From Paralimibaculum aggregatum (GTDB taxonomy: Bacteria > Pseudomonadota > Alphaproteobacteria > Rhodobacterales > Rhodobacteraceae): a stretch of 64,000 nucleotides of DNA. Shown here in pieces: positions 1 through 64,000 of the stretch. How positions within the stretch are numbered: position 1 is the first letter of the stretch; each line of letters starts with the position of its first letter. The stretch lies in NCBI RefSeq assembly GCF_030270585.1, contig NZ_BSYI01000025.1, positions 1-64,000 of the forward strand, given 5' to 3'. The position numbers and the translations under genes are program-made. The notes beneath the pieces were generated by a model. It was given only the letters and a program-made list of their open reading frames with translations, made no database searches and had not been told where the DNA came from.

Positions 1-20
1 AACCTCGGGAAACGCGGTCG

Positions 21-47
21 ACCCACGGCGCGGTTCGTGCCGTGGGT
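21..47 (+). terminator. Terminator-like hairpin at the left edge
   Basis: A perfect 9-bp stem (ACCCACGGC / GCCGTGGGT) with a 9-nt loop is followed by TTTC. It probably ends a gene lying left of the window. Its 3' arm spans an in-frame ATG at 37, which argues that the methyltransferase starts at 70 instead. Confidence 0.5.
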
Positions 48-69
48 TTCGCTATTCAAGGCACCGGAC

Positions 70-1152
70 ATGCAGATGGCAGCGATAGAGCGAGACGAGA
101 GGGAGGCGGCCGGCGGCGCAACCGTGCCGTTCGCCGTCGATCTCGGCCCGTCGGCGCTGCCCTGCAGCGGCTGCGGCGGCATCGCGGGCAACCGCATGCT
201 GTCGCTGCCGGGCGAGCCGGCGGCGACGGCGCCGGCGGCGCGGTTCGCCTACAGCCTCTGCGGCAGCTGCGAGAGCCTCGACCTGGTCGACGTGCCGGCG
301 GAGATGGCGGGCTATTACGGCGGCGCGTACTACTCCTTCCGCAGCGGCGGGGCGGCGCGCGGGCTGAAGGCCGGCATCGCGCGGCTGCGCAACCGGGCGG
401 AGGCCTTCGGCAGCGGCGGCCTCGGCGGGCTGCTCGCCCGGATCGCGCCGCATGCCCGGCTGCGCCAGCTCCGGCCGCTGGTGGCGGGCGCCGTCGGCAG
501 GCCGCTCGGGCGCGACGCGCGGATCCTGGATCTCGGCTGCGGCGATGGCGGCTGGCTGCGCCAGCTGGCCGAGCTCGGCTTCCGCGACCTGACCGGGGCC
601 GATCCCTATCTCGAGCCGTCGGAGGCGCCGGGGCTGCGGCTGATCCGGGCCGGCATCGACGAGGTCGAGGGGCGGTTCGACCTGGTGGCCTGCTCGCATG
701 CGCTCGAGCACATGGCCGATCCGGAGGCGGCGCTGGCCGCGATGGCGCGGCTCGCCGGCCCGGACGGCGTGGTGATGGTCGCCATTCCGCTCGCCGCCTC
801 CTATGGCTGGCGGCGCTATGGCGGGGAATGGGTGCAGCTCGACGCGCCGCGGCACCTGCACCTCTACAGCGCGCGGGGCTTCGCCTCGCTCGCCGGGCGC
901 GCGGGGCTCGAGCTCCTGCGCACGACATTCGATGCGACCGAGTTCATGGTGCTTGGCTCCGAGGCCAGGCTGGCCGGGATCGGCCCGCATCAGCGCCGCG
1001 AGGGCCTCGGCGATGTGAAGGCGGCGATGCGCGCCTTCGATCGTGCCGGCGCCCGCCGGATCGCGGCGCTCACCAACCGCCTCGGCACGGCCGATCAGGC
1101 GACGTTCTATCTGAGATCAAAATCGGCGCCCGGGCGCCCAAGGCAAGGCTGA
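70..1152 (+). CDS. Class I SAM-dependent methyltransferase with N-terminal Cys cluster
   Basis: The product is a 360-residue predicted S-adenosylmethionine-dependent methyltransferase. The SAM-binding motif I (ILDLGCGDGG) lies near residues 152-161, followed by a Methyltransf_23-like core with SHALEHM. The N-terminal third has CSGC (about 32-35) and CGSC (about 64-67), a zinc-binding arrangement seen in sugar and natural-product C-methyltransferases. The substrate cannot be read from sequence. ATG at 70 is preferred because an ATG at 37 lies inside a terminator-like hairpin; ATG at 76 is also possible. It ends 3 nt before rpsJ, so the two are probably cotranscribed. This gene is not a normal member of the S10 operon. 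Confidence 0.8.
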   Translation: MQMAAIERDEREAAGGATVPFAVDLGPSALPCSGCGGIAGNRMLSLPGEPAATAPAARFAYSLCGSCESLDLVDVPAEMAGYYGGAYYSFRSGGAARGLKAGIARLRNRAEAFGSGGLGGLLARIAPHARLRQLRPLVAGAVGRPLGRDARILDLGCGDGGWLRQLAELGFRDLTGADPYLEPSEAPGLRLIRAGIDEVEGRFDLVACSHALEHMADPEAALAAMARLAGPDGVVMVAIPLAASYGWRRYGGEWVQLDAPRHLHLYSARGFASLAGRAGLELLRTTFDATEFMVLGSEARLAGIGPHQRREGLGDVKAAMRAFDRAGARRIAALTNRLGTADQATFYLRSKSAPGRPRQG

Positions 1153-1155
1153 GAC

Positions 1156-1464
1156 ATGCAAGGTCAGAACATTCGCATTCGCCTCAAGGCGTTCGATCAC
1201 CGGGTGCTCGATGCGAGCACCGCGGAGATCGTCAACACGGCCAAGCGAACCGGCGCCCAGGTGCGGGGGCCGATCCCTTTGCCGAACAAGATCGAGAAAT
1301 TCACCGTTCTGCGTGGACCCCATATCGACAAGAAGAGTCGTGAGCAGTTCGAGATCCGCACGCACAAGCGCCTGCTGGATATCGTGGATCCAACGCCGCA
1401 GACGGTGGATGCGCTCATGAAGCTCGACCTCGCGGCGGGCGTCGATGTCGAGATCAAGCTCTGA
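1156..1464 (+). CDS. rpsJ: 30S ribosomal protein S10
   Basis: At 102 residues it has the normal S10 length and is full length ([19 protein letters not shown] at the N-terminus). S10 is a small-subunit head protein that also joins NusB in transcription antitermination. It opens the S10 part of the ribosomal superoperon. It begins only 3 nt after the methyltransferase stop, so no separate promoter fits in the gap; any rpsJ promoter must lie inside or before the methyltransferase gene. The rplC start follows 10 nt after the stop. Confidence 0.98.
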
Positions 1465-1474
1465 GGAGGCGGCC

Positions 1475-2323
1475 ATGCGAGCTGGCGTGATCGCAAAGAA
1501 GCTGGGCATGACCCGGCTCTTCATGGAGGACGGACGGCAGGTGCCGGTGACCGTTCTCCAGATGGAAAAGGTTCAGGTGGTGGCACAGCGCACCGCCGAG
1601 CTCGACGGCTACACCGCCGTCCAGCTCGGTGCGGGCATGGCCAAGCCGAAGAACGTGTCGCAGCCGATGCGCGGGCACTTCGCCCGGGCCAACGTGGCTC
1701 CCAAGCGCAAGCTGGTGGAGTTCCGGGTGGCGCCGGAGAACCTGATCGACGTGGGTGAGGAGATCACCGCTGACCACTACTTCGAGGGTCAGTTCGTGGA
1801 TGTCTCCGGCACCTCGATCGGCAAGGGCTTCGCCGGTGCCATGAAGCGGCACAACTTCGGCGGCCTGCGCGCCTCGCACGGCGTGTCGATCAGCCACCGT
1901 GCGCATGGCTCGACCGGCCAGTGCCAGGACCCCGGCAAGGTGTTCAAGGGCAAGAAGATGGCCGGCCACATGGGCGATGCGCGGGTGACCGTGCAGAACC
2001 TGCAGGTGGTCCGCACCGATGCCAGCCGTGGCCTGATCATGGTCAAGGGCGCGGTGCCGGGCTCCAAGGGCGGCTGGGTGACGATCAAGGACGCGGTGAA
2101 GAAGCCCTTCCCCGAGAACGCGATCCTGCCGGCGGCGCTGAAGTCGAAGGCGGACGAGGCGGCCCGGCTTGCCGAGGAGGCTGCGGCCGAGGCGGCGGCG
2201 GCCGAGGCCGAGGCCGAGGCGGCGCGTCAGGCCGAGCTCGCGGCCGAGCAGGCCAAGGCCGCCGAGGACCAGGGCGCCGGTGACGATGCGGGCGGCGCGC
2301 CCGAAGGAGGCGATAAGGCATGA
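1475..2323 (+). CDS. rplC: 50S ribosomal protein L3 with Ala/Glu-rich C-terminal extension
   Basis: L3 nucleates assembly of the large subunit near the peptidyl transferase centre. The start at ATG 1475 has a GAGGAGG ribosome-binding site and gives the canonical [16 protein letters not shown]; an upstream in-frame start at 1445 would overlap rpsJ. The conserved loop [17 protein letters not shown], including the Gln region methylated by PrmB in other bacteria, is present. The protein has 282 residues against 209 in E. coli. The excess is a tail from about residue 218, nearly all Ala, Glu, Gln and Asp, predicted to be helical or disordered. The stop overlaps the rplD start (ATGA). Confidence 0.97.
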
Positions 2324-2940
2324 AGCTCGAGGTGATCAATCTGGAGGCTGCCGCGGCCGGCGAGGCTGAGCTCGCCGACGACGTCTTCGACGTCGAGCCG
2401 CGCGCGGACATCCTGCACCGGGTGGTGCGCTGGCAGCTTGCCGCGCGCCAGGCCGGCACGCACAAGGTGAAGGGCCGCTCGGAGGTCAGCTATTCCAGCC
2501 GCAAGATCGTGCGGCAGAAGGGCTCGGGCGGCGCGCGTCACGGCGACCGCAACGCCCCGATCTTCCGCAAGGGCGGCACCTACAAGGGTCCGACCCCGCG
2601 GAGCCACGCGCACGACCTTCAGAAGAAGGTCCGCAAGCTCGGCCTGCGCATGGCGCTCTCCGCCAAGGCGCGCGATGGCAAGCTGGTGGTGCTGGACGAG
2701 GCGAAACTGCCCGAGGGCAAGACCAAGGCGCTCAAGGAGCGCGTTGCGAAGCTCGGCTGGGGCAAGGCGCTGGTGATCGACGGGCCGGAGCTCGACGAGA
2801 ACTTCGCCCGCGCCGCGCGCAACTTCGAGGGCGTGCAGGTGCTGCCGAGCCAGGGGGCCAATGTCTACGACATCCTGCGCCAGGACCTGCTGGTGCTGAC
2901 GCGGGCCGGTGTCGAAGCGCTGGAGGCGCGGCTGAAATGA
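2320..2940 (+). CDS. rplD: 50S ribosomal protein L4
   Basis: L4 lines the nascent peptide exit tunnel and in E. coli is the S10-operon autoregulator. The 206-residue sequence carries the tunnel-loop signature ([20 protein letters not shown], residues about 63-82) and the C-terminal [18 protein letters not shown] block. Its start overlaps the rplC stop by 4 nt and its stop overlaps rplW by 4 nt, implying translational coupling. Whether it represses this operon is unknown, because no leader of the E. coli type is visible before rpsJ. Confidence 0.98.
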
Positions 2941-3233
2941 CCGAGAAGGCAGAACTCTACGAAGTGATCCGCCGTCCGATCGTGACCGAGAAGACCACGA
3001 GTGCCTCCGAGCACAACGCCGTGGTCTTCGAGGTGGCGGTGGATGCGACCAAACCCAAGATAACCGAGGCCGTCGAGACGCTGTTCGGCGTCAAGGTGAA
3101 GGCGGTGAACACCGTGCTGACCAAGGGCAAGGTGAAGCGGTTCCGCGGCCGTCCCGGCCGCCGCCGCGATGTGAAGAAAGCCTATGTGACCCTCGCCGAG
3201 GGCCACATGATCGACGTGACCACGGGCCTCTGA
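2937..3233 (+). CDS. rplW: 50S ribosomal protein L23
   Basis: L23 sits at the tunnel exit and docks trigger factor and SRP. The 98-residue product has the family N-terminus ([14 protein letters not shown]) and the basic RFRGRPGRR block near residue 70. Its length is normal. It starts within the rplD stop (ATGA), and 31 nt separate it from rplB. Confidence 0.98.
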
Positions 3234-3264
3234 GGCTCGCTGACAGCAAACGGGCGACAGCAAG

Positions 3265-4101
3265 ATGGCGTTGAAAACATACAAGCCGACCACGCCAGGC
3301 CAGCGCGGGCTGGTTCTGATCGACCGTTCGGATCTGTGGAAGGGCCGTCCGGTCAAGTCCCTCACCCAGGGACTGACCGGCAAGGGCGGCCGCAACAACA
3401 CCGGACGGATCACCATGCGCCGCCGCGGCGGCGGGGTGAAGAAGCTCTATCGGATCGTCGACTTCAAGCGGCGCAAGTTCGACGTGCCGGCGGTGGTCGA
3501 GCGGATCGAGTACGACCCCAACCGGACCGCGTTCATCGCGCTCATCAAGTATGAGGACGGGACGCAGAGCTACATCCTGGCGCCGCAGCGCCTCGCCGTG
3601 GGCGACACGGTGGTGGCCGGCGCCAAGGTCGACATCAAGCCGGGCAACGCGATGCCGTTCCGCGGCATGCCGATCGGCACCATCGTCCACAACGTGGAGA
3701 TGAAGCCGGGCAAGGGCGGGCAGATCGCGCGCGCCGCGGGCACCTATGCCCAGTTCGTCGGCCGCGACGGCGACTATGCCCAGCTCCGCCTCAACTCGGG
3801 CGAGATGCGCATCGTGCGCCAGGAGTGCATGGCGACGGTGGGCGCGGTGTCGAACCCCGACCACTCGAACCAGAATTTCGGCAAGGCCGGCCGCATGCGG
3901 CACAAGGGCATCCGCCCGAGCGTGCGCGGCGTCGTGATGAACCCGATCGACCACCCCCATGGTGGCGGCGAGGGCCGCACCTCGGGCGGGCGCCATCCGG
4001 TGACCCCCTGGGGCAAGCCGACCAAGGGTCGTCGGACGCGCAGCAACAAGCAGACCGACAAGTTCATCATCCGGTCGCGCCACGCGCGCAAGGGCAAGTG
4101 A
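3265..4101 (+). CDS. rplB: 50S ribosomal protein L2
   Basis: L2 is needed for subunit association and peptidyl transferase activity. The 278-residue protein begins [15 protein letters not shown] and contains the near-invariant [14 protein letters not shown] segment at about residues 224-237 with its functionally important His. The C-terminus RSRHARKGK is basic as expected. Length matches the family. Confidence 0.98.
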
Positions 4102-4110
4102 GGTTAGACG

Positions 4111-4389
4111 ATGTCTCGATCCGTCTGGAAGGGTCCGTTCGTCGACCCCTATGTTCTGAAGAAAGCCGCCAAGGTGCGCGAGTCGGGCCGCAACGAGGTG
4201 ATCAAGATCTGGTCGCGGCGCTCGACCATCCTGCCGCAGTTCGTGGGCCTGACCTTCGGCGTGCACAACGGCAAGAAGCACATCCCCGTGAACGTCTCCG
4301 AGGAGATGATCGGGCACAAGTTCGGCGAGTTTGCGCCCTCGCGCACCTATTACGGCCACATGGCCGACAAGAAGGCGAAGCGGAAATAA
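4111..4389 (+). CDS. rpsS: 30S ribosomal protein S19
   Basis: S19 forms a complex with S13 in the small-subunit head and contacts the A-site tRNA region. The 92-residue product shows the expected [19 protein letters not shown] start and [16 protein letters not shown] near the end. It lies 9 nt after rplB and 3 nt before rplV. Confidence 0.98.
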
Positions 4390-4392
4390 GTC

Positions 4393-4773
4393 ATGGGTAA
4401 GGAAAAGAATCCCCGGCGCTGCGCCGACAACGAAGCGATGGCGGTCAACCGCATGCTGCGCACCTCGCCCCAGAAGCTCAACCTGGTGGCCGGGATGATC
4501 CGCGGCAAGCCGGTGGCCCGCGCGCTGGCCGAGCTCACCTTCTCGAAGAAGCGCATCGCGCAGGACGTGAAGAAGACGCTCGAGAGCGCGATCGCCAATG
4601 CCGAGAACAACCACGGCCTCGATGTCGACGAGCTGGTCGTCGCCGAAGCCTATGTGGGCAAGAACATGGTGCTGAAGCGCGGCCGCCCGCGGGCGCGCGG
4701 CCGGTTCGGGCGGATCGAGAAGCCGTTCAGCCAGCTCACGATCAAGGTGCGCCAGCCCGAGGAGAGTGCCTGA
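4393..4773 (+). CDS. rplV: 50S ribosomal protein L22
   Basis: L22 lines the exit tunnel through a long beta hairpin. The 126-residue product has the conserved [18 protein letters not shown] block and the hairpin region [16 protein letters not shown]-like (here [15 protein letters not shown]), where macrolide-resistance changes map in other species. Its stop shares one base with the rpsC start, so the two are coupled. Confidence 0.98.
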
Positions 4774-5495
4774 TGGGACACAAGGTCAATCCGATCGGCC
4801 TTCGGGTCGGCATCAACCGCACCTGGGACAGCCGCTGGTTCGCCAACACCAAGGAGTATGGCGACCTGCTGCACGAGGATCTCGCGATCCGCGCCTTCAT
4901 CAAGAAGGAGTGCAAGCAGGCCGGCGTCAGCCGCGTGGTGATCGAGCGTCCGCACCGCAAGTGCCGGGTGACGATCCACACCGCGCGCCCCGGCGTGATC
5001 ATCGGCAAGAAGGGTGCGGACATCGAGAAGCTGCGCAAGAAGCTCTCGAAGTTCACCGACAGCGAGCTGCATCTCAACATCGTCGAGATCCGCCGCCCCG
5101 AGGTCGATGCCCAGCTGGTGGCCGAGAACATCTGCCAGCAGCTCGAGCGCCGCGTCTCGTTCCGCCGGGCGCTGAAGCGCGCCGTGCAGAACGCCATGCG
5201 GATGGGTGCCCAGGGCATCCGGATCAACGCCGCCGGCCGTCTCGGCGGCGCCGAGATCGCCCGGACCGAGTGGTACCGCGAGGGCCGCGTGCCGCTGCAC
5301 ACCCTGCGCGCGGATATCGATTACGCCCATGCCGAGGGCCTCACTGCCTATGGCGTGATCGGCGTGAAGGTCTGGATCTTCAAGGGCGAGATCATGGAGC
5401 ATGATCCCTCCGCCCGCGACCGCCGCGAGAGCGAGATGCAGGAGACCGGCGGTGGCCGGCCCCGCGGACGCGACCGCGACCGCGATCGCGCGTGA
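4773..5495 (+). CDS. rpsC: 30S ribosomal protein S3
   Basis: S3 forms part of the mRNA entry channel and helicase of the 30S subunit. The 240-residue protein starts [21 protein letters not shown] type II KH domain carries the GxxG loop as [12 protein letters not shown] near residues 72-83. The C-terminal tail is strongly charged, with Arg-Asp repeats ([10 protein letters not shown]). Length is within the family range. Confidence 0.98.
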
Positions 5496-5518
5496 TCGGG
5501 AGCTGAGGAGGACTAGCG

Positions 5519-5932
5519 ATGCTGCAACCGAAACGCACGAAGTTCCGCAAGGCCCACAAGGGCCGGATCAGGGGCGAGGCCAAGGGCGGCACGGAGCTCA
5601 ACTTCGGCACCTATGGGCTGAAGGCCGACGAGCCCGAGCGCATCACCGCGCGGCAGATCGAGGCGGCGCGCCGCGCGATGAACCGCTACATGAAGCGCCA
5701 GGGCCGGATCTGGATCCGGATCTTCCCCGACGTGCCGGTGACCCAGAAGCCGACCGAGGTCCGCATGGGCAAGGGCAAGGGCTCGGTGGAATACTGGGCG
5801 GCCAAGGTGAAGCCCGGCCGCGTCATGTTCGAGCTTGACGGCGTGACCGAGCCTGTGGCACGAGAAGCGCTCCGACTCGGGGCCATGAAGCTGCCGATCA
5901 AGACCCGGATCGTCGTCCGCGAGGATTGGTGA
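5519..5932 (+). CDS. rplP: 50S ribosomal protein L16
   Basis: L16 organises the A-site side of the large subunit and is a late assembly protein. The 137-residue product begins [16 protein letters not shown] and has the conserved [19 protein letters not shown] segment around residues 82-100. It starts 23 nt after rpsC behind a GGAGG site. A hairpin follows in the gap to rpmC. Confidence 0.98.
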
Positions 5933-5941
5933 GAAATGTGA

Positions 5942-5965
5942 GGCAGGGCCTTCGGTGGTCCTGCC
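5942..5965 (+). promoter_or_regulatory. Hairpin in the rplP-rpmC gap
   Basis: GGCAGGGCC / GGTCCTGCC forms a 9-bp stem with one G-U pair and a TTCGGT loop. No T-run follows directly, so it is better read as a processing or attenuation site inside the operon than as a full terminator. Confidence 0.5.
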
Positions 5966-6010
5966 GCGAAACTGTTTTCAGGGCGCAAGCCCCGAGAGGA
6001 GTCTGAAGCG

Positions 6011-6241
6011 ATGAAAGCGATCGATCTGCGCGACAAGACGCCCGATCAGCTGCGCGACGAGCTCGAGGCGCTGAAGAAGGAGGCGTTCAACCTCCGCTTC
6101 CAGGCCGCGACCGGGCAGCTCGAGAACACCGGGCGGGTGCGCGCGGTGCGCCGCGACGCGGCGCGGGTGAAGACGGTTCTCAACGAGAAGGCGATCGAGG
6201 CGGCCCGTGCCGCGTCCTCGTCGGCGGCGGGCACGGAGTAA
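6011..6241 (+). CDS. rpmC: 50S ribosomal protein L29
   Basis: L29 is a small helical protein near the tunnel exit beside L23. The 76-residue sequence begins [21 protein letters not shown] and keeps the family core [24 protein letters not shown] Ser/Ala-rich tail of about 10 residues is slightly longer than usual. It follows the intra-operon hairpin behind a GAGGAG site and lies 3 nt before rpsQ. Confidence 0.97.
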
Positions 6242-6244
6242 GGC

Positions 6245-6481
6245 ATGCCGAAGCGAATCCTGCAGGGCAAGGTGGTGAGCGCCCAGAACGACCAGACCGT
6301 GACGGTCCTGGTCGAGCGTCGGTTCACCCACCCGGTTCTGAAGAAAACGATCAAGAAGTCGAAAAAATACCGGGCGCATGACGAGGCGAACGCCTTCAAG
6401 GCGGGCGACGAGGTCCGTATCCAGGAATGCGCCCCGAAGTCGAAGACGAAACGATGGGAGGTGGTGTCGCAGCTCAGCTGA
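6245..6481 (+). CDS. rpsQ: 30S ribosomal protein S17
   Basis: S17 is a primary 16S rRNA-binding protein with an OB fold. The 78-residue product ([19 protein letters not shown]) has the expected central block [20 protein letters not shown] and ends in ETRPLSKTK-like basic sequence (here [14 protein letters not shown]). Length is typical. The 56-nt gap to rplN contains only a weak GGGCGCATGCCC palindrome. Confidence 0.97.
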
Positions 6482-6537
6482 GGCAGCATCTCCCTTCGAA
6501 ACCCCGGGCGCATGCCCGAAGGTCGGAGGTTTGACCA

Positions 6538-6906
6538 ATGATCCAGATGCAGACCAATCTGGATGTCGCCGACAATTCCGGTGCGCGCCGGGTCCAGTGC
6601 ATCAAGGTGCTGGGCGGTGCGAAGCGGAAATACGCTAGCGTCGGCGACATTATCGTCGTTTCCGTCAAGGAGGCGATTCCGCGGGGCCGCGTGAAGAAGG
6701 GCGATGTGCGCAAGGCCGTCGTCGTTCGCACGGCCAAGGAGGTGCACCGTCCCGACGGCACCACCATCCGCTTCGACCGCAACGCGGCGGTGATCATCAA
6801 CAACAACATGGAGCCGATCGGCACCCGCATCTTCGGCCCGGTGGTCCGCGAGCTGCGCGCCAAGGCCTTCATGAAGATCATCAGCCTCGCGCCGGAGGTG
6901 CTGTGA
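6538..6906 (+). CDS. rplN: 50S ribosomal protein L14
   Basis: L14 forms an intersubunit bridge and is the binding site of the silencing factor RsfS. The 122-residue protein starts [18 protein letters not shown] and has the expected [20 protein letters not shown] near its end. It opens the spc segment. Its stop shares a base with the rplX start. Confidence 0.98.
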
Positions 6907-7223
6907 TGGCGGCCAAGCTGAAGAAGGGCGACAAGGTCGTGGTCATCACCGGCCGCGACAAGGGCAAAGAGGGCGAGATCCTCGAGGTGCGCCCGAAGGA
7001 GGGCCGCGCCATCGTGTCCGGCGTCAACATGGTGATCCGGCACACCAAGCAGAGCGCGCAGAGCCAGGGCGGCCGGATTCCCAAGGAATCGGCGATCCAG
7101 CTCTCCAACCTCGCGCTGGTCGATCCCGAGAAGGGCGGCCCCACCCGGGTCGGCTTCAAGTTCCTCGAGGACGGCACCAAGGTGCGCTACGCCAAGAAAT
7201 CCGGGGAGGTCATCGATGGCTGA
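6906..7223 (+). CDS. rplX: 50S ribosomal protein L24
   Basis: L24 initiates assembly at the 5' end of 23S rRNA. The 105-residue product has an N-terminal KOW motif ([20 protein letters not shown]). ATG at 6906 overlaps the rplN stop by one base. A GTG one codon earlier is the only other start and is less likely. The 3' end overlaps rplE by 8 nt, so the pair is translationally coupled. Confidence 0.97.
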
Positions 7224-7776
7224 CGGTTCGCGTTATGTGCCCCGGCTGCGCACGCTCTATGCCGACGAGATCCGGCCGAAGCTGAAGGAAGAGTTCGGCT
7301 ACAAGAACGACATGATGATCCCGCGGCTCGACAAGATCGTGCTGAACATGGGCGTCGGCGAGGCCGTGGCCGATTCGAAGAAGATCAAGTCGGCCCATGA
7401 CGACATGATGAAGCTCTCCGGCCAGAAGCCGGTGATCACCCGCGCGCGGAACTCCATCGCCGGCTTCAAGCTGCGCGAGGGGATGCCGATCGGCGTGAAG
7501 GTGACGATGCGCCGCGAGCGCATGTACGACTTCCTCGACCGCCTGATCACCATCGCGATGCCGCGTATCCGCGACTTCCGCGGGGTGAACCCGAAGAGCT
7601 TCGACGGCGCCGGCAACTACGCCTTCGGAATCAAGGAGCACATCGTGTTCCCCGAGATCGAGTACGACAAGGTCGAGGCGATCTGGGGCATGGACATCAT
7701 CATCTGCACCACCGCGGGCAATGATGATGAGGCGCGCTCGCTCCTTCGGCATTTCAACATGCCGTTCACGAAATAG
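7216..7776 (+). CDS. rplE: 50S ribosomal protein L5
   Basis: L5 binds 5S rRNA and contacts P-site tRNA. The 186-residue protein shows the family blocks [15 protein letters not shown] and [23 protein letters not shown] (the latter read in pieces around residues 95-117). Length is normal. It begins inside the last codons of rplX and ends 18 nt before rpsN. Confidence 0.98.
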
Positions 7777-7794
7777 GCGCGGGAGGGATTTGAT

Positions 7795-8100
7795 ATGGCG
7801 AAAGTCAGCATGGTCGAGCGCGAGAAGAAGCGCCAGCGCCTGGTCGCGAAGTACGCCGAGAAGCGTGCGGCGCTGAAGGCGGCTGCGACCAACGAGGACC
7901 TCTCCCCGGAGGAGCGGTTCAAGGCGCGGATGAAGCTCGCGAAGCTGCCGCGCAATTCGAGCCCGACCCGGTTGCACAACCGGTGCCAGGTGTCCGGCCG
8001 GCCCAAGGCCTATTATCGCAAGCTCAAGATGAGCCGTATCGCGCTGCGCGATCTTGCCTCCCGCGGCGAGATCCCGGGCATGGTCAAGTCGAGCTGGTGA
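7795..8100 (+). CDS. rpsN: 30S ribosomal protein S14, zinc-independent type
   Basis: S14 belongs to the small-subunit head near S3 and S10. The 101-residue length and the single Cys in [16 protein letters not shown] mark it as the long form without the CxxC...CxxC zinc ribbon. The C-terminus [17 protein letters not shown] is canonical. It starts behind a GGAGGG site. Confidence 0.98.
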
Positions 8101-8110
8101 GGGGGAGCGA

Positions 8111-8509
8111 ATGTCTGTGAACGATCCGCTCGGGGATATGCTCACCCGGATCCGCAACGCGCAGATGCGCAAGCGGTCCACCGTGCGCTCGCCCAGCTCC
8201 AAGCTGCGCCTGCGCGTGCTCGAGGTGCTCCAGGAGGAGGGCTTCATCCGCGGCTACGAGGTGATCGACAAGGGCGACCACAAGCCCGAGGTCGAGATCA
8301 GCCTGAAGTATTTCGACGGCCGTCCGGTGATCCGCGAGCTCAACCGCGTGTCCACCCCTGGCCGGCGCTACTATTCCGGCGTGAGCGAGCTGCCGCAGGT
8401 GCGCAACGGGCTTGGCGTCTCGATCGTCTCCACGCCCAAGGGCGTGATGTCAGATGCGCGCGCGCGTGCCGAGAATGTCGGCGGCGAAGTGCTCTGCCAG
8501 GTGTTCTGA
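8111..8509 (+). CDS. rpsH: 30S ribosomal protein S8
   Basis: S8 is a primary 16S rRNA binder and the translational repressor of the spc operon in E. coli. ATG at 8111 gives the canonical [19 protein letters not shown] and has a GGGGGAG site; an earlier in-frame ATG at 8054 would lie inside rpsN. The 132-residue product ends in the standard [15 protein letters not shown]. Confidence 0.98.
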
Positions 8510-8519
8510 GGAGGGCCCC

Positions 8520-9053
8520 ATGTCACGTATCGGCAAGCGACCCGTGGAGGCGCCGAAGGGCGCCGAGTTCAAGCTCAACGGGCAGACCGTGGAGTGCAAG
8601 GGCCCGAAGGGCACGCGCAGCTTCACCGCAAGCGAGGAAATCGAGCTCCTGCTCGATGGCAACACGATCTCCGTCAAGCCGCGCGCCGACACCAAGCGCG
8701 CCCGGCAGATGTGGGGCATGACCCGCAGCCAGATCGCCAATATCGCGCAGGGTGTGACCGAGGGCTTCAAGAAGGAGCTCGAGATCACCGGCGTCGGCTA
8801 TCGTGCGCAGGTCCAGGGCAAGATGCTCAAGATGGCGCTCGGTTACAGCCACGACGTGGAGTTCCCGATCCCCGAGGGCATCGACGTGAAATGCGCCAAG
8901 CCCACCGAGATCGAGATCACCGGGATCGACCAGCAGCTCGTCGGCGAGACGGCGGCGAAGATCCGCGAGTGGCGGCCGCCCGAGCCCTACAAGGGCAAGG
9001 GCATCCGCTACAAGGGCGAGTACATCTTCCGCAAGGAAGGCAAGAAGAAGTAA
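8520..9053 (+). CDS. rplF: 50S ribosomal protein L6
   Basis: L6 sits near the sarcin-ricin loop and the factor-binding site. The start at 8520 ([14 protein letters not shown]) has a GAGGAGG site; the longer frame from 8454 would overlap rpsH. The 177-residue product contains two repeated L6 domains and the conserved [20 protein letters not shown] near the C-terminus. Confidence 0.98.
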
Positions 9054-9065
9054 GGGCACGCGATC

Positions 9066-9422
9066 ATGGCGAACAAACGCGACTTGTTCCAGCGCCGCCG
9101 TATGCGCGTGCGCAACAAGCTGAGAAAGATGGCGGGCGACCGCCTGCGGCTGACGGTTCACCGCTCGTCGAAGAACATCAGCGTCCAGCTGATCGACGAC
9201 GTGCAGGGCCGTACCCTGGCCGCGGCGTCGAGCCTCGAACCGGCGCTCGGCGTCGTCGGCAAGAACAACCTCGAGGCGGCGGCCAAGGTCGGCGCGGCGA
9301 TTGCCGAGCGGGCCAAGGCCCACGGCGTCGAGGAAGTGTTCTTCGACCGCGGCGGGTTTCTCTATCACGGCAAGCTCAAGGCGCTGGCTGATGCCGCGCG
9401 CGAGGGCGGGCTGAAATTCTAA
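9066..9422 (+). CDS. rplR: 50S ribosomal protein L18
   Basis: L18 helps bind 5S rRNA to the central protuberance with L5. The 118-residue sequence has the basic N-terminus [20 protein letters not shown] and the C-terminal block [26 protein letters not shown]. Length is typical, and it is flanked by 12- and 10-nt gaps. Confidence 0.98.
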
Positions 9423-9432
9423 GGAGGCCAAG

Positions 9433-10023
9433 ATGGCAGAACGGGACGGAGGCGGCCGCGGCCGCGGGGGTCATCACGACCGCCGGGACGACAGCGATCC
9501 CGAGCTTTCCGATCGCCTCGTGGCGATCAACCGCGTCTCGAAGACGGTGAAGGGCGGCAAACGCTTCGGCTTTGCGGCACTCGTCGTCGTCGGCGACCAG
9601 AAGGGCCGCGTGGGCTTCGGCTCGGGCAAGGCCAAGGAGGTCCCCGAGGCGATCCGCAAGGCCACCGAGGAGGCCAAGCGCACGATGATCCGTGTGCCGC
9701 TCCGCGAGGGCCGGACGCTGCATCACGACATCCGCGGGCGCCACGGCGCCGGCGTGGTGGAGATGCGGACGGCGCCGCAGGGTACCGGCATCATCGCCGG
9801 CGGCCCCTGCCGCGCGGTGTTCGAGATGCTCGGGGTGCAGGATGTCGTCGCGAAATCGACCGGCAGCCAGAACCCCTACAACATGATCCGGGCCACCTTC
9901 GACGGGCTGCTGCGCACGCAGTCGCCCCGCCAGGTGGCCTCGCGCCGGGGCAAGAAGGTCGCCGACATCCTCGGCGCCCGCGACGATCAGCCGGCCGCCG
10001 AGCCGGCACAGGCGGAGGCTTGA
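9433..10023 (+). CDS. rpsE: 30S ribosomal protein S5
   Basis: S5 works in the decoding fidelity region with S4 and S12. The core carries the expected [17 protein letters not shown] and [20 protein letters not shown] segments. At 196 residues it is longer than E. coli S5 (167). The excess is an N-terminal Gly/Arg/His/Asp-rich stretch of about 25 residues and a short Ala-rich tail. The start at ATG 9433 follows an AAGGAGG site. Confidence 0.98.
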
Positions 10024-10026
10024 TCC

Positions 10027-10215
10027 ATGGCCAAGACCATCGTCGTCAAGCAGATCGGCTCGCCGATCCGCCGCCCGAAGGTCCAGCGCGAGACGCTGAA
10101 GGGCCTCGGCCTCAACAAGATGCACCGGACCCGCGAGCTTGAGGACACGCCCGCGGTCCGGGGCATGGTGGAGAGCATCCCGCATCTCGTCGAGATCGTC
10201 GAGGAGCGGGGCTGA
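10027..10215 (+). CDS. rpmD: 50S ribosomal protein L30
   Basis: L30 is a small bacterial-type large-subunit protein. The 62-residue product ([16 protein letters not shown]) has the family [21 protein letters not shown] block and a normal length. It begins 3 nt after rpsE. Two hairpins follow in the 88-nt gap before rplO. Confidence 0.97.
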
Positions 10216-10224
10216 CAGCCTTGT

Positions 10225-10280
10225 GGCCCCGCGGGGCCGTTGTACAGGCCGTGGCGGCGGGGGCGCGCATCGCCCCGCCG
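10225..10280 (+). promoter_or_regulatory. Two tandem hairpins between rpmD and rplO
   Basis: The first is the GC-only palindrome GGCCCCGCGGGGCC followed by GTTGT. The second pairs CGGCGGGGGCG with CGCCCCGCCG around a CGCAT loop, with one bulged G. They may slow or partly terminate transcription, or protect the 3' end of processed mRNA. No function is demonstrable from sequence. Confidence 0.45.
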
Positions 10281-10303
10281 ATCCGGCATGAGGAGATGCG
10301 ACA

Positions 10304-10834
10304 ATGAGACTGACCGACCTCCGCGACAATCCGGGCGCGTCGAAGAAGAAGAAGCGCCTCGCGCGCGGCCCGGGCTCCGGCAAGGGCAAGACCGCGGGCC
10401 GCGGCATCAAGGGCTACAAGTCCCGCTCCGGCTCGACCGTGAACGGCTTCGAGGGCGGCCAGATGCCGCTCCACCGTCGCCTGCCGAAGCGCGGCTTCAG
10501 CAAGCCGTTCCGCAAGGCGTTCACGGTGATCAATCTCGGCCAGATCCAGCGCTTCATCGAGGCGGGCAAGATCAAGGCCGATGCCGAGATCACCGAGGCG
10601 GTGCTGCTCGAGTCGGGCCTGGTGCGGCGCATCAAGGACGGCGTGCGGGTGCTCGGCAAGGGCCTGGTGGATCACGAGGCGGAGGGCGGCGATGTCGTCG
10701 TCAAGCCGCTGACCAAGGGTCTGAAGATCACCGTCACCGGCGCCTCGCAGGGGGCGATCGAGGCGGTTGCGGCCGCCGGCGGCACCCTCACGGTGACCGC
10801 GCCGAAGGCCGAGGAAGCCCCGGCCGAGGGCTGA
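10304..10834 (+). CDS. rplO: 50S ribosomal protein L15
   Basis: L15 is a late assembly protein of the large subunit. The 176-residue product has the Gly/Lys-rich N-terminal segment [20 protein letters not shown] and the [18 protein letters not shown] block. It is longer than E. coli L15 (144), partly because of an Ala/Glu-rich tail. The start follows a GAGGAG site, 88 nt after rpmD. Confidence 0.98.
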
Positions 10835-10843
10835 TCCGATCCC

Positions 10844-10874
10844 GGGGCAGGGCGGCCGATGGTCGCCCCGCCCC
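10844..10874 (+). promoter_or_regulatory. GC-rich hairpin between rplO and secY
   Basis: Eleven-nucleotide arms (GGGGCAGGGCG / CGCCCCGCCCC) pair with a single mismatch around a 9-nt loop. There is no T-run. A second, shorter stem (CATGCCG / CGGCATG) lies near 10979-10998. The 186-nt gap otherwise holds no recognisable gene. It probably marks a processing or attenuation point between rplO and secY. Confidence 0.45.
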
Positions 10875-11020
10875 GCCGATCGCGACGGGTCTGCCACAGG
10901 GCGGGCCCGGGGGGCTGACCCCAGACTTGACCACGGGCGCCGGAGGGTCGATGTGAGGGGACGCGCAGGTCGCGCCTCCATGCCGTCCGCGCGGCATGCC
11001 CACATACCGGGAGGATCCCC

Positions 11021-12370
<1,350 letters not shown>

Positions 12371-12433
12371 GCTGCACACCCACTGCGTCGACTATCAGGT
12401 CAAGGTGAGAGAAGAAGACGTGGAGGGACGTTG

Positions 12434-13084
12434 ATGAACATCATTCTGCTCGGGCCGCCGGGGGCCGGAAAGGGCACCCAGGCACGGATGCTGGTGGAGC
12501 GTGACGGCATGGTGCAGCTGTCGACCGGAGACATGCTGCGCGCGGCGGTGGCGGCGGGCACCGAGGTCGGGCAGAAGGCCAAGGCGGTGATGGAGGCCGG
12601 CGAGCTGGTCTCCGACGACATCGTCATCGGCGTGGTCTCCGAGCGGCTCGACGCGCCGGACGTCTCCCAGGGCGTGATCTTCGACGGCTTCCCGCGCACC
12701 GCGGCGCAGGCCGAGGCGCTCGACGGGCTGCTGGCCGAGAAGGGCCTGACGCTCGATGCGGTGGTCTCGATGGAGGTCGACGACGAGCTGCTGGTGGACC
12801 GCGTCTCCGGGCGCTACACCTGCGCCGGCTGCGGCGAGGGCTATCACGACCGGCACAAGAAACCGACCGCCGAGGGCGTCTGCGACAAGTGCGGCGGCAC
12901 TGAGTTCAAGCGCCGGCCGGACGACAATGCCGAGACCGTGCGGGCGCGACTCGGCGCCTATCATGCCGAGACGGCGCCGCTGATCGCCTATTACCAGCAG
13001 GCCGGCAAGCTGAAGAGCGTCGACGGCATGGCCGAGATCGACGATGTCTTCGCGCAGATCCGCAAGGCCATGGGCCTCGGCTGA
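12434..13084 (+). CDS. adk: Adenylate kinase, zinc-lid type
   Basis: The enzyme interconverts ATP + AMP and 2 ADP. The 216-residue product has the P-loop GPPGAGKGTQA near residue 7, the NMP-binding STGDMLR and the FDGFPRT block. The LID domain carries four cysteines as CAGC and CDKC, predicted to bind a structural zinc, as in many alphaproteobacterial and Gram-positive enzymes. ATG at 12434 is preferred to the TTG one codon upstream. Its position between secY and rpsM is the usual one. Confidence 0.98.
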   Translation: MNIILLGPPGAGKGTQARMLVERDGMVQLSTGDMLRAAVAAGTEVGQKAKAVMEAGELVSDDIVIGVVSERLDAPDVSQGVIFDGFPRTAAQAEALDGLLAEKGLTLDAVVSMEVDDELLVDRVSGRYTCAGCGEGYHDRHKKPTAEGVCDKCGGTEFKRRPDDNAETVRARLGAYHAETAPLIAYYQQAGKLKSVDGMAEIDDVFAQIRKAMGLG

Positions 13085-13125
13085 CGATGCGGGACGGTTC
13101 GCGCGGGCGCGACGCGATTTGGGGG

Positions 13126-13153
13126 TTGCGCCCGGCAGCGGCATGGCTATATT
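13126..13153 (+). promoter_or_regulatory. Candidate sigma-70 promoter for rpsM
   Basis: TTGCGC (-35) and TATATT (-10) are separated by 16 nt. This is the clearest promoter-like pair in the superoperon, in a 236-nt gap. Transcription from it would give a leader of about 160 nt ahead of rpsM. Confidence 0.65.
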
Positions 13154-13203
13154 GCGCGCTTCCTGAGGGCTGCTCGGTCACGGGTCGGAACCATCCGGCC
13201 CGC

Positions 13204-13280
13204 CGCGCGGCCTTCGCGCGATAAGGCGATACGGACAAACACGGACGAGCCAGGGCGGCATTGCCGCCGGCGCGAGCCGG
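13204..13280 (+). promoter_or_regulatory. Structured rpsM leader (three hairpins)
   Basis: Three short stems lie between the putative promoter and the rpsM start: CGCGCG/CGCGCG (13204-13220), GGCGGC/GCCGCC with ATT loop (13254-13268), and CCGGC/GCCGG closed by a GCGA (GNRA-type) tetraloop (13267-13280). The last two share bases 13267-13268. They may form a target for ribosomal-protein feedback; the regulator is unknown. Confidence 0.4.
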
Positions 13281-13320
13281 CCACCGGAAGCGGGGCCGGA
13301 GCAGCAAGACGGAGAGACAG

Positions 13321-13689
<369 letters not shown>

Positions 13690-13707
13690 TTCGCAAGAGG
13701 TCCGAAC

Positions 13708-14100
13708 ATGGCGCGCGACAAGCGGGCGGTTTCCCGCAAGAAGGTCTCGAAGAACATCACCTCGGGCGTGGCCCACGTGAACTCGTCCTTCAACAACACG
13801 ATGATCACGATTTCCGACGCGCAGGGCAACACGATCGCCTGGTCGTCCGCCGGCACGATGGGCTTCAAGGGCTCGCGCAAGTCGACGCCCTATGCCGCCC
13901 AGGTGGCGGCCGAGGATGCCGGCCGCAAGGCGCAGGAGCACGGCATGCGGACCCTCGAGGTCGAGGTGCAGGGGCCCGGCTCGGGTCGCGAATCGGCGCT
14001 GCGCGCGCTGCAGGCCGTGGGCTTTCAGGTGACCGCGATCCGCGATGTCACCCCGATCGCGCACAACGGCTGCCGGCCCCCCAAGCGCCGTCGCGTTTGA
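13708..14100 (+). CDS. rpsK: 30S ribosomal protein S11
   Basis: S11 lies on the platform and shapes the E-site region. The 130-residue product has [20 protein letters not shown] and the canonical C-terminus [14 protein letters not shown]. It is followed directly by rpoA with no rpsD between, which is the normal alphaproteobacterial arrangement. Confidence 0.98.
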
Positions 14101-14122
14101 CCAGATCCGGTCCAAGAGGCCC

Positions 14123-14190
14123 GGCCCGCGCTCCGCGCGGGCCATTTCGCATTTCCTCGGGTGTGACCGGCCTAGGGTCAGGCCGGTCAC
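14123..14190 (+). promoter_or_regulatory. Two strong tandem hairpins between rpsK and rpoA
   Basis: The first is a perfect 9-bp stem, GGCCCGCGC / GCGCGGGCC with a TCC loop, followed by ATTTCGCATTT. The second is a perfect 10-bp stem, GTGACCGGCC / GGCCGGTCAC with an 8-nt loop, ending 19 nt before the rpoA start. The first resembles an intrinsic terminator with a weak T-tract and may lower or stabilise rpoA transcript relative to the ribosomal genes. Confidence 0.6.
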
Positions 14191-14209
14191 TGGCATGGAG
14201 GGCAGACGC

Positions 14210-15226
14210 ATGATCCACAAGAATTGGCAGGAGCTCATCAAGCCGCGCGGCCTCGAGGTCACGCCCGGCCGCGACCCCAAGCGCGTCGCGACCGCCGTGG
14301 CGGAGCCGCTGGAACGCGGATTCGGCCTGACGCTCGGCAACGCGCTGCGGCGCGTGCTCCTCTCCTCGCTGCAGGGCTCGGCGATCACCGCGGTGCAGAT
14401 CGACGGTGTGCTGCACGAGTTCTCGAGCGTGACCGGCGTCCGTGAGGACGTTACCGATATCGTGCTCAACCTCAAGGGGGTTGCGATCGCGATGGACGGC
14501 GACGGCAGCAAGCGGCTGCAGCTCTCGGCCTCCGGCCCGGGCGTGGTGACCGCGGCCGACATCGTCGAGATCGCCGGCGTGACCGTGATCAACAAGGATC
14601 ACGTGATCTGCCACCTCGACGAGGGCGCGAGCTTCCATGCCGAGCTCACCGTCGGCGTCGGCAAGGGCTATGTCGCGGCCGACAAGAACCGGCCCGAGGA
14701 CGCGCCGATCGGCTATATCCCGATCGACGCGCTCTACTCGCCGGTGAAGCGGGTGTCCTACAAGGTCGACCCGACCCGCGAGGGCCAGGTGCTCGACTAT
14801 GACAAGCTCTCGATCACGGTGGAGACCGACGGCTCGCTGAGCCCGGACGATGCGCTGGCCTATGCCGCGCGCATCCTGCAGGACCAGCTCCAGACCTTCA
14901 TCAACTTCGAGGAGCCGCAGGCCGCCTCGCGGGCGGAGGAGGAGAGCGATCTCGAGTTCAACCCGCTGCTGCTCAAGAAGGTCGACGAGCTCGAGCTCTC
15001 GGTGCGCTCGGCGAACTGCCTGAAGAACGACAACATCGTCTATATCGGCGACCTGATCCAGAAGACCGAGGCGGAGATGCTCCGGACCCCGAACTTCGGG
15101 CGCAAGTCGCTGAACGAGATCAAGGAGGTCCTCACCACCATGGGCCTGCATCTCGGGATGGATGTGCCGGAATGGCCGCCCGAGAACATCGAGGATCTCG
15201 CGAAGAAGTTCGAGGACCATCTCTGA
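14210..15226 (+). CDS. rpoA: DNA-directed RNA polymerase subunit alpha
   Basis: The alpha subunit dimerises to start core enzyme assembly, and its C-terminal domain contacts UP elements and activators. ATG at 14210 gives [17 protein letters not shown], the usual alphaproteobacterial start; an ATG at 14195 five codons upstream is possible but less conserved. The 338-residue protein has the N-terminal block [18 protein letters not shown] and the C-terminal [18 protein letters not shown]. The tail [18 protein letters not shown] resembles Rhodobacterales sequences. Confidence 0.98.
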
Positions 15227-15251
15227 CGGTCCTCGCGACGACGGTACGGAT

Positions 15252-15267
15252 GGGGGCCTCGGCCCCC
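15252..15267 (+). promoter_or_regulatory. Small hairpin between rpoA and rplQ
   Basis: GGGGGC and GCCCCC pair around a CTCG loop, in an 82-nt gap. The A-rich run AACCAACAAAGCATAAA follows rather than a T-tract, so termination here is unlikely. Confidence 0.35.
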
Positions 15268-15308
15268 CAACCAACAAAGCATAAACCCCGTAGACGGAGA
15301 ACAGACCC

Positions 15309-15728
15309 ATGCGCCACGGCAATGGCTACCGCAAGCTGAACCGCACCCACGAGCACCGCAAGGCGATGCTCGCCAACATGGCCTGCTCGCTGATCGAGCA
15401 CGAGCAGATCAAGACCACGCTGCCCAAGGCGAAGGAGCTTCGCCCCTATGTCGAGAAGCTGATCACGCTGGCCAAGCGCGGCGACCTGCATGCCCGTCGC
15501 CTGGTGGCGGCGCAGATCCGGCAGGAGCCGGCGGTGAAGAAGCTCTTCGACACCCTCGGCGAGCGCTATGCCAAGCGCCCCGGCGGCTATTCCCGCGTGC
15601 TGAAGGCCGGCTTCCGCTATGGCGACATGGCGCCGATGGCGATCATCGAGCTGGTCGACCGCGATCTCGACGCCAAGGGCGCCATTGACCGCGAGCGCGT
15701 CGCCGCCGAGGAGGCCGCGGAGGCGTGA
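15309..15728 (+). CDS. rplQ: 50S ribosomal protein L17
   Basis: L17 is the last gene of the alpha segment. The 139-residue protein starts [20 protein letters not shown] and keeps the family block [28 protein letters not shown]. The C-terminal Ala/Glu tail is short. The next gene begins 89 nt later and belongs to a different functional group. Confidence 0.98.
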
Positions 15729-15817
15729 GCCGCGCCCTGGCGGGGGCCTGAGGGCTTTCGCCGCCGACACCGCTGGCCTAGGTTTGGGGTGTCGGTCGTG
15801 ACACCGGGAGCCCGCCC

Positions 15818-17323
15818 ATGAGCCTGCGTCTCGTCCTCGTTTCCCTGATCTTCGCGCTGGCCGCCTGTGCGGCCGGCGTCGAGCGTCCGGCTGCCGGCCC
15901 CGCGGCCGCGACCGATGCGCCCGGCACCGATGCGCCCGGCCCGGTCCGCGCGGCGCAGACCCGGACATCGCCGCAGCCGGAGCCGCGTCCCGCCCTGCGG
16001 GTGCCCGAGAGCCGCGGCCAGATCCAGCTCAGCTTCGCGCCGGTGGTGAGGAAGGCCGCGCCCGCGGTCGTCAACATCTATGCGCGCAAGGTGGTGGCCG
16101 GGCGCCGCAGCCCGTTCGGCAACGATCCGTTCCTGCGCGAGTTCTTCGGCGACGTGTTCCGCGACATGCCCGGCGCGCGGCGGATCGAGAACTCCCTCGG
16201 CTCTGGCGTGATCCTCGACCCGGCCGGCATCGTCGTCTCCAACCATCACGTGGTGGCCGGGGCGGACGAGATCACCGTGGTGCTCGCCGACAAGCGCGAG
16301 TTCGAGGGCCGGGTGATCTTCGCCGACGAGCAGTCCGACCTCGCGGTGGTGCAGCTCAAGGGCGCGCATGACCTGCCGGCGCTCGACATCCGCGACAGCG
16401 ACACGCTGGAGGTCGGCGACCTTGTGCTGGCCATCGGCAACCCCTTCGGCGTCGGGCAGACGGTGACCTCGGGCATCGTCTCGGGGCTGGCGCGCAGCGG
16501 CGCCGGGCGGCGGCTGCGCGACGGCTACTACATCCAGACCGACGCGGCGATCAATCCGGGCAATTCCGGCGGCGCGCTGGTCGACATGGACGGCCGGCTG
16601 ATCGGCGTCAACACCGCGATCCTGTCGCGCTCCGGCGGCTCCAACGGCATCGGCTTCGCGGTGCCGGCCAATCTGGTGGCGCGCGTGGTCGAGGCGGCGC
16701 GCACCGGCGAGGCGGAGCTCGAGCGGCCCTGGCTCGGCATCGACGGCGCCGCCGTCACCGGCGATCTGGCCGAGGCGCTGGGGCTCGAGGAGGCCCGCGG
16801 CGTGGTGATCGAGGCGCTGCACCCGGCGAGCCGGCTGGCCGCGGCGGGGCTCGAGCCCGGCGACGTGCTGACCGGGCTCGGCGGCCAGAAGGTCGACAGC
16901 ATGTCCGAGCTCAACTTCCGCGCCGCGACGCTCGGCACCGGGCGCGGCGCCGAGGTCAGCTATCTGCGCGACGGCGAGCCGCGGCGCGCCTCGGTGCGGC
17001 TGGTGGCGGCGCCGGAGATCCCGCCCCGCGAGGAGACGCTGATCCGCCGCGGCGCGCTGCGCGGGCTGGAGCTGGTCAGCGTCAACCCGGCGGTGATCCA
17101 GGAGGCCGGGCTGCCGGTCACCACCCGCGGCGTGCTGGTGGTGCGGGCGCGCGACGTCTCGCGCCGGGTCGGGCTGCGCGGCGGCGACGTGATCCTCTCC
17201 GCCGACGGGCAGGAGGTGCGCAAGGTCGGCGAGCTGCTGGACGCCTTCCGCAGCGCCCGCACCCGCATCGTGCTGGAGATCCTGCGCAACGGGCGCCGCG
17301 GCCAGCTGGTGATCGGCGGCTGA
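15818..17323 (+). CDS. Deg/HtrA-family serine protease, predicted lipoprotein
   Basis: This is a periplasmic protein-quality-control protease of the trypsin-like Do family. It is 501 residues with a short signal peptide ending in a lipobox (LAAC, Cys17), so it is probably lipid-anchored; soluble DegP is not. The catalytic triad is visible as His144 (SNHHVVAG), Asp174 (SDLAVV) and Ser250 (NPGNSGGAL). Two PDZ regions follow at about 290-390 and 405-495. A Pro/Ala-rich linker of about 45 residues separates the lipid anchor from the protease domain. It ends overlapping rarA by one base. Confidence 0.93.
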   Translation: MSLRLVLVSLIFALAACAAGVERPAAGPAAATDAPGTDAPGPVRAAQTRTSPQPEPRPALRVPESRGQIQLSFAPVVRKAAPAVVNIYARKVVAGRRSPFGNDPFLREFFGDVFRDMPGARRIENSLGSGVILDPAGIVVSNHHVVAGADEITVVLADKREFEGRVIFADEQSDLAVVQLKGAHDLPALDIRDSDTLEVGDLVLAIGNPFGVGQTVTSGIVSGLARSGAGRRLRDGYYIQTDAAINPGNSGGALVDMDGRLIGVNTAILSRSGGSNGIGFAVPANLVARVVEAARTGEAELERPWLGIDGAAVTGDLAEALGLEEARGVVIEALHPASRLAAAGLEPGDVLTGLGGQKVDSMSELNFRAATLGTGRGAEVSYLRDGEPRRASVRLVAAPEIPPREETLIRRGALRGLELVSVNPAVIQEAGLPVTTRGVLVVRARDVSRRVGLRGGDVILSADGQEVRKVGELLDAFRSARTRIVLEILRNGRRGQLVIGG

Positions 17324-18633
17324 TGGGCGACCTGTTCTCCGCCGGGGCACCCGATGGCGGCGCGGCGGCCGCCGGCCCGCGCCCGCTGGCCGACCGGCTG
17401 CGCCCGGGCCGGCTCGCCGAGGTGATCGGGCAGGAGGGCGCGATCGGCCCGGACGGCCCGATCGGCGCGATGCTGCGGGCGGGCGAGCTCTCCTCGCTGA
17501 TCCTCTGGGGCCCGCCCGGTGTCGGCAAGACCACCATCGCGCGCCTCCTCGCGGCCGAGACCACGCACCGCTTCGTGCAGATCTCGGCGATCTTCACCGG
17601 CGTCGCCGATCTGCGCCGGGTGTTCGAGACCGCCGAGCGCGCCCATGCCGCGGGGCAGGGCACGCTGCTCTTCGTCGACGAGATCCACCGCTTCAACAAG
17701 GCGCAGCAGGACGGCTTCCTGCCGCATATGGAGCGCGGCACGATCATCCTCGTCGGCGCGACCACCGAGAACCCCTCCTTCGCGCTCAACGCGGCGCTGC
17801 TGTCGCGCGCCGAGGTGGTGCGGCTCTACCGGCTCGGCGAGGATGCGCTGGCGGCGCTGCTGGCCCGCGCCGAGGCCGAGATCGGCGCCCTGCCGCTGAC
17901 CGGGGAGGCGCGGGCGGCGCTGGTCGCGATGGCCGATGGCGACGGGCGGGCGCTGCTCAACCTCGCCGAGCAGGTCGGCCGGCTCGGCGCCGGGCCGCAT
18001 GATGCCGAGGGGCTGCGCGCGCGCCTGACCCGCCGCGCGCCGGTCTATGACCGCGCCGGGGATGCGCATTACGGGCTGATCTCGGCGCTGCACAAGTCGG
18101 TCCGCGGCTCCGATCCGGATGCCGCGCTCTACTGGCTCGCCCGCATGCTCGAGGGCGGCGAGGACCCGCATTACCTGGCGCGCCGGCTGACCCGGATGGC
18201 GGTGGAGGATATCGGCCTCGCCGATCCGGAGGCGCAGGCCCATTGCCTCGCCGCCTGGCAGGTCTACGAGCGGCTCGGCAGCCCGGAGGGCGAGCTGGCG
18301 CTGGCGCAGGCCTGCCTCTATCTCGCGCTGGCGCCGAAATCCAATGCCGGCTATGCCGCCTACAAGGCGGCGCGCCGGATCGCCAAGCAGACCGGCTCGG
18401 CGCCGCCGCCGGACCATATCCTGAACGCGCCCACCGACCTGATGCGCGCGCAGGGCTTCGGAAAGGGCTATGCCTATGACCACGACGCGCCGGATGCCTT
18501 CTCGGGCCAGGACTATTTTCCCGACGGCATGGCCCGGGCCGAGCTCTACGAGCCGGTGGAGCGGGGCTTCGAGCGCGAGATGAAGAAGCGGCGCGACTAT
18601 TTCGCCCGCCTGCGCCGGGAGCGGCAGGCATGA
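17323..18633 (+). CDS. rarA: Replication-associated recombination protein A (RarA/MgsA)
   Basis: RarA is an AAA+ ATPase of the clamp-loader clade that acts at stalled replication forks. The 436-residue product has Walker A GPPGVGKTT (63-71) and Walker B LLFVDEIHRFN (115-125), then the tetramerising C-terminal domain with the RRLTRMAVEDIGLADP block. Length is normal. The start shares one base with the protease stop and the end overlaps crcB by 4 nt, so protease-rarA-crcB is one translationally coupled unit. Confidence 0.96.
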   Translation: MGDLFSAGAPDGGAAAAGPRPLADRLRPGRLAEVIGQEGAIGPDGPIGAMLRAGELSSLILWGPPGVGKTTIARLLAAETTHRFVQISAIFTGVADLRRVFETAERAHAAGQGTLLFVDEIHRFNKAQQDGFLPHMERGTIILVGATTENPSFALNAALLSRAEVVRLYRLGEDALAALLARAEAEIGALPLTGEARAALVAMADGDGRALLNLAEQVGRLGAGPHDAEGLRARLTRRAPVYDRAGDAHYGLISALHKSVRGSDPDAALYWLARMLEGGEDPHYLARRLTRMAVEDIGLADPEAQAHCLAAWQVYERLGSPEGELALAQACLYLALAPKSNAGYAAYKAARRIAKQTGSAPPPDHILNAPTDLMRAQGFGKGYAYDHDAPDAFSGQDYFPDGMARAELYEPVERGFEREMKKRRDYFARLRRERQA

Positions 18634-19025
18634 GCCCGCCGCCCCTGGCGATCGCGGCGGTGGCGGCCGGCGGCGCGATCGGCGCCTCGCTGCGCTTCCT
18701 GACCGTGGCCTGGATCGGCCGCCTGGCGCCGGGCTTTCCCTGGGGAACCCTGGCGGTCAACGTGCTCGGCTCGGCGCTGATGGGGCTGCTCGCGGTCGCG
18801 CTGATGGAGCGTTTCCCGGGCAGCTGGGGCCGGATGGCGCCCTTCCTGCTCACCGGCGTGCTCGGCGGCTTCACCACCTTCTCGGCGTTCTCGCTGGACG
18901 CGCTGACGCTGATCGAGCGCGGCCGCGGGCTGGCCGCGGCAGCCTATGCGGCGGCCTCGGTCGGGCTCGCGGTCGGCGCGCTCTGGGCCGGGCTGAAGCT
19001 CGGCCGCGCAATCTGGGGGCCGTGA
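18630..19025 (+). CDS. crcB: Fluoride channel CrcB/Fluc
   Basis: CrcB (Fluc) is a small dimeric membrane channel that exports fluoride. The 131-residue protein shows four hydrophobic segments and the family signatures GAIGASLRF, GTLAVNVLGS and GGFTTFSAFSLD, whose Asn and Phe residues form the pore. Because it overlaps the rarA stop (ATGA), there is no room for a fluoride riboswitch directly in front, so fluoride-responsive control at this gene is unlikely. Confidence 0.95.
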   Translation: MSPPPLAIAAVAAGGAIGASLRFLTVAWIGRLAPGFPWGTLAVNVLGSALMGLLAVALMERFPGSWGRMAPFLLTGVLGGFTTFSAFSLDALTLIERGRGLAAAAYAAASVGLAVGALWAGLKLGRAIWGP

Positions 19026-19028
19026 GCG

Positions 19029-20060
19029 ATGAGCGGTGTGCAGCATCTGACGATCGGCGCCGACGAGGCCGAGCAGCGGCTCGACCGCTGGCTGAAGCGC
19101 GCCTTCCCGGTGCTCACCCAGGGGCGGATCGAGAAGCTCTGCCGCAGGGGCGAGATCCGTGTCGACAGCGCGCGCGCAAAGCCGGCGACGCGGGTCGCGC
19201 CGGGCCAGGTGGTGCGGGTGCCGCCGCTGCCCGAGGCGCCGGCCCCGGCGCCGGAGGCCCGGCCCGCGATGCTCGATGCCGGCGAGGCCGAGGCGCTGCG
19301 CCGGCGGGTGCTCTACCGCGACGAGGCGATGCTGGTGCTCGACAAGCCGGCCGGGCTCGCGGTGCAGGGCGGCAGCGGCCAGGTGCGCCATCTGGCGGGC
19401 ATGCTGCCGGCGCTGCGCTTCGAGCGCGAGGACGATCCGCGCCTCGTGCACCGGCTCGACAAGGACACCGCCGGCCTCATCGTGCTGGCGCGCACCGGCG
19501 CCGCCGCGGTGGCGCTGGCCCGGGCGTTCCGCTCGCGCGCGGTCGAGAAGATCTATTTCGCGCTGGTCGCCGGGCGGGTGCAGCCATCGGCCGGCACGGT
19601 GAGCTATGGCCTGGTGAAGGCCGGCCGGTCGGGCGAGGGCGAGAAGATGCGCATCCTGCACCCGGACGAGGTGGCCGCCACCGAGGGCGCCAAGCACGCG
19701 ACCACCGATTTCAGGGTGATCGAGCAGGTCGGCGGGCGCGCCGCCTGGGTGGCGCTGCGCCCGGTCACCGGGCGGACGCACCAGCTGCGCGCGCATATGG
19801 CGGCGCTCGGCAATCCGATCGCGGGCGACGGGAAATACGGCGGGCGCGGGCAGGAGAATCTCGGCGATGGCTGGGGCGCCGGGCTCGGCGGCGCGGCGAG
19901 CCGCAAGCTGCATCTCCATGCCGCCCGGCTGGCCTTCCGGCATCCGCTGACCGGCCGGGCGCTGCGCTTCGCGGCGCCGCTGCCCGAGCACATGGCGCGG
20001 AGCTGGGAGCTGCTGGGGCTCGACCCGGCCGCGGTGCCCGAGCCGATCTTCGAGGACTGA
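19029..20060 (+). CDS. rluC: RluA-family 23S rRNA pseudouridine synthase, RluC-like
   Basis: The enzyme isomerises uridine in rRNA. The 343-residue protein has an N-terminal S4 RNA-binding domain (QRLDRWLKRAFP to about residue 70) and an RluA catalytic domain with the signature RLVHRLDKDTAGLIVLAR, catalytic Asp144, and later GRTHQLRAHMAALG. The S4 domain and length favour RluC (large-subunit U955/2504/2580 in E. coli numbering) over RluA, but RluD cannot be fully excluded. It starts 3 nt after crcB. Confidence 0.88.
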   Translation: MSGVQHLTIGADEAEQRLDRWLKRAFPVLTQGRIEKLCRRGEIRVDSARAKPATRVAPGQVVRVPPLPEAPAPAPEARPAMLDAGEAEALRRRVLYRDEAMLVLDKPAGLAVQGGSGQVRHLAGMLPALRFEREDDPRLVHRLDKDTAGLIVLARTGAAAVALARAFRSRAVEKIYFALVAGRVQPSAGTVSYGLVKAGRSGEGEKMRILHPDEVAATEGAKHATTDFRVIEQVGGRAAWVALRPVTGRTHQLRAHMAALGNPIAGDGKYGGRGQENLGDGWGAGLGGAASRKLHLHAARLAFRHPLTGRALRFAAPLPEHMARSWELLGLDPAAVPEPIFED

Positions 20061-20075
20061 GCCCGGCCGCCACGG

Positions 20076-21188
20076 CTATTGCACGATCATCTCGGCATGC
20101 AGCGCACCGGCGGCCTTGATCGCCTTCAGGATGTCGATGATGTCGCGCGGGCCGACGCCGAGCGCGTTGAGCCCGTCGACCAGATCCGCGAGGGTGACGT
20201 TCTGCTCGACGAGGGCGAGGCGGTTCTGGTCGTTCTCCTCGATGTCGATGCCGGTGCGCGGCACCACGATGCTCTCGCCATCGGCGAAGGGGTTGGGCTG
20301 CACCGCGAGCGGCGTCTCCTGCACGCGGATCGCGAGATTGCCCTGGGCCACCGCGACGCGGCTGATCTTCACATCGGCGCCGAGCACGATGGTGCCGGAG
20401 CGCTGGTCGATCACCACGCGGGCCTTGGTCGAGGGCGCGATGGCGAGGTTCTCGATGCGGGCGATCAGCGCGGCGGGGCCGAGCCCGGCGGCCTGCAGGT
20501 CGAGCGCCACGGTGCCGGCATCGCCCATCCGCGCCACCGGCCGGCCGAGGGCGCCGTTGATCGCCCGCTCGATCCGCAGGGCGGTGGTGAAATCGGGCTC
20601 GCGGAGCGCCAGGCGCAGGCGCTGCATCTCGCCGAAGACGAAGGGGATCTCGCGCTCGATGCGGGCGCCTCCGGGGATCGAGCCCGAGGTCGGCACGCCG
20701 ATCTGCTCGGCGGCGCCGTCGCCCTGCGCGGCGATGCCGCCGGCCAGGATCGGCCCCTGGGCCACGGCATAGATCTCGCCGTCGGCGGCGTTCATCGGCG
20801 TCATGATCAGGGTGCCGCCGAGCAGGCTGTCGGCATCGCCGATGGCCGAGACGGTGACATCGGTGCGCGAGCCGGCGCGGGCGAAGGCGGGCAGGGTCGC
20901 GGTGACGATCACCGCGGCGACGTTCTGCGGCCGGAACGCCTCGCCCGAGACATTGACGCCGAGCCGTTCGAGGAGGTTGGCCAGCGCCTCCTCGGTGAAC
21001 GGGCTGTTGCGGATGCTGTCGCCGGTGCCGGCCAGGCCCACGACGAGGCCGTAGCCCACCAGGTCGTTGCCGCGCACCCCTTCGATCTCCACGAGGTCCT
21101 TGATCCGCGGGCTGGCGCGGGCGGCCGGCGGGGCGGCCGTCGCGGCGGCGAGCGCGAGGGCGGCGAGCAGGAGGATCGCGCGGATCAT
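20076..21188 (-). CDS. flgI: Flagellar P-ring protein FlgI
   Basis: FlgI forms the periplasmic ring around the flagellar rod. The 370-residue product has a Sec signal peptide (hydrophobic residues 3-25, ending near ARAS). The family N-terminus RIKDLVEIEGVRGNDLVGYGLVVGL and the C-terminus LVDGLNALGVGPRDIIDILKAIKAAGALHAEM are both present. It is the last gene of the minus-strand flgE-flgK-flgL-flgI run, 25 nt after flgL. Confidence 0.97.
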   Translation of the reverse strand: MIRAILLLAALALAAATAAPPAARASPRIKDLVEIEGVRGNDLVGYGLVVGLAGTGDSIRNSPFTEEALANLLERLGVNVSGEAFRPQNVAAVIVTATLPAFARAGSRTDVTVSAIGDADSLLGGTLIMTPMNAADGEIYAVAQGPILAGGIAAQGDGAAEQIGVPTSGSIPGGARIEREIPFVFGEMQRLRLALREPDFTTALRIERAINGALGRPVARMGDAGTVALDLQAAGLGPAALIARIENLAIAPSTKARVVIDQRSGTIVLGADVKISRVAVAQGNLAIRVQETPLAVQPNPFADGESIVVPRTGIDIEENDQNRLALVEQNVTLADLVDGLNALGVGPRDIIDILKAIKAAGALHAEMIVQ

Positions 21189-21213
21189 GGGCGGCCTTTC
21201 TGGCGCGCTGGGC

Positions 21214-22230
21214 TCAGCGCAGGAAGTTGACGAGCGAGAGATTGGCGAGGCGCGCCGTGGTCAGGAACAGCACCTCGATCTGGCCCTCCACCTCCTGCAG
21301 ATGGGAGGCGGCGAGCAGCGTGTCGGCGCCGGTCAGCGCGTTGTAGCTGCGGGTCAGGGCGGCTTCCTCGGTGACGTGGCGGGCCTTCACCGTCTCGATG
21401 CGGGCCTCGGCCACGCCGACCCTGGCGCTAAGCCGGTTGATCGGCTCGACGGTGTCGCGCAGGTCCCGCACCGCGCTCTCGGCGAGCTTGCGCCGGTCGT
21501 CCCCGGTGAGCACGGCATCCGGGTCGTAGGCGGTGGCGAGGGCGGCGACGGCGCGGAGCAGGTCGCGGATCGCCGGGTCGTCGGCCCGGGCACCGTGATC
21601 CACGCGCTCGCCGGCGGCGACCTCGGCCGAGGGGGCATCGCCGTTGCCGCCAAGATAGAGCGCGGTCTCGAAGAGCCCGCCGGCATCGTCGAAGGCGGCG
21701 CGCAGATCGGCCGCCGCGATCCCGGCATTGGGCGCGGCCTCGACGATCGTCGTGACCTCGGCCAGGATCGTCCCGGCCTCCACGATCGCCGGGCTGTCGC
21801 CGGCGTTGCCGGCGAAGATGCTGCGCCCGCCCACCCGGGTGTTGAGCGCCGAGGTGAGCGTGAAGAGCGCCTCGCCGGCGACGGTGGAGGCGATCTCGAG
21901 CCCGCCGGTGGTCTGGTTCTCGAGCGCGACCTGGGCCTGGTTGGCGAGGTCGTCGGTCAGGCCCCGGATCTGCTCGAAGACCGCCTGGGTCGCCTGCGCC
22001 CGGGTCTCCGCCAGGGCGATGCTGCTGCGATAGCCGGCGATGCTCTCGAGCGCCCGCTCGATCGAGAGCGCCTCGCCGATGCGCCCGTCGAGCGCCGCGA
22101 CCGGGTCGGCAAGGCGGCCGGTGATCGCCTCCTCGCGCCGGATATCGGCGGTGTCGCCGAGCTCGGTCATCAGGTTGCGCAGCAGCGCGGGGGTGCGCTG
22201 GGGCGGGAAGCCATAGGGCGTGTCGATCAT
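21214..22230 (-). CDS. flgL: Flagellar hook-associated protein 3 FlgL
   Basis: FlgL joins the hook to the flagellin filament. The 338-residue product has a flagellin-like coiled N-terminus and a C-terminus ending LANLSLVNFLR, typical of FlgL. The middle is variable and Ala-rich. ATG at 22230 overlaps the flgK stop by one base; a GTG one codon upstream is the alternative. Sequence conservation is lower than for FlgI, and the assignment rests partly on its place after flgK. Confidence 0.9.
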   Translation of the reverse strand: MIDTPYGFPPQRTPALLRNLMTELGDTADIRREEAITGRLADPVAALDGRIGEALSIERALESIAGYRSSIALAETRAQATQAVFEQIRGLTDDLANQAQVALENQTTGGLEIASTVAGEALFTLTSALNTRVGGRSIFAGNAGDSPAIVEAGTILAEVTTIVEAAPNAGIAAADLRAAFDDAGGLFETALYLGGNGDAPSAEVAAGERVDHGARADDPAIRDLLRAVAALATAYDPDAVLTGDDRRKLAESAVRDLRDTVEPINRLSARVGVAEARIETVKARHVTEEAALTRSYNALTGADTLLAASHLQEVEGQIEVLFLTTARLANLSLVNFLR

Positions 22231-23711
22231 CACTGGATCCTCTGGAGCTCGTCGAGCATGCGCGCGGCGGTCTGGATGACCTGTGCATTGGCGGCATAGG
22301 CCTGCTCGATCTCGACGAGGCGCGAGAGCTCGAGGTCGGTATCGACCCCGAGGCGGGCGGTCTCCTGCGAGGCGAGCGCCTCGCGCGCGGCGGAGAGCGT
22401 GGTGACCTCGAGCTCGGCGCCGACGCGGGCGGTGCCGATGCGCTCCACCACCCCGTCGATCCGCTCGGCGAGGGAGAGCTGGCCGGCGAGGCCCGGGGTG
22501 GCGGGCGGCGCCGTCACGTCGCGCGGCGCGCTCAGCGCATCGGCGAGGGCGCGCAGCAGCCCGTCCTCCGAGGAGGGGCCGGGGCTCGCGGCATTCAGCC
22601 CGTCGCGCAGCAGCGCCGGGTCGCCGCCCTCCGCCGGATCGACGGCGGCGTTCAGCGCGATGCGGCTGGCGATGCCGGTGATGTCGGCCAGTGCGAAGGC
22701 GCTGCCGCGATCGGTGAAGAGGCCGGCATCGCCCGGCGCCAGCGTGGTGTCGATGGCGGGATCGGCGAGCCGGGTGACGAGATCGGCGGCGAGGCTGTCG
22801 AGCTGGGTCTCGATCTCCGGCGCGACCGTGTCGCGGGTCTCGAACAGCCCGGCCAGCGCGCCGCCGCGCACCGCCTGCGCGCCGGGCCCGCCGGGGGTGA
22901 TGTCGATGCCCTGCAGGGTGAGGCCGGAGAGCGTGCCGGCGCCGTCGTCATAGCGCAGCCCCGGCTCGTAGACCGGCGTCGCGGTGTAGTCGAGCCGGCG
23001 CGCGGTGACATCGGCGAGGCCGATCCCCTCCAGCGTGCGCAGCTCGATCACGCCGTCGGGGCGGATGCTCTGGCGGACCGGCAGGGCCTGGGCCACCTGG
23101 TCGATCAGCGCCTCGCGCCGGTCGATCAGCGGCGCGGTCTCGCGCCCCGCGGCGACGGCGATCTGGATCTGGCGGTTGAGCCTGGCGACGCCCTCGAGCG
23201 CGGTGTTGGTCGCTTCGACGGTGCTGGCGATCCCGCGGTCGGTCTGCGCGCGCAGATCGGTGACCGCCTGGCCGAGCGCGTTGAACTTTGCCGCGAGGTC
23301 GCCCGCCGCCTCCGCCGCGGCCTGCTGGCGGGGGCCGTTCTCCGGCGTGTCGCCGAGGGCGCGCAGGCTCGCCTCGAACCGCGCGAGCAGGGCGCCGAGG
23401 CTGCCCGGATCCTCGAGCGTGCCGAACGCCGCCTCGAGCCGTTGCAGCGCGGAATGGCCGGTCGCGCGCTCGGCCAGATCGCCGTCGGCCATGCGCCGCG
23501 CGGTGGAGAGCTCGGGGTCGGTCACCCGCACCACGCCGGCGACGCGCACGCCGGTGCCCTGCGTGCCGGTGACCGAGGAGGCCAGCGCCACCTCCTGCCG
23601 CCCGTAGCCGGGGGTGAGCGCATTGGCGAGGTTGCCGGCGGTGATGTCCGCCAGCCGGCCATTGGCGCGCAGGCCCGAGAGCGCGTTGTTCAGGGCATTG
23701 GTGATGGACAT
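22230..23711 (-). CDS. flgK: Flagellar hook-associated protein 1 FlgK
   Basis: FlgK is the first hook-filament junction protein. The 493-residue product has the rod/hook N-terminal domain (ALSGLRANGRLADITAGNLANALTPGYGRQ, in two parts around residues 11-40) and the C-terminal coiled segment EIEQAYAANAQVIQTAARMLDEL. The middle domain is reduced relative to enterobacterial FlgK (about 547 residues). Start and stop are tightly packed against flgE (27 nt) and flgL (1-nt overlap). Confidence 0.95.
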   Translation of the reverse strand: MSITNALNNALSGLRANGRLADITAGNLANALTPGYGRQEVALASSVTGTQGTGVRVAGVVRVTDPELSTARRMADGDLAERATGHSALQRLEAAFGTLEDPGSLGALLARFEASLRALGDTPENGPRQQAAAEAAGDLAAKFNALGQAVTDLRAQTDRGIASTVEATNTALEGVARLNRQIQIAVAAGRETAPLIDRREALIDQVAQALPVRQSIRPDGVIELRTLEGIGLADVTARRLDYTATPVYEPGLRYDDGAGTLSGLTLQGIDITPGGPGAQAVRGGALAGLFETRDTVAPEIETQLDSLAADLVTRLADPAIDTTLAPGDAGLFTDRGSAFALADITGIASRIALNAAVDPAEGGDPALLRDGLNAASPGPSSEDGLLRALADALSAPRDVTAPPATPGLAGQLSLAERIDGVVERIGTARVGAELEVTTLSAAREALASQETARLGVDTDLELSRLVEIEQAYAANAQVIQTAARMLDELQRIQ

Positions 23712-23738
23712 GGCCGCTCCCGGTTCTCAGCCCGCGCC

Positions 23739-25115
23739 TCAGCGCTTGAGGTTGGTGGTTTCCTGCAGCATCTCGTCGACCGTCTGGATCACCGTGGCGT
23801 TGGAGGAATAGGCGCGCTGGGTGGCGATCAGGTCGGTCAGCTCGCGGGCGATGTCGACCGTGGACTGCTGCAGCGAGAAGCTCTCGATCGAGCCGACCGG
23901 GCCTGTATTGGCATCGTGCAGGAAGACGTTGCCCGATTGCGGCGAGAGCGCGAAGGCCTGGTTGGAGAGCGCGGTCAGGCCGTTCATGTTGGGCACGTCG
24001 GCGATCGGGATCTGGTAGAGCGCCACCCGCTGGCCGGTGTCGTAGACCCCGAGCAGCACGCCGCGCTCGTCGACCTCCAGCGAGGAGAGCGTGCCGGCCG
24101 GGGCGCCGTCCTTGATGATGTTGGTCGGCGCGAACTCGGCGTCGAGCTGGCTCAGCCCGCCGGCGACCGTGGGCTCGGGCGAGCCGATGAAGATCTCGAT
24201 CGGCACATCGCCGTCGGAGGCCTGCACGGTGAGATAGCCGGTCAGCGGGTCGAAGGTGGCGGGGCTGTAGCCGGTGGGCTCGCCCGGGGTGCCGGTGAGA
24301 TCGACCTCGGTGACGCCGCCGGGATTGAGCAGCACGCCGCCCTGGGTGTCGTCGAATGCGAGGTCGAGCGAGGCGATCGGCTCGGCCGGGTCCGGCCCCG
24401 CGCTGTCGAAGAAGGCGATGTTCCACTGGTTGGTCGGCGGGTCGCCCGGCGCGGCCGGCAGCACCGGGGTATAGACGATGCTGAGGGTCTTCTCGCGGCC
24501 GACGCTGTCGAAATACTGGATCGGGCTCTCGAGCACGGTGGGGGCGCCGGCGGTGTATTCGGTCTCGCGCGCCGGCAGGTTGACGCCGAGCGAGATCTCC
24601 GAGGTCTGCTGCGCCGCGGTGAGGAAGGGCGAGACCTGCACCGGCTCGAGGCTGGAGGTGCCGTCGCGCACCACGGCGCCGTCGAGATTGCCGGCCGAAT
24701 CGGTCGGGAAGCCGAGCAGCGCGAGGCCCGACTGGGTGACCAGATAGCCCACCTCGTTGGTGCGGAAGGAGCCGGTCGGCACCATCATGAAGGGGCGCTC
24801 GTTGTCCGGCAGGTCGACCCGGGTCGCATCCGTGACCGGCAGCATGCCGTTGCCCGCCACGGCGAGATCGGTGGAATTCGAGGTCGGCGACAGCGATCCC
24901 GAGGTCTCGACATCGCGGAAGGAGATCGAGCGCACGCCGGCGGCGGTGTAGATCGAGGTGCGCGGATCGGCGGTGACCAGCGAGGCGAACTCCACCGTCG
25001 CGCGGCGATAGCCCGGGGTCGCCGAATTGGCGATGTTGTCGGAGATCGTGGCGAGCTTGGTGGCATTGACCAGCAGACCGGCCACGCCGGCGTTCAGGGA
25101 AGAAGACAGGGACAT
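23739..25115 (-). CDS. flgE: Flagellar hook protein FlgE
   Basis: FlgE polymerises to make the hook. The 458-residue product has the FlgE/F/G N-terminal motif (ISDNIANSATPGYRRATVEF, residues about 24-43) and the C-terminal domain with TDLIATQRAYSSNATVIQTVDEMLQET. The hook-type central insertion is longer than in rod proteins, and a FlaE-like segment (TPVLPAAPGDPPTNQWNIAFF) supports hook identity. A CtrA-like box lies 50 nt upstream of its start. Confidence 0.94.
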   Translation of the reverse strand: MSLSSSLNAGVAGLLVNATKLATISDNIANSATPGYRRATVEFASLVTADPRTSIYTAAGVRSISFRDVETSGSLSPTSNSTDLAVAGNGMLPVTDATRVDLPDNERPFMMVPTGSFRTNEVGYLVTQSGLALLGFPTDSAGNLDGAVVRDGTSSLEPVQVSPFLTAAQQTSEISLGVNLPARETEYTAGAPTVLESPIQYFDSVGREKTLSIVYTPVLPAAPGDPPTNQWNIAFFDSAGPDPAEPIASLDLAFDDTQGGVLLNPGGVTEVDLTGTPGEPTGYSPATFDPLTGYLTVQASDGDVPIEIFIGSPEPTVAGGLSQLDAEFAPTNIIKDGAPAGTLSSLEVDERGVLLGVYDTGQRVALYQIPIADVPNMNGLTALSNQAFALSPQSGNVFLHDANTGPVGSIESFSLQQSTVDIARELTDLIATQRAYSSNATVIQTVDEMLQETTNLKR

Positions 25116-25164
25116 GGACCGACCTCTCTGCGTGTTATCGTCACCGGAGCGTATCGGGCTGCGG

Positions 25165-25179
25165 TTAAGGCACGCCTAA
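25165..25179 (-). promoter_or_regulatory. CtrA-like binding box before flgE
   Basis: The plus strand reads TTAA-GGCACGC-CTAA, which matches the CtrA consensus TTAA-N7-TTAA in seven of the eight specified bases. It overlaps the motB stop codon and lies about 50 nt upstream of the flgE start. In Rhodobacterales CtrA activates flagellar genes, so the place fits. Confidence 0.5.
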
Positions 25180-26093
25180 CGGGGCACGTGGCGCAGCAGG
25201 GTGAGCGCGATGCGGCGGTTCTCGGGCGCGTGCGGATCCTCCGAGAGCGGCTCCCGCGCCGCCCGGCCGCTGACCCGCGCGAGCCGCGCCTCGTCGAGCC
25301 CCGCGGCCAGCATCAGGCGCCGCGCCGCATTGGCCCGCTCGGTCGAGAGCACCCAGTTGTCCGAACCGGCGCCGGTAAAGGGGCTCGCATCGGTGTGCCC
25401 GACGATGGCGATCGGGTTGGTGGTGAGCCCGAGCACGGGCACGATCACCGCCATAAGCTCGGCGAGCTTCGGCGCCGGGGCGGCCGAGCCGCTGGCAAAC
25501 AGCGGTGCCTGCCCGGTATCGGCGATCTCGATCACCAGGCCCTCCGGCGTCATGCGCACGAGAAAATGCGCGTCGAACCCGCCGCCCGCCGCCGAGACCG
25601 CCGCGCGGACCTCCTCGGCGAGCTGCTCGAGGCGGGCCTCCTCGGCGCGGTAGGCGGCCTCGTAGGCTCCCGCCCCGGCATCCGCTCCGGCGGGATCGTG
25701 CGGGGCCGAGCCGGAGGTCGCGCGGCCGCCGCGGGCATGCGGGCTCGGATCCGGCAGCGTCCGGTCGATCAGCACGGTTTCGGGGCCGACATCCTCGGCC
25801 TGCGGCGGCTTCGAGCCCGACCGGCGCTGCCGCGCCACCACCGAATCACCGTCGAGCACGTTGTTGCCGCCGGCGGAGATCCGCGCCAGCGGGATCGACG
25901 GGTCGAAATAGTCGGCGATGCCCTTTCGCTGCTTCTCGGTGGTCGCGTTCAGCAGCCACATCAGCAGGAAGAAGGCCATCATCGCGGTCACGAAATCGGC
26001 ATAGGCCACCTTCCAGGCGCCGCCGTGATGGCCGTCGCCGCCGCCCTTGACCACCTTCTTCACGATGATCGGCGCCTTCTCGTTCCCGCTCAT
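25176..26093 (-). CDS. motB: Flagellar motor protein MotB
   Basis: MotB anchors the stator to peptidoglycan and carries the proton path. ATG at 26093 gives MSGNEKAPIIVKKVVKGGG. A single membrane segment (VTAMMAFFLLMWLL) follows the essential Asp, Asp33 in the YADF motif. The C-terminal OmpA-like peptidoglycan-binding domain (GHTDASPF...STERANAARRLM) occupies about residues 200-300. The 305-residue length is normal. The frame stays open upstream to 26390, but that part overlaps the divergent fliM gene. No motA is present in the window. Confidence 0.95.
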   Translation of the reverse strand: MSGNEKAPIIVKKVVKGGGDGHHGGAWKVAYADFVTAMMAFFLLMWLLNATTEKQRKGIADYFDPSIPLARISAGGNNVLDGDSVVARQRRSGSKPPQAEDVGPETVLIDRTLPDPSPHARGGRATSGSAPHDPAGADAGAGAYEAAYRAEEARLEQLAEEVRAAVSAAGGGFDAHFLVRMTPEGLVIEIADTGQAPLFASGSAAPAPKLAELMAVIVPVLGLTTNPIAIVGHTDASPFTGAGSDNWVLSTERANAARRLMLAAGLDEARLARVSGRAAREPLSEDPHAPENRRIALTLLRHVPR

Positions 26094-26274
26094 CCGCCTG
26101 CCTCGCTGCCTGTGCCTGCCGCCGGCCCGAACGATCCCGGCGCCGGCGGCCCCGGCCTGAACCACCCGGGTGACCGCATTGCAGGCGAGTGTGGTTAAGG
26201 ATTTGTGGAGATTGCCCGGCGATGCTGCATCGCGCGGGCCATTGCGGGGCCGCGGCAGGCAGGGAGGAGCGGCG

Positions 26275-27252
26275 ATGGCGGATGGCGGTCCGGCAACGGA
26301 GAACGTGCTCGCGCGCAAGGTGCGCGGGCCGAAGATGCGGCTGGCGGGCTTCCCGCCGATGGACGCGCTCTGCCATACCTTCGCCAGCATCGCGGCGACG
26401 CGGGTGCGCGCCGAGCTCAGGCCGGGGATCGACGTCTCGGTCTATGGCTTCGAGGTGGCGCGCCACGGCGACTATCTGCGCAACCTCTTCGCGCCCTCGG
26501 CGATCTATCTGCTCGGCTTTCCCGGCAAGCTGGGGATGGCCCTGACCAAGGCGCATCCGCGGCTGCTCGGCAAGGTGCTCGACATCTATCTCGGCGGCGA
26601 CGGCTCCTTCGAGGAGAGCAACTTCCAGCGCTCGCTGACCGCGATCGACCTGTCGATCTATGGCCGCTTCGTCGACATCGTGGCGCGCTGCTTCGACGAC
26701 GCGGTGCGCGAGCACTGCACCCGCTCGGCGATCGGCGTCGCCAGCCGCACCCGCTTCGAGCAGCAGCCGGGCATGGTGCGCATCGCGCCCGACCAGGCGG
26801 AGGTCTTCATCATCAAGCTCAACTTCCACATGAACGAGGACAAGCGCGGCGCCGGGCTGGATTTCGTCGTGCCGGTCTCGGTGCTGGAGAACCTGAAGCG
26901 CGACCTGATCGCGGCGCAGGGCGCAGGCTCCGACAGCATGCGCGGCGCCTGGGCCCGGCACATGATGACCGAGGTGATCGAGAGCCGGCTTCCGCTGCGC
27001 GCGATCATCCCGGCCGGCACCCACACCGTCGGCCGGCTGGCGCGGCTCACCCATGGCGACCTGCTCGAGCTGCCGGCCCATGCGCTCGGCAAGATCGAGC
27101 TGCGGGTCGAGACCGCGGCGGGCCCGACCTGCGTCGCCTGCGGCAAGCTCGGCGCGGTCGACTGGTCGAAGGCCGTCCGGCTCGAGACCGATCCGGACGA
27201 AAGCTTCCTCGAGCCGCTGATGCGCCGGCGCGCCGCCCTCGGCGGCGACTAG
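26275..27252 (+). CDS. fliM: FliM-like flagellar motor switch protein without an obvious CheY-binding N-terminus
   Basis: FliM forms the C-ring of the switch that sets rotation direction. The 325-residue product shows the FliM middle domain (FPPMDALCHTFASIAATRVRAEL to LSIYGRFVDIVARCFDDAV) and a C-terminal SpoA-like segment (RLPLRAIIPAGTHTVGRLARLTHGDLLEL). The conserved N-terminal CheY-binding LSQDEIDAL segment is missing; only about 20 residues precede the middle domain. ATG at 26275 has an AGGGAGGAG site. It is divergent from motB with a 181-nt gap. A second canonical FliM may exist elsewhere. Confidence 0.8.
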   Translation: MADGGPATENVLARKVRGPKMRLAGFPPMDALCHTFASIAATRVRAELRPGIDVSVYGFEVARHGDYLRNLFAPSAIYLLGFPGKLGMALTKAHPRLLGKVLDIYLGGDGSFEESNFQRSLTAIDLSIYGRFVDIVARCFDDAVREHCTRSAIGVASRTRFEQQPGMVRIAPDQAEVFIIKLNFHMNEDKRGAGLDFVVPVSVLENLKRDLIAAQGAGSDSMRGAWARHMMTEVIESRLPLRAIIPAGTHTVGRLARLTHGDLLELPAHALGKIELRVETAAGPTCVACGKLGAVDWSKAVRLETDPDESFLEPLMRRRAALGGD

Positions 27253-27360
27253 GCGCGCCTGCCCGCCGCGGCGGCGATCGGCCTGCGGATCGCCCGGAGC
27301 CCTTTCGCCGCCGCGCCGGCCGGGGCATACTTCGCGCCGAACCGGGAAGGGGAGAATCCC

Positions 27361-28233
27361 ATGCGGGCAACCATGCGCATCGCCATCCTGCTCGCAGCCG
27401 CCCTCGCGGCCCTGGCCGGGCCGGGCAGCGACCGGGCAGGGGCGGCGGAGCGCCCGGCGAAGGAGCTCTTCGGCGCCGAGGCCGCGCCCAGCGGGGACGT
27501 GCCGACGCCGCTCGGCTCCTATGCCCGCGGCTGCATCGCCGGCGCCATGCAGCTCGCCGAGACCGCGCCCGGCTGGCAGGCCATGCGGCTCAGCCGCAAC
27601 CGCAACTGGGGCCACCCCGCAGCCATCGCCTATATCGAGCGCCTGTCGGAGCATGTCCGCCGGATCGGCTGGCCGCGGCTCTATGTCGGCGACATCTCGC
27701 AGCCCCGCGGCGGGCCGATGCTGACCGGCCACCGCTCGCACCAGATCGGGCTCGACATCGACATCTGGTTCCGCCGGCCCTCCACCGAACCGCTCAGCCG
27801 GCAGAACCGGGAGCGGATCTCCTCGACCCTGCTGGTCGATCGCAAGGCGATGACCACCAACGGCAACTGGACCGACGAGCACCTGCGCATCCTGCGCGCC
27901 GCTGCCTCGGACCGGGTGGTGGCGCGGATCTTCGTCCATGCCGCGATCAAGCGCCGGCTCTGCAGCGACGCCACCGGCGACCGCGCCTGGCTCCGCCGGA
28001 TCCGGCCCTGGTATGGCCATGACAGCCATTTCCACGTGCGCCTCGCCTGCCCGGCGGATGCCGCGGGCTGCACCGACCAGGCGCCGCCGCCGGCGGGGGA
28101 GGGCTGCGGCGCGGAGCTCGACTGGTGGTTCTCCGACGAGGCGCTGAACCCCAAGCCGAAGCCGGGCAAGAAGCGCGGGCCGCTGACGCTCGCCGACCTG
28201 CCCGCCGCCTGCAAGCGCCTGGTGGCGCCGTGA
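27361..28233 (+). CDS. mepA: Penicillin-insensitive murein endopeptidase MepA
   Basis: MepA is a periplasmic LAS-family zinc metallopeptidase that cuts D-Ala-meso-DAP cross-links of peptidoglycan. The 290-residue product has a Sec signal peptide (residues about 5-28). Zinc-ligand motifs appear as HRSHQIGLDIDIWFR (124-138) and WYGHDSHFHVRL (217-228). Two Cys pairs near the C-terminus may form disulfides. The start has a GGAAGGGGAG site. It overlaps the next gene by 4 nt (GTGA). Confidence 0.94.
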   Translation: MRATMRIAILLAAALAALAGPGSDRAGAAERPAKELFGAEAAPSGDVPTPLGSYARGCIAGAMQLAETAPGWQAMRLSRNRNWGHPAAIAYIERLSEHVRRIGWPRLYVGDISQPRGGPMLTGHRSHQIGLDIDIWFRRPSTEPLSRQNRERISSTLLVDRKAMTTNGNWTDEHLRILRAAASDRVVARIFVHAAIKRRLCSDATGDRAWLRRIRPWYGHDSHFHVRLACPADAAGCTDQAPPPAGEGCGAELDWWFSDEALNPKPKPGKKRGPLTLADLPAACKRLVAP

Positions 28234-29189
28234 GCCGCCGCCGCGCCGCCGCCCTGGCGGCCGCGCTGGCCGTTGCCGCGCCGACCGTTGCCGCGCCCGC
28301 CGCTGCGGAGGACCTTGCCGCCCATGGCCGGGATTTCCGGCTGACCGCGGAGCCGGTGGCGCTCGGCCCCGGCGATCTCCACGGCCGGGTGCAGCTCGTC
28401 GGCGCCTGGAAGCTGCGCGGCCGCGACGCCGCCTTCGGCGGCATCTCCGGGCTGCTGATCGAGGGCGAGCGGTTCCTCGCCGTGACCGACCGGGGCAGCT
28501 GGATCACCGCGCGCTTCACGCCGGCGGCCGACGAGATCCTCTCCGGCGCGCGGATCGCGCCGATCCTCGATGCCGAGGGGCGCGCCCTGCCGGCCGAGAC
28601 CGGCACCGATGCCGAGAGCCTCGCCCGCTCCGGCGAGACGGTCTTCGTCTCCTTCGAGAAGGACCAGCGAATCGCCCGCCATCTCGGCGCCGGCCGGGTG
28701 GGCGACGAGATCCGCCCGCCGGGCGCTTCCGAGCTCGACGGCAATGCCGGGCTCGAAGCGCTCACCGCGCTGCCCGACGGCCGGCTGCTGGTGCTGGCGG
28801 AGGACCGGCGCAGCGGCGGCTTCCCCTACTGGATCCTCGGGCCGGAGGGCGTCGAGGCCGAGGGCAGGCTGCCGGTGCTCACCAAGCACGACATCACCGC
28901 CGCCGCCATCGGGCCGGACGGGATGCTCTACATCGCCCAGCGGCACTACTCCTTCGCCGATGGGGTCTCGCTCCGCCTGCTGCGCTACGGGCTCGACGAC
29001 GAGGGCCGCCCGCTGCCCGAGAGCGCGACCCGGCTCGCCGCCTTCGACAGCGCCTCGGGCATCGACAACATGGAGGGGCTGGCCCTCACCGAGGGGCCGG
29101 AGGGGAGCATCATCCTCTGGCTGATCTCGGACGACAACTTCAACCCGGCGCAACGCACGCTGCTCCTGGCCTTCCGGCTCGACGGCTGA
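28230..29189 (+). CDS. Esterase-like activity of phytase family protein (secreted)
   Basis: The product belongs to the phytase-like/esterase-like beta-propeller group (Pfam phytase-like type), whose substrates are poorly known. It is 319 residues with a signal peptide of about 28 residues (Ala-rich, ending PAAAE). Family-type blocks FGGISGLLIEGERFLAVTDRG, DGNAGLEALTALPDGRLLVLAE and DNMEGLALTEGPEG are visible. The GTG start at 28230 overlaps the mepA stop; the frame open from 28125 lies within mepA. Export and coupling to MepA suggest an envelope role. Confidence 0.82.
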   Translation: MSRRRAAALAAALAVAAPTVAAPAAAEDLAAHGRDFRLTAEPVALGPGDLHGRVQLVGAWKLRGRDAAFGGISGLLIEGERFLAVTDRGSWITARFTPAADEILSGARIAPILDAEGRALPAETGTDAESLARSGETVFVSFEKDQRIARHLGAGRVGDEIRPPGASELDGNAGLEALTALPDGRLLVLAEDRRSGGFPYWILGPEGVEAEGRLPVLTKHDITAAAIGPDGMLYIAQRHYSFADGVSLRLLRYGLDDEGRPLPESATRLAAFDSASGIDNMEGLALTEGPEGSIILWLISDDNFNPAQRTLLLAFRLDG

Positions 29190-29234
29190 GCCGCGCAGCG
29201 GCCCGCGCGCCGGGCCCCGGCCACCCTGGGCCGA

Positions 29235-29263
29235 TTGTCTTCCACCGCCGGGCAGGGTAGCGT
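29235..29263 (+). promoter_or_regulatory. Candidate sigma-70 promoter for dapD
   Basis: TTGTCT and TAGCGT are separated by 17 nt, 31 nt upstream of the dapD start, in a 105-nt gap after the phytase-like gene. The -10 is poor, so this is only a candidate. Confidence 0.4.
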
Positions 29264-29294
29264 CCCCGGCCAGTATTCAAGGGGAACACGCAAG

Positions 29295-30140
29295 ATGAAC
29301 CGTGACGAGATCGCAAAGGCAGTCGACGCCGCCTGGGAAGAGCGCGACACGCTCAATCCCGGCTCCGGCGGCACCTCGCGCGAGGCGATCGAGATCGCGC
29401 TCGAGCAGCTCGACCGTGGCCAGATCCGCGTTGCCGAGCGCCGCGAGGATGGCAGCTGGTTCGTGAACCAGTGGGCCAAGAAGGCGGTGCTGCTCTCCTT
29501 CCGCCTGCACGACATGGGGCCGATCTCCGGCGGCCCCGGCGAGGCCGACTGGTGGGACAAGGTGCCCTCCAAGTTTGCCGGCTGGGGCGGCGACCAGTGG
29601 CGCGCCGCGGGCTTCCGCGCGGTGCCGACCGCGGTGGTCCGCCGCTCGGCCTATATCGCGCCCGGCGTGGTGCTGATGCCCTCCTTCGTCAATCTCGGCG
29701 CCTATGTCGGCGAGGGCACCATGGTCGATACCTGGGCGACGGTGGGCTCCTGCGCGCAGGTCGGCAAGAACGTGCACCTCTCCGGCGGCGTCGGCCTCGG
29801 CGGCGTGCTCGAGCCGCTGCAGGCGGGCCCGGTGATCATCGAGGACGGCGCCTTCATCGGCGCGCGCTCCGAGGTGGTCGAGGGCGTGATCGTGCGCGAG
29901 GGCGCGGTGCTCGGCATGGGCGTCTATCTCGGTGCCTCGACGCCGATCGTCGACCGCGCCACCGGCGAGATCACCCGCGGCGAGGTGCCGGCCTATTCGG
30001 TGGTGCTGCCGGGCACGCTGCCGGGCAAGCCGCTGCCGGACGGCTCGCCGGGGCCGGGGCTCTACTGCGCGGTGATCGTCAAGCGGGTGGATGCCGGCAC
30101 GCGGGCCAAGACCGCGATCAACGAGCTGCTGCGCGACTGA
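29295..30140 (+). CDS. dapD: 2,3,4,5-tetrahydropyridine-2,6-dicarboxylate N-succinyltransferase
   Basis: DapD succinylates tetrahydrodipicolinate in the succinylase branch of lysine and meso-DAP synthesis. ATG at 29295 ([20 protein letters not shown]) gives 281 residues, the usual length. Left-handed beta-helix hexapeptide repeats fill the second half ([20 protein letters not shown], then [21 protein letters not shown]). The stop overlaps the small next gene by one base, and dapE follows that gene, so this is a dapD-orf-dapE operon. Confidence 0.97.
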
Positions 30141-30532
30141 TGGCCAGGAAGGATGGGGCCCGGCCCGCGGCCGAAGCCGGCTTCGGCCAGGTCTTCCTGC
30201 TGATGGTGGAGGTCGGCCGCGCGCCGGAGGACGGGCTGCCGCCGGACTGCGACGGTGCGGCGCTGCTCTGCTTCGCCACCGGCACGACCGAGCAGGAGGC
30301 GGTGAACGAGACCGTCGCGGTGCTGCGCCAGGCGGAGATGGCGCCGCTCTCGGTCGAGTCGCATGGCAACCTGGCCGAACGGCTGTCCGCGGGGCACCCG
30401 CTCTCCGACGAGGACCGGGCGCTGGCCCGGCGGGCGCTGGCCGAGAATGCGGTGATCGTCGCGCAGATCGTGCCCTTCGAGGGCGACGAGGACGACGACG
30501 AGGACACGGAAGACGACGAGGACGCGCGATGA
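30140..30532 (+). CDS. Conserved-looking small acidic protein between dapD and dapE
   Basis: I do not recognise this 130-residue family. The sequence has a hydrophobic segment (GQVFLLMVEVGRAPEDGLP), a central alpha/beta-like region with repeated Glu/Ala, and a highly acidic C-terminus (EGDEDDDEDTEDDEDAR). There is no signal peptide or membrane segment. It overlaps dapD by 1 nt and dapE by 4 nt, so it is certainly translated with them. A regulatory or partner role in DAP synthesis is possible but is inference only. Confidence 0.8.
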   Translation: MARKDGARPAAEAGFGQVFLLMVEVGRAPEDGLPPDCDGAALLCFATGTTEQEAVNETVAVLRQAEMAPLSVESHGNLAERLSAGHPLSDEDRALARRALAENAVIVAQIVPFEGDEDDDEDTEDDEDAR

Positions 30533-31701
30533 CCGCCACCGACGAGACCCCGGGCGAGCTCCGGGCCGCCGATCCGGTGGCGCTGACCGCCGAGCTGATC
30601 CGCTGCCCCTCGGTGACGCCGGAGGAGGGCGGCGCGCTGGCGCTGCTCGAGGGCCTGCTGGCCCCCGCCGGCTTCGCCTGCCACCGGATCTCGCGCGGCG
30701 GGGTGGAGAACCTCTACGCCCGCTGGGGTACGGGCGGGCCGGTCTTCGGCTTCGCCGGGCATACTGACGTGGTGCCGGTCGGCGATGTCGCGGACTGGAC
30801 CGCCGATCCCTTCGGCGGCATGGAGGCCGACGGCGTTCTCTGGGGCCGCGGCGCGACCGACATGAAATCCGGCGTCGGGGCCTTCGTCGCCGCGGCACTC
30901 GACTTCGTCGGCAGCACGCCGCCCGAGGGCTCGGTGGCGCTGCTGATCACCGGCGACGAGGAGGGGCCGGCGGAGCACGGCACCCGCGCGATCCTCGACT
31001 GGATGGCGGAGAACGGCGAGCAGCTCGACTTCTGCCTCGTCGGCGAGCCGACCTCGGTGACCCGTCTCGGCGATGTGGTGAAGATCGGCCGGCGCGGCTC
31101 CATGACCGCCGAGCTCACGGTCTTCGGCACCCAGGGCCACACCGCCTATCCCGACCGCGCGACCAACCCGCTGCCGGCGCTGGCGGCCGCCTGCCTGCGG
31201 CTCGCGCGGACGCCGATCGACCTCGGCAGCACGCATTTCCAGGCCTCGACCCTGGCGCTCACCTCGATCGACACCGGCAACCCGGCGAGCAACGTGATCC
31301 CCGCCTCGGCAACGGCGCGGTTCAACATCCGCTTCAACGACCTGCACGAGCCCGAGAGCATCAGGATCTGGGTCGACCAGCAGATCGAGGAGGCGCTGGT
31401 CGGCACCGGCTGCAACGCCGAGATCGACTGGACGGTCTCCGGCGAGAGCTTCCTGACCAGCCCGGGCCCGCTGACCGACATCGTGGTGGATGCGATCACC
31501 GACCGGCTGCTCGAGCGCCCGGCGCTGACCACCGGCGGCGGCACCTCGGATGCGCGCTTCATCAAGGACCATTGCCCGGTGGTGGAGTTCGGCCTCGTCG
31601 GCGACACCATGCACCAGGTCGACGAGCGCGTGCCGGTGGCCGATATCCGCCGCCTGGCGGAGCTCTATGGCGACATCCTGCACCGCTTCTTCGGCCGCTG
31701 A
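30529..31701 (+). CDS. dapE: Succinyl-diaminopimelate desuccinylase
   Basis: DapE hydrolyses N-succinyl-LL-diaminopimelate, three steps after DapD acts. It is an M20 dizinc peptidase of 390 residues. Metal and catalytic residues are visible: His78 in GFAGHTDVVPVG, Asp111 in GRGATDMKSG, Glu143-Glu144 in TGDEEGPAEHG, and a late GGGTSDARFIKDH. ATG at 30529 overlaps the preceding stop (ATGA). The operon ends at the terminator-like hairpin just downstream. Confidence 0.96.
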   Translation: MTATDETPGELRAADPVALTAELIRCPSVTPEEGGALALLEGLLAPAGFACHRISRGGVENLYARWGTGGPVFGFAGHTDVVPVGDVADWTADPFGGMEADGVLWGRGATDMKSGVGAFVAAALDFVGSTPPEGSVALLITGDEEGPAEHGTRAILDWMAENGEQLDFCLVGEPTSVTRLGDVVKIGRRGSMTAELTVFGTQGHTAYPDRATNPLPALAAACLRLARTPIDLGSTHFQASTLALTSIDTGNPASNVIPASATARFNIRFNDLHEPESIRIWVDQQIEEALVGTGCNAEIDWTVSGESFLTSPGPLTDIVVDAITDRLLERPALTTGGGTSDARFIKDHCPVVEFGLVGDTMHQVDERVPVADIRRLAELYGDILHRFFGR

Positions 31702-31735
31702 GCGCGCCCGGGCGGCATGGGGCCGGGCCGGCATG

Positions 31736-31766
31736 AAAAACGCCCGCGGGCGGAACCCGCGGGCGT
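31736..31766. terminator. Bidirectional terminator between dapE and carD
   Basis: CGCCCGCGGG and CCCGCGGGCG form a perfect 10-bp stem around CGGAA. AAAAA precedes the stem on the plus strand, giving an ideal U-tract for carD on the minus strand. On the plus strand the 3' side is TCGATTTCT, a weaker tract for dapE. Confidence 0.85.
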
Positions 31767-31798
31767 CGATTTCTCGGGCTGGCGCCCAGATCGGGAGA

Positions 31799-32314
31799 TC
31801 AGGCAGCCTTGGCGGTGAGCACCGTCTCGACCCGGGCAGCGGCGTCGCCCTCGTCGAGCTCCTCCACCGCCGCGACCTCGCGGGTCAGCCGCTCCAGCGC
31901 CGCCTCGTAGAGCTGGCGCTCGGAATAGGACTGCTCCGGCTGGTCCTCGGCACGGTGCAGGTCGCGCACAACCTCGGCGATAGAGATCAGGTCGCCGGAG
32001 TTGATCTTCTGCTCATACTCCTGCGCCCGGCGGGACCACATCGCGCGCTTGACCTTGGCGCGGCCCTTCAGGGTCGCCAGGGCCCGCTCGACGATGTCCG
32101 GCGAGGCGAGCGAACGCATGCCCGTCGCGGTCGCCTTCGCCGTGGGCACGCGCAGGGTCATCTTGTCCTTCTCGAACGAGATCACGAAAAGCTCGAGACG
32201 GGTCCCGGCGACCTCCTGCTCCTCGATCGAGAGGATGCGACCGACGCCATGGGCGGGGTAGACCACATAGTCATTGGGCCGAAACTGCGCGTTGCTCATG
32301 TCTTTCTTCGCCAT
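31799..32314 (-). CDS. carD: CarD-family transcriptional regulator
   Basis: CarD proteins bind RNA polymerase beta and stabilise open complexes, notably at rRNA-type promoters. The 171-residue product has an N-terminal RNAP-interacting Tudor-like domain (FRPNDYVVYPAHGVGRILSIEEQEV) and an all-helical C-terminal domain with AMWSRRAQEYEQKINSGDL. ATG at 32314 (MAKKDMSNAQF) is preceded by GGAGTGGAGAG; the open extension to 32485 is promoter DNA. The gene is monocistronic, ending at the bidirectional hairpin. Confidence 0.93.
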   Translation of the reverse strand: MAKKDMSNAQFRPNDYVVYPAHGVGRILSIEEQEVAGTRLELFVISFEKDKMTLRVPTAKATATGMRSLASPDIVERALATLKGRAKVKRAMWSRRAQEYEQKINSGDLISIAEVVRDLHRAEDQPEQSYSERQLYEAALERLTREVAAVEELDEGDAAARVETVLTAKAA

Positions 32315-32429
32315 AGTCTCTCCACTCCAGCGGTACTGTCCCCGGTGAGACCGCAAAAAAGCGGGCCTAACGCGCCTTGCGGGCTCGTTCGGTCCTGATT
32401 TTCTGCCTTGTCCCCACAAAGCGGCCTCA

Positions 32430-32444
32430 CGCCCGATTCGGGCG
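32430..32444. promoter_or_regulatory. Palindrome in the carD upstream region
   Basis: CGCCCGA-T-TCGGGCG is a 15-bp perfect inverted repeat about 116 nt before carD, with a GATTC (GANTC) site at its centre. It could be an operator or a leader hairpin. The 286-nt gap between fdxA and carD holds no gene. Confidence 0.35.
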
Positions 32445-32600
32445 CCGTGCCGTTGTTTTTGATGTCTGATACAGTTTTGTAACACATTTCCGGGTTTGGC
32501 GCCACCACCAATACCCCAATAGGATGAGGGTCACGCTCACGGAAGCGTGTCCGGCCGCGCCGCGGAAGGAGGAACGGGCAGCCCCCGGAGGGGCCGCGGT

Positions 32601-32939
32601 TCAGTCGCCCTCGCCGGGCTTCTCGGAGAAATGCTTCTCCAGCTTGCCCTCGACCCCGTCGAACGCCTCCGCCTCGGGCAGCGGGTCCTTCTTGGTGGTG
32701 ATGTTGGGCCATGCCTCGGACCACTTGAGGTTGAAGCCGACCCAGCTCTCGGTGCCCGGCTCGGTGTCGGGGCGGATCGCGTCGGCCGGGCATTCCGGCT
32801 CGCAGACCCCGCAGTCGATGCATTCGTCGGGGTGGATCACCAGCATGTTCTCGCCCTCGTAGAAGCAGTCGACCGGGCAGACCTCCACGCAGTCGGTGTA
32901 TTTGCACTTGATGCAGTTGTCGGTGACCACATAGGTCAT
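32601..32939 (-). CDS. fdxA: Ferredoxin FdxA (7Fe type)
   Basis: FdxA is a small electron carrier with one 3Fe-4S and one 4Fe-4S cluster. The 112-residue product starts [17 protein letters not shown]. Cys9, 17, 21, 25 and Cys40, 43, 46, 50 give the CxxxxxxxC...CxxCxxCxxxCP pattern, with the [13 protein letters not shown] block. The C-terminal region ([14 protein letters not shown]) is the usual long FdxA tail. The longer frame up to 33434 is only an open reading frame through upstream DNA. The partner enzyme is unknown. Confidence 0.95.
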
Positions 32940-33088
32940 TGGGGTCTCTCCTGACTGGTCGTGCCGGAACTCGGGCCGGGTCGCGGCTGGCCTCGGGCGT
33001 GCTGTCGGTCGGGCGGCGGCCGTGGGCCTGGGCCCGGCGAAGCACCGCAGATGGTTCCGGTATGGCTTAAGTATGGGCTTTCTGGGGA

Positions 33089-33472
33089 TCAAGGCCCCTG
33101 ACGGCGCATCCGCGCGATTTCCCGACGCACCCGGCGGTCCGGCCGGCCGGCCCCGGCTCCGGGATCGGCGGCCGCCACCGTCTCGACCGCGGCCGGTGCC
33201 GGCTCGAGATCCTCGTAGAGCGCCTGCGCCTCGGCCGCCGGTCCGCGCCTCGCCCCGATCGCCGCGATGCGGATCACCCTGACCCGCCCGCCCTGCGGGA
33301 AGGTCAGCACGTCGCCCGGCGCCACCTGCTGCGCCGGCTTCTCGCAGCGCTGGCTGTTGATCCGCAGGCGCCCGGAGCCGGCGCAGTCCGCCGCCAGCCC
33401 GCGGGTCTTGAAGAACCGGGCATGCCAGAGCCACTTGTCGACGCGCAGCCGCGGCGCACCCGGTTCGGCCAT
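33089..33472 (-). CDS. RNA-binding S4 domain protein (Hsp15-like)
   Basis: Hsp15-type S4 proteins bind 50S subunits carrying stalled nascent chains. The 127-residue product has the S4 motif [20 protein letters not shown] followed by [16 protein letters not shown]. The C-terminal half is Ala/Arg-rich and low-complexity. It lies 3 nt after the helicase stop on the same strand, so it is cotranscribed with it. The 149-nt gap to fdxA probably contains the fdxA promoter. Confidence 0.88.
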
Positions 33473-33475
33473 GCC

Positions 33476-36400
33476 TCAGCGGTTCTTGAGCTGCTGCAGG
33501 ATGGCGAAGGGGCTGTCCGGGTCGACCGGCTTGTCGTCGCGCGGCTTGCCCTGGCCGCGGCCCTGCTGGCGGCCGCCGCCCTCCTGCTCGCGCGGCGGCT
33601 TGCCCTTGCCCTTGCCGCCGGGGCCGCCCTGGCGCTCGCGGTTGCCGGGGCCGGCCTCGGCGCCCTGCGCAGCTGGCCGGGACCGGTCGCGCCCGCCGCC
33701 ATTGCCGCCGCCGCTGCCGCGCTGCTGCTGGCCGCCGCGCGGGCCACGGCGCTGGCCCTCGGGGCGGGCCTCCTGCCCGGCCTCGCCCTCGGCACCCTGC
33801 GGGCCGCGGCGTCGCTTGCCGCCGCCGCCGGGGGCGCGGCGGGGGCGGAGGGTGAAGGTGAAGAAGACCTCCTTCTCGGCCGCCGGGGCAACCTCGCCGG
33901 AAGCGCTCTCGGTGGTGGCCACTGCGGAGGCCGCTTCCGGTTCCGTCGCCTCCGCCTCAGGGGCCGGGGTCTCGGCTGCCGCCTCTGCCGGGGCCTCGGA
34001 CCCGGCCGCGGCGGTTTCGGCCGCCGGCTCGGTAGATGCCGCGGCCTCGGGGGCAGGGGTTTCGGCTGCCGCCTCCGCCGGGGCCTCGACCCCGGAGACC
34101 GCGGTTTCGGTCGCCGCCTCTGCCTGGGCTTCCGACTCGGGAGTCGCGCTCTCGGTCACCGCCTCTGCCGGGGCTTCTGCCTCGGGCGCAGGGCTTTCGG
34201 CTGCCGCCTCAGCCGGGGCTTTGGCCTCGGAGACCGAGGACTCGGATGCCGCCTCGGCCGGAGCTTCGGCCACGGAGGCCGGGGTCCCGGTTGCCGCCTC
34301 GGCCGGAGCTTCGGCCTCGGAGGCCGGGGTCTCGATTGCTGCCGCGGCTGCGGGAGCCGCAGTCTCGGTCTGCGCCTCTGCCTCGGCCGCGGTCTCGGCC
34401 GCCGCCTCCGACGGTGCTTCGGCTGCCGGGGCGGGGGGCTCGGCGGCCGCTTCCGCCTCGGGCTCGGATGCCGGCGCATCCGCTGCCGGGGCCCCCTTGG
34501 CGCCGCCGCCGGCGCGCGACTGGGTGCGCGCGGTCTTCTCGCGCTCGCCGCGCTCGGCCTGGAAGCCGAGGCCGTTCATGATCTCGGCAAACTGCTCCAG
34601 GGTGCAGCCGGTGATCGAGAGCATGTCCGGGGTCGCCTCGAAACCTGCCTTGGCGTCGAGCGGGCGGATCATGTCGGCCAGGCGCTCGAGCATGTCGATG
34701 CGCACCGCGCGGGCGCCGCAGAGCCGGTAGCCGGCCTTGTCCCAGTAGCCCGGCGGCATGCCCTCGACCTTCGGCACGGTGACATGGCCGGCGGGCGGCG
34801 GCGCCGGGATCTCCTCATGGCCCTCGGAAAGGCTCCAGAGCAGCAGGCGCAGCTGCGTCGGCTTCGGCTTCAGCAGCGCCGGCATGAAGATCGTGTGCTG
34901 GCCGAAGCGCACCCCGTGCTTGCGCAGCAGCGCACGCTCCTCCTGCGCCAGCGCCTTGATGTCGTCGGCGATCTGGCGGCGCGGGATCACGCCCATGGCC
35001 TCGACCATCTGGAACGCGACGCCGCGGGCCAGCCCGGCCACCGTCTCGTCGTCGCGCATCGCCAGCAGCGGCTCGAACTGCGCGGTGATCCGGCGCTGGA
35101 TCCAGTGCCCTAGGCGGCGCTCGATCTTCTCCTTCACCGTCGGCTCGGCGCTGTCGTCGACGAAGGCCTCGATCTTCGGCGCCAGCAGCTCGTCGCCCCT
35201 GACCAGCTTGCCGACGACGTTCTCGTCCCAGACGAAGCCGCCCTGCTCGGTGAGCGAGATCGCGGTGTCCGGCGCGAGATAGAGCCGGTCGGCCCGCCGC
35301 GCGAGCTCGCCCTGCAGCGCGCCCATCGAGGCCGAGCGCAGGGTCTTGATCTCGTCCGGGCTGGCGGTTTCGTCGAGGGTGAAGCGGAACCCGTCGATCC
35401 GGCCGAGATACTCGCCCTCGACCGAGACCTCGCCCTTGTCGTTCACTTCGGCCACGAGCCGCTCCTTCTGCTTCAGCCGGCGCATCAGGACGCTGGTGCG
35501 CCGGTCGACAAATCGCTGTGTCAGCCGCGCATGCAGGGCATCCGACAGCCGATCCTCCACCGCGCGGGTCGTGGCCTGCCATTCCGCGGCATCCTCGACC
35601 CAGGCGGCACGGTTGGCCACATAGGTCCAGGTGCGGATATAGGCGAGCCGCTTGGCCAGCGCATCGATGTCGCCCTCCGGACGGTCGATGCGGCGGACCT
35701 GCCCCGCGATCCAGTCGGAGGGTATACAACCCGATGGCCCGAGCAGGAACCTGTAAATGCGCCCGACAAGCGCGACATGCTCGGTGCCGGCCACCTTTCG
35801 GAAGTCCGGGATCTGGCAGGTGTCCCACAGCAGGCGCACCCGGTCGGGCCGACCGGCCAGCGCGCGGACCTCGCCATCCTCCCAGAGCGCGCGCAGCGTC
35901 GCCTGGTCCTCGGCCTCGCGGGCGCGGGCGAGATCGGGGCTCTGCGGCGCCTCGTCGAGGCTGGCCATCAGCCGCGGCACCGAGCCGAAGTCGAGCCGCG
36001 AATTGCGCCACATGAGCCGCTGGATCGGCTTGAAACGGTGGTTTTCGATGGCATCGACCACTTCCGGCTCGAGCGGCGCGGCCTCGCCGGTGATGCCGAA
36101 GGTGCCGTCGCGCACATGCCGCCCGGCGCGCCCGGCGATCTGCGCGAGCTCGTTGGCCTGCAGCCGGCGCACGCCGCGGCCGTCGAATTTCGAGGTGCCG
36201 GCGAAGGCCACGTGGTCGATGTCGAGATTGAGCCCCATGCCGATCGCGTCGGTCGCGACGAGGTAATCCACGTCGCCCTGCTGATATAGCGCGACCTGCG
36301 CATTCCGGGTCCGCGGCGAGAGCGCGCCCATCACCACGGCGGCTCCGCCGCGCTGCCGGCGAATCAGTTCGGCGATGGCGTAGACCTGATCGATGGAGAA

Positions 36401-36931
36401 GGCGACGACCGCCGAGCGCGGCTTCAGCCGGCTGATCTTCTTCGAGCCGGCATAGGTCAGCGTCGAGAACCGCTCGCGCCCCATGAAGCGCGCCTTGGGC
36501 ACCAGGTTGGCAATCCGCGCCCGCGCCGCGTCGGAGCCGAGGAACAGGGTCTCGAAACGCCCGCGCGCGTTCAGCAGCCGGTCGGTGAAGACATGGCCGC
36601 GCTCCGGGTCGGCGCACATCTGCACCTCGTCGATGGCGACGAAATCCACCATCCGGTCGAGCGGCATCGCCTCCACGGTGCAGATGAAATAGCGCGCGGT
36701 CTTCGGCAGGATCTTCTCCTCGCCGGTGATCAGCGCCACCGCGCCGGGGCCGCGCAGCCCCACCACCTTGTCGTATACCTCGCGGGCGAGCAGGCGCAGC
36801 GGCAGGCCGATCACCCCGTCGGCGCGCGCCAGCATCCGCTCGATGGCGTAGTGGGTCTTGCCGGTATTGGTGGGCCCGAGCACCGCGATGACGCTGCGCT
36901 CGGCCTCAGGGATTGGCGCGCCCATGGTCAT
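33476..36931 (-). CDS. SUV3-like DEAD/DExH RNA helicase with repetitive C-terminal tail
   Basis: The N-terminal ~500 residues are a superfamily 2 helicase of the alphaproteobacterial group related to mitochondrial SUV3, which works in RNA turnover. Walker A is GPTNTGKT (19-26), motif II is DEVQ (99-102), and motif VI is QIAGRAGRH near 270. The whole protein has 1151 residues. Residues about 868-1000 form a 15-residue Ala/Glu/Pro repeat. After a short basic segment, residues about 1040-1140 are Gly/Arg/Gln/Lys-rich and could bind RNA. Start ATG 36931 or 36925 (two codons later) cannot be separated. Confidence 0.9.
33932..34330 (-). repeat. 15-residue (45-bp) coding repeat, about nine copies
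   Basis: Within the helicase gene, units such as [30 protein letters not shown] and [15 protein letters not shown] follow one another with exact 15-residue spacing. The last copy is 13 residues before the pattern fades. Copies differ at several positions, so the array is diverged. All copies stay in frame. Confidence 0.9.
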
Positions 36932-37006
36932 CCCGGCTGCCTCCCTGCCTGCGTCCGTCCACCCCGGCCCCTTTAGACGCCCGGCCGGGGGGGCATCAAG
37001 GGCGGA

Positions 37007-37036
37007 TCGCAGAGTTGCCCTCTGCGACCGGGCAAC
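37007..37036 (+). promoter_or_regulatory. Two mutually exclusive hairpins before the HExxH gene pair
   Basis: Helix 1 pairs TCGCAGAG with CTCTGCGA (8 bp, TTGCC loop, 37007-37027). Helix 2 pairs GTTGCCC with GGGCAAC (7 bp, 37014-37036). They share the stretch 37014-37027 and cannot coexist. They lie 36 nt upstream of the first HExxH gene. Neither is followed by a T-tract. Confidence 0.5.
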
Positions 37037-37072
37037 CTAGCCTTTCCGCTGCAACGGGCACGAGGTGCAGAG

Positions 37073-37543
37073 ATGGACGTGAACCTTCAGGTTCCCAAGC
37101 CGACGGTGAAGACCTTCCCGGTGACCGGCAAGACGCGCGACGAGCTGCGCGCCTCGCTCAACAGCAAGCGCTACTGGGCCCGCTATCACCCGCATCCGTC
37201 CTTCCAGCAGAAGGAGAAGGACGGCACCGTCCTCGCCGTGCGCATCGTCGCCAAGCCGGTGATCGAGTATCCCGCCTGGAAGGACTATGCCAAGGCCGAG
37301 AAGGACCTGAAGAAGGATTGGGACAAGCTCCTCAAGTTCATGAAGAAGCACGAGGAGATGCACCACAAGATCTTCGAGAAGGCGGTGAAGGACTTCGCCA
37401 AGCACCTGCAGAAGGCGGAGGATCATACGCCGGAGATGGTGAAGGCGCGGATCCTGGCCTTCTTCGACACGCTCGAGGAGCGGCAGAAGAAGGTGCACGA
37501 CAAGTTCCCGAAGGGCGACGGGCACAAGATCATTTCGGGCTGA
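37073..37543 (+). CDS. Leaderless HExxH protein resembling DUF922 predicted Zn-protease (copy 1)
   Basis: The 156-residue product resembles DUF922 (COG5661, predicted secreted Zn-dependent protease). It shows the TVKTFPVTGKTRDELRASL start block, an AKPVIEYPAWKDY strand region, and HEEMHH at residues 93-98, an HExxH zinc-site candidate. Unlike typical DUF922 members it lacks a signal peptide. It is very Lys-rich and looks less GC-rich than its neighbours. The following gene is a diverged paralogue. The family call is from memory of motif layout, so protease activity is inference. Confidence 0.7.
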   Translation: MDVNLQVPKPTVKTFPVTGKTRDELRASLNSKRYWARYHPHPSFQQKEKDGTVLAVRIVAKPVIEYPAWKDYAKAEKDLKKDWDKLLKFMKKHEEMHHKIFEKAVKDFAKHLQKAEDHTPEMVKARILAFFDTLEERQKKVHDKFPKGDGHKIISG

Positions 37544-37635
37544 GTGCCGGGCTTCCCGGTTCTCGTCCCGGGCGACCTGTGGCAGGATGAAACCGCGACA
37601 GGGGTGGCGACGGGTGGGGCCTGCAGGAGGGTCCG

Positions 37636-38136
37636 ATGAAAGGCGTGCTCAAGCTCTCGAAGCCGTCGGTGAAGGAGTACAAGGTCTCTGGCAAGGTCCT
37701 GAAGGACGTGCTGAACGTGCTCAACAAGCGCAAGTGGTGGGGCCGCTACCAGTCCCACGAGAGCGCGGCCTATGCCGCCGATGCCAAGGCCAAGCCCAAG
37801 ATCGGCACGATCACGGTGACCGCCAAGCCGACCATCGACATGCCGAAATGGTCCGACTACGCCAATGCCGACGACCGCGAGAAGAAAAGCTGGGACGCGA
37901 TGGTGAAGAACCTCCGCGCCCATGAGGACGAGCATCACAAGATTTTCAAGGAGGCGGCAGAGTATTTCTGCAGCGAGCTGCAATACGACGATCCGATGGA
38001 AAAGAAGGACGCGGTGAAGAAGTTCAACACCTTCAAGAAGGATACACAGAAGGAACAGGACAGCTTCGACAAGGGCAAGGATAGCTGCGCAAATATCGAG
38101 CTGGTCTATTACGACGACGCGCAACCCAAGAAATGA
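37636..38136 (+). CDS. Leaderless HExxH protein resembling DUF922 predicted Zn-protease (copy 2)
   Basis: This 166-residue protein is a clear paralogue of the gene before it. Shared features in order are KPSVKEYKVSGK, a Trp-rich RKWWGRYQSHES, VTAKPTIDMPKWSDYANA, and HEDEHHKIFKEAAEYF with HExxH at 96-100. Two Cys residues (in EYFCSEL and KDSCANIEL) are extra. It also lacks a signal peptide. A GGAGGG site precedes the ATG. The 92-nt gap after copy 1 has short CCGGG/CCCGG stems only. Tandem duplication followed by divergence is the simple explanation. Confidence 0.7.
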   Translation: MKGVLKLSKPSVKEYKVSGKVLKDVLNVLNKRKWWGRYQSHESAAYAADAKAKPKIGTITVTAKPTIDMPKWSDYANADDREKKSWDAMVKNLRAHEDEHHKIFKEAAEYFCSELQYDDPMEKKDAVKKFNTFKKDTQKEQDSFDKGKDSCANIELVYYDDAQPKK

Positions 38137-38225
38137 GCGGGCGGCGGTGAACCGATTTCGCGGTGCCGGGCACCCATTGCACGGCACGGCAGGACCGGCA
38201 GCAGCATGGGAAAGGGCAGGCGGCG

Positions 38226-38798
38226 ATGGCAGGCAATCCGTTCGACTATCTCTGGCGCGAGGTGGACGCCTACAGGCAGGTCGGCGAGCGCTGGGTGAAC
38301 AAGGCGCAGAACGCCCCCAAGGCGACGATGCAGGAGATCCTGCACAAGGCCAATGACGAGCTGAACGGGAAGTATCCCGTGGCGCACGAGTTCATGAAGC
38401 GCTCGATCGAGGGCAAGGGCAACATCAACTATGCCCCCGGCAGCCCGGTGGCGCAGGCGATCCTGAAATCGCCGGAGTTCCAGAAGATCATCAAGAAGAA
38501 GGGCCAGAGCTTCTGCTTCGGGAAGACCTCGATCAAGTTCCGCTCCGACAACAACCTGAAGCGGTCGATCCATGACGGCACGATCTGGGGCGACCTGACG
38601 GTGGACGGCAAGAAGTGGAGCTTCAAGGGCACGCTGACCGACAAGTACGACTTCCGCTATGACCTGCTGCCGAAGACCAAGACGGTGAAGGGCTTCTTCC
38701 TGCGCCAGGCCGGCAACGTGGCAAAGGCCTGCACCGATCTCGGGCTGATGAAGGAGTACAAGGTGACCGTGAAGCTCGACGGCAGCGGCAAGTTCTGA
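38226..38798 (+). CDS. Protein of unknown function downstream of the HExxH pair
   Basis: I do not recognise this 190-residue family. The N-terminal half is helical and charged (PFDYLWREVDAYRQVGERW). The second half looks beta-rich: SFCFGKTSIKFRSDNN, DGTIWGDLTVDGKKWSFKG, TLTDKYDFRYDLLPKTKT, then KEYKVTVKLDGSGKF at the end. No signal peptide or membrane segment is seen. ATG at 38226 follows GGGAAAGGG. It continues the same-strand series 89 nt after copy 2. An enzyme or effector-like domain is possible; nothing in the sequence decides it. Confidence 0.72.
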   Translation: MAGNPFDYLWREVDAYRQVGERWVNKAQNAPKATMQEILHKANDELNGKYPVAHEFMKRSIEGKGNINYAPGSPVAQAILKSPEFQKIIKKKGQSFCFGKTSIKFRSDNNLKRSIHDGTIWGDLTVDGKKWSFKGTLTDKYDFRYDLLPKTKTVKGFFLRQAGNVAKACTDLGLMKEYKVTVKLDGSGKF

Positions 38799-38819
38799 GC
38801 GCCGGCCGCGGCGGGGCGG

Positions 38820-39476
38820 TCAGAGCGGGCGGCCCTCGACATCCGGCGCGAGGCGCTCGACCGCCGCCCTGGCGCCCTCGAGATGCGGGTGGATCTCCAG
38901 CGCCCGCTTGAACACGCGATAGGCCTCGGCATCGCGGTCGAGCCGGTCGAGGATGATGCCGAGCCCGGCCAGCGCCCCGAAATGCCGCGGCTCGAGCGCC
39001 AGGGTGCGCTGGATGTCGGCGACCGAGTGGCCATAGCGCTCCTCGAGGAAATGCACGGTGGCGCGGCGGTTCCAGGCCTCGGCATAATCCGGCGCGAGGC
39101 GCACCAGATCGTTCAGGAAGAGCAGCGCCCGGGGATAGTCCTTGGCCTCCATCGCGCGCGTGGCACGGGCGAGCAGGAGCGTCATCGAGGGCGAGGCATT
39201 GCGCGCCCAGGTGGCCTGGATCTGCTGCTGCAGCGGCTGCCATTCCCGCTCGCCCGAGGCGGCGAGCGCGGCGAAGAGCGCGTCCAGCGCTGCGGCGCGG
39301 TCCTCGATCTCGGGCTCCGGCGGCAGCGCCAGCGGCTCCGGGGTGGCGGGGATGTCGACCGGCGGCTCGGCCTCGGGCGGAACGAGCTCGGGCGCGCGCT
39401 GCGCATGCGCGCTGCCCGCCGCAACCGCCAGGGCCACCGCAAGGGCGGCAAAGATGTGGATTCCATCAGCCATCAT
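38820..39476 (-). CDS. Secreted tetratricopeptide repeat protein
   Basis: The 218-residue product has a signal peptide (HIFAALAVALAVAAGSAHAQ). A Pro/Glu-rich linker follows, then two to three TPR units (RATRAMEAKDYPRALLFLNDLVRLAPDY..., then AEAWNRRATVHFLEERYGHSVADIQRTLALEPRH, each read in parts). It is probably periplasmic and acts through protein contacts; the partner is unknown. ATG 39476 or 39473 is chosen because it leads straight into the signal peptide; the frame is open to 39509. It is convergent with the third island gene and divergent from the SCP2 gene. Confidence 0.85.
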   Translation of the reverse strand: MMADGIHIFAALAVALAVAAGSAHAQRAPELVPPEAEPPVDIPATPEPLALPPEPEIEDRAAALDALFAALAASGEREWQPLQQQIQATWARNASPSMTLLLARATRAMEAKDYPRALLFLNDLVRLAPDYAEAWNRRATVHFLEERYGHSVADIQRTLALEPRHFGALAGLGIILDRLDRDAEAYRVFKRALEIHPHLEGARAAVERLAPDVEGRPL

Positions 39477-39572
39477 CCGAGTATATGCAACCCGGATAGA
39501 CGAAACCAAGCGGTCGCTGCGGATTCGCGGCCGCGGCCCGGTCGCGCGGGCTGCATCTCGAGAGGTAGATCC

Positions 39573-39863
39573 ATGAGTGCCGATTTCGACGCCGCCGTCG
39601 AGAAGCTCCGGGGCAGGCTTGCGCAGAACCCGGTCGAGGGAAGCTTCAAGTTCGAGATCGCCGAGGAAGGCGTGATCGTGATTCGCGACGGCGCGGTGAG
39701 CACCGAGGACGGTCCGGCCGATGTCACCGTGCGCGCCGACATGGACACCTTCAAGGAGATGTTCGGCGGCGAGCTCTCCCCGGCCGCCGCCTTCATGACC
39801 GGCCGCGTGGATGTCGAAGGCGACATGAGCGCGGCGATGCGCCTCTCGACGCTGGTGGAATGA
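39573..39863 (+). CDS. SCP2 sterol-binding domain protein
   Basis: The product is a single small SCP2-like lipid-binding domain of 96 residues. The family pattern is visible: GSFKFEIAEEGVIVIRDGAV, then ADVTVRADMDTFKEMFGGEL and a C-terminal GRVDVEGDMSAAMRL. It probably binds a hydrophobic ligand in the cytoplasm. It overlaps the hydrolase gene that follows by 4 nt (ATGA), so a shared lipid-related job is likely. The start at ATG 39573 follows AGAGGTAG. Confidence 0.9.
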   Translation: MSADFDAAVEKLRGRLAQNPVEGSFKFEIAEEGVIVIRDGAVSTEDGPADVTVRADMDTFKEMFGGELSPAAAFMTGRVDVEGDMSAAMRLSTLVE

Positions 39864-40810
39864 CCGATACGGCCTGGGCGTCGCCGGACGGTCCCGGGGC
39901 GCCGCGGCCGGAGCAGCTGTTCTGCGTCCGGGCAGCCGACGGCACCGGCCTGCGCGCGGCTCTCTGGGGGGCTGCCGGGCAGGCGCCGCCGCGGGGGCTC
40001 GCGCTGGTGCTGCCGGGCCGGGCGGAGTTTCTCGAGAAGGTGGCGCTCGGCGTCGGGCCGCTGATCGCGCGGGGGTTCGCGGTGGCCAGCCTCGACTGGC
40101 GCGGGCAGGGCCGCTCCGACCGGCTCGCGGTGCCCCGGGCCAAGGGCCATGTCACCGATTTTCACGACTATGTGCGCGATCTCGAGGCGCTGGTCGCGGC
40201 GCCGGAGCTGGCCGGCCTCGGGCCGCCGCGGCTGGTGCTCGGCCATTCCATGGGCGGTCTGATCGCGGTGATGGCGACGGCGGAGGGGCGCATCCGCGTG
40301 CCGCTGCTGCTCTCGGCGCCGATGTTCGGGATCGTGGTGGCGCCGGCGGCGCGGCGCTTCGCCGGCGGCCTCGGCTGGCTCGCCGAGCGGGTCGCGCTGG
40401 GTGCGCTCTGGCCGCCGGTGCCGGGGGTGCGCCGGCCCTATCCGCTCTCCACCTCCTTCGGCGAGAACCTGCTGACCGGCGACCGCGAGGCATGGGACTG
40501 GATGGTGACGGTGCTGCGCCGCGACCCGGCGCTCGGCATTGGCTTCCCGACGCTCGGCTGGCTGCGCGCGGCGGAGCGGGCGATGCTCGGGCTCGGCGGC
40601 ATGGGTGCGCTGGGCGTGCCGGGGATGGCGTTCTACGGCAGCGCGGAGCAGGTGGTCTCGCCGCAGGCGGTGGAGGCGGTCTCGGCGCGGCTCGGCTTCG
40701 GCGCGGTGCGGCTCGAAGGCGCGCGGCACGAGCCGCTGATCGACCTCGCCGAGCACCGTGCGGCGGCCTGGGCGGCGGCGGACCGGTTCTTCGCCGGGGC
40801 CGGGATCTGA
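39860..40810 (+). CDS. Alpha/beta hydrolase (lysophospholipase/monoacylglycerol lipase type)
   Basis: The 316-residue product is an alpha/beta hydrolase of the serine aminopeptidase S33/PldB type. The oxyanion region LVLPGRAEFLEK precedes SLDWRGQGRSDR, and the nucleophile elbow is GHSMGG, with the Ser near residue 131. A candidate catalytic Asp/Glu and the His in GARHEPLID close the triad. No signal peptide is present. Translational coupling to the SCP2 protein hints at a lipid substrate. Confidence 0.9.
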   Translation: MTDTAWASPDGPGAPRPEQLFCVRAADGTGLRAALWGAAGQAPPRGLALVLPGRAEFLEKVALGVGPLIARGFAVASLDWRGQGRSDRLAVPRAKGHVTDFHDYVRDLEALVAAPELAGLGPPRLVLGHSMGGLIAVMATAEGRIRVPLLLSAPMFGIVVAPAARRFAGGLGWLAERVALGALWPPVPGVRRPYPLSTSFGENLLTGDREAWDWMVTVLRRDPALGIGFPTLGWLRAAERAMLGLGGMGALGVPGMAFYGSAEQVVSPQAVEAVSARLGFGAVRLEGARHEPLIDLAEHRAAAWAAADRFFAGAGI

Positions 40811-40895
40811 GCGCGGCCGGCGCCGCGCGATGCGGGCCGGGCGCCCGCTGGCCTCTGCAGCGATGGGCGCGTGCCGCCGGGGGCAGGGGAGCGGT

Positions 40896-41732
40896 TCAGC
40901 CGGCGAGCAGCTCGAGCGCGGCGCGATGCACCCGCGGGTCGCCGGCAGCGATGACGCGCCCGCCCCAGCGCGGATCGCCGCCGTCCCAGTCGGTCACGAT
41001 GCCCCCCGCCGCTCGGATCAGTGCGGCCGGGGCGGCGATGTCATAGGCGGCGAGGCCGGCCTCGATCACCAGGTCGACCTGCCCGAGGGCGAGCAGCGCA
41101 TAGGCGTAGCAGTCGATGCCGTAGCGGGTGAGCCGTGCCGCCCGGCTGACCCGGGCGAAGCCGGCTGCCTCCTCGGGCGAGAAGACCTCCGGCGCGGTGG
41201 TGAAGAGCGTCGCCTCGGCGAGACCGGGGCAGGCGCGCACGCGCATCGGCCGGCGCTCGGCCCCGCGGCGAAACTCCGCCCGGCCGCCGCCGGCCGCGTT
41301 GACGCCGGTGAAGCGCTCGCCGGTAAAGGGCTGATAGACCACCCCGATGCGGCCCGAGGCGCCATCGTCGAGTGCGATCAGCACCCCCCAGGTCGGCAGG
41401 CCGGAGATGAAGGCGCGGGTGCCGTCGATCGGGTCGATCACCCAGGTGAGGCCGGAGCGGCTCGGCTTCGGTGCCTCCTCCTCGCCGAACACGCCGTCGA
41501 GCGGCCTGGTCTCGTCGAGCAGCGCGCGGATCGCCGCCTCGGAGCCGCGGTCGGCCGCGGTCACCGGGTCGAAGCCGGTGCTGTGCTTGTTGTCGGCGGT
41601 GAGCGCTGCGGTGCGGAAATGCGGGAGCGCCGCCGCGCCGCCGGCATCGGCAAGGCGATGGGCAAGCGCCAGCAACTGCTCGAGCGCATCGGCGTCGAGG
41701 TGCGGGGCAGCGGGTTCTGGGATCTGGGTCAC
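40896..41732 (-). CDS. hisN: Inositol monophosphatase-family phosphatase (HisN-like)
   Basis: The product is a Mg2+-dependent IMPase-fold phosphatase of 278 residues. Metal-binding motifs are GEEE near residue 80 and WVIDPIDGTRAFISGLPTWG near 95-115, with a late AAYDIAAPAALIRAAGG. The RAFISG pattern after DPIDGT favours the histidinol-phosphatase (HisN) type over inositol or CysQ phosphatases. Substrate cannot be proven from sequence. It stands alone on the minus strand. Confidence 0.82.
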   Translation of the reverse strand: MTQIPEPAAPHLDADALEQLLALAHRLADAGGAAALPHFRTAALTADNKHSTGFDPVTAADRGSEAAIRALLDETRPLDGVFGEEEAPKPSRSGLTWVIDPIDGTRAFISGLPTWGVLIALDDGASGRIGVVYQPFTGERFTGVNAAGGGRAEFRRGAERRPMRVRACPGLAEATLFTTAPEVFSPEEAAGFARVSRAARLTRYGIDCYAYALLALGQVDLVIEAGLAAYDIAAPAALIRAAGGIVTDWDGGDPRWGGRVIAAGDPRVHRAALELLAG

Positions 41733-41849
41733 CGGGGCCGGGCTCCCTGCTCGGGGGTCCCGGTCTCTGTGCCGAAGCGGCGCGCCCCGGTCAAGCCTCG
41801 CGGGTCATGCAAGGCGTGCCGGGGCGGCGGTCGGCGGGCCTGCCGGATC

Positions 41850-42212
41850 TCAGGCGGCCTGGGCGCTCAGCACCTGCGCGAGATCGAAGAGGCTTTTGCG
41901 CTGGTGCTCGGGAATCGCGTAGTAGGCGCGCACGAGGTCGAGCGCCTCCTTGTCGGTCATCACGTCGCCCTGCGGGCTGACGACTTCCTCGGCATGGTCG
42001 AGGCCCTCGAAGAAGAAAGAGACCGGCACGTCGAGCGCATCGGCGATGTCCCAGAGCCGGGAAGCCGAGACGCGGTTGGCGCCGGTCTCGTATTTCTGGA
42101 TCTGCTGGAACTTGATCCCGACCTTGTTGGCCAGCTGCTGCTGCGTCATTCCGATCATCCAGCGCCTCTGGCGTACACGCTGCCCGACATGAACATCTAC
42201 CGGATGGGCCAT
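41850..42212 (-). CDS. XRE-family HTH regulator (PraR-like)
   Basis: The 120-residue regulator has a helix-turn-helix Xre domain: VGQRVRQRRWMIGMTQQQLANKVGIKFQQIQKYETGANRVSASRL, read in sections across residues 9-53. The pattern MAHPVDVHVG...FQQIQKYETG matches the PraR-type group common in Rhizobiales and Rhodobacterales, some of which affect quorum sensing and attachment. ATG at 42212 is chosen; the open extension to 42290 runs into the AT-rich intergenic region. Its likely operators are the inverted repeats upstream. Confidence 0.9.
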   Translation of the reverse strand: MAHPVDVHVGQRVRQRRWMIGMTQQQLANKVGIKFQQIQKYETGANRVSASRLWDIADALDVPVSFFFEGLDHAEEVVSPQGDVMTDKEALDLVRAYYAIPEHQRKSLFDLAQVLSAQAA

Positions 42213-42592
42213 GCTTTTCCCCTGTACCACTGTGTTTGCAAGGGCCGCGAAGAGCGGACCTTCAGGGGGATGAAGCAAGCGCCGTGCCAATCATTTTGGC
42301 GAGGCTTTCCACGTGCTGGAGCAGGTCGCGGGGCAAAACGCAGCCCGGAAGCCTCGGAATTCGTCTGGTTGTAGAGCGGCTGTCAACCAGAGATTGTGCA
42401 ATTTGCACAACTGTAACGCGCATTTTCGCATTATGCTAACCACAATGCGAATCTTTCAACCCAAGCGTTTTTCATTTCGTTGTCTATCACGCCTTCTGGC
42501 CAGGCCAAAGGCGCGGATCGCCAGCCGCGTCATCTGCGGCCGGGCCGCACCGGCGCAAGCGCGCCGGCGGGGGAGGCACGGCTCGGCCCGGC
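42213..42592. other. AT-rich intergenic region between the XRE regulator and typA
   Basis: This 380-nt stretch contains no credible gene. It is markedly more AT-rich than its flanks around 42280-42490. It carries three consecutive perfect inverted repeats (listed separately). The promoter of the XRE gene should be here, on the minus strand; typA is read toward this region. Confidence 0.7.
42364..42451. promoter_or_regulatory. Three consecutive perfect inverted repeats (possible operators)
   Basis: IR1: TCTGGTTG-N12-CAACCAGA (42364-42391). IR2: TTGTGCAA-T-TTGCACAA, a 17-bp palindrome (42394-42410). IR3: TTCGCATT-N11-AATGCGAA (42425-42451). All arms are 8 of 8 perfect. They lie 150-240 nt upstream of the XRE start. 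IR2 has classical dimer-operator geometry. Confidence 0.6.
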
Positions 42593-44413
42593 TCAGGCGG
42601 TCGCCTTGCGGGCCTCGCGCTTGCGCTCGTGCGGGTCGAGATGGCGCTTGCGCAGGCGGATGGATTTCGGCGTCACCTCGACCAGCTCGTCATCGTCGAT
42701 ATAGGCGATGGCCTCCTCGAGGCTGAACCGCGCCGGGGTGGTCAGCTTCACCGCGTCGTCCTTGCCGGCGGCGCGGATGTTGGTGAGCTGCTTGCCCTTG
42801 AGCGGGTTGACCTCGAGATCGTTGTCGCGGCTGTGCTCGCCGATGATCATGCCCTGATAGACCTTCTCGCCGCCGCCGATGAAGAGCCGGCCGCGATCCT
42901 CGAGGTTGAACAGGGCGTAGGGCACCGACTCGCCGGCATCCATCGCGATCAGCACGCCGCGCTGGCGCCCCGGGATCGACCCCTTGAACGGCGCCCAGCT
43001 GTGGAACACGCGGTTGAGCACGCCGGTGCCACGGGTGTCGGTGAGGAACTCGCCATGATAGCCGATCAGCCCGCGCGAGGGCACATGGGCGACGATCCGG
43101 GTCTTGCCGGCGCCGGCCGCGCGCATCTCCGCGAGCTCGCCCTTGCGGGTGGAGAGCTTCTCGACCACGGTGCCGGCATATTCCTCGTCGACATCCACCG
43201 TGACCTCCTCGATCGGCTCGAGGCGCTGGTCGTTCTCCGAGCGGAACACCACCCGCGGGCGCGAGATCGAGAGCTCGAAGCCCTCGCGGCGCATGTTCTC
43301 GATCAGCACGCCCATCTGCAGCTCGCCCCGGCCGGAGACCTCGAAGGCCTCGCCGCCCGGGGTGTCCTCGACGCGGATCGCGACGTTGGATTCCGCCTCG
43401 CGCATCAGCCGCTCGCGGATCACGCGGGATTGCACTTTCTTGCCGTCCTGCCCGGCCAGCGGCGAATCGTTGATGCCGAAGGTGACGGTGATGGTCGGCG
43501 GGTCGATCGGCTGCGCCGGGATCGCGGTCTCCACCGCCGGGTCGCAGATCGTGTCGGCCACGGTGGCCTTCGCCATGCCGGCCAGGGCCACGATGTCGCC
43601 GGCCTCGGCGCGCTCGATCGGCTGGCGGGCGAGGCCGCGGAAGGCCAGAACCTTGGAGACGCGGAAACGCTCGATCTCCTTGCCGTCGCGCGACAGCGCC
43701 TTGACCGTGGCGCCGGCGGCAAGGCTGCCCTGCTCGATCCGGCCGGTCAGCAGGCGGCCGAGGAAGGGGTCGGCCTCGAGCGTGGTGGCAAGCATGGTGA
43801 AGGGCGCATCGGCCTTCGCCACCTGCTCCGGCGGCGGCACATGGGCGACCACCAGATCGAAGAGCGGGCGCAGGCTGTCGCGCGGGCCGTCGAGCTCGGT
43901 ATCGGCCCAGCCGGACCGGCCGCTGGCATAGAGCACGGGGAAGTCGAGCTGCTCCTCGTCGGCACCGAGATTGGCGAAGAGGTCGAACACCTCGTCGAGC
44001 GCGCGGTCGGGCTCGGCATCGGGCTTGTCGACCTTGTTGAGCACCACGATCGGGCGCAGCCCGAGCGCCAGCGCCTTGGAGGTGACGAACTTGGTCTGCG
44101 GCATCGGGCCCTCGGCGGCGTCGACCAGCAGCACCACGCCGTCCACCATCGACAGGATGCGCTCGACCTCGCCGCCGAAATCGGCATGGCCGGGGGTGTC
44201 GACGATGTTGATCCGGGTCTCGCCCCAGTTCACCGAGGTCGACTTGGCGAGGATGGTGATCCCGCGCTCGCGCTCGAGATCGTTGCTGTCGAGGGCGCGC
44301 TCGGCGATGGCCTGACCCTCGCGGAAGGAGCCGGACTGCTTGAGCAGGGCGTCGACGAGGGTGGTCTTGCCATGATCGACATGGGCGATGATGGCGATGT
44401 TGCGCAGATCCAT
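42593..44413 (-). CDS. typA: Translational GTPase TypA/BipA
   Basis: TypA is a ribosome-binding GTPase involved in 50S assembly and stress or low-temperature adaptation. The 606-residue product has the G1 motif [12 protein letters not shown] at residue 9 and the switch motif [12 protein letters not shown]. The C-terminal TypA-specific domain ends with the typical [37 protein letters not shown] at 44413 ([15 protein letters not shown]) is behind GGACCTCC; the open extension to 44482 is not conserved. Confidence 0.97.
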
Positions 44414-44718
44414 GGGAGGTCCTCGGCGAGCATTGGTAAACGGGGTTGGCCCGCATATGGCCGGAATTGTGCGCTGCGGCAAGGTCTATTCCGCAAGGGA
44501 CGCATGAAGCCGTCCTATCTGGCGCTGCTGTGTGACTTTTCCCGCAAAGCTGCACCGCAATATTCGATGATGCGAGCAACAGGGGCGCAACAATATTGCT
44601 TCCATTCTGCGAAAAATCCTTTGTTCGCGGAAACTTAGCGGTCGAAAACCCGGGTGGTCCGACCCATAACCCGTCAGGAGAGATTTCCGGTTGCCAATTC
44701 CATCCTGTGGAGGACCCC
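44414..44718. other. Divergent promoter region of typA and the PanE-like gene
   Basis: This 305-nt stretch holds no gene. A candidate typA promoter reads, on the minus strand, TTGCCG-N17-CATATG (44454-44482). An inverted repeat GCAATATT / AATATTGC with a 27-nt spacer lies at 44557-44599, near the middle. A weaker GCGAA/TTCGC pair occurs near 44610-44627. Confidence 0.45.
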
Positions 44719-45789
44719 ATGACCGCCAAGAAGACCGTCCTGATCCTCGGTGCTTCCTACGGCACGCTGCTTGCCACCAAGCTCGCGCTCGCCGGGCATG
44801 ACGCGACTCTCGTCTGCCTGCCGGCGGAGGCGGAGGCGATCAATGCCGGCGGCACGCGGGTGCGCATCCCCGTCCGCGGCCGCGAGGGCAAGATCGAGGT
44901 TGCCAGCAGCGCGCTGCCCGGGCGCATCGCCGCCACCACCCCCGATGCCGCCGACCCGGCGGCGTTCGACCTCGTGGCCCTCGCCATGCAGGAGCCGCAA
45001 TACCGCGCGCCGGAGATCCGGGCGCTGCTCGGCCGGGTGGAGGCCGCCGGCAAGCCGATGATGTCGATCATGAACATGCCGCCCTTGCCCTATCTGGCGC
45101 GGCTGCCGGGCGTCGATGTCGCGACGATCCGCAATGCCAGCGCCGATGCCAGCGTCTGGGGCGGGATCTCGCCGAGCCGCATGACGCTGGCCAGCCCCGA
45201 CCCGCAGGCCTTCCGCCCGGACCCGCAGGACCCGACCCTGCTCGAGGTGAGCCTGCCGACGAACTTCAAGGTCGCGGCCTTCGAGGACCCGGCGCATACC
45301 GCGATCCTCGAGGCGCTGGCGGCGGATATCGAGGCGGCGCGCTTCGAGCACGAGGGCGAGGCGATCGCGCTGCCGGTCAAGCTGAAGGTCCATGCGAGCC
45401 TCTATGTGCCGCTGGCGAAATGGGCGATGCTGCTCACCGGCAACTACCGCTGCGTGCAGGACGATACGGTGATCCCGATCCGCGAGGCGGTGCATGCCGA
45501 TCCGGCGGCCTCGCGCGAGGTCTACGAGTGGGTCTGCCGGCTCTGCGTCGAGATGGGGGCGGCGCCGGAGGACATGGTGCCCTTCGAGAAATACGCCAAT
45601 GCCGCGCAGGGGCTGGCCAAGCCGTCCTCGGCGGCGCGGGCGCTGGCCGCCGGCGCCCCGGCGATCGAGCGGGTGGACGCCCTGGTTCAGGCGCTTGGCC
45701 GCGCGCGGGGGATGTCGCATCCCTCGGTGGACCGCACGGTGGCGCGGGTCGATGCCTGGCTGGAGCGCAACCGCGCCAAGGCCGGCTGA
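44719..45789 (+). CDS. PanE/ApbA-like NAD(P)-dependent reductase
   Basis: The 356-residue product looks like the ketopantoate reductase/octopine dehydrogenase-type superfamily. An N-terminal Rossmann region starts VLILGASYGTLLATKLALAGHDATLVC with residue changes in the usual GxGxxG (here GASYGT). A C-terminal helical domain has LAKWAMLLTGNYRCVQD and REVYEWVCRLCVEMG. A true panE assignment is uncertain, because it is longer than PanE (about 300) and the dinucleotide motif is atypical. ATG at 44719 follows GTGGAGGA; the open frame to 44596 is promoter DNA. Confidence 0.72.
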   Translation: MTAKKTVLILGASYGTLLATKLALAGHDATLVCLPAEAEAINAGGTRVRIPVRGREGKIEVASSALPGRIAATTPDAADPAAFDLVALAMQEPQYRAPEIRALLGRVEAAGKPMMSIMNMPPLPYLARLPGVDVATIRNASADASVWGGISPSRMTLASPDPQAFRPDPQDPTLLEVSLPTNFKVAAFEDPAHTAILEALAADIEAARFEHEGEAIALPVKLKVHASLYVPLAKWAMLLTGNYRCVQDDTVIPIREAVHADPAASREVYEWVCRLCVEMGAAPEDMVPFEKYANAAQGLAKPSSAARALAAGAPAIERVDALVQALGRARGMSHPSVDRTVARVDAWLERNRAKAG

Positions 45790-45814
45790 GGGGCGGAAGC
45801 GCCGGTCCGGCGGC

Positions 45815-46753
45815 TCAGCGCAGCATCCGGACCGCGAGCCAGATCGCCAGCCCCATCACCCCCAGCAGCAGCACGCAGAAGGCGGCGAAGGCCCAGGGTG
45901 CCTCGGCATAGGGGATGCCGGCGAGGTTGACCCCGAGCAGCCCGGTGAGCGCGGTGATCGGCAGGAACACCACCGAGACGGCCGAGAGCGTCAGCATCAC
46001 CCGGCTGGTGCGTTCGGTCACCGCCATGCTGGCCTCCTCCGCCACCAGCTGGGCGCGGGCGCGCACCGCCTCGAGATCCTGCGCGATGCGCTGGAAGGCC
46101 GCCGCCTCGGAGCGCAGCCGCCGCCTCGAGCCGAGCCAGCCGGGCTTGAGCCCGGCCAGTGTCTCCAGCGCATGGGCCTGGGGCGCGATGTAGCGGGTGA
46201 GCTGGATCGCGTCCTGCCGGGCGTCGATCAGCAGCGCGCGCTCGTCCTTGCCGAGCTCGGCGCCGACCCGCAGCAGCCGGCGCTCCAGCCCGTCGATGTC
46301 GCGCTCGAGGCCGTCGAGCACCGGCTCCACATCGGCGCGCAGCAGCTCGACCAGGCGGGTGACGAAGGCGCCGGGCGTCGCCGGCGGCTCGCCGCGGCGG
46401 AACGCCTCGATCATCCGGTCGATCTGGCGCAGGCGGCGGAACTCGAGCGAGAGCACGCGCTGCTCGCTGATCACCAGGCGGAGCGAGATCATGTCCTCGG
46501 GCTCGGCGCCCTCGAGCTGGTTGATGCCGCGCAGGATGAGCAGCGTGCTGCCCTCGACCGTCAGCACCCGGGGCAGGGTGTCGCGCTCCAGCAGCGCATC
46601 GGCGATCTCCTCGGCGAGGCCGATCTCGTCGCGCAGCACGCCCTCGGTGCGGGCGGAGAAGCAGAGATGGGTCCAGCGCCAGCGCGCGCCATCGGCGCCG
46701 GCCTCGACATCGACGACCGGCCGGCCCCAGTCTTCCGCGATCTCGACCACCAT
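45815..46753 (-). CDS. zntB: Zinc transporter ZntB (CorA family)
   Basis: ZntB is a pentameric CorA-fold transporter moving Zn2+ across the inner membrane. The 312-residue product has a large cytoplasmic N-terminus with coiled-coil helices and two C-terminal membrane segments. The GMN signature of CorA is replaced by GVN in LLGVNLAGIPYA, matching ZntB. It starts 18 nt after a sugar-phosphate-isomerase-like gene on the same strand, so the two form an operon with the TIM-barrel gene first. Confidence 0.88.
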   Translation of the reverse strand: MVVEIAEDWGRPVVDVEAGADGARWRWTHLCFSARTEGVLRDEIGLAEEIADALLERDTLPRVLTVEGSTLLILRGINQLEGAEPEDMISLRLVISEQRVLSLEFRRLRQIDRMIEAFRRGEPPATPGAFVTRLVELLRADVEPVLDGLERDIDGLERRLLRVGAELGKDERALLIDARQDAIQLTRYIAPQAHALETLAGLKPGWLGSRRRLRSEAAAFQRIAQDLEAVRARAQLVAEEASMAVTERTSRVMLTLSAVSVVFLPITALTGLLGVNLAGIPYAEAPWAFAAFCVLLLGVMGLAIWLAVRMLR

Positions 46754-46771
46754 CGGCGCGCCGCCGCGGGC

Positions 46772-47683
46772 TCAGGCGGCAGCGCCGGCCGCGACCGCGG
46801 CCTCGGCGGCCTGCCCGACCCAGGCGCGGGTCCAGCCGACCGCATCGGCGGCCTGGTCGCGGTGGCGGGTGGTCAGCTCCAGGTTGGCGACCGCCGGGCC
46901 GCCATAGGGCAGCCGGGCGAGGCGCTCCCAGGGCAGGCTGCCGCGCCCGGGCGGCAGGTGCAGATCGCCGATGCCGAAGAGGATCGCCTCGGAGCGCGAA
47001 TAGGGGCTGAAGCTGCGCGGCAGGGCGAAGCTGTCATGCACGTGCAGATGCGCGGCCAGCGGCGCCAGCTCCTCGAGCTCCTCCATCGGGTCGAAGCCGC
47101 GCTCGGCGGCGTTGAGGAAGACATGGCTGAAATCGATCGTCGCGCGGATGTTCGGATGGTCCACCGCGCGGATCTGCCGGGCCAGCTCGGCGGGCGAGGC
47201 GGTCCATTCCTCGAGCCGGCCGAACAGGGTCTCGACGCAGAACACCACGCCATGCGCCTGCGCCACCGGGGCGATCTCGGCCAGCGCCTCGCGCTCGATC
47301 GCCAGGAGGTCCTCGCGCTGCTCCACCGAGCAGACCGGCAGCAGCCCCGCATGATGCACCTGGGCGGTGGCGCCGAGGCTGCCCGAGACCTCGAGGCAGG
47401 CGGCGGCGGCGGCCTTCTGCAGCGCCAGATGCGTGCGGTCGGTGAAGCTCGAGAGGATCGGCCCGTGCACGGTGTAGCCGAAGGGCCGGTCGGCGCAGAT
47501 CCGGCGCAGCTCCTTCAGCCGGTCGCCATAGATCTGGCAGCCGCCGATCACCTCGAAATTCGAGAGCGAGAGCTCGACCGCATCGACCCCCAGCTGCTCG
47601 AACCAGTCGAGCGCCGGACCGAGCTCGCGGAGCGTCAGGGCGTAATCCGCCGTGCTGAGCCCCACACCGGTAATCGCCGCCAT
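46772..47683 (-). CDS. TIM-barrel sugar phosphate isomerase/epimerase-like protein
   Basis: The 303-residue product belongs to the AP-endonuclease-2/xylose-isomerase-like TIM barrel superfamily. Visible metal-site strands include ADVHAGLLP-type sequence (here QVHHAGLLPV), CVETLFGRLEEW, RATIDFSHVFLN and LHVHDSFALP, with conserved His/Glu/Asp. Substrate is unknown. ATG at 47683 is chosen because GGAGG precedes it; a TTG at 47695 is less likely. It is upstream of zntB in the same operon. Confidence 0.8.
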   Translation of the reverse strand: MAAITGVGLSTADYALTLRELGPALDWFEQLGVDAVELSLSNFEVIGGCQIYGDRLKELRRICADRPFGYTVHGPILSSFTDRTHLALQKAAAAACLEVSGSLGATAQVHHAGLLPVCSVEQREDLLAIEREALAEIAPVAQAHGVVFCVETLFGRLEEWTASPAELARQIRAVDHPNIRATIDFSHVFLNAAERGFDPMEELEELAPLAAHLHVHDSFALPRSFSPYSRSEAILFGIGDLHLPPGRGSLPWERLARLPYGGPAVANLELTTRHRDQAADAVGWTRAWVGQAAEAAVAAGAAA

Positions 47684-47845
47684 CGCTGCCTCCAAAGCCT
47701 GAAAATCCCGCGGGCAACCTGCGGCAAAGCCGGCCCCGGCGCAAGGGCGCGCGGCGGCGATCCGGGGCGGGCAGGGGGCCGGGCGCTTGCGCCGCCGGCG
47801 CCGGATCGGCTAGCCGGGAGAGCGGTTGGCGAGAGGAGGCCGGAC

Positions 47846-48805
47846 ATGCTGGCGATGCGGGTGCAGGAACTGGGCGGAGCGCTGGTGGCGGAGGAGGTCG
47901 CGGCGCCGGAGCCCGGCCCCGGCGAGGCGCTGGTCCGGGTGGCCGCGGCGGGGGTGAACTTCGCCGACACGCTGATGGTGCAGGGCCGGTATCAGGAGCG
48001 CCCGGAGCCGCCCTTCGCGCCGGGGCTCGAGGTCGCCGGCGAGGTGATCGCCCTCGGCGCGGGGGCGGCGGGCCCGGCGCCGGGCACGCGGGTCGCCGCG
48101 GTCTGCGGCCATGGCGGCTTTGCCGAGCAGGTCTGCGTGCCGGCCTCGGCCTGCGTCGCGCTGCCCGATGCGATGGAGATGGCCGAGGCGGCGGCGCTGC
48201 AGGTTGCCTATGGCACCGCGCATCTGGCGCTCGGCCGGCGGGCCCGGCTGCAGCCCGGCGAGCGGCTGCTGGTGCTCGGCGCGGCGGGCGGCGTGGGGCT
48301 GACGGCGGTGGAGATCGGCCGGCTGATGGGAGCGGAGGTGATCGCGGTCGCCCGCGGGGCTGACCGGCTGGCCCGTGCCGAGGCCGCCGGCGCGCGGCAT
48401 CTCCTCGACAGCGACACCGCGGATATCCGCGCCGAGGTCAAGGCGCTCGGCGGGGCGGATGTGGTCTTCGACCCGGTCGGCGGCGAGCTCTGGGTGGCGG
48501 CGCTCCGGGCCTGCAACCCGGAGGCGCGGCTGCTGCCCATCGGCTTTGCGAGCGGCGAGGTGCCGCAGATTCCGGCCAATATCCTGCTGGTGAAGAACCT
48601 CACGGTGATCGGGCTCTACTGGGGGGCCTACTACCGTTTTGCGCCCGAGGTGATGGGGGAGAGCCTGCGCCAGCTCATCGCCTGGCACGGCGAGGGGCGG
48701 ATCCGCCCGCATATCTCGCACCGGCTCCCGCTCGCCGAGGCCAACGAGGCGCTGCGCCTGCTGCGCGACCGCGAGGCGACCGGCAAGGTGGTGCTGACCG
48801 TCTGA
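47846..48805 (+). CDS. NADPH:quinone oxidoreductase-family protein (MDR)
   Basis: The product is a medium-chain dehydrogenase/reductase of the zinc-free quinone oxidoreductase type, 319 residues. The N-terminal GroES-like domain contains VAAAGVNFADTLMVQGRYQ. The NADPH-binding Rossmann fold has LLVLGAAGGVGLTAVEIGRLMGAEVIAVAR. A late ANILLVKNLTVIGLYWG block is typical of the family. ATG at 47846 is preceded by GAGAGGAGG. It is divergent from the TIM-barrel gene and convergent with the next one. Confidence 0.87.
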   Translation: MLAMRVQELGGALVAEEVAAPEPGPGEALVRVAAAGVNFADTLMVQGRYQERPEPPFAPGLEVAGEVIALGAGAAGPAPGTRVAAVCGHGGFAEQVCVPASACVALPDAMEMAEAAALQVAYGTAHLALGRRARLQPGERLLVLGAAGGVGLTAVEIGRLMGAEVIAVARGADRLARAEAAGARHLLDSDTADIRAEVKALGGADVVFDPVGGELWVAALRACNPEARLLPIGFASGEVPQIPANILLVKNLTVIGLYWGAYYRFAPEVMGESLRQLIAWHGEGRIRPHISHRLPLAEANEALRLLRDREATGKVVLTV

Positions 48806-48812
48806 GCCTGCC

Positions 48813-49214
48813 TCAGGCGCCGCCTTCGGGGGGCCGCGAAAGCGCCGCGGGCAGGGCCATCAGCCCGGCCAGCCCGCACATCGCGATGGGGAACATGGTG
48901 AAGACCCCGAACCCGAAGCCCCAGAACATGCCCGCGGCCGAGGCGATCAGCAGCGCCGCGCCCGGCCCCGGCCGGCCCGGCGCCATGGCGCCGCCGGCGA
49001 TGCCGAGGATGGGCGCGAAGAGCGAGATCAGCCGGGTGACCATCGGGTCCTCCGGCGGCTGCTGCAGATCGGCCTGGAAGCCGGTCTGCGCCTCCATCTG
49101 CTCGATCGCGCCGAACAGCATGGTCCAGAGCTCGGCGAAGCCGTAGCCGAAGAAACCCACCAGCATCCCGACAACCCCGCCGATGATCCCGAGCACCATG
49201 GCCGCGTTGAGCAT
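48813..49214 (-). CDS. Small membrane protein of unknown function
   Basis: I do not recognise this 133-residue protein. Three to four hydrophobic segments are visible: VLGIIGGVVGMLVGFFGYGF at the start, LISLFAPILGIAGGAMA, AALLIASAAGMFWGFGFGVF, and MCGLAGLMALPAAL. The loop after the first segment is acidic and Gln-rich. Family members of this kind are annotated only as conserved membrane proteins. It is convergent with the oxidoreductase gene with a 7-nt gap. Confidence 0.75.
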   Translation of the reverse strand: MLNAAMVLGIIGGVVGMLVGFFGYGFAELWTMLFGAIEQMEAQTGFQADLQQPPEDPMVTRLISLFAPILGIAGGAMAPGRPGPGAALLIASAAGMFWGFGFGVFTMFPIAMCGLAGLMALPAALSRPPEGGA

Positions 49215-49276
49215 GTTCCCGCCCCCGTTTCTCGCTGCGGCGCCCTTCTAGCGGATGCCAGGCCGGCAGGCCACGC

Positions 49277-49753
49277 CTAGCAGGCCACCGGCGGCTCGGT
49301 CTCGGAGGGCGGCGGCGGGCCCGGGCTGGCGGCGGCGAAAAGCGCGGCGCTGTCGAAGAACTCGCGGACCTCCACCGCGCGGCCGCCGCGGAAGGTCCAG
49401 ATATCGGCCTTCGGGGTCTCGATGAGCTTGCCGGTCCTGCGGTTGGCCCAGGTGGCGGTGCCCATGGCGGCGACGCGGTTGCCCTGCTCGATGAAGTCGT
49501 CGATGGGCTGATACAGCATCTCCCAGCCGCGCGAGAGCGAGGTCAGGTAGATCAGCGCCTCGTCGCGGCTGCGGCAGGCGGCGCTGAACTCGGCGCCGTG
49601 CCGGCCCGCGCCGACCGAGAAGAGATGGAAATCATCGGCCATCAGGTCGGTCCATACAGCGGGATCGGTGCCGCGGCATGCCTCCCAGCGGAGATAGGCC
49701 TCGCGCAGAAGCTCCGTGTAATGCCCTGCCGGACGGTCTGCCAATTCCGTCAA
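49277..49753 (-). CDS. NTF2/SnoaL-like fold protein
   Basis: The 158-residue product matches the nuclear transport factor 2-like (SnoaL) alpha+beta barrel. Blocks are LREAYLRWEACRGTDPAVWTDLMADDFHLFSVG, then TSLSRGWEMLYQPIDDFIEQGNRVAAMGTATWANRRTGK and WTFRGGRAVEVREFFDSA (each read in pieces). It may bind or isomerise a small molecule. No catalytic residue can be assigned. The C-terminus is Pro-rich. It is monocistronic on the minus strand. Confidence 0.82.
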   Translation of the reverse strand: MTELADRPAGHYTELLREAYLRWEACRGTDPAVWTDLMADDFHLFSVGAGRHGAEFSAACRSRDEALIYLTSLSRGWEMLYQPIDDFIEQGNRVAAMGTATWANRRTGKLIETPKADIWTFRGGRAVEVREFFDSAALFAAASPGPPPPSETEPPVAC

Positions 49754-49850
49754 AACCTGCCTCCGTGACCAGAACTGCCGCCCCCAATGGGTCCGACGCT
49801 ACCACGGGTGGTATTCTAGACAAGCCGCAGGGTCCCGTGGGCCGCCCTGC

Positions 49851-50723
49851 CTACTCCGCCGCGAGGCTCAGGCGGCCGGAATAGGCCTGGCGCAGCATCT
49901 CGGCGAGCCCGTCCACCGGCGCCCCCTGCGCCTTGCGCGCGCGGTAGAGCACGATCTTCGAGGAGGGCAGGTCCGGCAGCACGCCGCCATGCTGGATCGG
50001 CTCGAGATGGGGGCTGGTCGCCACCTTGAGCATCGCATGGACCGCGAGATCGGCCGAGACGCTCGCCTCCACGGTGCGCGTGGCGCGGGTGTCCACCGCC
50101 ATCTCCCAGGGGATGCCGGCCCGGTCGAGCGCCTCCTGCGCCCAGGGGCGGAACAGGCATTGCTGCTCGAAGGCGAGGCGCAGCGGGCGCGAACGCCAGG
50201 CCGAGCCGCCGGGCGCGCCGACCCAGACCAGCGGCTCGTCGGCCAGCACCTCGCCGCCCTCGGAGGGATGATTCTCGGTGGTCAGGATCAGGTCGCGGTC
50301 GCCGGATTCGATCAGGTCCTTGAGCTGGCGCGTGTAGGACGAGACCAGATGGATCTTCACCCGCGGGAACTCGCGGTCGAACTGGCGCAGGATCCGCGGG
50401 ATGTGCGGATAGACGATGTCGGTCGGCACGCCGAGGCGGACCTCGCCCTCGAAGGCGTCATGCATCATCCGCGTGATCGCCTCGTCATTGACCGCGAGGA
50501 TACGGCGCCCATATCCCAGCAACTGTTCGCCATGCGCGGTCAGCGTGACGCCGCGGCCGGCGCGGTCGAGAAGGGGGAGCTGCAGCATCTCCTCCAGCCG
50601 CTTGATCTGCATCGAGACCGCCGACTGCGTGAGGTGCAGCTGCTGCGCCGCGCGGGTGACGCCGCCGGTCTCCGCCACGGTGACGAAACTGCGCAGCGCC
50701 GTCAGGTCGATGTTCCGGATCAT
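49851..50723 (-). CDS. LysR-family transcriptional regulator
   Basis: The 290-residue regulator has an N-terminal winged HTH (IDLTALRSFVTVAETGGVTRAAQQLHLTQSAVSMQIKRLEEML, read in sections to residue 45) and a substrate-binding-like effector domain. The inducer is unknown. ATG at 50723 is chosen over a GTG one codon upstream. It is divergent from a DUF1127 gene, the common LysR/DUF1127 arrangement. A 17-bp palindrome with T-N11-A geometry lies in the 131-nt shared promoter region. Confidence 0.93.
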   Translation of the reverse strand: MIRNIDLTALRSFVTVAETGGVTRAAQQLHLTQSAVSMQIKRLEEMLQLPLLDRAGRGVTLTAHGEQLLGYGRRILAVNDEAITRMMHDAFEGEVRLGVPTDIVYPHIPRILRQFDREFPRVKIHLVSSYTRQLKDLIESGDRDLILTTENHPSEGGEVLADEPLVWVGAPGGSAWRSRPLRLAFEQQCLFRPWAQEALDRAGIPWEMAVDTRATRTVEASVSADLAVHAMLKVATSPHLEPIQHGGVLPDLPSSKIVLYRARKAQGAPVDGLAEMLRQAYSGRLSLAAE

Positions 50724-50761
50724 CACATCATCCTTCCTGATGGGTTCCCCAAAGAATATTC

Positions 50762-50778
50762 ATTTCCATGATGGAAAT
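50762..50778. promoter_or_regulatory. Palindromic LysR-type operator
   Basis: ATTTCCAT-G-ATGGAAAT is a perfect 17-bp palindrome that contains the LysR T-N11-A core. It lies 39 nt from the LysR start and 77 nt from the DUF1127 start, so one dimer could act on both. A direct repeat GATCGAAA-N2-GATCGAAA (50806-50823, 10-nt period) lies nearer DUF1127. Confidence 0.7.
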
Positions 50779-50854
50779 CCAGCGCCTATCTTCATCACAG
50801 ACGATGATCGAAAGCGATCGAAACATCAACCACAGGAATGCAGGAGTGACCCCA

Positions 50855-51055
50855 ATGTCCGTCATCGCCACCCTGATCGACACCGCTACCCCCCGCGCGT
50901 CGTTCCACTTCCCGGTTGCGCGCTGGATCGCGGTGGCCCGCGAGCGCCGTGCCCTGGCTGCCAAGACCGATCGCGAGCTCGCCGACATGGGCATCTCGCC
51001 CGAGGCCGCCCGGCGCGAGGCCGCCCGCCCGTTCTGGGACACCGCGCGCCGCTGA
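50855..51055 (+). CDS. DUF1127 family small protein
   Basis: DUF1127 (YjiS-like) proteins are short, Arg-rich and common in alphaproteobacteria. The 66-residue product has a Pro/Phe-rich start (TPRASFHFPVARWI) and the family motif RELADMGISPEAARREAARPFWD. Some members bind RNA and affect phosphate and carbon metabolism, but this one has no known target. It is divergent from the LysR gene and likely under its control. Confidence 0.9.
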   Translation: MSVIATLIDTATPRASFHFPVARWIAVARERRALAAKTDRELADMGISPEAARREAARPFWDTARR

Positions 51056-51086
51056 GCCCGCTGCAGCCGCCCCGGCTCGGGGCGGC

Positions 51087-51632
51087 TCAGCCGAGCGGAT
51101 ACTCCGCCAGCGCCTCATAGGCCGCGCCGTTCGCGGTGAGATGCGAGCGGAACAGCACGAATTCAGCGATCTCGAAGGGCGGCGAGACCAGCGCCGCCCG
51201 CGAGCCGACGAAGCCTTCCAGCGCCGCCTGCGCCTCCGGCCCCGGCGGCCGCGAGAACCGGGCCAGCGTCACATGCGGCACGTAGCGCTCGCGCGGCATC
51301 TCGATGCCGGTCATGCGCGCCGCGGTCAGCACCCGCTCGCGCAGCCGCGACAGCGCCCCGTTCGGCCGGATCGCGGCATAGAGCACACGGGGCCTGGCGC
51401 CGCCGAAGATGCCGAGCCCGTCGATCTCGAGCGCCAGCGCCGGCGCCCGGATCGCCGCGAGCCCGTGGTGGAGATCCTCCAGCACCGGCCCGGGCTGCTC
51501 GCCGAGAAAGGCGAGCGTGACATGCAGCGTGCCGGCCCCGACCGGACGCCCGGCGGGCAGGCCGGCCTGTACCCGTTCCAGCCGCGCCGCCACGGCATCC
51601 GGCAGCGCGATCCCGACGAATGCGCGTATCAT
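51087..51632 (-). CDS. thpR: RNA 2',3'-cyclic phosphodiesterase ThpR
   Basis: ThpR belongs to the 2H phosphoesterase fold and opens 2',3'-cyclic phosphates at RNA ends. The 181-residue product has the two HxT motifs, HVTLAFLGE near residue 37 and HVTLARF near 124, plus an MIRAFVGIALPDAV start. Length is normal. It lies between the convergent DUF1127 gene and the divergent Bax-inhibitor gene. Confidence 0.92.
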   Translation of the reverse strand: MIRAFVGIALPDAVAARLERVQAGLPAGRPVGAGTLHVTLAFLGEQPGPVLEDLHHGLAAIRAPALALEIDGLGIFGGARPRVLYAAIRPNGALSRLRERVLTAARMTGIEMPRERYVPHVTLARFSRPPGPEAQAALEGFVGSRAALVSPPFEIAEFVLFRSHLTANGAAYEALAEYPLG

Positions 51633-51706
51633 GCAGGTCCTCTCTCCCGGTTGGCGCTTGAAACCCAGCCTTGCATGGCCGATATCTGGTCAGGAAGTGG
51701 AGTGGT

Positions 51707-51735
51707 TTGCACAGGGCCGCTCCCCATCGCTACGT
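51707..51735 (+). promoter_or_regulatory. Candidate promoter of the Bax-inhibitor-1 gene
   Basis: TTGCAC and CTACGT are separated by 17 nt, ending 21 nt before the start codon. An alternative pair, TTGAAA-N17-GATATC, lies at 51658-51686. Both are weak matches. Confidence 0.3.
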
Positions 51736-51756
51736 GAAACCAGGAGAAGGTGCGAG

Positions 51757-52530
51757 ATGGCCAACCCGAATTATGTGCGCAGCCACACGATTGACCGCGC
51801 TCAAGCCGCCGAGATCGATGCTGGCCTGCGCGCCCACATGAACAAAGTCTATGCCCTGATGGGCGGCGCGATGGTGATCACCGCGCTGGTCTCCTACATC
51901 GTGGGCATGGATTTCAAGGCGGCGATTGCCGGTCAGCCGACCGCGCTGATCCCCGTCGGCATGCTCGAGACGATGTTCACCTCGCCGGTGCGCTACATCA
52001 TCATGTTCGCGCCGCTGGCCATGGTGTTCCTGTTCAGCATGCGCCTGCACAAGATGTCCGCCGGCACCGCCAACATGGTGTTCTGGGGCTTCGCGGCCCT
52101 GATGGGCCTGTCGATCTCCTGGATCTTCGCGGTGTTCACCGGCATCTCGATCGCCCAGACCTTCATGGCGACCGCGGCCGGCTTCGGCGCCATGTCGCTC
52201 TACGGCTACACCACCAAGAAGGATCTCTCGGGCTGGGGGCGCTTCCTGTTCATGGGCGTGATCGGCCTGATCGTCGCCTCGCTGCTCAACATGTTCTTCT
52301 TCGAGAGCAGCGCGATGCACTGGGCGATCTCCTTCCTCGGCGTGCTGATCTTCGCCGGGTTGACCGCCTATGACACGCAGAACATCAAGAACACCTACCT
52401 GCAGATGCGGCTCAGCCCCGAGGGCGAGGCCTGGCTCGACCATGCCGCGATCTCCGGCGCGCTGCAGCTCTACCTGAACTTCCTGAACATGTTCATGTTC
52501 CTGCTGCAGTTCATGGGCAGCCAGGAGTGA
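51757..52530 (+). CDS. Bax inhibitor-1/YccA family membrane protein
   Basis: The 257-residue product has seven hydrophobic segments, the BI-1 fold. The N-terminus (RSHTIDRAQAAEIDAGLRAHMNKVYALM) leads into the first segment; a late GLTAYDTQNIK motif is characteristic of the family. E. coli YccA is an FtsH substrate and modulator, while other members conduct Ca2+ or protons. The function here is unproven. ATG at 51757 follows CAGGAGAAGG. Confidence 0.92.
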   Translation: MANPNYVRSHTIDRAQAAEIDAGLRAHMNKVYALMGGAMVITALVSYIVGMDFKAAIAGQPTALIPVGMLETMFTSPVRYIIMFAPLAMVFLFSMRLHKMSAGTANMVFWGFAALMGLSISWIFAVFTGISIAQTFMATAAGFGAMSLYGYTTKKDLSGWGRFLFMGVIGLIVASLLNMFFFESSAMHWAISFLGVLIFAGLTAYDTQNIKNTYLQMRLSPEGEAWLDHAAISGALQLYLNFLNMFMFLLQFMGSQE

Positions 52531-52710
52531 GCCGAGCGATCCGCGGGATCGCCGGATGAGGCAGGGGGCCGGTGCGCAAGCGCCGGCCCCTTTCGCATCT
52601 GCGGCGCACCGTGCGCGGCGGTTTTCCGCGGGGCAGGCTTGGCGGATGCCGCGGCGCGCTATCTCTCGGGCAGATGCCGGCGCTCGGGCCGGCCGAACGG
52701 GAGAGCCCTG

Positions 52711-53118
52711 TTGACCCATCTCGCCGCCTATCTCGGTGCGCTGGCCGCGCTCGCGGTGCTCGACACCATCGTGCTGACGCAGATCATGCGCCCGCTCTTC
52801 GAGCGCCACGTGCCGCAGCTGCTCGCCAGCCGGCCGGACCTCGCCGCCGGGGCGGTCTTCTACATCGTCTATGCGGGGGGAATCGTCTGGTTCGCGGCGC
52901 GCCCGGCGCTGGCCGGGGGCTGGGGCTGGGCGGCGGTGATCGGCACCGGGGCGGCGCTGGGCGCGCTGGCCTTCTCGACCTTCGAGCTCACCAGCAAGGC
53001 GGTGCTCGAGGGCTGGTCCTGGCGGCTGGTGGCCATCGACACCGCCTGGGGCGCGACCATGACTGCGGCCGCCGCCCTGGCCGCCGTCTCGGCAGCCCGC
53101 ATCGTCACGCCGGCCTGA
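52711..53118 (+). CDS. DUF2177 family membrane protein
   Basis: DUF2177 proteins are small membrane proteins of unknown function. The 135-residue product has four hydrophobic segments and the family blocks GAVFYIVYAGGIVWFAARPAL, ALGALAFSTFELTSKAVLEGWS and AIDTAWGATMTAAAAL. TTG at 52711 is the best start, after GGGAGAG and aligned with the family N-terminus; an ATG at 52639 would add a 24-residue Arg-rich stretch unlike a membrane start. The gene ends before a strong terminator-like hairpin. Confidence 0.85.
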   Translation: MTHLAAYLGALAALAVLDTIVLTQIMRPLFERHVPQLLASRPDLAAGAVFYIVYAGGIVWFAARPALAGGWGWAAVIGTGAALGALAFSTFELTSKAVLEGWSWRLVAIDTAWGATMTAAAALAAVSAARIVTPA

Positions 53119-53142
53119 GCCGGGGCCGGGCAGACGCGCAAA

Positions 53143-53175
53143 GGCCAACGGCTCCCGCCCGGGGAGCCGCTGGCC
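53143..53175. terminator. Bidirectional terminator-like hairpin between DUF2177 and rpmG
   Basis: GGCCAACGGCTCCC and GGGAGCCGCTGGCC pair over 14 bp with one mismatch around a 5-nt loop. The plus-strand 3' side is ATCTC; the minus-strand 3' side is TTTGCG. T-tracts are short, but the stem is the most stable in this part of the window and lies between convergent genes. Confidence 0.7.
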
Positions 53176-53225
53176 ATCTCAGGATCGGCGATCGCCCGGT
53201 GCCGCACCCGCAGGCGCGGCCGGCG

Positions 53226-53393
53226 TCACTTGATCTTGCCTTCCTTGTACTCGACATGCTTGCGCGCAACGGGGTCGTATTTGCGCACGGTCATCTTCTC
53301 GGTCATGGTCCGGGAGTTCTTCTTCGTCACGTAGAAGTGCCCGGTGCCGGCGGAAGAGTTGAGCCGGATCTTGATCGTGGTCGGTTTCGCCAT
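53226..53393 (-). CDS. rpmG: 50S ribosomal protein L33
   Basis: L33 is a small large-subunit protein near the E site. This 55-residue gene gives [20 protein letters not shown] followed by [20 protein letters not shown] and ends [10 protein letters not shown], the alphaproteobacterial zinc-less form without the CxxC pairs. An AGAGGA site precedes ATG at 53393. It lies in the alphaproteobacterial rpmG-MFS-NUDIX-DUF983 neighbourhood. Confidence 0.96.
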
Positions 53394-53495
53394 CGGGGTC
53401 CTCTTGGGCCAGTGGGCACGGAGATCGCCGCGCCGGTCCGGCCCGCGGGCCGGTGAAATACGAGACCCTGTCTCCTACCGATCCTGTGCCCGCTG

Positions 53496-54680
53496 TCAAG
53501 CCTTGCGCGGCCTGCGCCCGAGCCGGATCGCGGCGAGCGTGGCATAGGCGGCCGCCGCGAGGGCCGAGCCGAGCAGCAGCCCGTCGGGCGGCACCAGGTC
53601 CATCGCCGCGCCGAGCAGCGCCGGCGAGAGCAGCGCCCCGAGCCCGTAGCCGAGCACCACGGCACCGTTGCCCTCGGCCAGCCGGTGCCCGGCATAGCGC
53701 GATCCGAGTTCCACCAGCGGCAGGGTGTAGAGCCCGACCGCGAGGCTGCCCCAGAGCGCCGAGATCGCCACCGATCCGGCCAGGCTGCCGCTGGCCGCGA
53801 CGATGCCGAGCGGCGCCGCCACCGAGGCGAGCCCCACCGCCAGCAGCATGAACCGCCGGTCGAGCCGCTCCGAGGCCCAGCCCATCGGCAGCGCCGAGAG
53901 CACCGACCCGGCGGCGAAGGCGGCCATCATCCAGGTCGCCTCGTGCTCGGCAAAGCCCGTGCGCACTGCCCAGACCGGCAGGAGCGCCACCGTGCCGAAC
54001 TCGATCAGCCCGAACAGCACCACCGCCCAGGTCAGCGCCGGATCGGTGACGAAGAAGCGCAGCGTCGTCCAGGGGCTCGGCGGCGCCTCGGGGCTCTGCA
54101 CCGGCATCGCGCGCCGCCCCCACCAGACCGGCAGAACCCCGGCAAACAGCACCGCCGAGGCCACAGCGAAGGGCAGGAAGCCCTCCACCCCGGTCGCCCC
54201 GATCACCAGCGGCCCGGCCATGAAGGCGAGCGACAGGCTGATCGTGTAGAACGCCACGATGCGCCCGCGCTGGCCGTCCGGCGCCATCGCGACGATCCAG
54301 TATTCCGAGGAGAAGAACAGCGCGGTGCCGAAGAAGCCGTAGACCAGCCGCAGCGCCAGCCAGGCCCAGTAGTCCGGGATCAGCCCGTAGGCCAGCATCA
54401 CGAGGCCGAGCCCGATCCCGGAGACGATCATCAGCCGGGCCAGCCCGACCCGGGCCATCAGCCGCGGCAGCAGCGGCGAGAACACCACGATGGCGATCGC
54501 CGCCGCCATGGTGTTGAGCCCGATCGCCGCGCCGCTCGCGCCCATCCGCTCGAGCAGGAGCGAGAGCAGCGGGTAGCTCATGGAGATCGCGAGGCCGAAC
54601 ACCGTGATCGCGGCAATCGGCGCCGCGGCGCCCTGCCAGAACGCCGGCGCGCGGTGCCCGAGGCCGGGGGCGGCGCCCAT
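53496..54680 (-). CDS. MFS transporter
   Basis: The 394-residue product has twelve hydrophobic segments in two halves with the cytoplasmic linker near residue 200, the major facilitator fold. The motif after TM2 (LLPRLMARVGLARLMI) and a later SERLDRRFMLL between TM8 and TM9 fit the family. The substrate is not predictable; members at this locus are annotated as YcaD-like. It starts 3 nt after the NUDIX gene, so the two are cotranscribed. Confidence 0.9.
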   Translation of the reverse strand: MGAAPGLGHRAPAFWQGAAAPIAAITVFGLAISMSYPLLSLLLERMGASGAAIGLNTMAAAIAIVVFSPLLPRLMARVGLARLMIVSGIGLGLVMLAYGLIPDYWAWLALRLVYGFFGTALFFSSEYWIVAMAPDGQRGRIVAFYTISLSLAFMAGPLVIGATGVEGFLPFAVASAVLFAGVLPVWWGRRAMPVQSPEAPPSPWTTLRFFVTDPALTWAVVLFGLIEFGTVALLPVWAVRTGFAEHEATWMMAAFAAGSVLSALPMGWASERLDRRFMLLAVGLASVAAPLGIVAASGSLAGSVAISALWGSLAVGLYTLPLVELGSRYAGHRLAEGNGAVVLGYGLGALLSPALLGAAMDLVPPDGLLLGSALAAAAYATLAAIRLGRRPRKA

Positions 54681-54683
54681 GGC

Positions 54684-55379
54684 TCAGAGCCCGGTCAGGA
54701 AGGAGCGCCCCCGCGCATGGTGGAAGAACGGTGCCGGGCGGGCCTCGGCCGGGGCCGCCAGGCGCGCCGCCACCTCGCCGAGCACCACCTCGGTGATGAA
54801 GGGCAGGTCGAGCCGCCGGGCCTCGGCGAGGCTGACCCAGCCGAGATGGCTGAGCTCGTCGCAGGCGCCGGAGAAATCGTCGAGGGAGCCGCGAATCGCC
54901 TCCGCCTCCACGAGGAAGAAGCGGGCATCGAAGCGCCGCGGCCGCCCCGGCGGGGTGATCGCGCGGAAGATCAGGGTGAGCCGGTCCGCCGCCGGCATGT
55001 GGCCGGAGGCGTAGAACGGCGCCCAGCTCTCCGGAAGCCCGCCCGGCACCGGCCCGGCGCCGCCATGGGCGAGGGCGAGGCCGGTCTCCTCCCAGAGCTC
55101 GCGGATCGCCGCCATGGCGAGCGCATCGGCCAGCCCCTCCGCCGCCTCGGCCGCCAGCATGGCGCGGATCTCCGGGCGCAGCGGATGCGCGCAGGGCACC
55201 GAGGCGTCCTCGGCATCGACCGCGCCGCCGGGAAAGACGAATTTCGAGGGCATGAAGGCGGCGGACTTGCCGCGCTGGCCCATCAGCAGGCGCGGCTCCG
55301 GCCCGTCGCGGCGCAGCAGCACCACGGTGGCGGCGTCGCGCACGCGGTCCTTGGGCAGGGCGTCGGCCGTGGCGGTCAT
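54684..55379 (-). CDS. NUDIX hydrolase (CoA-diphosphatase-like long form)
   Basis: The 231-residue product is a NUDIX pyrophosphohydrolase. The PGGAVDAED turn is separated by about 35 residues from the helix part AMAAIRELWEETGLAL, as in NUDT19-like long forms. In the canonical GX5EX7REUXEEXGU box the REUXEEXGU part is intact, but the leading Glu is Asp and the Gly is missing, so the metal site is slightly altered. It lies between DUF983 and the MFS gene in a minus-strand operon. Confidence 0.88.
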   Translation of the reverse strand: MTATADALPKDRVRDAATVVLLRRDGPEPRLLMGQRGKSAAFMPSKFVFPGGAVDAEDASVPCAHPLRPEIRAMLAAEAAEGLADALAMAAIRELWEETGLALAHGGAGPVPGGLPESWAPFYASGHMPAADRLTLIFRAITPPGRPRRFDARFFLVEAEAIRGSLDDFSGACDELSHLGWVSLAEARRLDLPFITEVVLGEVAARLAAPAEARPAPFFHHARGRSFLTGL

Positions 55380-55463
55380 GACGGCTTGAGTCGTGTCGGG
55401 AAATCGGACATGCCGCCCATATGGCGCGGGCGGCGGCCCGCTGTCCAGCCGTGCGGCGCGGGG

Positions 55464-55850
55464 TCAGTCCTTGTCGAAGCCGTGCATCCGCCAGGCCCAC
55501 TGCATGCCGACCACGGCACCCTTGATCCGCGGCAGCAGCCAGAGGCTCATGCCGATGGTCAGCGCCGGCCACACCGCCCAGTGCACCCAGAGCGGCGGGC
55601 GGATCGTGCTCTCGACGGTCAGCAGCGCGAAGGCGAGCACATGGCCGACGATCAGGATCGTCGCCCAGGCCGGCAGGTCGTCGGCCCGGTGGTGATACAG
55701 CTCCTCGCCGCAGGCCGGGCAGGTGTCGCGCACCTTGAGATAGCCGTTCATCAGCGGACCGCCGCCGCAGCTCGGGCAGCGCCGGCGCCAGCCGCGCAGC
55801 AGGGCCTGGGTCAGCGGCCTCTCCGTCATCGTCGTGTCCTGAGCGGTCAT
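55464..55850 (-). CDS. DUF983 family membrane protein with zinc-ribbon Cys pairs
   Basis: The 128-residue product has CPSCGGG near residue 25 and CPACGEE near residue 45, a predicted zinc ribbon, and two hydrophobic segments (ATILIVGHVLAFALLTV and WAVWPALTIGMSLWLLPRI). DUF983 function is unknown. ATG at 55850 is used; ATG at 55829 has an AGGA site and is equally possible. It is first in the DUF983-NUDIX-MFS minus-strand series. Confidence 0.88.
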   Translation of the reverse strand: MTAQDTTMTERPLTQALLRGWRRRCPSCGGGPLMNGYLKVRDTCPACGEELYHHRADDLPAWATILIVGHVLAFALLTVESTIRPPLWVHWAVWPALTIGMSLWLLPRIKGAVVGMQWAWRMHGFDKD

Positions 55851-56417
55851 TGCGGTATCCCCGATCTCTCGTCCCCGGCAGCCCGTCGCGGCACCGATCC
55901 GGTCTAGGTAGGGCCCGGCCGGGTGCCGCACAGCCCCGGATGCGGCCATGTCGCAGGCTGCGGGTCCGGGCCCGGCGGGTGGAAGGTCATGGCGCCAGCC
56001 GGGCCGGCGCTGCCGCTATCGGTAGCGCGTCGGAACCCGCTTCGCAGCCCGGCATTTCGGCTTGCGTCAGCATGCCGCGCGGGGCTGCCCCCGGGGCATC
56101 GGAAGCGGCTTCCGAATCTGCACCGCCCCGCGACGGAAGCGCCGGAGTGGTGCGTTGAGACCTGTGCACAAACGATTGAGGCGACATACCTGGGAGCGCG
56201 AGGATGCGGTCGAGGCGGGCGGACAGAGCGGATCGGCAGGCCGGGGGCCTGTCCGGCCGGCGCGGAAGGATTGCGCCGGCGCGCCGGAGCGGCGAAGGTT
56301 TCGGGAACCATGGCCGCTCTCGCTGAAGGCTGGCAGGTGCCGGTTCCGGGCCTCGGGCTCGGCGTGCCGATGCGCGCGGCGGCGATGCGGGGCGGCCGGA
56401 AGGGGTTGGATGAACCG
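55851..56417. other. 567-nt region upstream of the ECF sigma gene
   Basis: No independent gene is evident. The sigma-factor frame is open back to 55923, but the extra sequence (Arg/Gly/Pro-rich) has no family likeness. The DUF983 and sigma promoters, which are divergent, must lie here. A GGGAACC at 56301-56307 resembles an ECF -35 box but lacks a matching -10. Confidence 0.5.
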
Positions 56418-56996
56418 ATGGCGGATCCGGGGCTGACCGGCGAGGACGCGGATGCGCTGCTGCTCGCGCGCTTCGCCGCCGGCGACCAGAGCGCCGCGCG
56501 CGCCCTGACCGAACGCCTGCTGCCCCCGGTGCTGCGCCAGGCCTGGCGGATGCTGGGCGACGAGGCCGAGGCCGAGGACGTGGCGCAGGAGGCGATGCTG
56601 CGGCTCTGGCGCCAGGCGCCGGACTGGCGGAGCGGCGAGGCCCGCGTCACCACCTGGCTCTACCGGGTCACCCGCAATCTCTGCATCGACCGGATTCGCC
56701 GCCGCCGCCCCGGCGCCGCGCTCGAGGACGTGGCCGAGCCGTCGGACCCGGCACCCTCCGTGCTGGCGCAACTGACCGAGACCGAGCGCTCCCGGGCGCT
56801 GGCAAAGGCCATCCTCGCGCTGCCGGAGCGGCAGCGCCGCGCAGTCGTGCTGCGCCATTTCGAGGGCCTCGGAAACCCGGAGATCGGGGAGAGGCTGGAT
56901 TGTTCGGTGGAAGCCGTGGAAAGCCTGCTCGCGCGAGCCAGACGCCAGCTGAGCAGGATCATGGCGGATCTTGAAGGGAGTGACGGCGATGGCTGA
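56418..56996 (+). CDS. ECF RNA polymerase sigma factor
   Basis: The 192-residue product is a group 4 sigma factor. Region 2 is LLLARFAAGDQSAARALTERLLPPVLRQAWRMLGDEAEAEDVAQEAML (read in sections from residue 15). Region 4 is ALPERQRRAVVLRHFEGLGNPEIGERLDCSVEAVESLLARARRQL, with the HTH in its second half. ATG at 56418 (MADPGLTGEDADALLL) is chosen; ATG at 56310 or 56370 is possible. It overlaps the next gene by 8 nt. With the two following genes it resembles the Cnr/Ncc-type metal-responsive unit. Confidence 0.92.
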   Translation: MADPGLTGEDADALLLARFAAGDQSAARALTERLLPPVLRQAWRMLGDEAEAEDVAQEAMLRLWRQAPDWRSGEARVTTWLYRVTRNLCIDRIRRRRPGAALEDVAEPSDPAPSVLAQLTETERSRALAKAILALPERQRRAVVLRHFEGLGNPEIGERLDCSVEAVESLLARARRQLSRIMADLEGSDGDG

Positions 56997-57396
56997 AGAG
57001 TGGGAGCGTGATCTCGAGACCGAGCTGGCGCGGCTCGCGGCGGCCGAGGCGAAGCTGCATCCGCGTCCGAGCGCGGCGCTCACCGCGCGGGTGCTGGCGG
57101 ATGCGGCGGCGGCAGCGCCGCAGGCGGTGCCGGCCGGGTCGGGCGCCGTGGCTGCCGGCGCGCGGCGCGGGGCGCTGGACATCGTGCTGGACTGGGGCGA
57201 GCGGCTGGCGGCGCGGGCAACCGGGCCGCGGTTCGGCCCGGGCGTGGCGGCGGCAGCGCTGGTGCTCTGCCTCGGCGCGGGCGTCGGCGTGGGCTATACC
57301 GAGACGCCGGAGCCGGAGGCGGTCGAACTGGCGGCGCTGACGCTCGATCCGATGTACGACGAGGCGGCCGACGGCTTCGGCCCGGGGCTGTTTTGA
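56989..57396 (+). CDS. Probable membrane anti-sigma factor
   Basis: I infer anti-sigma function from position. The 135-residue product has a helical cytoplasmic N-terminus (MAEEWERDLETELARLAAAEAKLHPRPS), a single membrane segment (GVAAAALVLCLGAGVGVGY, about 90-108), and a short acidic periplasmic tail ending in YDEAADGFGPGLF. It overlaps the sigma gene by 8 nt. There is no zinc-binding ZAS motif, which fits membrane single-TM anti-sigma proteins such as CnrY better than ChrR. Confidence 0.72.
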   Translation: MAEEWERDLETELARLAAAEAKLHPRPSAALTARVLADAAAAAPQAVPAGSGAVAAGARRGALDIVLDWGERLAARATGPRFGPGVAAAALVLCLGAGVGVGYTETPEPEAVELAALTLDPMYDEAADGFGPGLF

Positions 57397-57406
57397 GGAG
57401 GTGGGC

Positions 57407-57898
57407 ATGAGCGACGCGGCGATGACGGGATCGGGCGGGCAGTCCAGCCGGCGCTGTCCGCGCTGGCTCGGCATCGGGCTCGTGCTCTCCCTCGGCGCCA
57501 ACCTGCTGGTGGGCGGGATCTATCTCGGCGAGCAGATCAGGAAGATGGAGCACGATCGCGGCTATGCCGAGCGGGTGGTCCAGTACCTGCCCGAGGAGCG
57601 GCGCGAGGCGGCGCTCGCGGTGCTCGGCTCCGACACCGATGACCGGCGCGCGATGCGCCCGGCGCTGCTCGCCGCCACCCGCGATGTCGCCGCCGCGCTG
57701 ACCGCCGAGCCCTTCGAGCCCGAGGCGCTGCAGGCGGCGATGCTGGCGCGGATGGATGTCTACCGCGAGCGTTTCCTGCCGCGCATCGAGCGGCTGGTGG
57801 CGCTTGCGGAGATGCTGACACCGGCCGAGCGCGTGTTGCTGGCCGAGGGCATGGTGCAACGGGAGGAGCGCAAGGCGGCGCGCAAGGCGGGCCGCTGA
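57407..57898 (+). CDS. Periplasmic heavy-metal sensor-like protein (CnrX-type)
   Basis: The 163-residue product has an N-terminal membrane anchor (LGIGLVLSLGANLLVGGIYLG) and a helical periplasmic domain. The domain has the metal-resist fold pattern: YLPEERREAALAVLGSD, MRPALLAATRDVAAALTAEPFEPEALQAAML, EMLTPAERVLLAEGM (in parts). CnrX-type sensors bind Co/Ni and release the anti-sigma factor. No His/Met-rich metal site is obvious, so it may sense something else. ATG at 57407 follows GAGGAGG, preferred over GTG at 57401. Confidence 0.8.
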   Translation: MSDAAMTGSGGQSSRRCPRWLGIGLVLSLGANLLVGGIYLGEQIRKMEHDRGYAERVVQYLPEERREAALAVLGSDTDDRRAMRPALLAATRDVAAALTAEPFEPEALQAAMLARMDVYRERFLPRIERLVALAEMLTPAERVLLAEGMVQREERKAARKAGR

Positions 57899-57951
57899 GC
57901 GCCGCACGGGCGGCTGCGGGCCGGCGCGCCGGCTGTCAGGCGCGTCGGCGG

Positions 57952-59325
57952 TCAGGCGGCGGAGAGCGTGACCGTGTTGCGCCCGGCCGCCTTCGAGGCA
58001 TAGAGCGCGGCATCGGCGCGCGCGATCAGATCGGCGCTGCTCTCGCCCGGCAGATGCGCGGCGATGCCGATGGAGACGGTCAGCGCGATCGCCTTGCCGG
58101 CCTCGTCGATGACGAAATCCGGGGTCTCCACCGCATGGCGGACCCGCTCGGCCACCCGCTCGGCATTGGCGGGCAGGATGTCCGGCATCACCACCAGGAA
58201 TTCCTCGCCGCCGATCCGGCTGACGAGATCGCCGGGGCGGAAATTGTTCTGCAGCCGGCTGGCGAACTCCACCAGAACCCGGTCGCCCGCGGCATGGCCG
58301 TGGGTGTCGTTGACCGATTTGAAGCGGTCGAGATCGAGCACCATGGCGACGAGGCTGCCGGCGTCGTTCTTGGCGCTGGCGAGGATCCCCTCGATATGCG
58401 CGTTGGCATAGCGGCGGTTGTAGAGCCCGGTCAGCGGGTCGGTCACCGCCATCACCATGCTGTCCTGCACCGACTTGCGCAGCTGGTCGGAGTAATGCTT
58501 GCGCCGCAGCTGCACCCGGAGCCGCGCGGCCAGCTCGGAATAATCCATCGGCAGCAGCAGGTAGTCCGGCACCCCCATGTCCATGGCGAGCGGCGGGCTG
58601 ACCCGGTCCTCGGCGGCGAACATCATGATCAGCGCCGCCTGGCGCGTGTTGGGCCGGCCGCGCAGCAGCGAGGCGATGCGCAGCGGGTCGCCGTCGGCCA
58701 GGTCGGTGCCGATCACGAAGGCGTCGAACTCGTTCGATTTCATCAGCGCGCGCAGCTCGCGCTCGCCGCGGGCGGTCTCCACCGCGGCGCCGAGATTGGT
58801 CCGCAGGCTGCGCACCGCCTCCTCCGCCGTCTCCCGCTCGTTGCAGACGAAGAGGATCGAGGCATCGGCATAGTTGATCCGGACATCGAAGCCGCCGGTC
58901 TCGAGGCCCAGCTCGCGCGAGGTCTCGGCGCGCAGGCGCAGCTCGTCGATCATCATCTTCATGCGGGTGAGGCTGGAGACGCGCGACAGCAGCGCGGTGT
59001 CGTCGAACGGCTTGGTGAGGAAGTCGTCGGCGCCGCATTCGAGCCCGCGCACCCGGTCGGCACGGTTCGACAGCGAGGAGAGCATGACCACCGGGATATG
59101 CGCGGTGCGCGCCTGGGTCTTGAGCCGTCGGCAGGTCTCGAAACCGTCGATCCCCGGCATCATCACGTCGAGCAGGATCAGGTCCGGCTCCTCGCGGGCG
59201 GCGATGTCGATCGCCTCCTCGCCGGTCTCGGCCTCGATCACGTCATAGTAGGCCATGGAGAGCTTCGCCCGTGCGATCAGCCGGCTGGACGGCACATCGT
59301 CCACGATCAAGATCCGTCCGGGCAT
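57952..59325 (-). CDS. pleD: PleD-type response regulator diguanylate cyclase
   Basis: PleD makes c-di-GMP and directs polar development and motility change. The 457-residue product has a REC domain (ILIVDDVPSSRLIARAKL; phospho-Asp in LILLDVMMPGIDG), a second degenerate REC, and a C-terminal GGDEF domain with GGEEF. A RxxD-type inhibitory site is not obvious. ATG at 59325 follows GGAGGAG. No divK lies beside it; divK and pleD are usually adjacent in alphaproteobacteria. Confidence 0.93.
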   Translation of the reverse strand: MPGRILIVDDVPSSRLIARAKLSMAYYDVIEAETGEEAIDIAAREEPDLILLDVMMPGIDGFETCRRLKTQARTAHIPVVMLSSLSNRADRVRGLECGADDFLTKPFDDTALLSRVSSLTRMKMMIDELRLRAETSRELGLETGGFDVRINYADASILFVCNERETAEEAVRSLRTNLGAAVETARGERELRALMKSNEFDAFVIGTDLADGDPLRIASLLRGRPNTRQAALIMMFAAEDRVSPPLAMDMGVPDYLLLPMDYSELAARLRVQLRRKHYSDQLRKSVQDSMVMAVTDPLTGLYNRRYANAHIEGILASAKNDAGSLVAMVLDLDRFKSVNDTHGHAAGDRVLVEFASRLQNNFRPGDLVSRIGGEEFLVVMPDILPANAERVAERVRHAVETPDFVIDEAGKAIALTVSIGIAAHLPGESSADLIARADAALYASKAAGRNTVTLSAA

Positions 59326-59465
59326 CCGCACTCCTCCCGATTCTACACCGATGCGCGCGCTGCAGGCCGGTTAGCCGGCCTGCGCGCCCTTGCATCAGGG
59401 GCAGTGTTGGCGCAGAGGGCTTAAGGATTGCTTTCCGATCAGGTGGACGACTGCGGAGGCGGGCG

Positions 59466-59759
59466 ATGGGCGGAGCGGGCATGAGCCGGGCGGCAGCCAC
59501 GGAGCTGGCGGGCGAGGTGCTCGGCTGGCTCGCCGGGCGGCCCGAGGATCTGGCGGATTTCCTCGTCGCATCGGGGGCGCGGCCCGAAGACCTGCGCGCC
59601 GCGGTGCGCCAGCCGGAGTTCCTCGGCTTCGTGCTCGACTATCTGCTGGCCAGCGAGGCGATGCTGCTCGATTGCACCGCCGATCTCGGCGTGCCCCCGG
59701 ATCGCCCGGCGGCGGCACGTGCGGCGCTGCCCGGGGGCGACCTGCCGCACTGGACCTGA
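59466..59759 (+). CDS. DUF3572 family protein
   Basis: DUF3572 is an alphaproteobacterial family of about 90 residues with unknown function, often adjacent to divK/pleD. The 97-residue product has ELAGEVLGWLAGRPEDLADFLVASGARPEDLRAAVRQPEFLGFVLDYLLASEAMLLD (in parts) and ends PGGDLPHWT, as the family does. ATG at 59466 follows GGAGGCGGG; ATG at 59481 is possible. It is divergent from pleD with a 140-nt gap and 11 nt from the next gene. Confidence 0.88.
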   Translation: MGGAGMSRAAATELAGEVLGWLAGRPEDLADFLVASGARPEDLRAAVRQPEFLGFVLDYLLASEAMLLDCTADLGVPPDRPAAARAALPGGDLPHWT

Positions 59760-59770
59760 CGGAGACCGCG

Positions 59771-60478
59771 ATGCCCGACACCGCACCCAGCCGCAGCCCC
59801 GGCCTCGCCGCGCTCGAGGCAAAGCTCGACGCCGGCGTTCTGGCGCAGCTCCGCGCGGCCCGCGTGGCGCCGGGCAGGCCGCTGCTGGTGGTCGATTGCG
59901 ACGAGGTGCTGGTGGATTTTGCCGGCCATCTCGGCCGCTTCGCCGCGGGGCTCGGGATCGGCATGGAGCTGCGGCACTACCAGCTCGAGGGCTCGTTCCG
60001 CGATCTCGAGACCGGTCGGCGGCTGGATTTCCAGGAGGTGATCGGCATCATCCACCGCTTCTTCGCCGAGGAGACCGCGCACCAGGCCGCGCTGCCCGGG
60101 GCGGCGGCGGCGCTCGGGCGGCTCGCGGCGCGGGCCCAGGTGGTGGTGCTGACCAATGTGCCGCCGCACGGCACGGCGGCGCGGGTGGAGAACCTGGCGG
60201 CGCTCGGCATGGCCTATCCGGTGGTGCAGAACGCCGGCGGCAAGGGGCGGGCGCTGGCCTGGCTCGCGGCGCAGGCCGGGCAGCGGGTGCCGGCGGTCTT
60301 CGTCGATGACAGCCCGAACCAGATCGAGAGCGCCGCGCGCCGGGCGCCGGGCGTGCATCGGGTGCAGTTCGTCGGCGCGCCGGCGGTGGCGGATGTGCTG
60401 CCGCGGAGCGCCGAGGCCGATCACCGTGTCGGGAGCTGGGCCGCCGCCGAGCCGCTGATCGCGCGCCTGCTCGGCTGA
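59771..60478 (+). CDS. HAD-superfamily hydrolase-like protein
   Basis: The 235-residue product has HAD motif I as VVDCDEVLVDF (DxD present; second Asp as general acid), motif II near VVVLTNVPPH, and a motif IV-like VFVDDSPNQIESA. A phosphatase on a small phosphorylated substrate is the family expectation, but the substrate is unknown. It starts 11 nt after DUF3572 and ends 52 nt before dnaG. The three are probably cotranscribed. Confidence 0.82.
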   Translation: MPDTAPSRSPGLAALEAKLDAGVLAQLRAARVAPGRPLLVVDCDEVLVDFAGHLGRFAAGLGIGMELRHYQLEGSFRDLETGRRLDFQEVIGIIHRFFAEETAHQAALPGAAAALGRLAARAQVVVLTNVPPHGTAARVENLAALGMAYPVVQNAGGKGRALAWLAAQAGQRVPAVFVDDSPNQIESAARRAPGVHRVQFVGAPAVADVLPRSAEADHRVGSWAAAEPLIARLLG

Positions 60479-60530
60479 GGGGGCCCGTCATGGGGCTTGC
60501 CGCGGCCCCGGCGAGCGGCGACAAAGCGCC

Positions 60531-62471
60531 ATGGGGTTTCCGCCGCATCTGCTGGATGAGCTGCGCAACCGCCTCACGCTCTCGGAGGTGGTCGGCGGCA
60601 AGGTCGTCTGGGATGCGCGCAAGTCGAACCCGGCGAAGGGCGACTGGTGGTCGCCATGCCCGTTCCACCAGGAGAAGACCCCGTCCTTCCATGTCGACGA
60701 CCGCAAGGGCTTCTACTACTGCTTCGGCTGCCAGGCGAAGGGCGATGCGGTGACCTTCGTGATGGAGACCGAGAACCTCTCCTTCCCCGAGGCGGTGGAG
60801 CGGCTGGCCGAGCGGGCCGGGCTCGAGATCCCGCGCGAGCGCGCCGATCCGCAGGCCGAGGCGCGGCGCGACCGGCGCTCGCGGCTGGCGGAGGCGATGG
60901 AGATGGCGGTGGCGGCCTTCGGGCGCGCGTTCCGTGCGGGGCAGGGCGCGCGGGCGCGCGACTATGCCGCCGGGCGCGGCCTCGCGGCGGAGACGCTGCA
61001 GCGCTTCGAGATCGGCTTCGCGCCGGATGCCCGCGGCTTTCTCACCGAGATCTTCCGGAGCAAGGACATGCTCGCCGAGGCGGTGGAGGCGGGCCTCCTG
61101 ATCGCGCCCGAGGATGGCGGCGCGCTGTTCGACCGGTTCCGCGACCGGCTGATCTTCCCGATCCGCGACGCGCGCGGGCGCTGCATCGCGCTGGGGGGGC
61201 GGGCGCTGGGCCCGAACGCGCGGGCGAAGTACCTCAACTCGCCGGAGACGCCGCTCTTCCACAAGGGCCGCACGCTCTACAATCACGGGCCGGCGCGCGA
61301 GGCGGCGGGCAAGGCCGGCCAGCTCGTCGTGGCCGAGGGCTACATGGACGTGATCGCGCTGGCGCAGGCGGGCTTTGCCCATGCGGTGGCGCCGCTCGGC
61401 ACCGCGATCACCGAGGAGCAGCTGCAAATGCTCTGGAAGATCGTGCCGGAGCCGGTGATCGCGCTCGACGGCGACGCGGCGGGCCTGCGCGCGGCGCATC
61501 GGCTGATCGACCTCGCGCTGCCGCTGCTGGCGCCGGGGCGGAGCCTGCAGTTCTGCCTGATGCCGGCCGGCCAGGACCCGGACGACCTGATCCGCGGCGG
61601 CGGGCCGGCGGCGATGCAGGCAGCGCTCGATGCCGCCGAGCCGCTGATCGCGGTGCTCTGGGCGCGCGAGCTCGGGGCCCATGCGCTCGACACGCCGGAG
61701 CGGCGGGCGGCGCTCAAGGCCCGGCTCGAGGCGGCGGCGGGGAAGATCGGCCATGCCGAGCTGCAGCGGCTCTATCGCGAGAGCCTGACCCGGCGGATGC
61801 GCGAGCATTTCTGGGAGCTCGACCGGCCCTCCCGCGGTGGCGGAGCGGCGGGCGCCCGCGGCGGCGGCGGGCGCCGGCGCCGCGCCGAGGGCGCGCAGGC
61901 GCAGACCCGGGCCTCGATGCTGGCCCGCGGGGTCGACGGGGCGGCGCAGCACCGGGCGCGCGAGGCGGTGGTGCTGGCGCTGGCGCTCGGGCATCCGCAG
62001 ATCGTGCTGGCCGAGGCCGAGGCGCTTGAGGCGATGCCGCTCAGCCACCGGCCCTTCGAGGCGCTGCGCGGCGCGCTGATCGCCGCGGCCGAGGCCGGCG
62101 AGGACGCCGATGCCGCCGCCCGCGCCGCGGCGCCGGAGGCCTATGAGGAGATCCGCCGCGAGGCCGCGCGCCATCCGCTGGCCCGCCCCGATGCCGACCC
62201 GGACCGCGCCGCGCTGGTGCTGGCCGAGGCGATCGCCCGCCACACCGCGCTGGTCGGGCGCGAGGCGGAGCTTGCCGAAGCCGCGCGCGAGCTGCCCGAG
62301 GCCGATGGCGAGGACTGGACATGGCGGGTGCGCCAGGCCGGGCAGGGGCCCTTCGCCGCCGAGGCGCGGGCGCTGCGTGCCGAGGAGGAAGCGTCGAATC
62401 GCGGGCGCCGCTCGCGCGTCGCGGACATCATTGCCCGTTACCAAGGCTCCACGGATCTGCCAAAAAAGTAG
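60531..62471 (+). CDS. dnaG: DNA primase DnaG
   Basis: DnaG makes RNA primers at the replication fork with DnaB. The 646-residue product has the N-terminal CHC2 zinc finger (CPFH at about 43-46, then CFGC at about 64-67) and the TOPRIM active site (VVAEGYMDVIALAQAG and VIALDGDAAGLRAA). The C-terminal helicase-binding region is Ala/Gly-rich with a flexible stretch about 430-460. ATG at 60531 gives the typical GFPPHLLDELRNRLTLSEVV. It precedes rpoD, as in the conserved dnaG-rpoD pair. Confidence 0.97.
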   Translation: MGFPPHLLDELRNRLTLSEVVGGKVVWDARKSNPAKGDWWSPCPFHQEKTPSFHVDDRKGFYYCFGCQAKGDAVTFVMETENLSFPEAVERLAERAGLEIPRERADPQAEARRDRRSRLAEAMEMAVAAFGRAFRAGQGARARDYAAGRGLAAETLQRFEIGFAPDARGFLTEIFRSKDMLAEAVEAGLLIAPEDGGALFDRFRDRLIFPIRDARGRCIALGGRALGPNARAKYLNSPETPLFHKGRTLYNHGPAREAAGKAGQLVVAEGYMDVIALAQAGFAHAVAPLGTAITEEQLQMLWKIVPEPVIALDGDAAGLRAAHRLIDLALPLLAPGRSLQFCLMPAGQDPDDLIRGGGPAAMQAALDAAEPLIAVLWARELGAHALDTPERRAALKARLEAAAGKIGHAELQRLYRESLTRRMREHFWELDRPSRGGGAAGARGGGGRRRRAEGAQAQTRASMLARGVDGAAQHRAREAVVLALALGHPQIVLAEAEALEAMPLSHRPFEALRGALIAAAEAGEDADAAARAAAPEAYEEIRREAARHPLARPDADPDRAALVLAEAIARHTALVGREAELAEAARELPEADGEDWTWRVRQAGQGPFAAEARALRAEEEASNRGRRSRVADIIARYQGSTDLPKK

Positions 62472-62484
62472 CGCTGCCCCCTTC

Positions 62485-62643
62485 GAATCAGTGAGTCGCA
62501 CCCTAATTGCCTATATCACGCGGAGGATTGCCGAATCTGATTCGGCTGGCGGGGCTCACAGGTGGGGCTCGGCGGGCGGGCCCGGGGCAGGGCGGCGCAG
62601 CTGGCGCCGCGAATGCCGGGACAAGCCGGCTTTGAACGGACTC
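62485..62643. promoter_or_regulatory. Cluster of five GANTC sites in the dnaG-rpoD gap
   Basis: GAATC (62485), GAGTC (62493), GAATC (62533), GATTC (62539) and GACTC (62639) all lie in the 189-nt gap. Two of them sit in a perfect 17-bp palindrome, GCCGAATC-T-GATTCGGC (62530-62546). GANTC is the CcrM methylation site in alphaproteobacteria and is rare in DNA of this GC content. Confidence 0.75.
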
Positions 62644-62660
62644 TGAACCAAGAGGGATCG

Positions 62661-64000
62661 ATGGCGCCCAAAGACGAAGAGCAGACTGAGAGCGAGACCA
62701 CCGAAACCCAGGGCCCCATGCTCGACATGAGCCAGGCCTCCGTCAAGAAGATGATCGCCAAGGCCAAGGCCAAGGGCTTCATCACCTATGACGAGCTCAA
62801 CCGCGTTCTGCCTTCGGACCAGTTCTCCTCGGAGCAGATCGAGGACGTGATGGCGCTGCTCTCCGAGATGGGCGTCAACGTGGTCGAGGACGACGGCGGC
62901 AACGAGGCCGAGCCCGAGCCCGAGCAGGCCGAGAGCCGCGAGGTCGTGCCGACCCAGCCGCAGGCCTCCGAGAGCGACCGGACCGACGACCCGGTGCGCA
63001 TGTATCTGCGCGAGATGGGCACCGTCGAGCTGCTCTCGCGCGAGGGCGAGATCGCCATCGCCAAGCGCATCGAGGCCGGCCGCGCCACGATGATCGGCGG
63101 TCTCTGCGAGAGCCCGCTCACCTTCCAGGCGATCACCATCTGGCGCGACGAGCTGGTCGAGGAGAAGATCCTGCTCCGCGACGTGATCGACCTCGAGACC
63201 ACCTTCGGCGAGGCCAACGAGGAGGAGGAGCTCGAGACCATCACCCCCGGCGCGCCCGAGGCGGCGGCGCCGGCCGCGGGCGCCGAGCATCGCCCCGCCG
63301 GCGCCGCACCCGCGGCACGCCCCGCCGGCGAGCGCCCCGAGGGCGAGGCGGGCGCCGCGGAAGGCACCGAGGCCGAGGCCGAGGACGAGGATGCCCAGGC
63401 CAATCTCTCGCTCGCCGCGATGGAGGCCGAGCTCAAGCCCGCGGTGCTCGAGCGGCTCGACGAGATCGCCTCGAACTACGAGCGCCTGCGCGAGCTGCAG
63501 ACCAAGCGCATCGGCGCCGCGCTGACCGCCGGCCAGAGCTTCTCGGCGCCGCAGGAGCTGGAATATCAGCGCCTGCGCCGGGAGATGGTCGGCCAGGTCA
63601 ACGCGCTGCACCTGCACAACAACCGGATCGAGGCGCTGGTCGACCAGATCTACGGCATCAACCGCCGGCTGATGAACCTCGAGGGCCAGCTGGTGAAGAT
63701 GGCGGACTATTACCGCGTCAATCGCAAGCAGTTCATCGAGGCTTATCGCGGCTCCGAGCTCGACCCGGACTGGATCGACCGCGTCGCGCAGCACACCGGC
63801 AAGGGCTGGGCCAAGATGGTGGATACCGAGCGCCACCGCATCCACTCGATCCGCGCCGAGATCGGCGAGCTCGGCCACCATGTCGGGCTCGACATCCCCG
63901 AGTTCCGCCGCATCGTGCAGACGGTGCAGAAGGGCGAGAAGGAGGCCCGCATCGCCAAGACCGAGATGGTCGAGGCGAACCTGCGCCTGGTGATCTCGAT
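62661..64000 (+). CDS. rpoD: RNA polymerase sigma factor RpoD (partial, cut by window edge)
   Basis: RpoD is the main sigma factor. About 446 residues are visible. The start is ATG 62661 (MAPKDEEQTESETTETQGP) after AGAGGGATCG. Region 1.1 (SQASVKKMIAKAKAKGFITYDELNRVLP), region 1.2 (DDPVRMYLREMGTVELLSREGEIAIAKRIE) and the non-conserved region with an acidic Ala/Pro/Glu insertion are visible. The end of the window reaches EANLRLVIS at region 2. Regions 2.2 to 4 lie outside. Confidence 0.97.
   Translation, partial: MAPKDEEQTESETTETQGPMLDMSQASVKKMIAKAKAKGFITYDELNRVLPSDQFSSEQIEDVMALLSEMGVNVVEDDGGNEAEPEPEQAESREVVPTQPQASESDRTDDPVRMYLREMGTVELLSREGEIAIAKRIEAGRATMIGGLCESPLTFQAITIWRDELVEEKILLRDVIDLETTFGEANEEEELETITPGAPEAAAPAAGAEHRPAGAAPAARPAGERPEGEAGAAEGTEAEAEDEDAQANLSLAAMEAELKPAVLERLDEIASNYERLRELQTKRIGAALTAGQSFSAPQELEYQRLRREMVGQVNALHLHNNRIEALVDQIYGINRRLMNLEGQLVKMADYYRVNRKQFIEAYRGSELDPDWIDRVAQHTGKGWAKMVDTERHRIHSIRAEIGELGHHVGLDIPEFRRIVQTVQKGEKEARIAKTEMVEANLRLVIS

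Follow-up and report, generated by a model that had tools for sequence, protein, structure and literature searches.

What a dense group of GANTC sites does in front of the gene for the primary sigma factor is the question raised by the dnaG-rpoD intergenic region of Paralimibaculum aggregatum, a member of the Rhodobacteraceae. The window, that is, the whole stretch of DNA that was analysed, comprises 64,000 nucleotides of contig NZ_BSYI01000025.1. An earlier note on this DNA had drawn attention to five GANTC sites at 62485-62643 upstream of rpoD, and all five were found at these coordinates (Table 1); likewise, the 17-bp palindrome that was said to hold two of them is real, with 8-bp arms that match perfectly and a single base between them. 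In the accessible part of a study of Caulobacter crescentus, activation by GcrA is tied to the word TGATTCG and, more broadly, to YGAKTCK (PMC7987155). The evidence assembled below suggests that the intergenic region contains an rpoD promoter, which is probably a target of GcrA and CcrM.

The region between dnaG and rpoD

Table 1. Genes, GANTC sites and inverted repeat at the dnaG-rpoD locus (window coordinates).
Feature	Position	Strand	Sequence or evidence	Remark
dnaG, DNA primase, 646 aa	60531..62471	+	ORF; TIGR01391 394 bits, above cut-off	upstream neighbour
Sixth GANTC (GAATC)	62396..62400		CGAATCG, YGAKTCK on the other strand	inside the dnaG 3' end
GANTC (GAATC)	62485..62489		CGAATCA, TGATTCG on the - strand	first site of the inverted pair spaced by 8 bp
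GANTC (GAGTC)	62493..62497		TGAGTCG (YGAKTCK)	second site of the inverted pair spaced by 8 bp
17-bp inverted repeat	62530..62546		perfect 8-bp arms, 62530-62537 and 62539-62546	one base between the arms
GANTC (GAATC)	62533..62537		CGAATCT, not YGAKTCK	left arm of the palindrome
GANTC (GATTC)	62539..62543		TGATTCG (YGAKTCK)	right arm of the palindrome
GANTC (GACTC)	62639..62643		GGACTCT, not YGAKTCK	18 bp 5' of the rpoD start
rpoD, primary sigma factor	62661..64000	+	start 62661	cut by the window end

The protein encoded downstream of the sites was identified as RpoD by a profile search, in which the window protein matched sigma-70 regions 1.1 and 1.2 and the non-essential region; the profile NF004208 gave 345 bits on this truncated protein and did not reach its cut-off of 555. 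The YGAKTCK form is present at three of the five intergenic sites (62485, 62493 and 62539) and also at the site inside dnaG (62396).

The expectation of roughly 0.4 sites that the earlier note had put forward for this length agrees with the local base composition, which gives 0.48 sites per 159 bp, but it disregards that GANTC is depleted in this DNA. The window contains 53 GANTC sites compared to a shuffle mean of 286, and 303 sites were counted in 464 kb of this genome; at this density of 0.65 per kb, only about 0.10 sites are expected per 159 bp. The Poisson tail for five sites in 159 bp is approximately 9e-8, a value that applies to a region picked post hoc and is uncorrected for scanning. 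Within the 464 kb, the rpoD upstream region is the only place with five GANTC sites within 159 bp and the only one with three YGAKTCK sites within 70 bp, and four GANTC sites within 159 bp occur at three other places. Elsewhere in the window, a smaller group of three sites in 110 bp lies at 34134-34243, and an inverted GANTC pair, 10 bp apart, is found at 7076-7090. The whole genome contains 92 copies of TGATTCG and six of its reversed word; according to a list read by eye, two copies of TGATTCG lie within 100 bp of each other at only four places, one of which is rpoD.

A special role of the palindrome, as suggested by the earlier note, did not hold up, since only two of 126 rpoD upstream regions from the family, this one included, possess it. 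No terminator-like site was found at the palindrome, and the region has no Rfam match at the gathering threshold. The palindrome was therefore rejected as a terminator or structured RNA on the grounds of these two results and of its recurrence in a single other upstream region. A strict scan detected no standard -35/-10 elements before rpoD in this window, and a placement of these elements by eye was abandoned because it led to incompatible readings across relatives.

CcrM, GcrA and the ccrM upstream region

The genome assembly (5.5 Mb, 201 contigs, 98.7% complete) encodes both a CcrM-like protein, on whose presence the proposal of the earlier note depended, and GcrA. The CcrM-like protein is the single PF01555 match of the genome and carries a C-terminal RAMA domain; its score against NF050803 (607.7 bits) lies under the NCBIfam equivalog cut-off of 830. 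The full-length GcrA reaches 177.4 bits against PF07750 (cut-off 26.9) and 157.6 bits against NF050816, which is under the NCBIfam equivalog cut-off of 280. A second, partial GcrA match exists besides the full-length protein. It arises from a repeat of the 3' part of gcrA approximately 1.3 kb downstream (locus L004, contig G000:C5; 1772-2117 and 3081-3426; 346 bp, 97% identity), which is in frame with another open frame. The search for the GcrA family also returned a match above the cut-off in the Sulfolobus acidocaldarius control, which is unexpected in an archaeon.

The ccrM gene has been described as a likely core target of GcrA in the accessible part of the same study (PMC7987155). Upstream of ccrM in P. 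aggregatum (locus L006, start 1426), two YGAKTCK sites are present, namely CGATTCG three bases past a TTGACA hexamer and CGAATCG closer to the start, and this arrangement is predicted to be a compact GcrA-like promoter. The ccrM and rpoD upstream regions share the YGAKTCK sites; however, ccrM has two of them, one located between TTGACA and the gene, whereas the sites before rpoD are more numerous and a clear -35 element is missing there.

Conservation of the sites in the family

The earlier note had further made its proposal dependent on whether the sites are conserved upstream of rpoD in relatives, which was examined in two sets of genomes of the family. A region was scored as carrying the array if two or more YGAKTCK sites lay in the 230 bp that precede rpoD; the rpoD start codons were assigned by script and are unsure for the divergent genomes G095 and G212. 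The first set consists of 49 genomes including this one. The rpoD gene was found in 46 of them (none in G004, G025 and G037), and two rpoD copies in G044 bring the number of upstream regions to 47. Here, 42 of the 47 regions contain the array (exceptions: L012, L013, L056, L063 and L064) and 40 have at least three GANTC sites; the three genomes of the same genus with rpoD possess five, two and two YGAKTCK sites. A CcrM search among 296 family genomes was positive in 288 (E up to 1e-30), and the second set was composed of six new genomes without CcrM and 74 others with odd index numbers. Of these 80 genomes, 78 have a located rpoD (not G103 and G129), giving 79 upstream regions. The array is present in 72 of the 74 regions that belong to the 73 genomes with CcrM; the two failures are both copies of G201. 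Over both sets, 116 of 126 upstream regions and, among the genomes that have CcrM and in which rpoD was identified, 114 of 117 contain the array, and the sites are hence conserved in the relatives. Two assemblies carry two rpoD-like copies each, G044 (L051 and L056, only one with the array) and G201 (L141 and L218); the second copies, L056 and L218, both without an array, were counted as upstream regions and left out of the tree discussed below.

The first-set upstream regions contain 174 GANTC sites, compared to a mean of 37 and a maximum of 57 in 200 shuffles. It could be argued that such an accumulation arises by chance or reflects nothing but a general enrichment between genes, and an intergenic excess of GANTC of more than 1.5-fold has indeed been reported for Alphaproteobacteria in the accessible part of one study (PMC3973325). 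However, the number of sites is far above the shuffle maximum, and other upstream regions of the family are nearly bare: any GANTC is found in 4 of 19 recA upstream regions (19 family loci out of 30 loci returned) and in 3 of 12 gcrA upstream regions, and YGAKTCK in one region each. A chance cluster was rejected based on the depletion of GANTC, the 464-kb scan and the conservation counts, and general intergenic enrichment was rejected as the full answer based on the recA and gcrA controls, leaving this explanation with hardly any probability.

A further possibility is that the sites serve another purpose of methylation, for instance the local state of the chromosome or the expression of dnaG, rather than rpoD. 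The sixth site inside dnaG and the position of dnaG directly upstream of rpoD, seen at 73 of the 76 family loci for which 900 bp or more of sequence are available, would fit this idea. However, many relatives have their sites concentrated in the last 100 bp or so before the rpoD start (from -176 to -18 in P. aggregatum), and GANTC density amounts to 16.1 per kb in the 230-bp stretch ahead of rpoD versus 1.09 per kb in the upstream coding DNA, which makes a role unrelated to rpoD quite improbable.

The array seems to be a feature of the family. No YGAKTCK site was detected from -300 to +60 of rpoD in any of 23 genomes of other families, 13 of which match both GcrA and CcrM (the 23 were drawn from 30 genomes with an identified rpoD, out of 32 other-family genomes searched). 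The idea that the array is a feature of all Alphaproteobacteria was rejected on this basis.

Extended motif and spacing of the sites

The match to YGAKTCK was noticed after plain GANTC had been counted. In the 126 upstream regions, 444 of the 497 GANTC sites have the form YGAKTCK and 307 are TGATTCG. In the first set, these two forms account for 89% and 65% of the upstream GANTC sites, respectively, compared to 37% and 2% in DNA that flanks the upstream regions at these loci. When the 174 first-set sites are oriented such that N is T or G, N is T in 94%, the preceding base is T or C in 95% and the following base is G in 89% of the cases. The sites also keep preferred distances: the commonest pairs in the 126 upstream regions are inverted with 21 bp (44 occurrences), direct with 13 bp (25) and inverted with 8 bp (24), the last of which is present in this window (62485 and 62493), and differently oriented pairs with 13, 14 or 22 bp occur 17-18 times each. 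One or more of the three commonest arrangements occur in 86 of the 126 regions, whereas 300 randomisations gave 13 such regions on average and never more than 22; this test is generous because the three arrangements were chosen after the counts had been seen.

A conserved word that is longer than GANTC, directional and nearly always has T at the N position, together with preferred pair spacings of the kind expected from a protein that binds as a dimer or in phase, would also be in line with another DNA-binding regulator that reads TGATTCG; the overlap with GANTC would then be incidental, or methylation would merely modulate that protein. Two further observations in its favour, the array in two genomes without detected CcrM and the lack of a correlation with the presence of GcrA, are described in the next section. 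However, TGATTCG is the extended motif reported for GcrA in the accessible part of PMC7987155, no candidate protein for such a regulator was found (one paper on CenKR, which was considered for this role, gave no hits for a motif or binding site), and the array is absent more often where CcrM is missing, an argument that is weakened by shared ancestry. Taken together, an unrelated regulator appears unlikely. The assignment of the sites to GcrA and CcrM itself has to accommodate that Brevundimonas GcrA shows no preference for an extended motif, as stated in the accessible part of the same paper (PMC7987155), which counts against it. Also weighing against it are the lack of a recognisable standard promoter before rpoD, the CcrM and GcrA scores under the NCBIfam cut-offs, and the genomes described below in which array and CcrM do not go together.

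Co-occurrence of the array with CcrM and GcrA

CcrM was not detected in eight family genomes, and rpoD was located in seven of these. The array is absent in five of the seven (G018, G033, G095, G212 and G224) and kept in the other two (G135 and G205), whereas it is absent in only 3 of the 117 genomes with CcrM (G012, G021 and G201, which have both CcrM and GcrA). Fisher's test of array against CcrM, which ignores ancestry, yields p = 5e-6 for both sets together and 0.006 and 0.0005 for the first and second set, respectively. The tree implies a minimum of four changes in the array, and G018, G095 and G212 are placed on very long branches; only two well-supported independent pairs are available for the comparison of array and CcrM, one concordant and none discordant, so that this comparison has no power. 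G012, G021 and G201 are mutual nearest neighbours, so that a single loss suffices to explain why they lack the array despite CcrM. Since the CcrM-less genomes are drafts, the gene may in these cases lie on a missing contig. Because of shared ancestry, the co-occurrence of array and CcrM lends weak support to the proposed methylation-dependent control. GcrA was found in all 49 genomes of the first set and in 21 of 21 genomes of a further sample, including genomes without the array, and its presence is thus no predictor of the array.

Proposed control of rpoD and its implications

If the rpoD promoter is a target of GcrA and CcrM, CcrM would place methyl groups on the adenines of the arrayed GANTC sites, and at least one methylated YGAKTCK site would be bound by GcrA, a protein that acts in association with sigma-70 and would thereby raise the transcription of rpoD. 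Methylation, GcrA binding and activation at rpoD are inferred steps; activation is considered the likeliest effect because YGAKTCK is tied to activation in C. crescentus. Replication would leave the sites hemi-methylated, and the output of the promoter may change as a result; a timing of rpoD expression by replication, as envisaged by the earlier note, is speculative. Cells require their primary sigma factor at all stages of growth, which speaks for a variant of this model without cell-cycle timing, in which many sites would keep at least one of them occupied and ensure a steady output. The presence of several sites per array, with at least three GANTC sites in 110 of the 126 upstream regions, is consistent with this variant, which overlaps with the proposed GcrA/CcrM control as a special case of it and has a realistic chance of being correct, albeit a little short of an even one.

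The closest known counterparts are the GcrA/CcrM promoters of C. crescentus, for instance ctrA P1, podJ P2 and ftsN, which, as far as the accessible descriptions go, likewise have GANTC in the promoter region in the YGAKTCK form in an organism that encodes GcrA and CcrM. In contrast to these promoters, the array described here precedes the gene of the primary sigma factor, comprises several sites with preferred spacings instead of one and is conserved across a different family. In Caulobacter, 108 promoter GANTC sites were assigned to 96 cell-cycle TSSs, and only 11 TSSs have more than one site, according to the accessible part of the study (PMC4287350). The rpoD promoter of Brucella abortus is bound by CtrA (PMC2877005) and is thus another case of an alphaproteobacterial primary sigma gene under a cell-cycle regulator; however, regulator and lineage differ, and the passage in question mentions no methylation sites. 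In the accessible parts of the open-licence literature on GcrA/CcrM, GANTC and Rhodobacter or roseobacters, supplements aside, no report of methylation sites at rpoD was found.

Sparse GANTC sites at ctrA have led to the view that replication-linked methylation may not be of major importance in Rhodobacterales, as stated in the accessible part of PMC8116508, and this counts against the proposed control of rpoD. The rpoD array in 114 of 117 CcrM-bearing genomes in turn argues against judging methylation in this order from ctrA alone.

For the family as a whole, it is proposed tentatively, and with more doubt than confidence, that rpoD is driven by a multi-site methylated GcrA array with preferred spacing, so that a cofactor of sigma-70 would govern how much of its partner is available, and general transcription capacity would be tied to methylation and to the replication of the rpoD locus. 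The family of P. aggregatum also includes the genus Paracoccus. The CcrM homologue of Paracoccus aminophilus methylates GANTC and is essential, as reported in the accessible part of PMC3925955, and control of rpoD would offer one testable reason for this essentiality. If the proposal is true, such control would be found in an order in which it was thought to be minor, and it could be part of the reason why some members cannot do without CcrM. Furthermore, if the sigma-70 gene is itself under the control of GcrA, a large bacterial family would have its general transcription capacity linked to an epigenetic mark.
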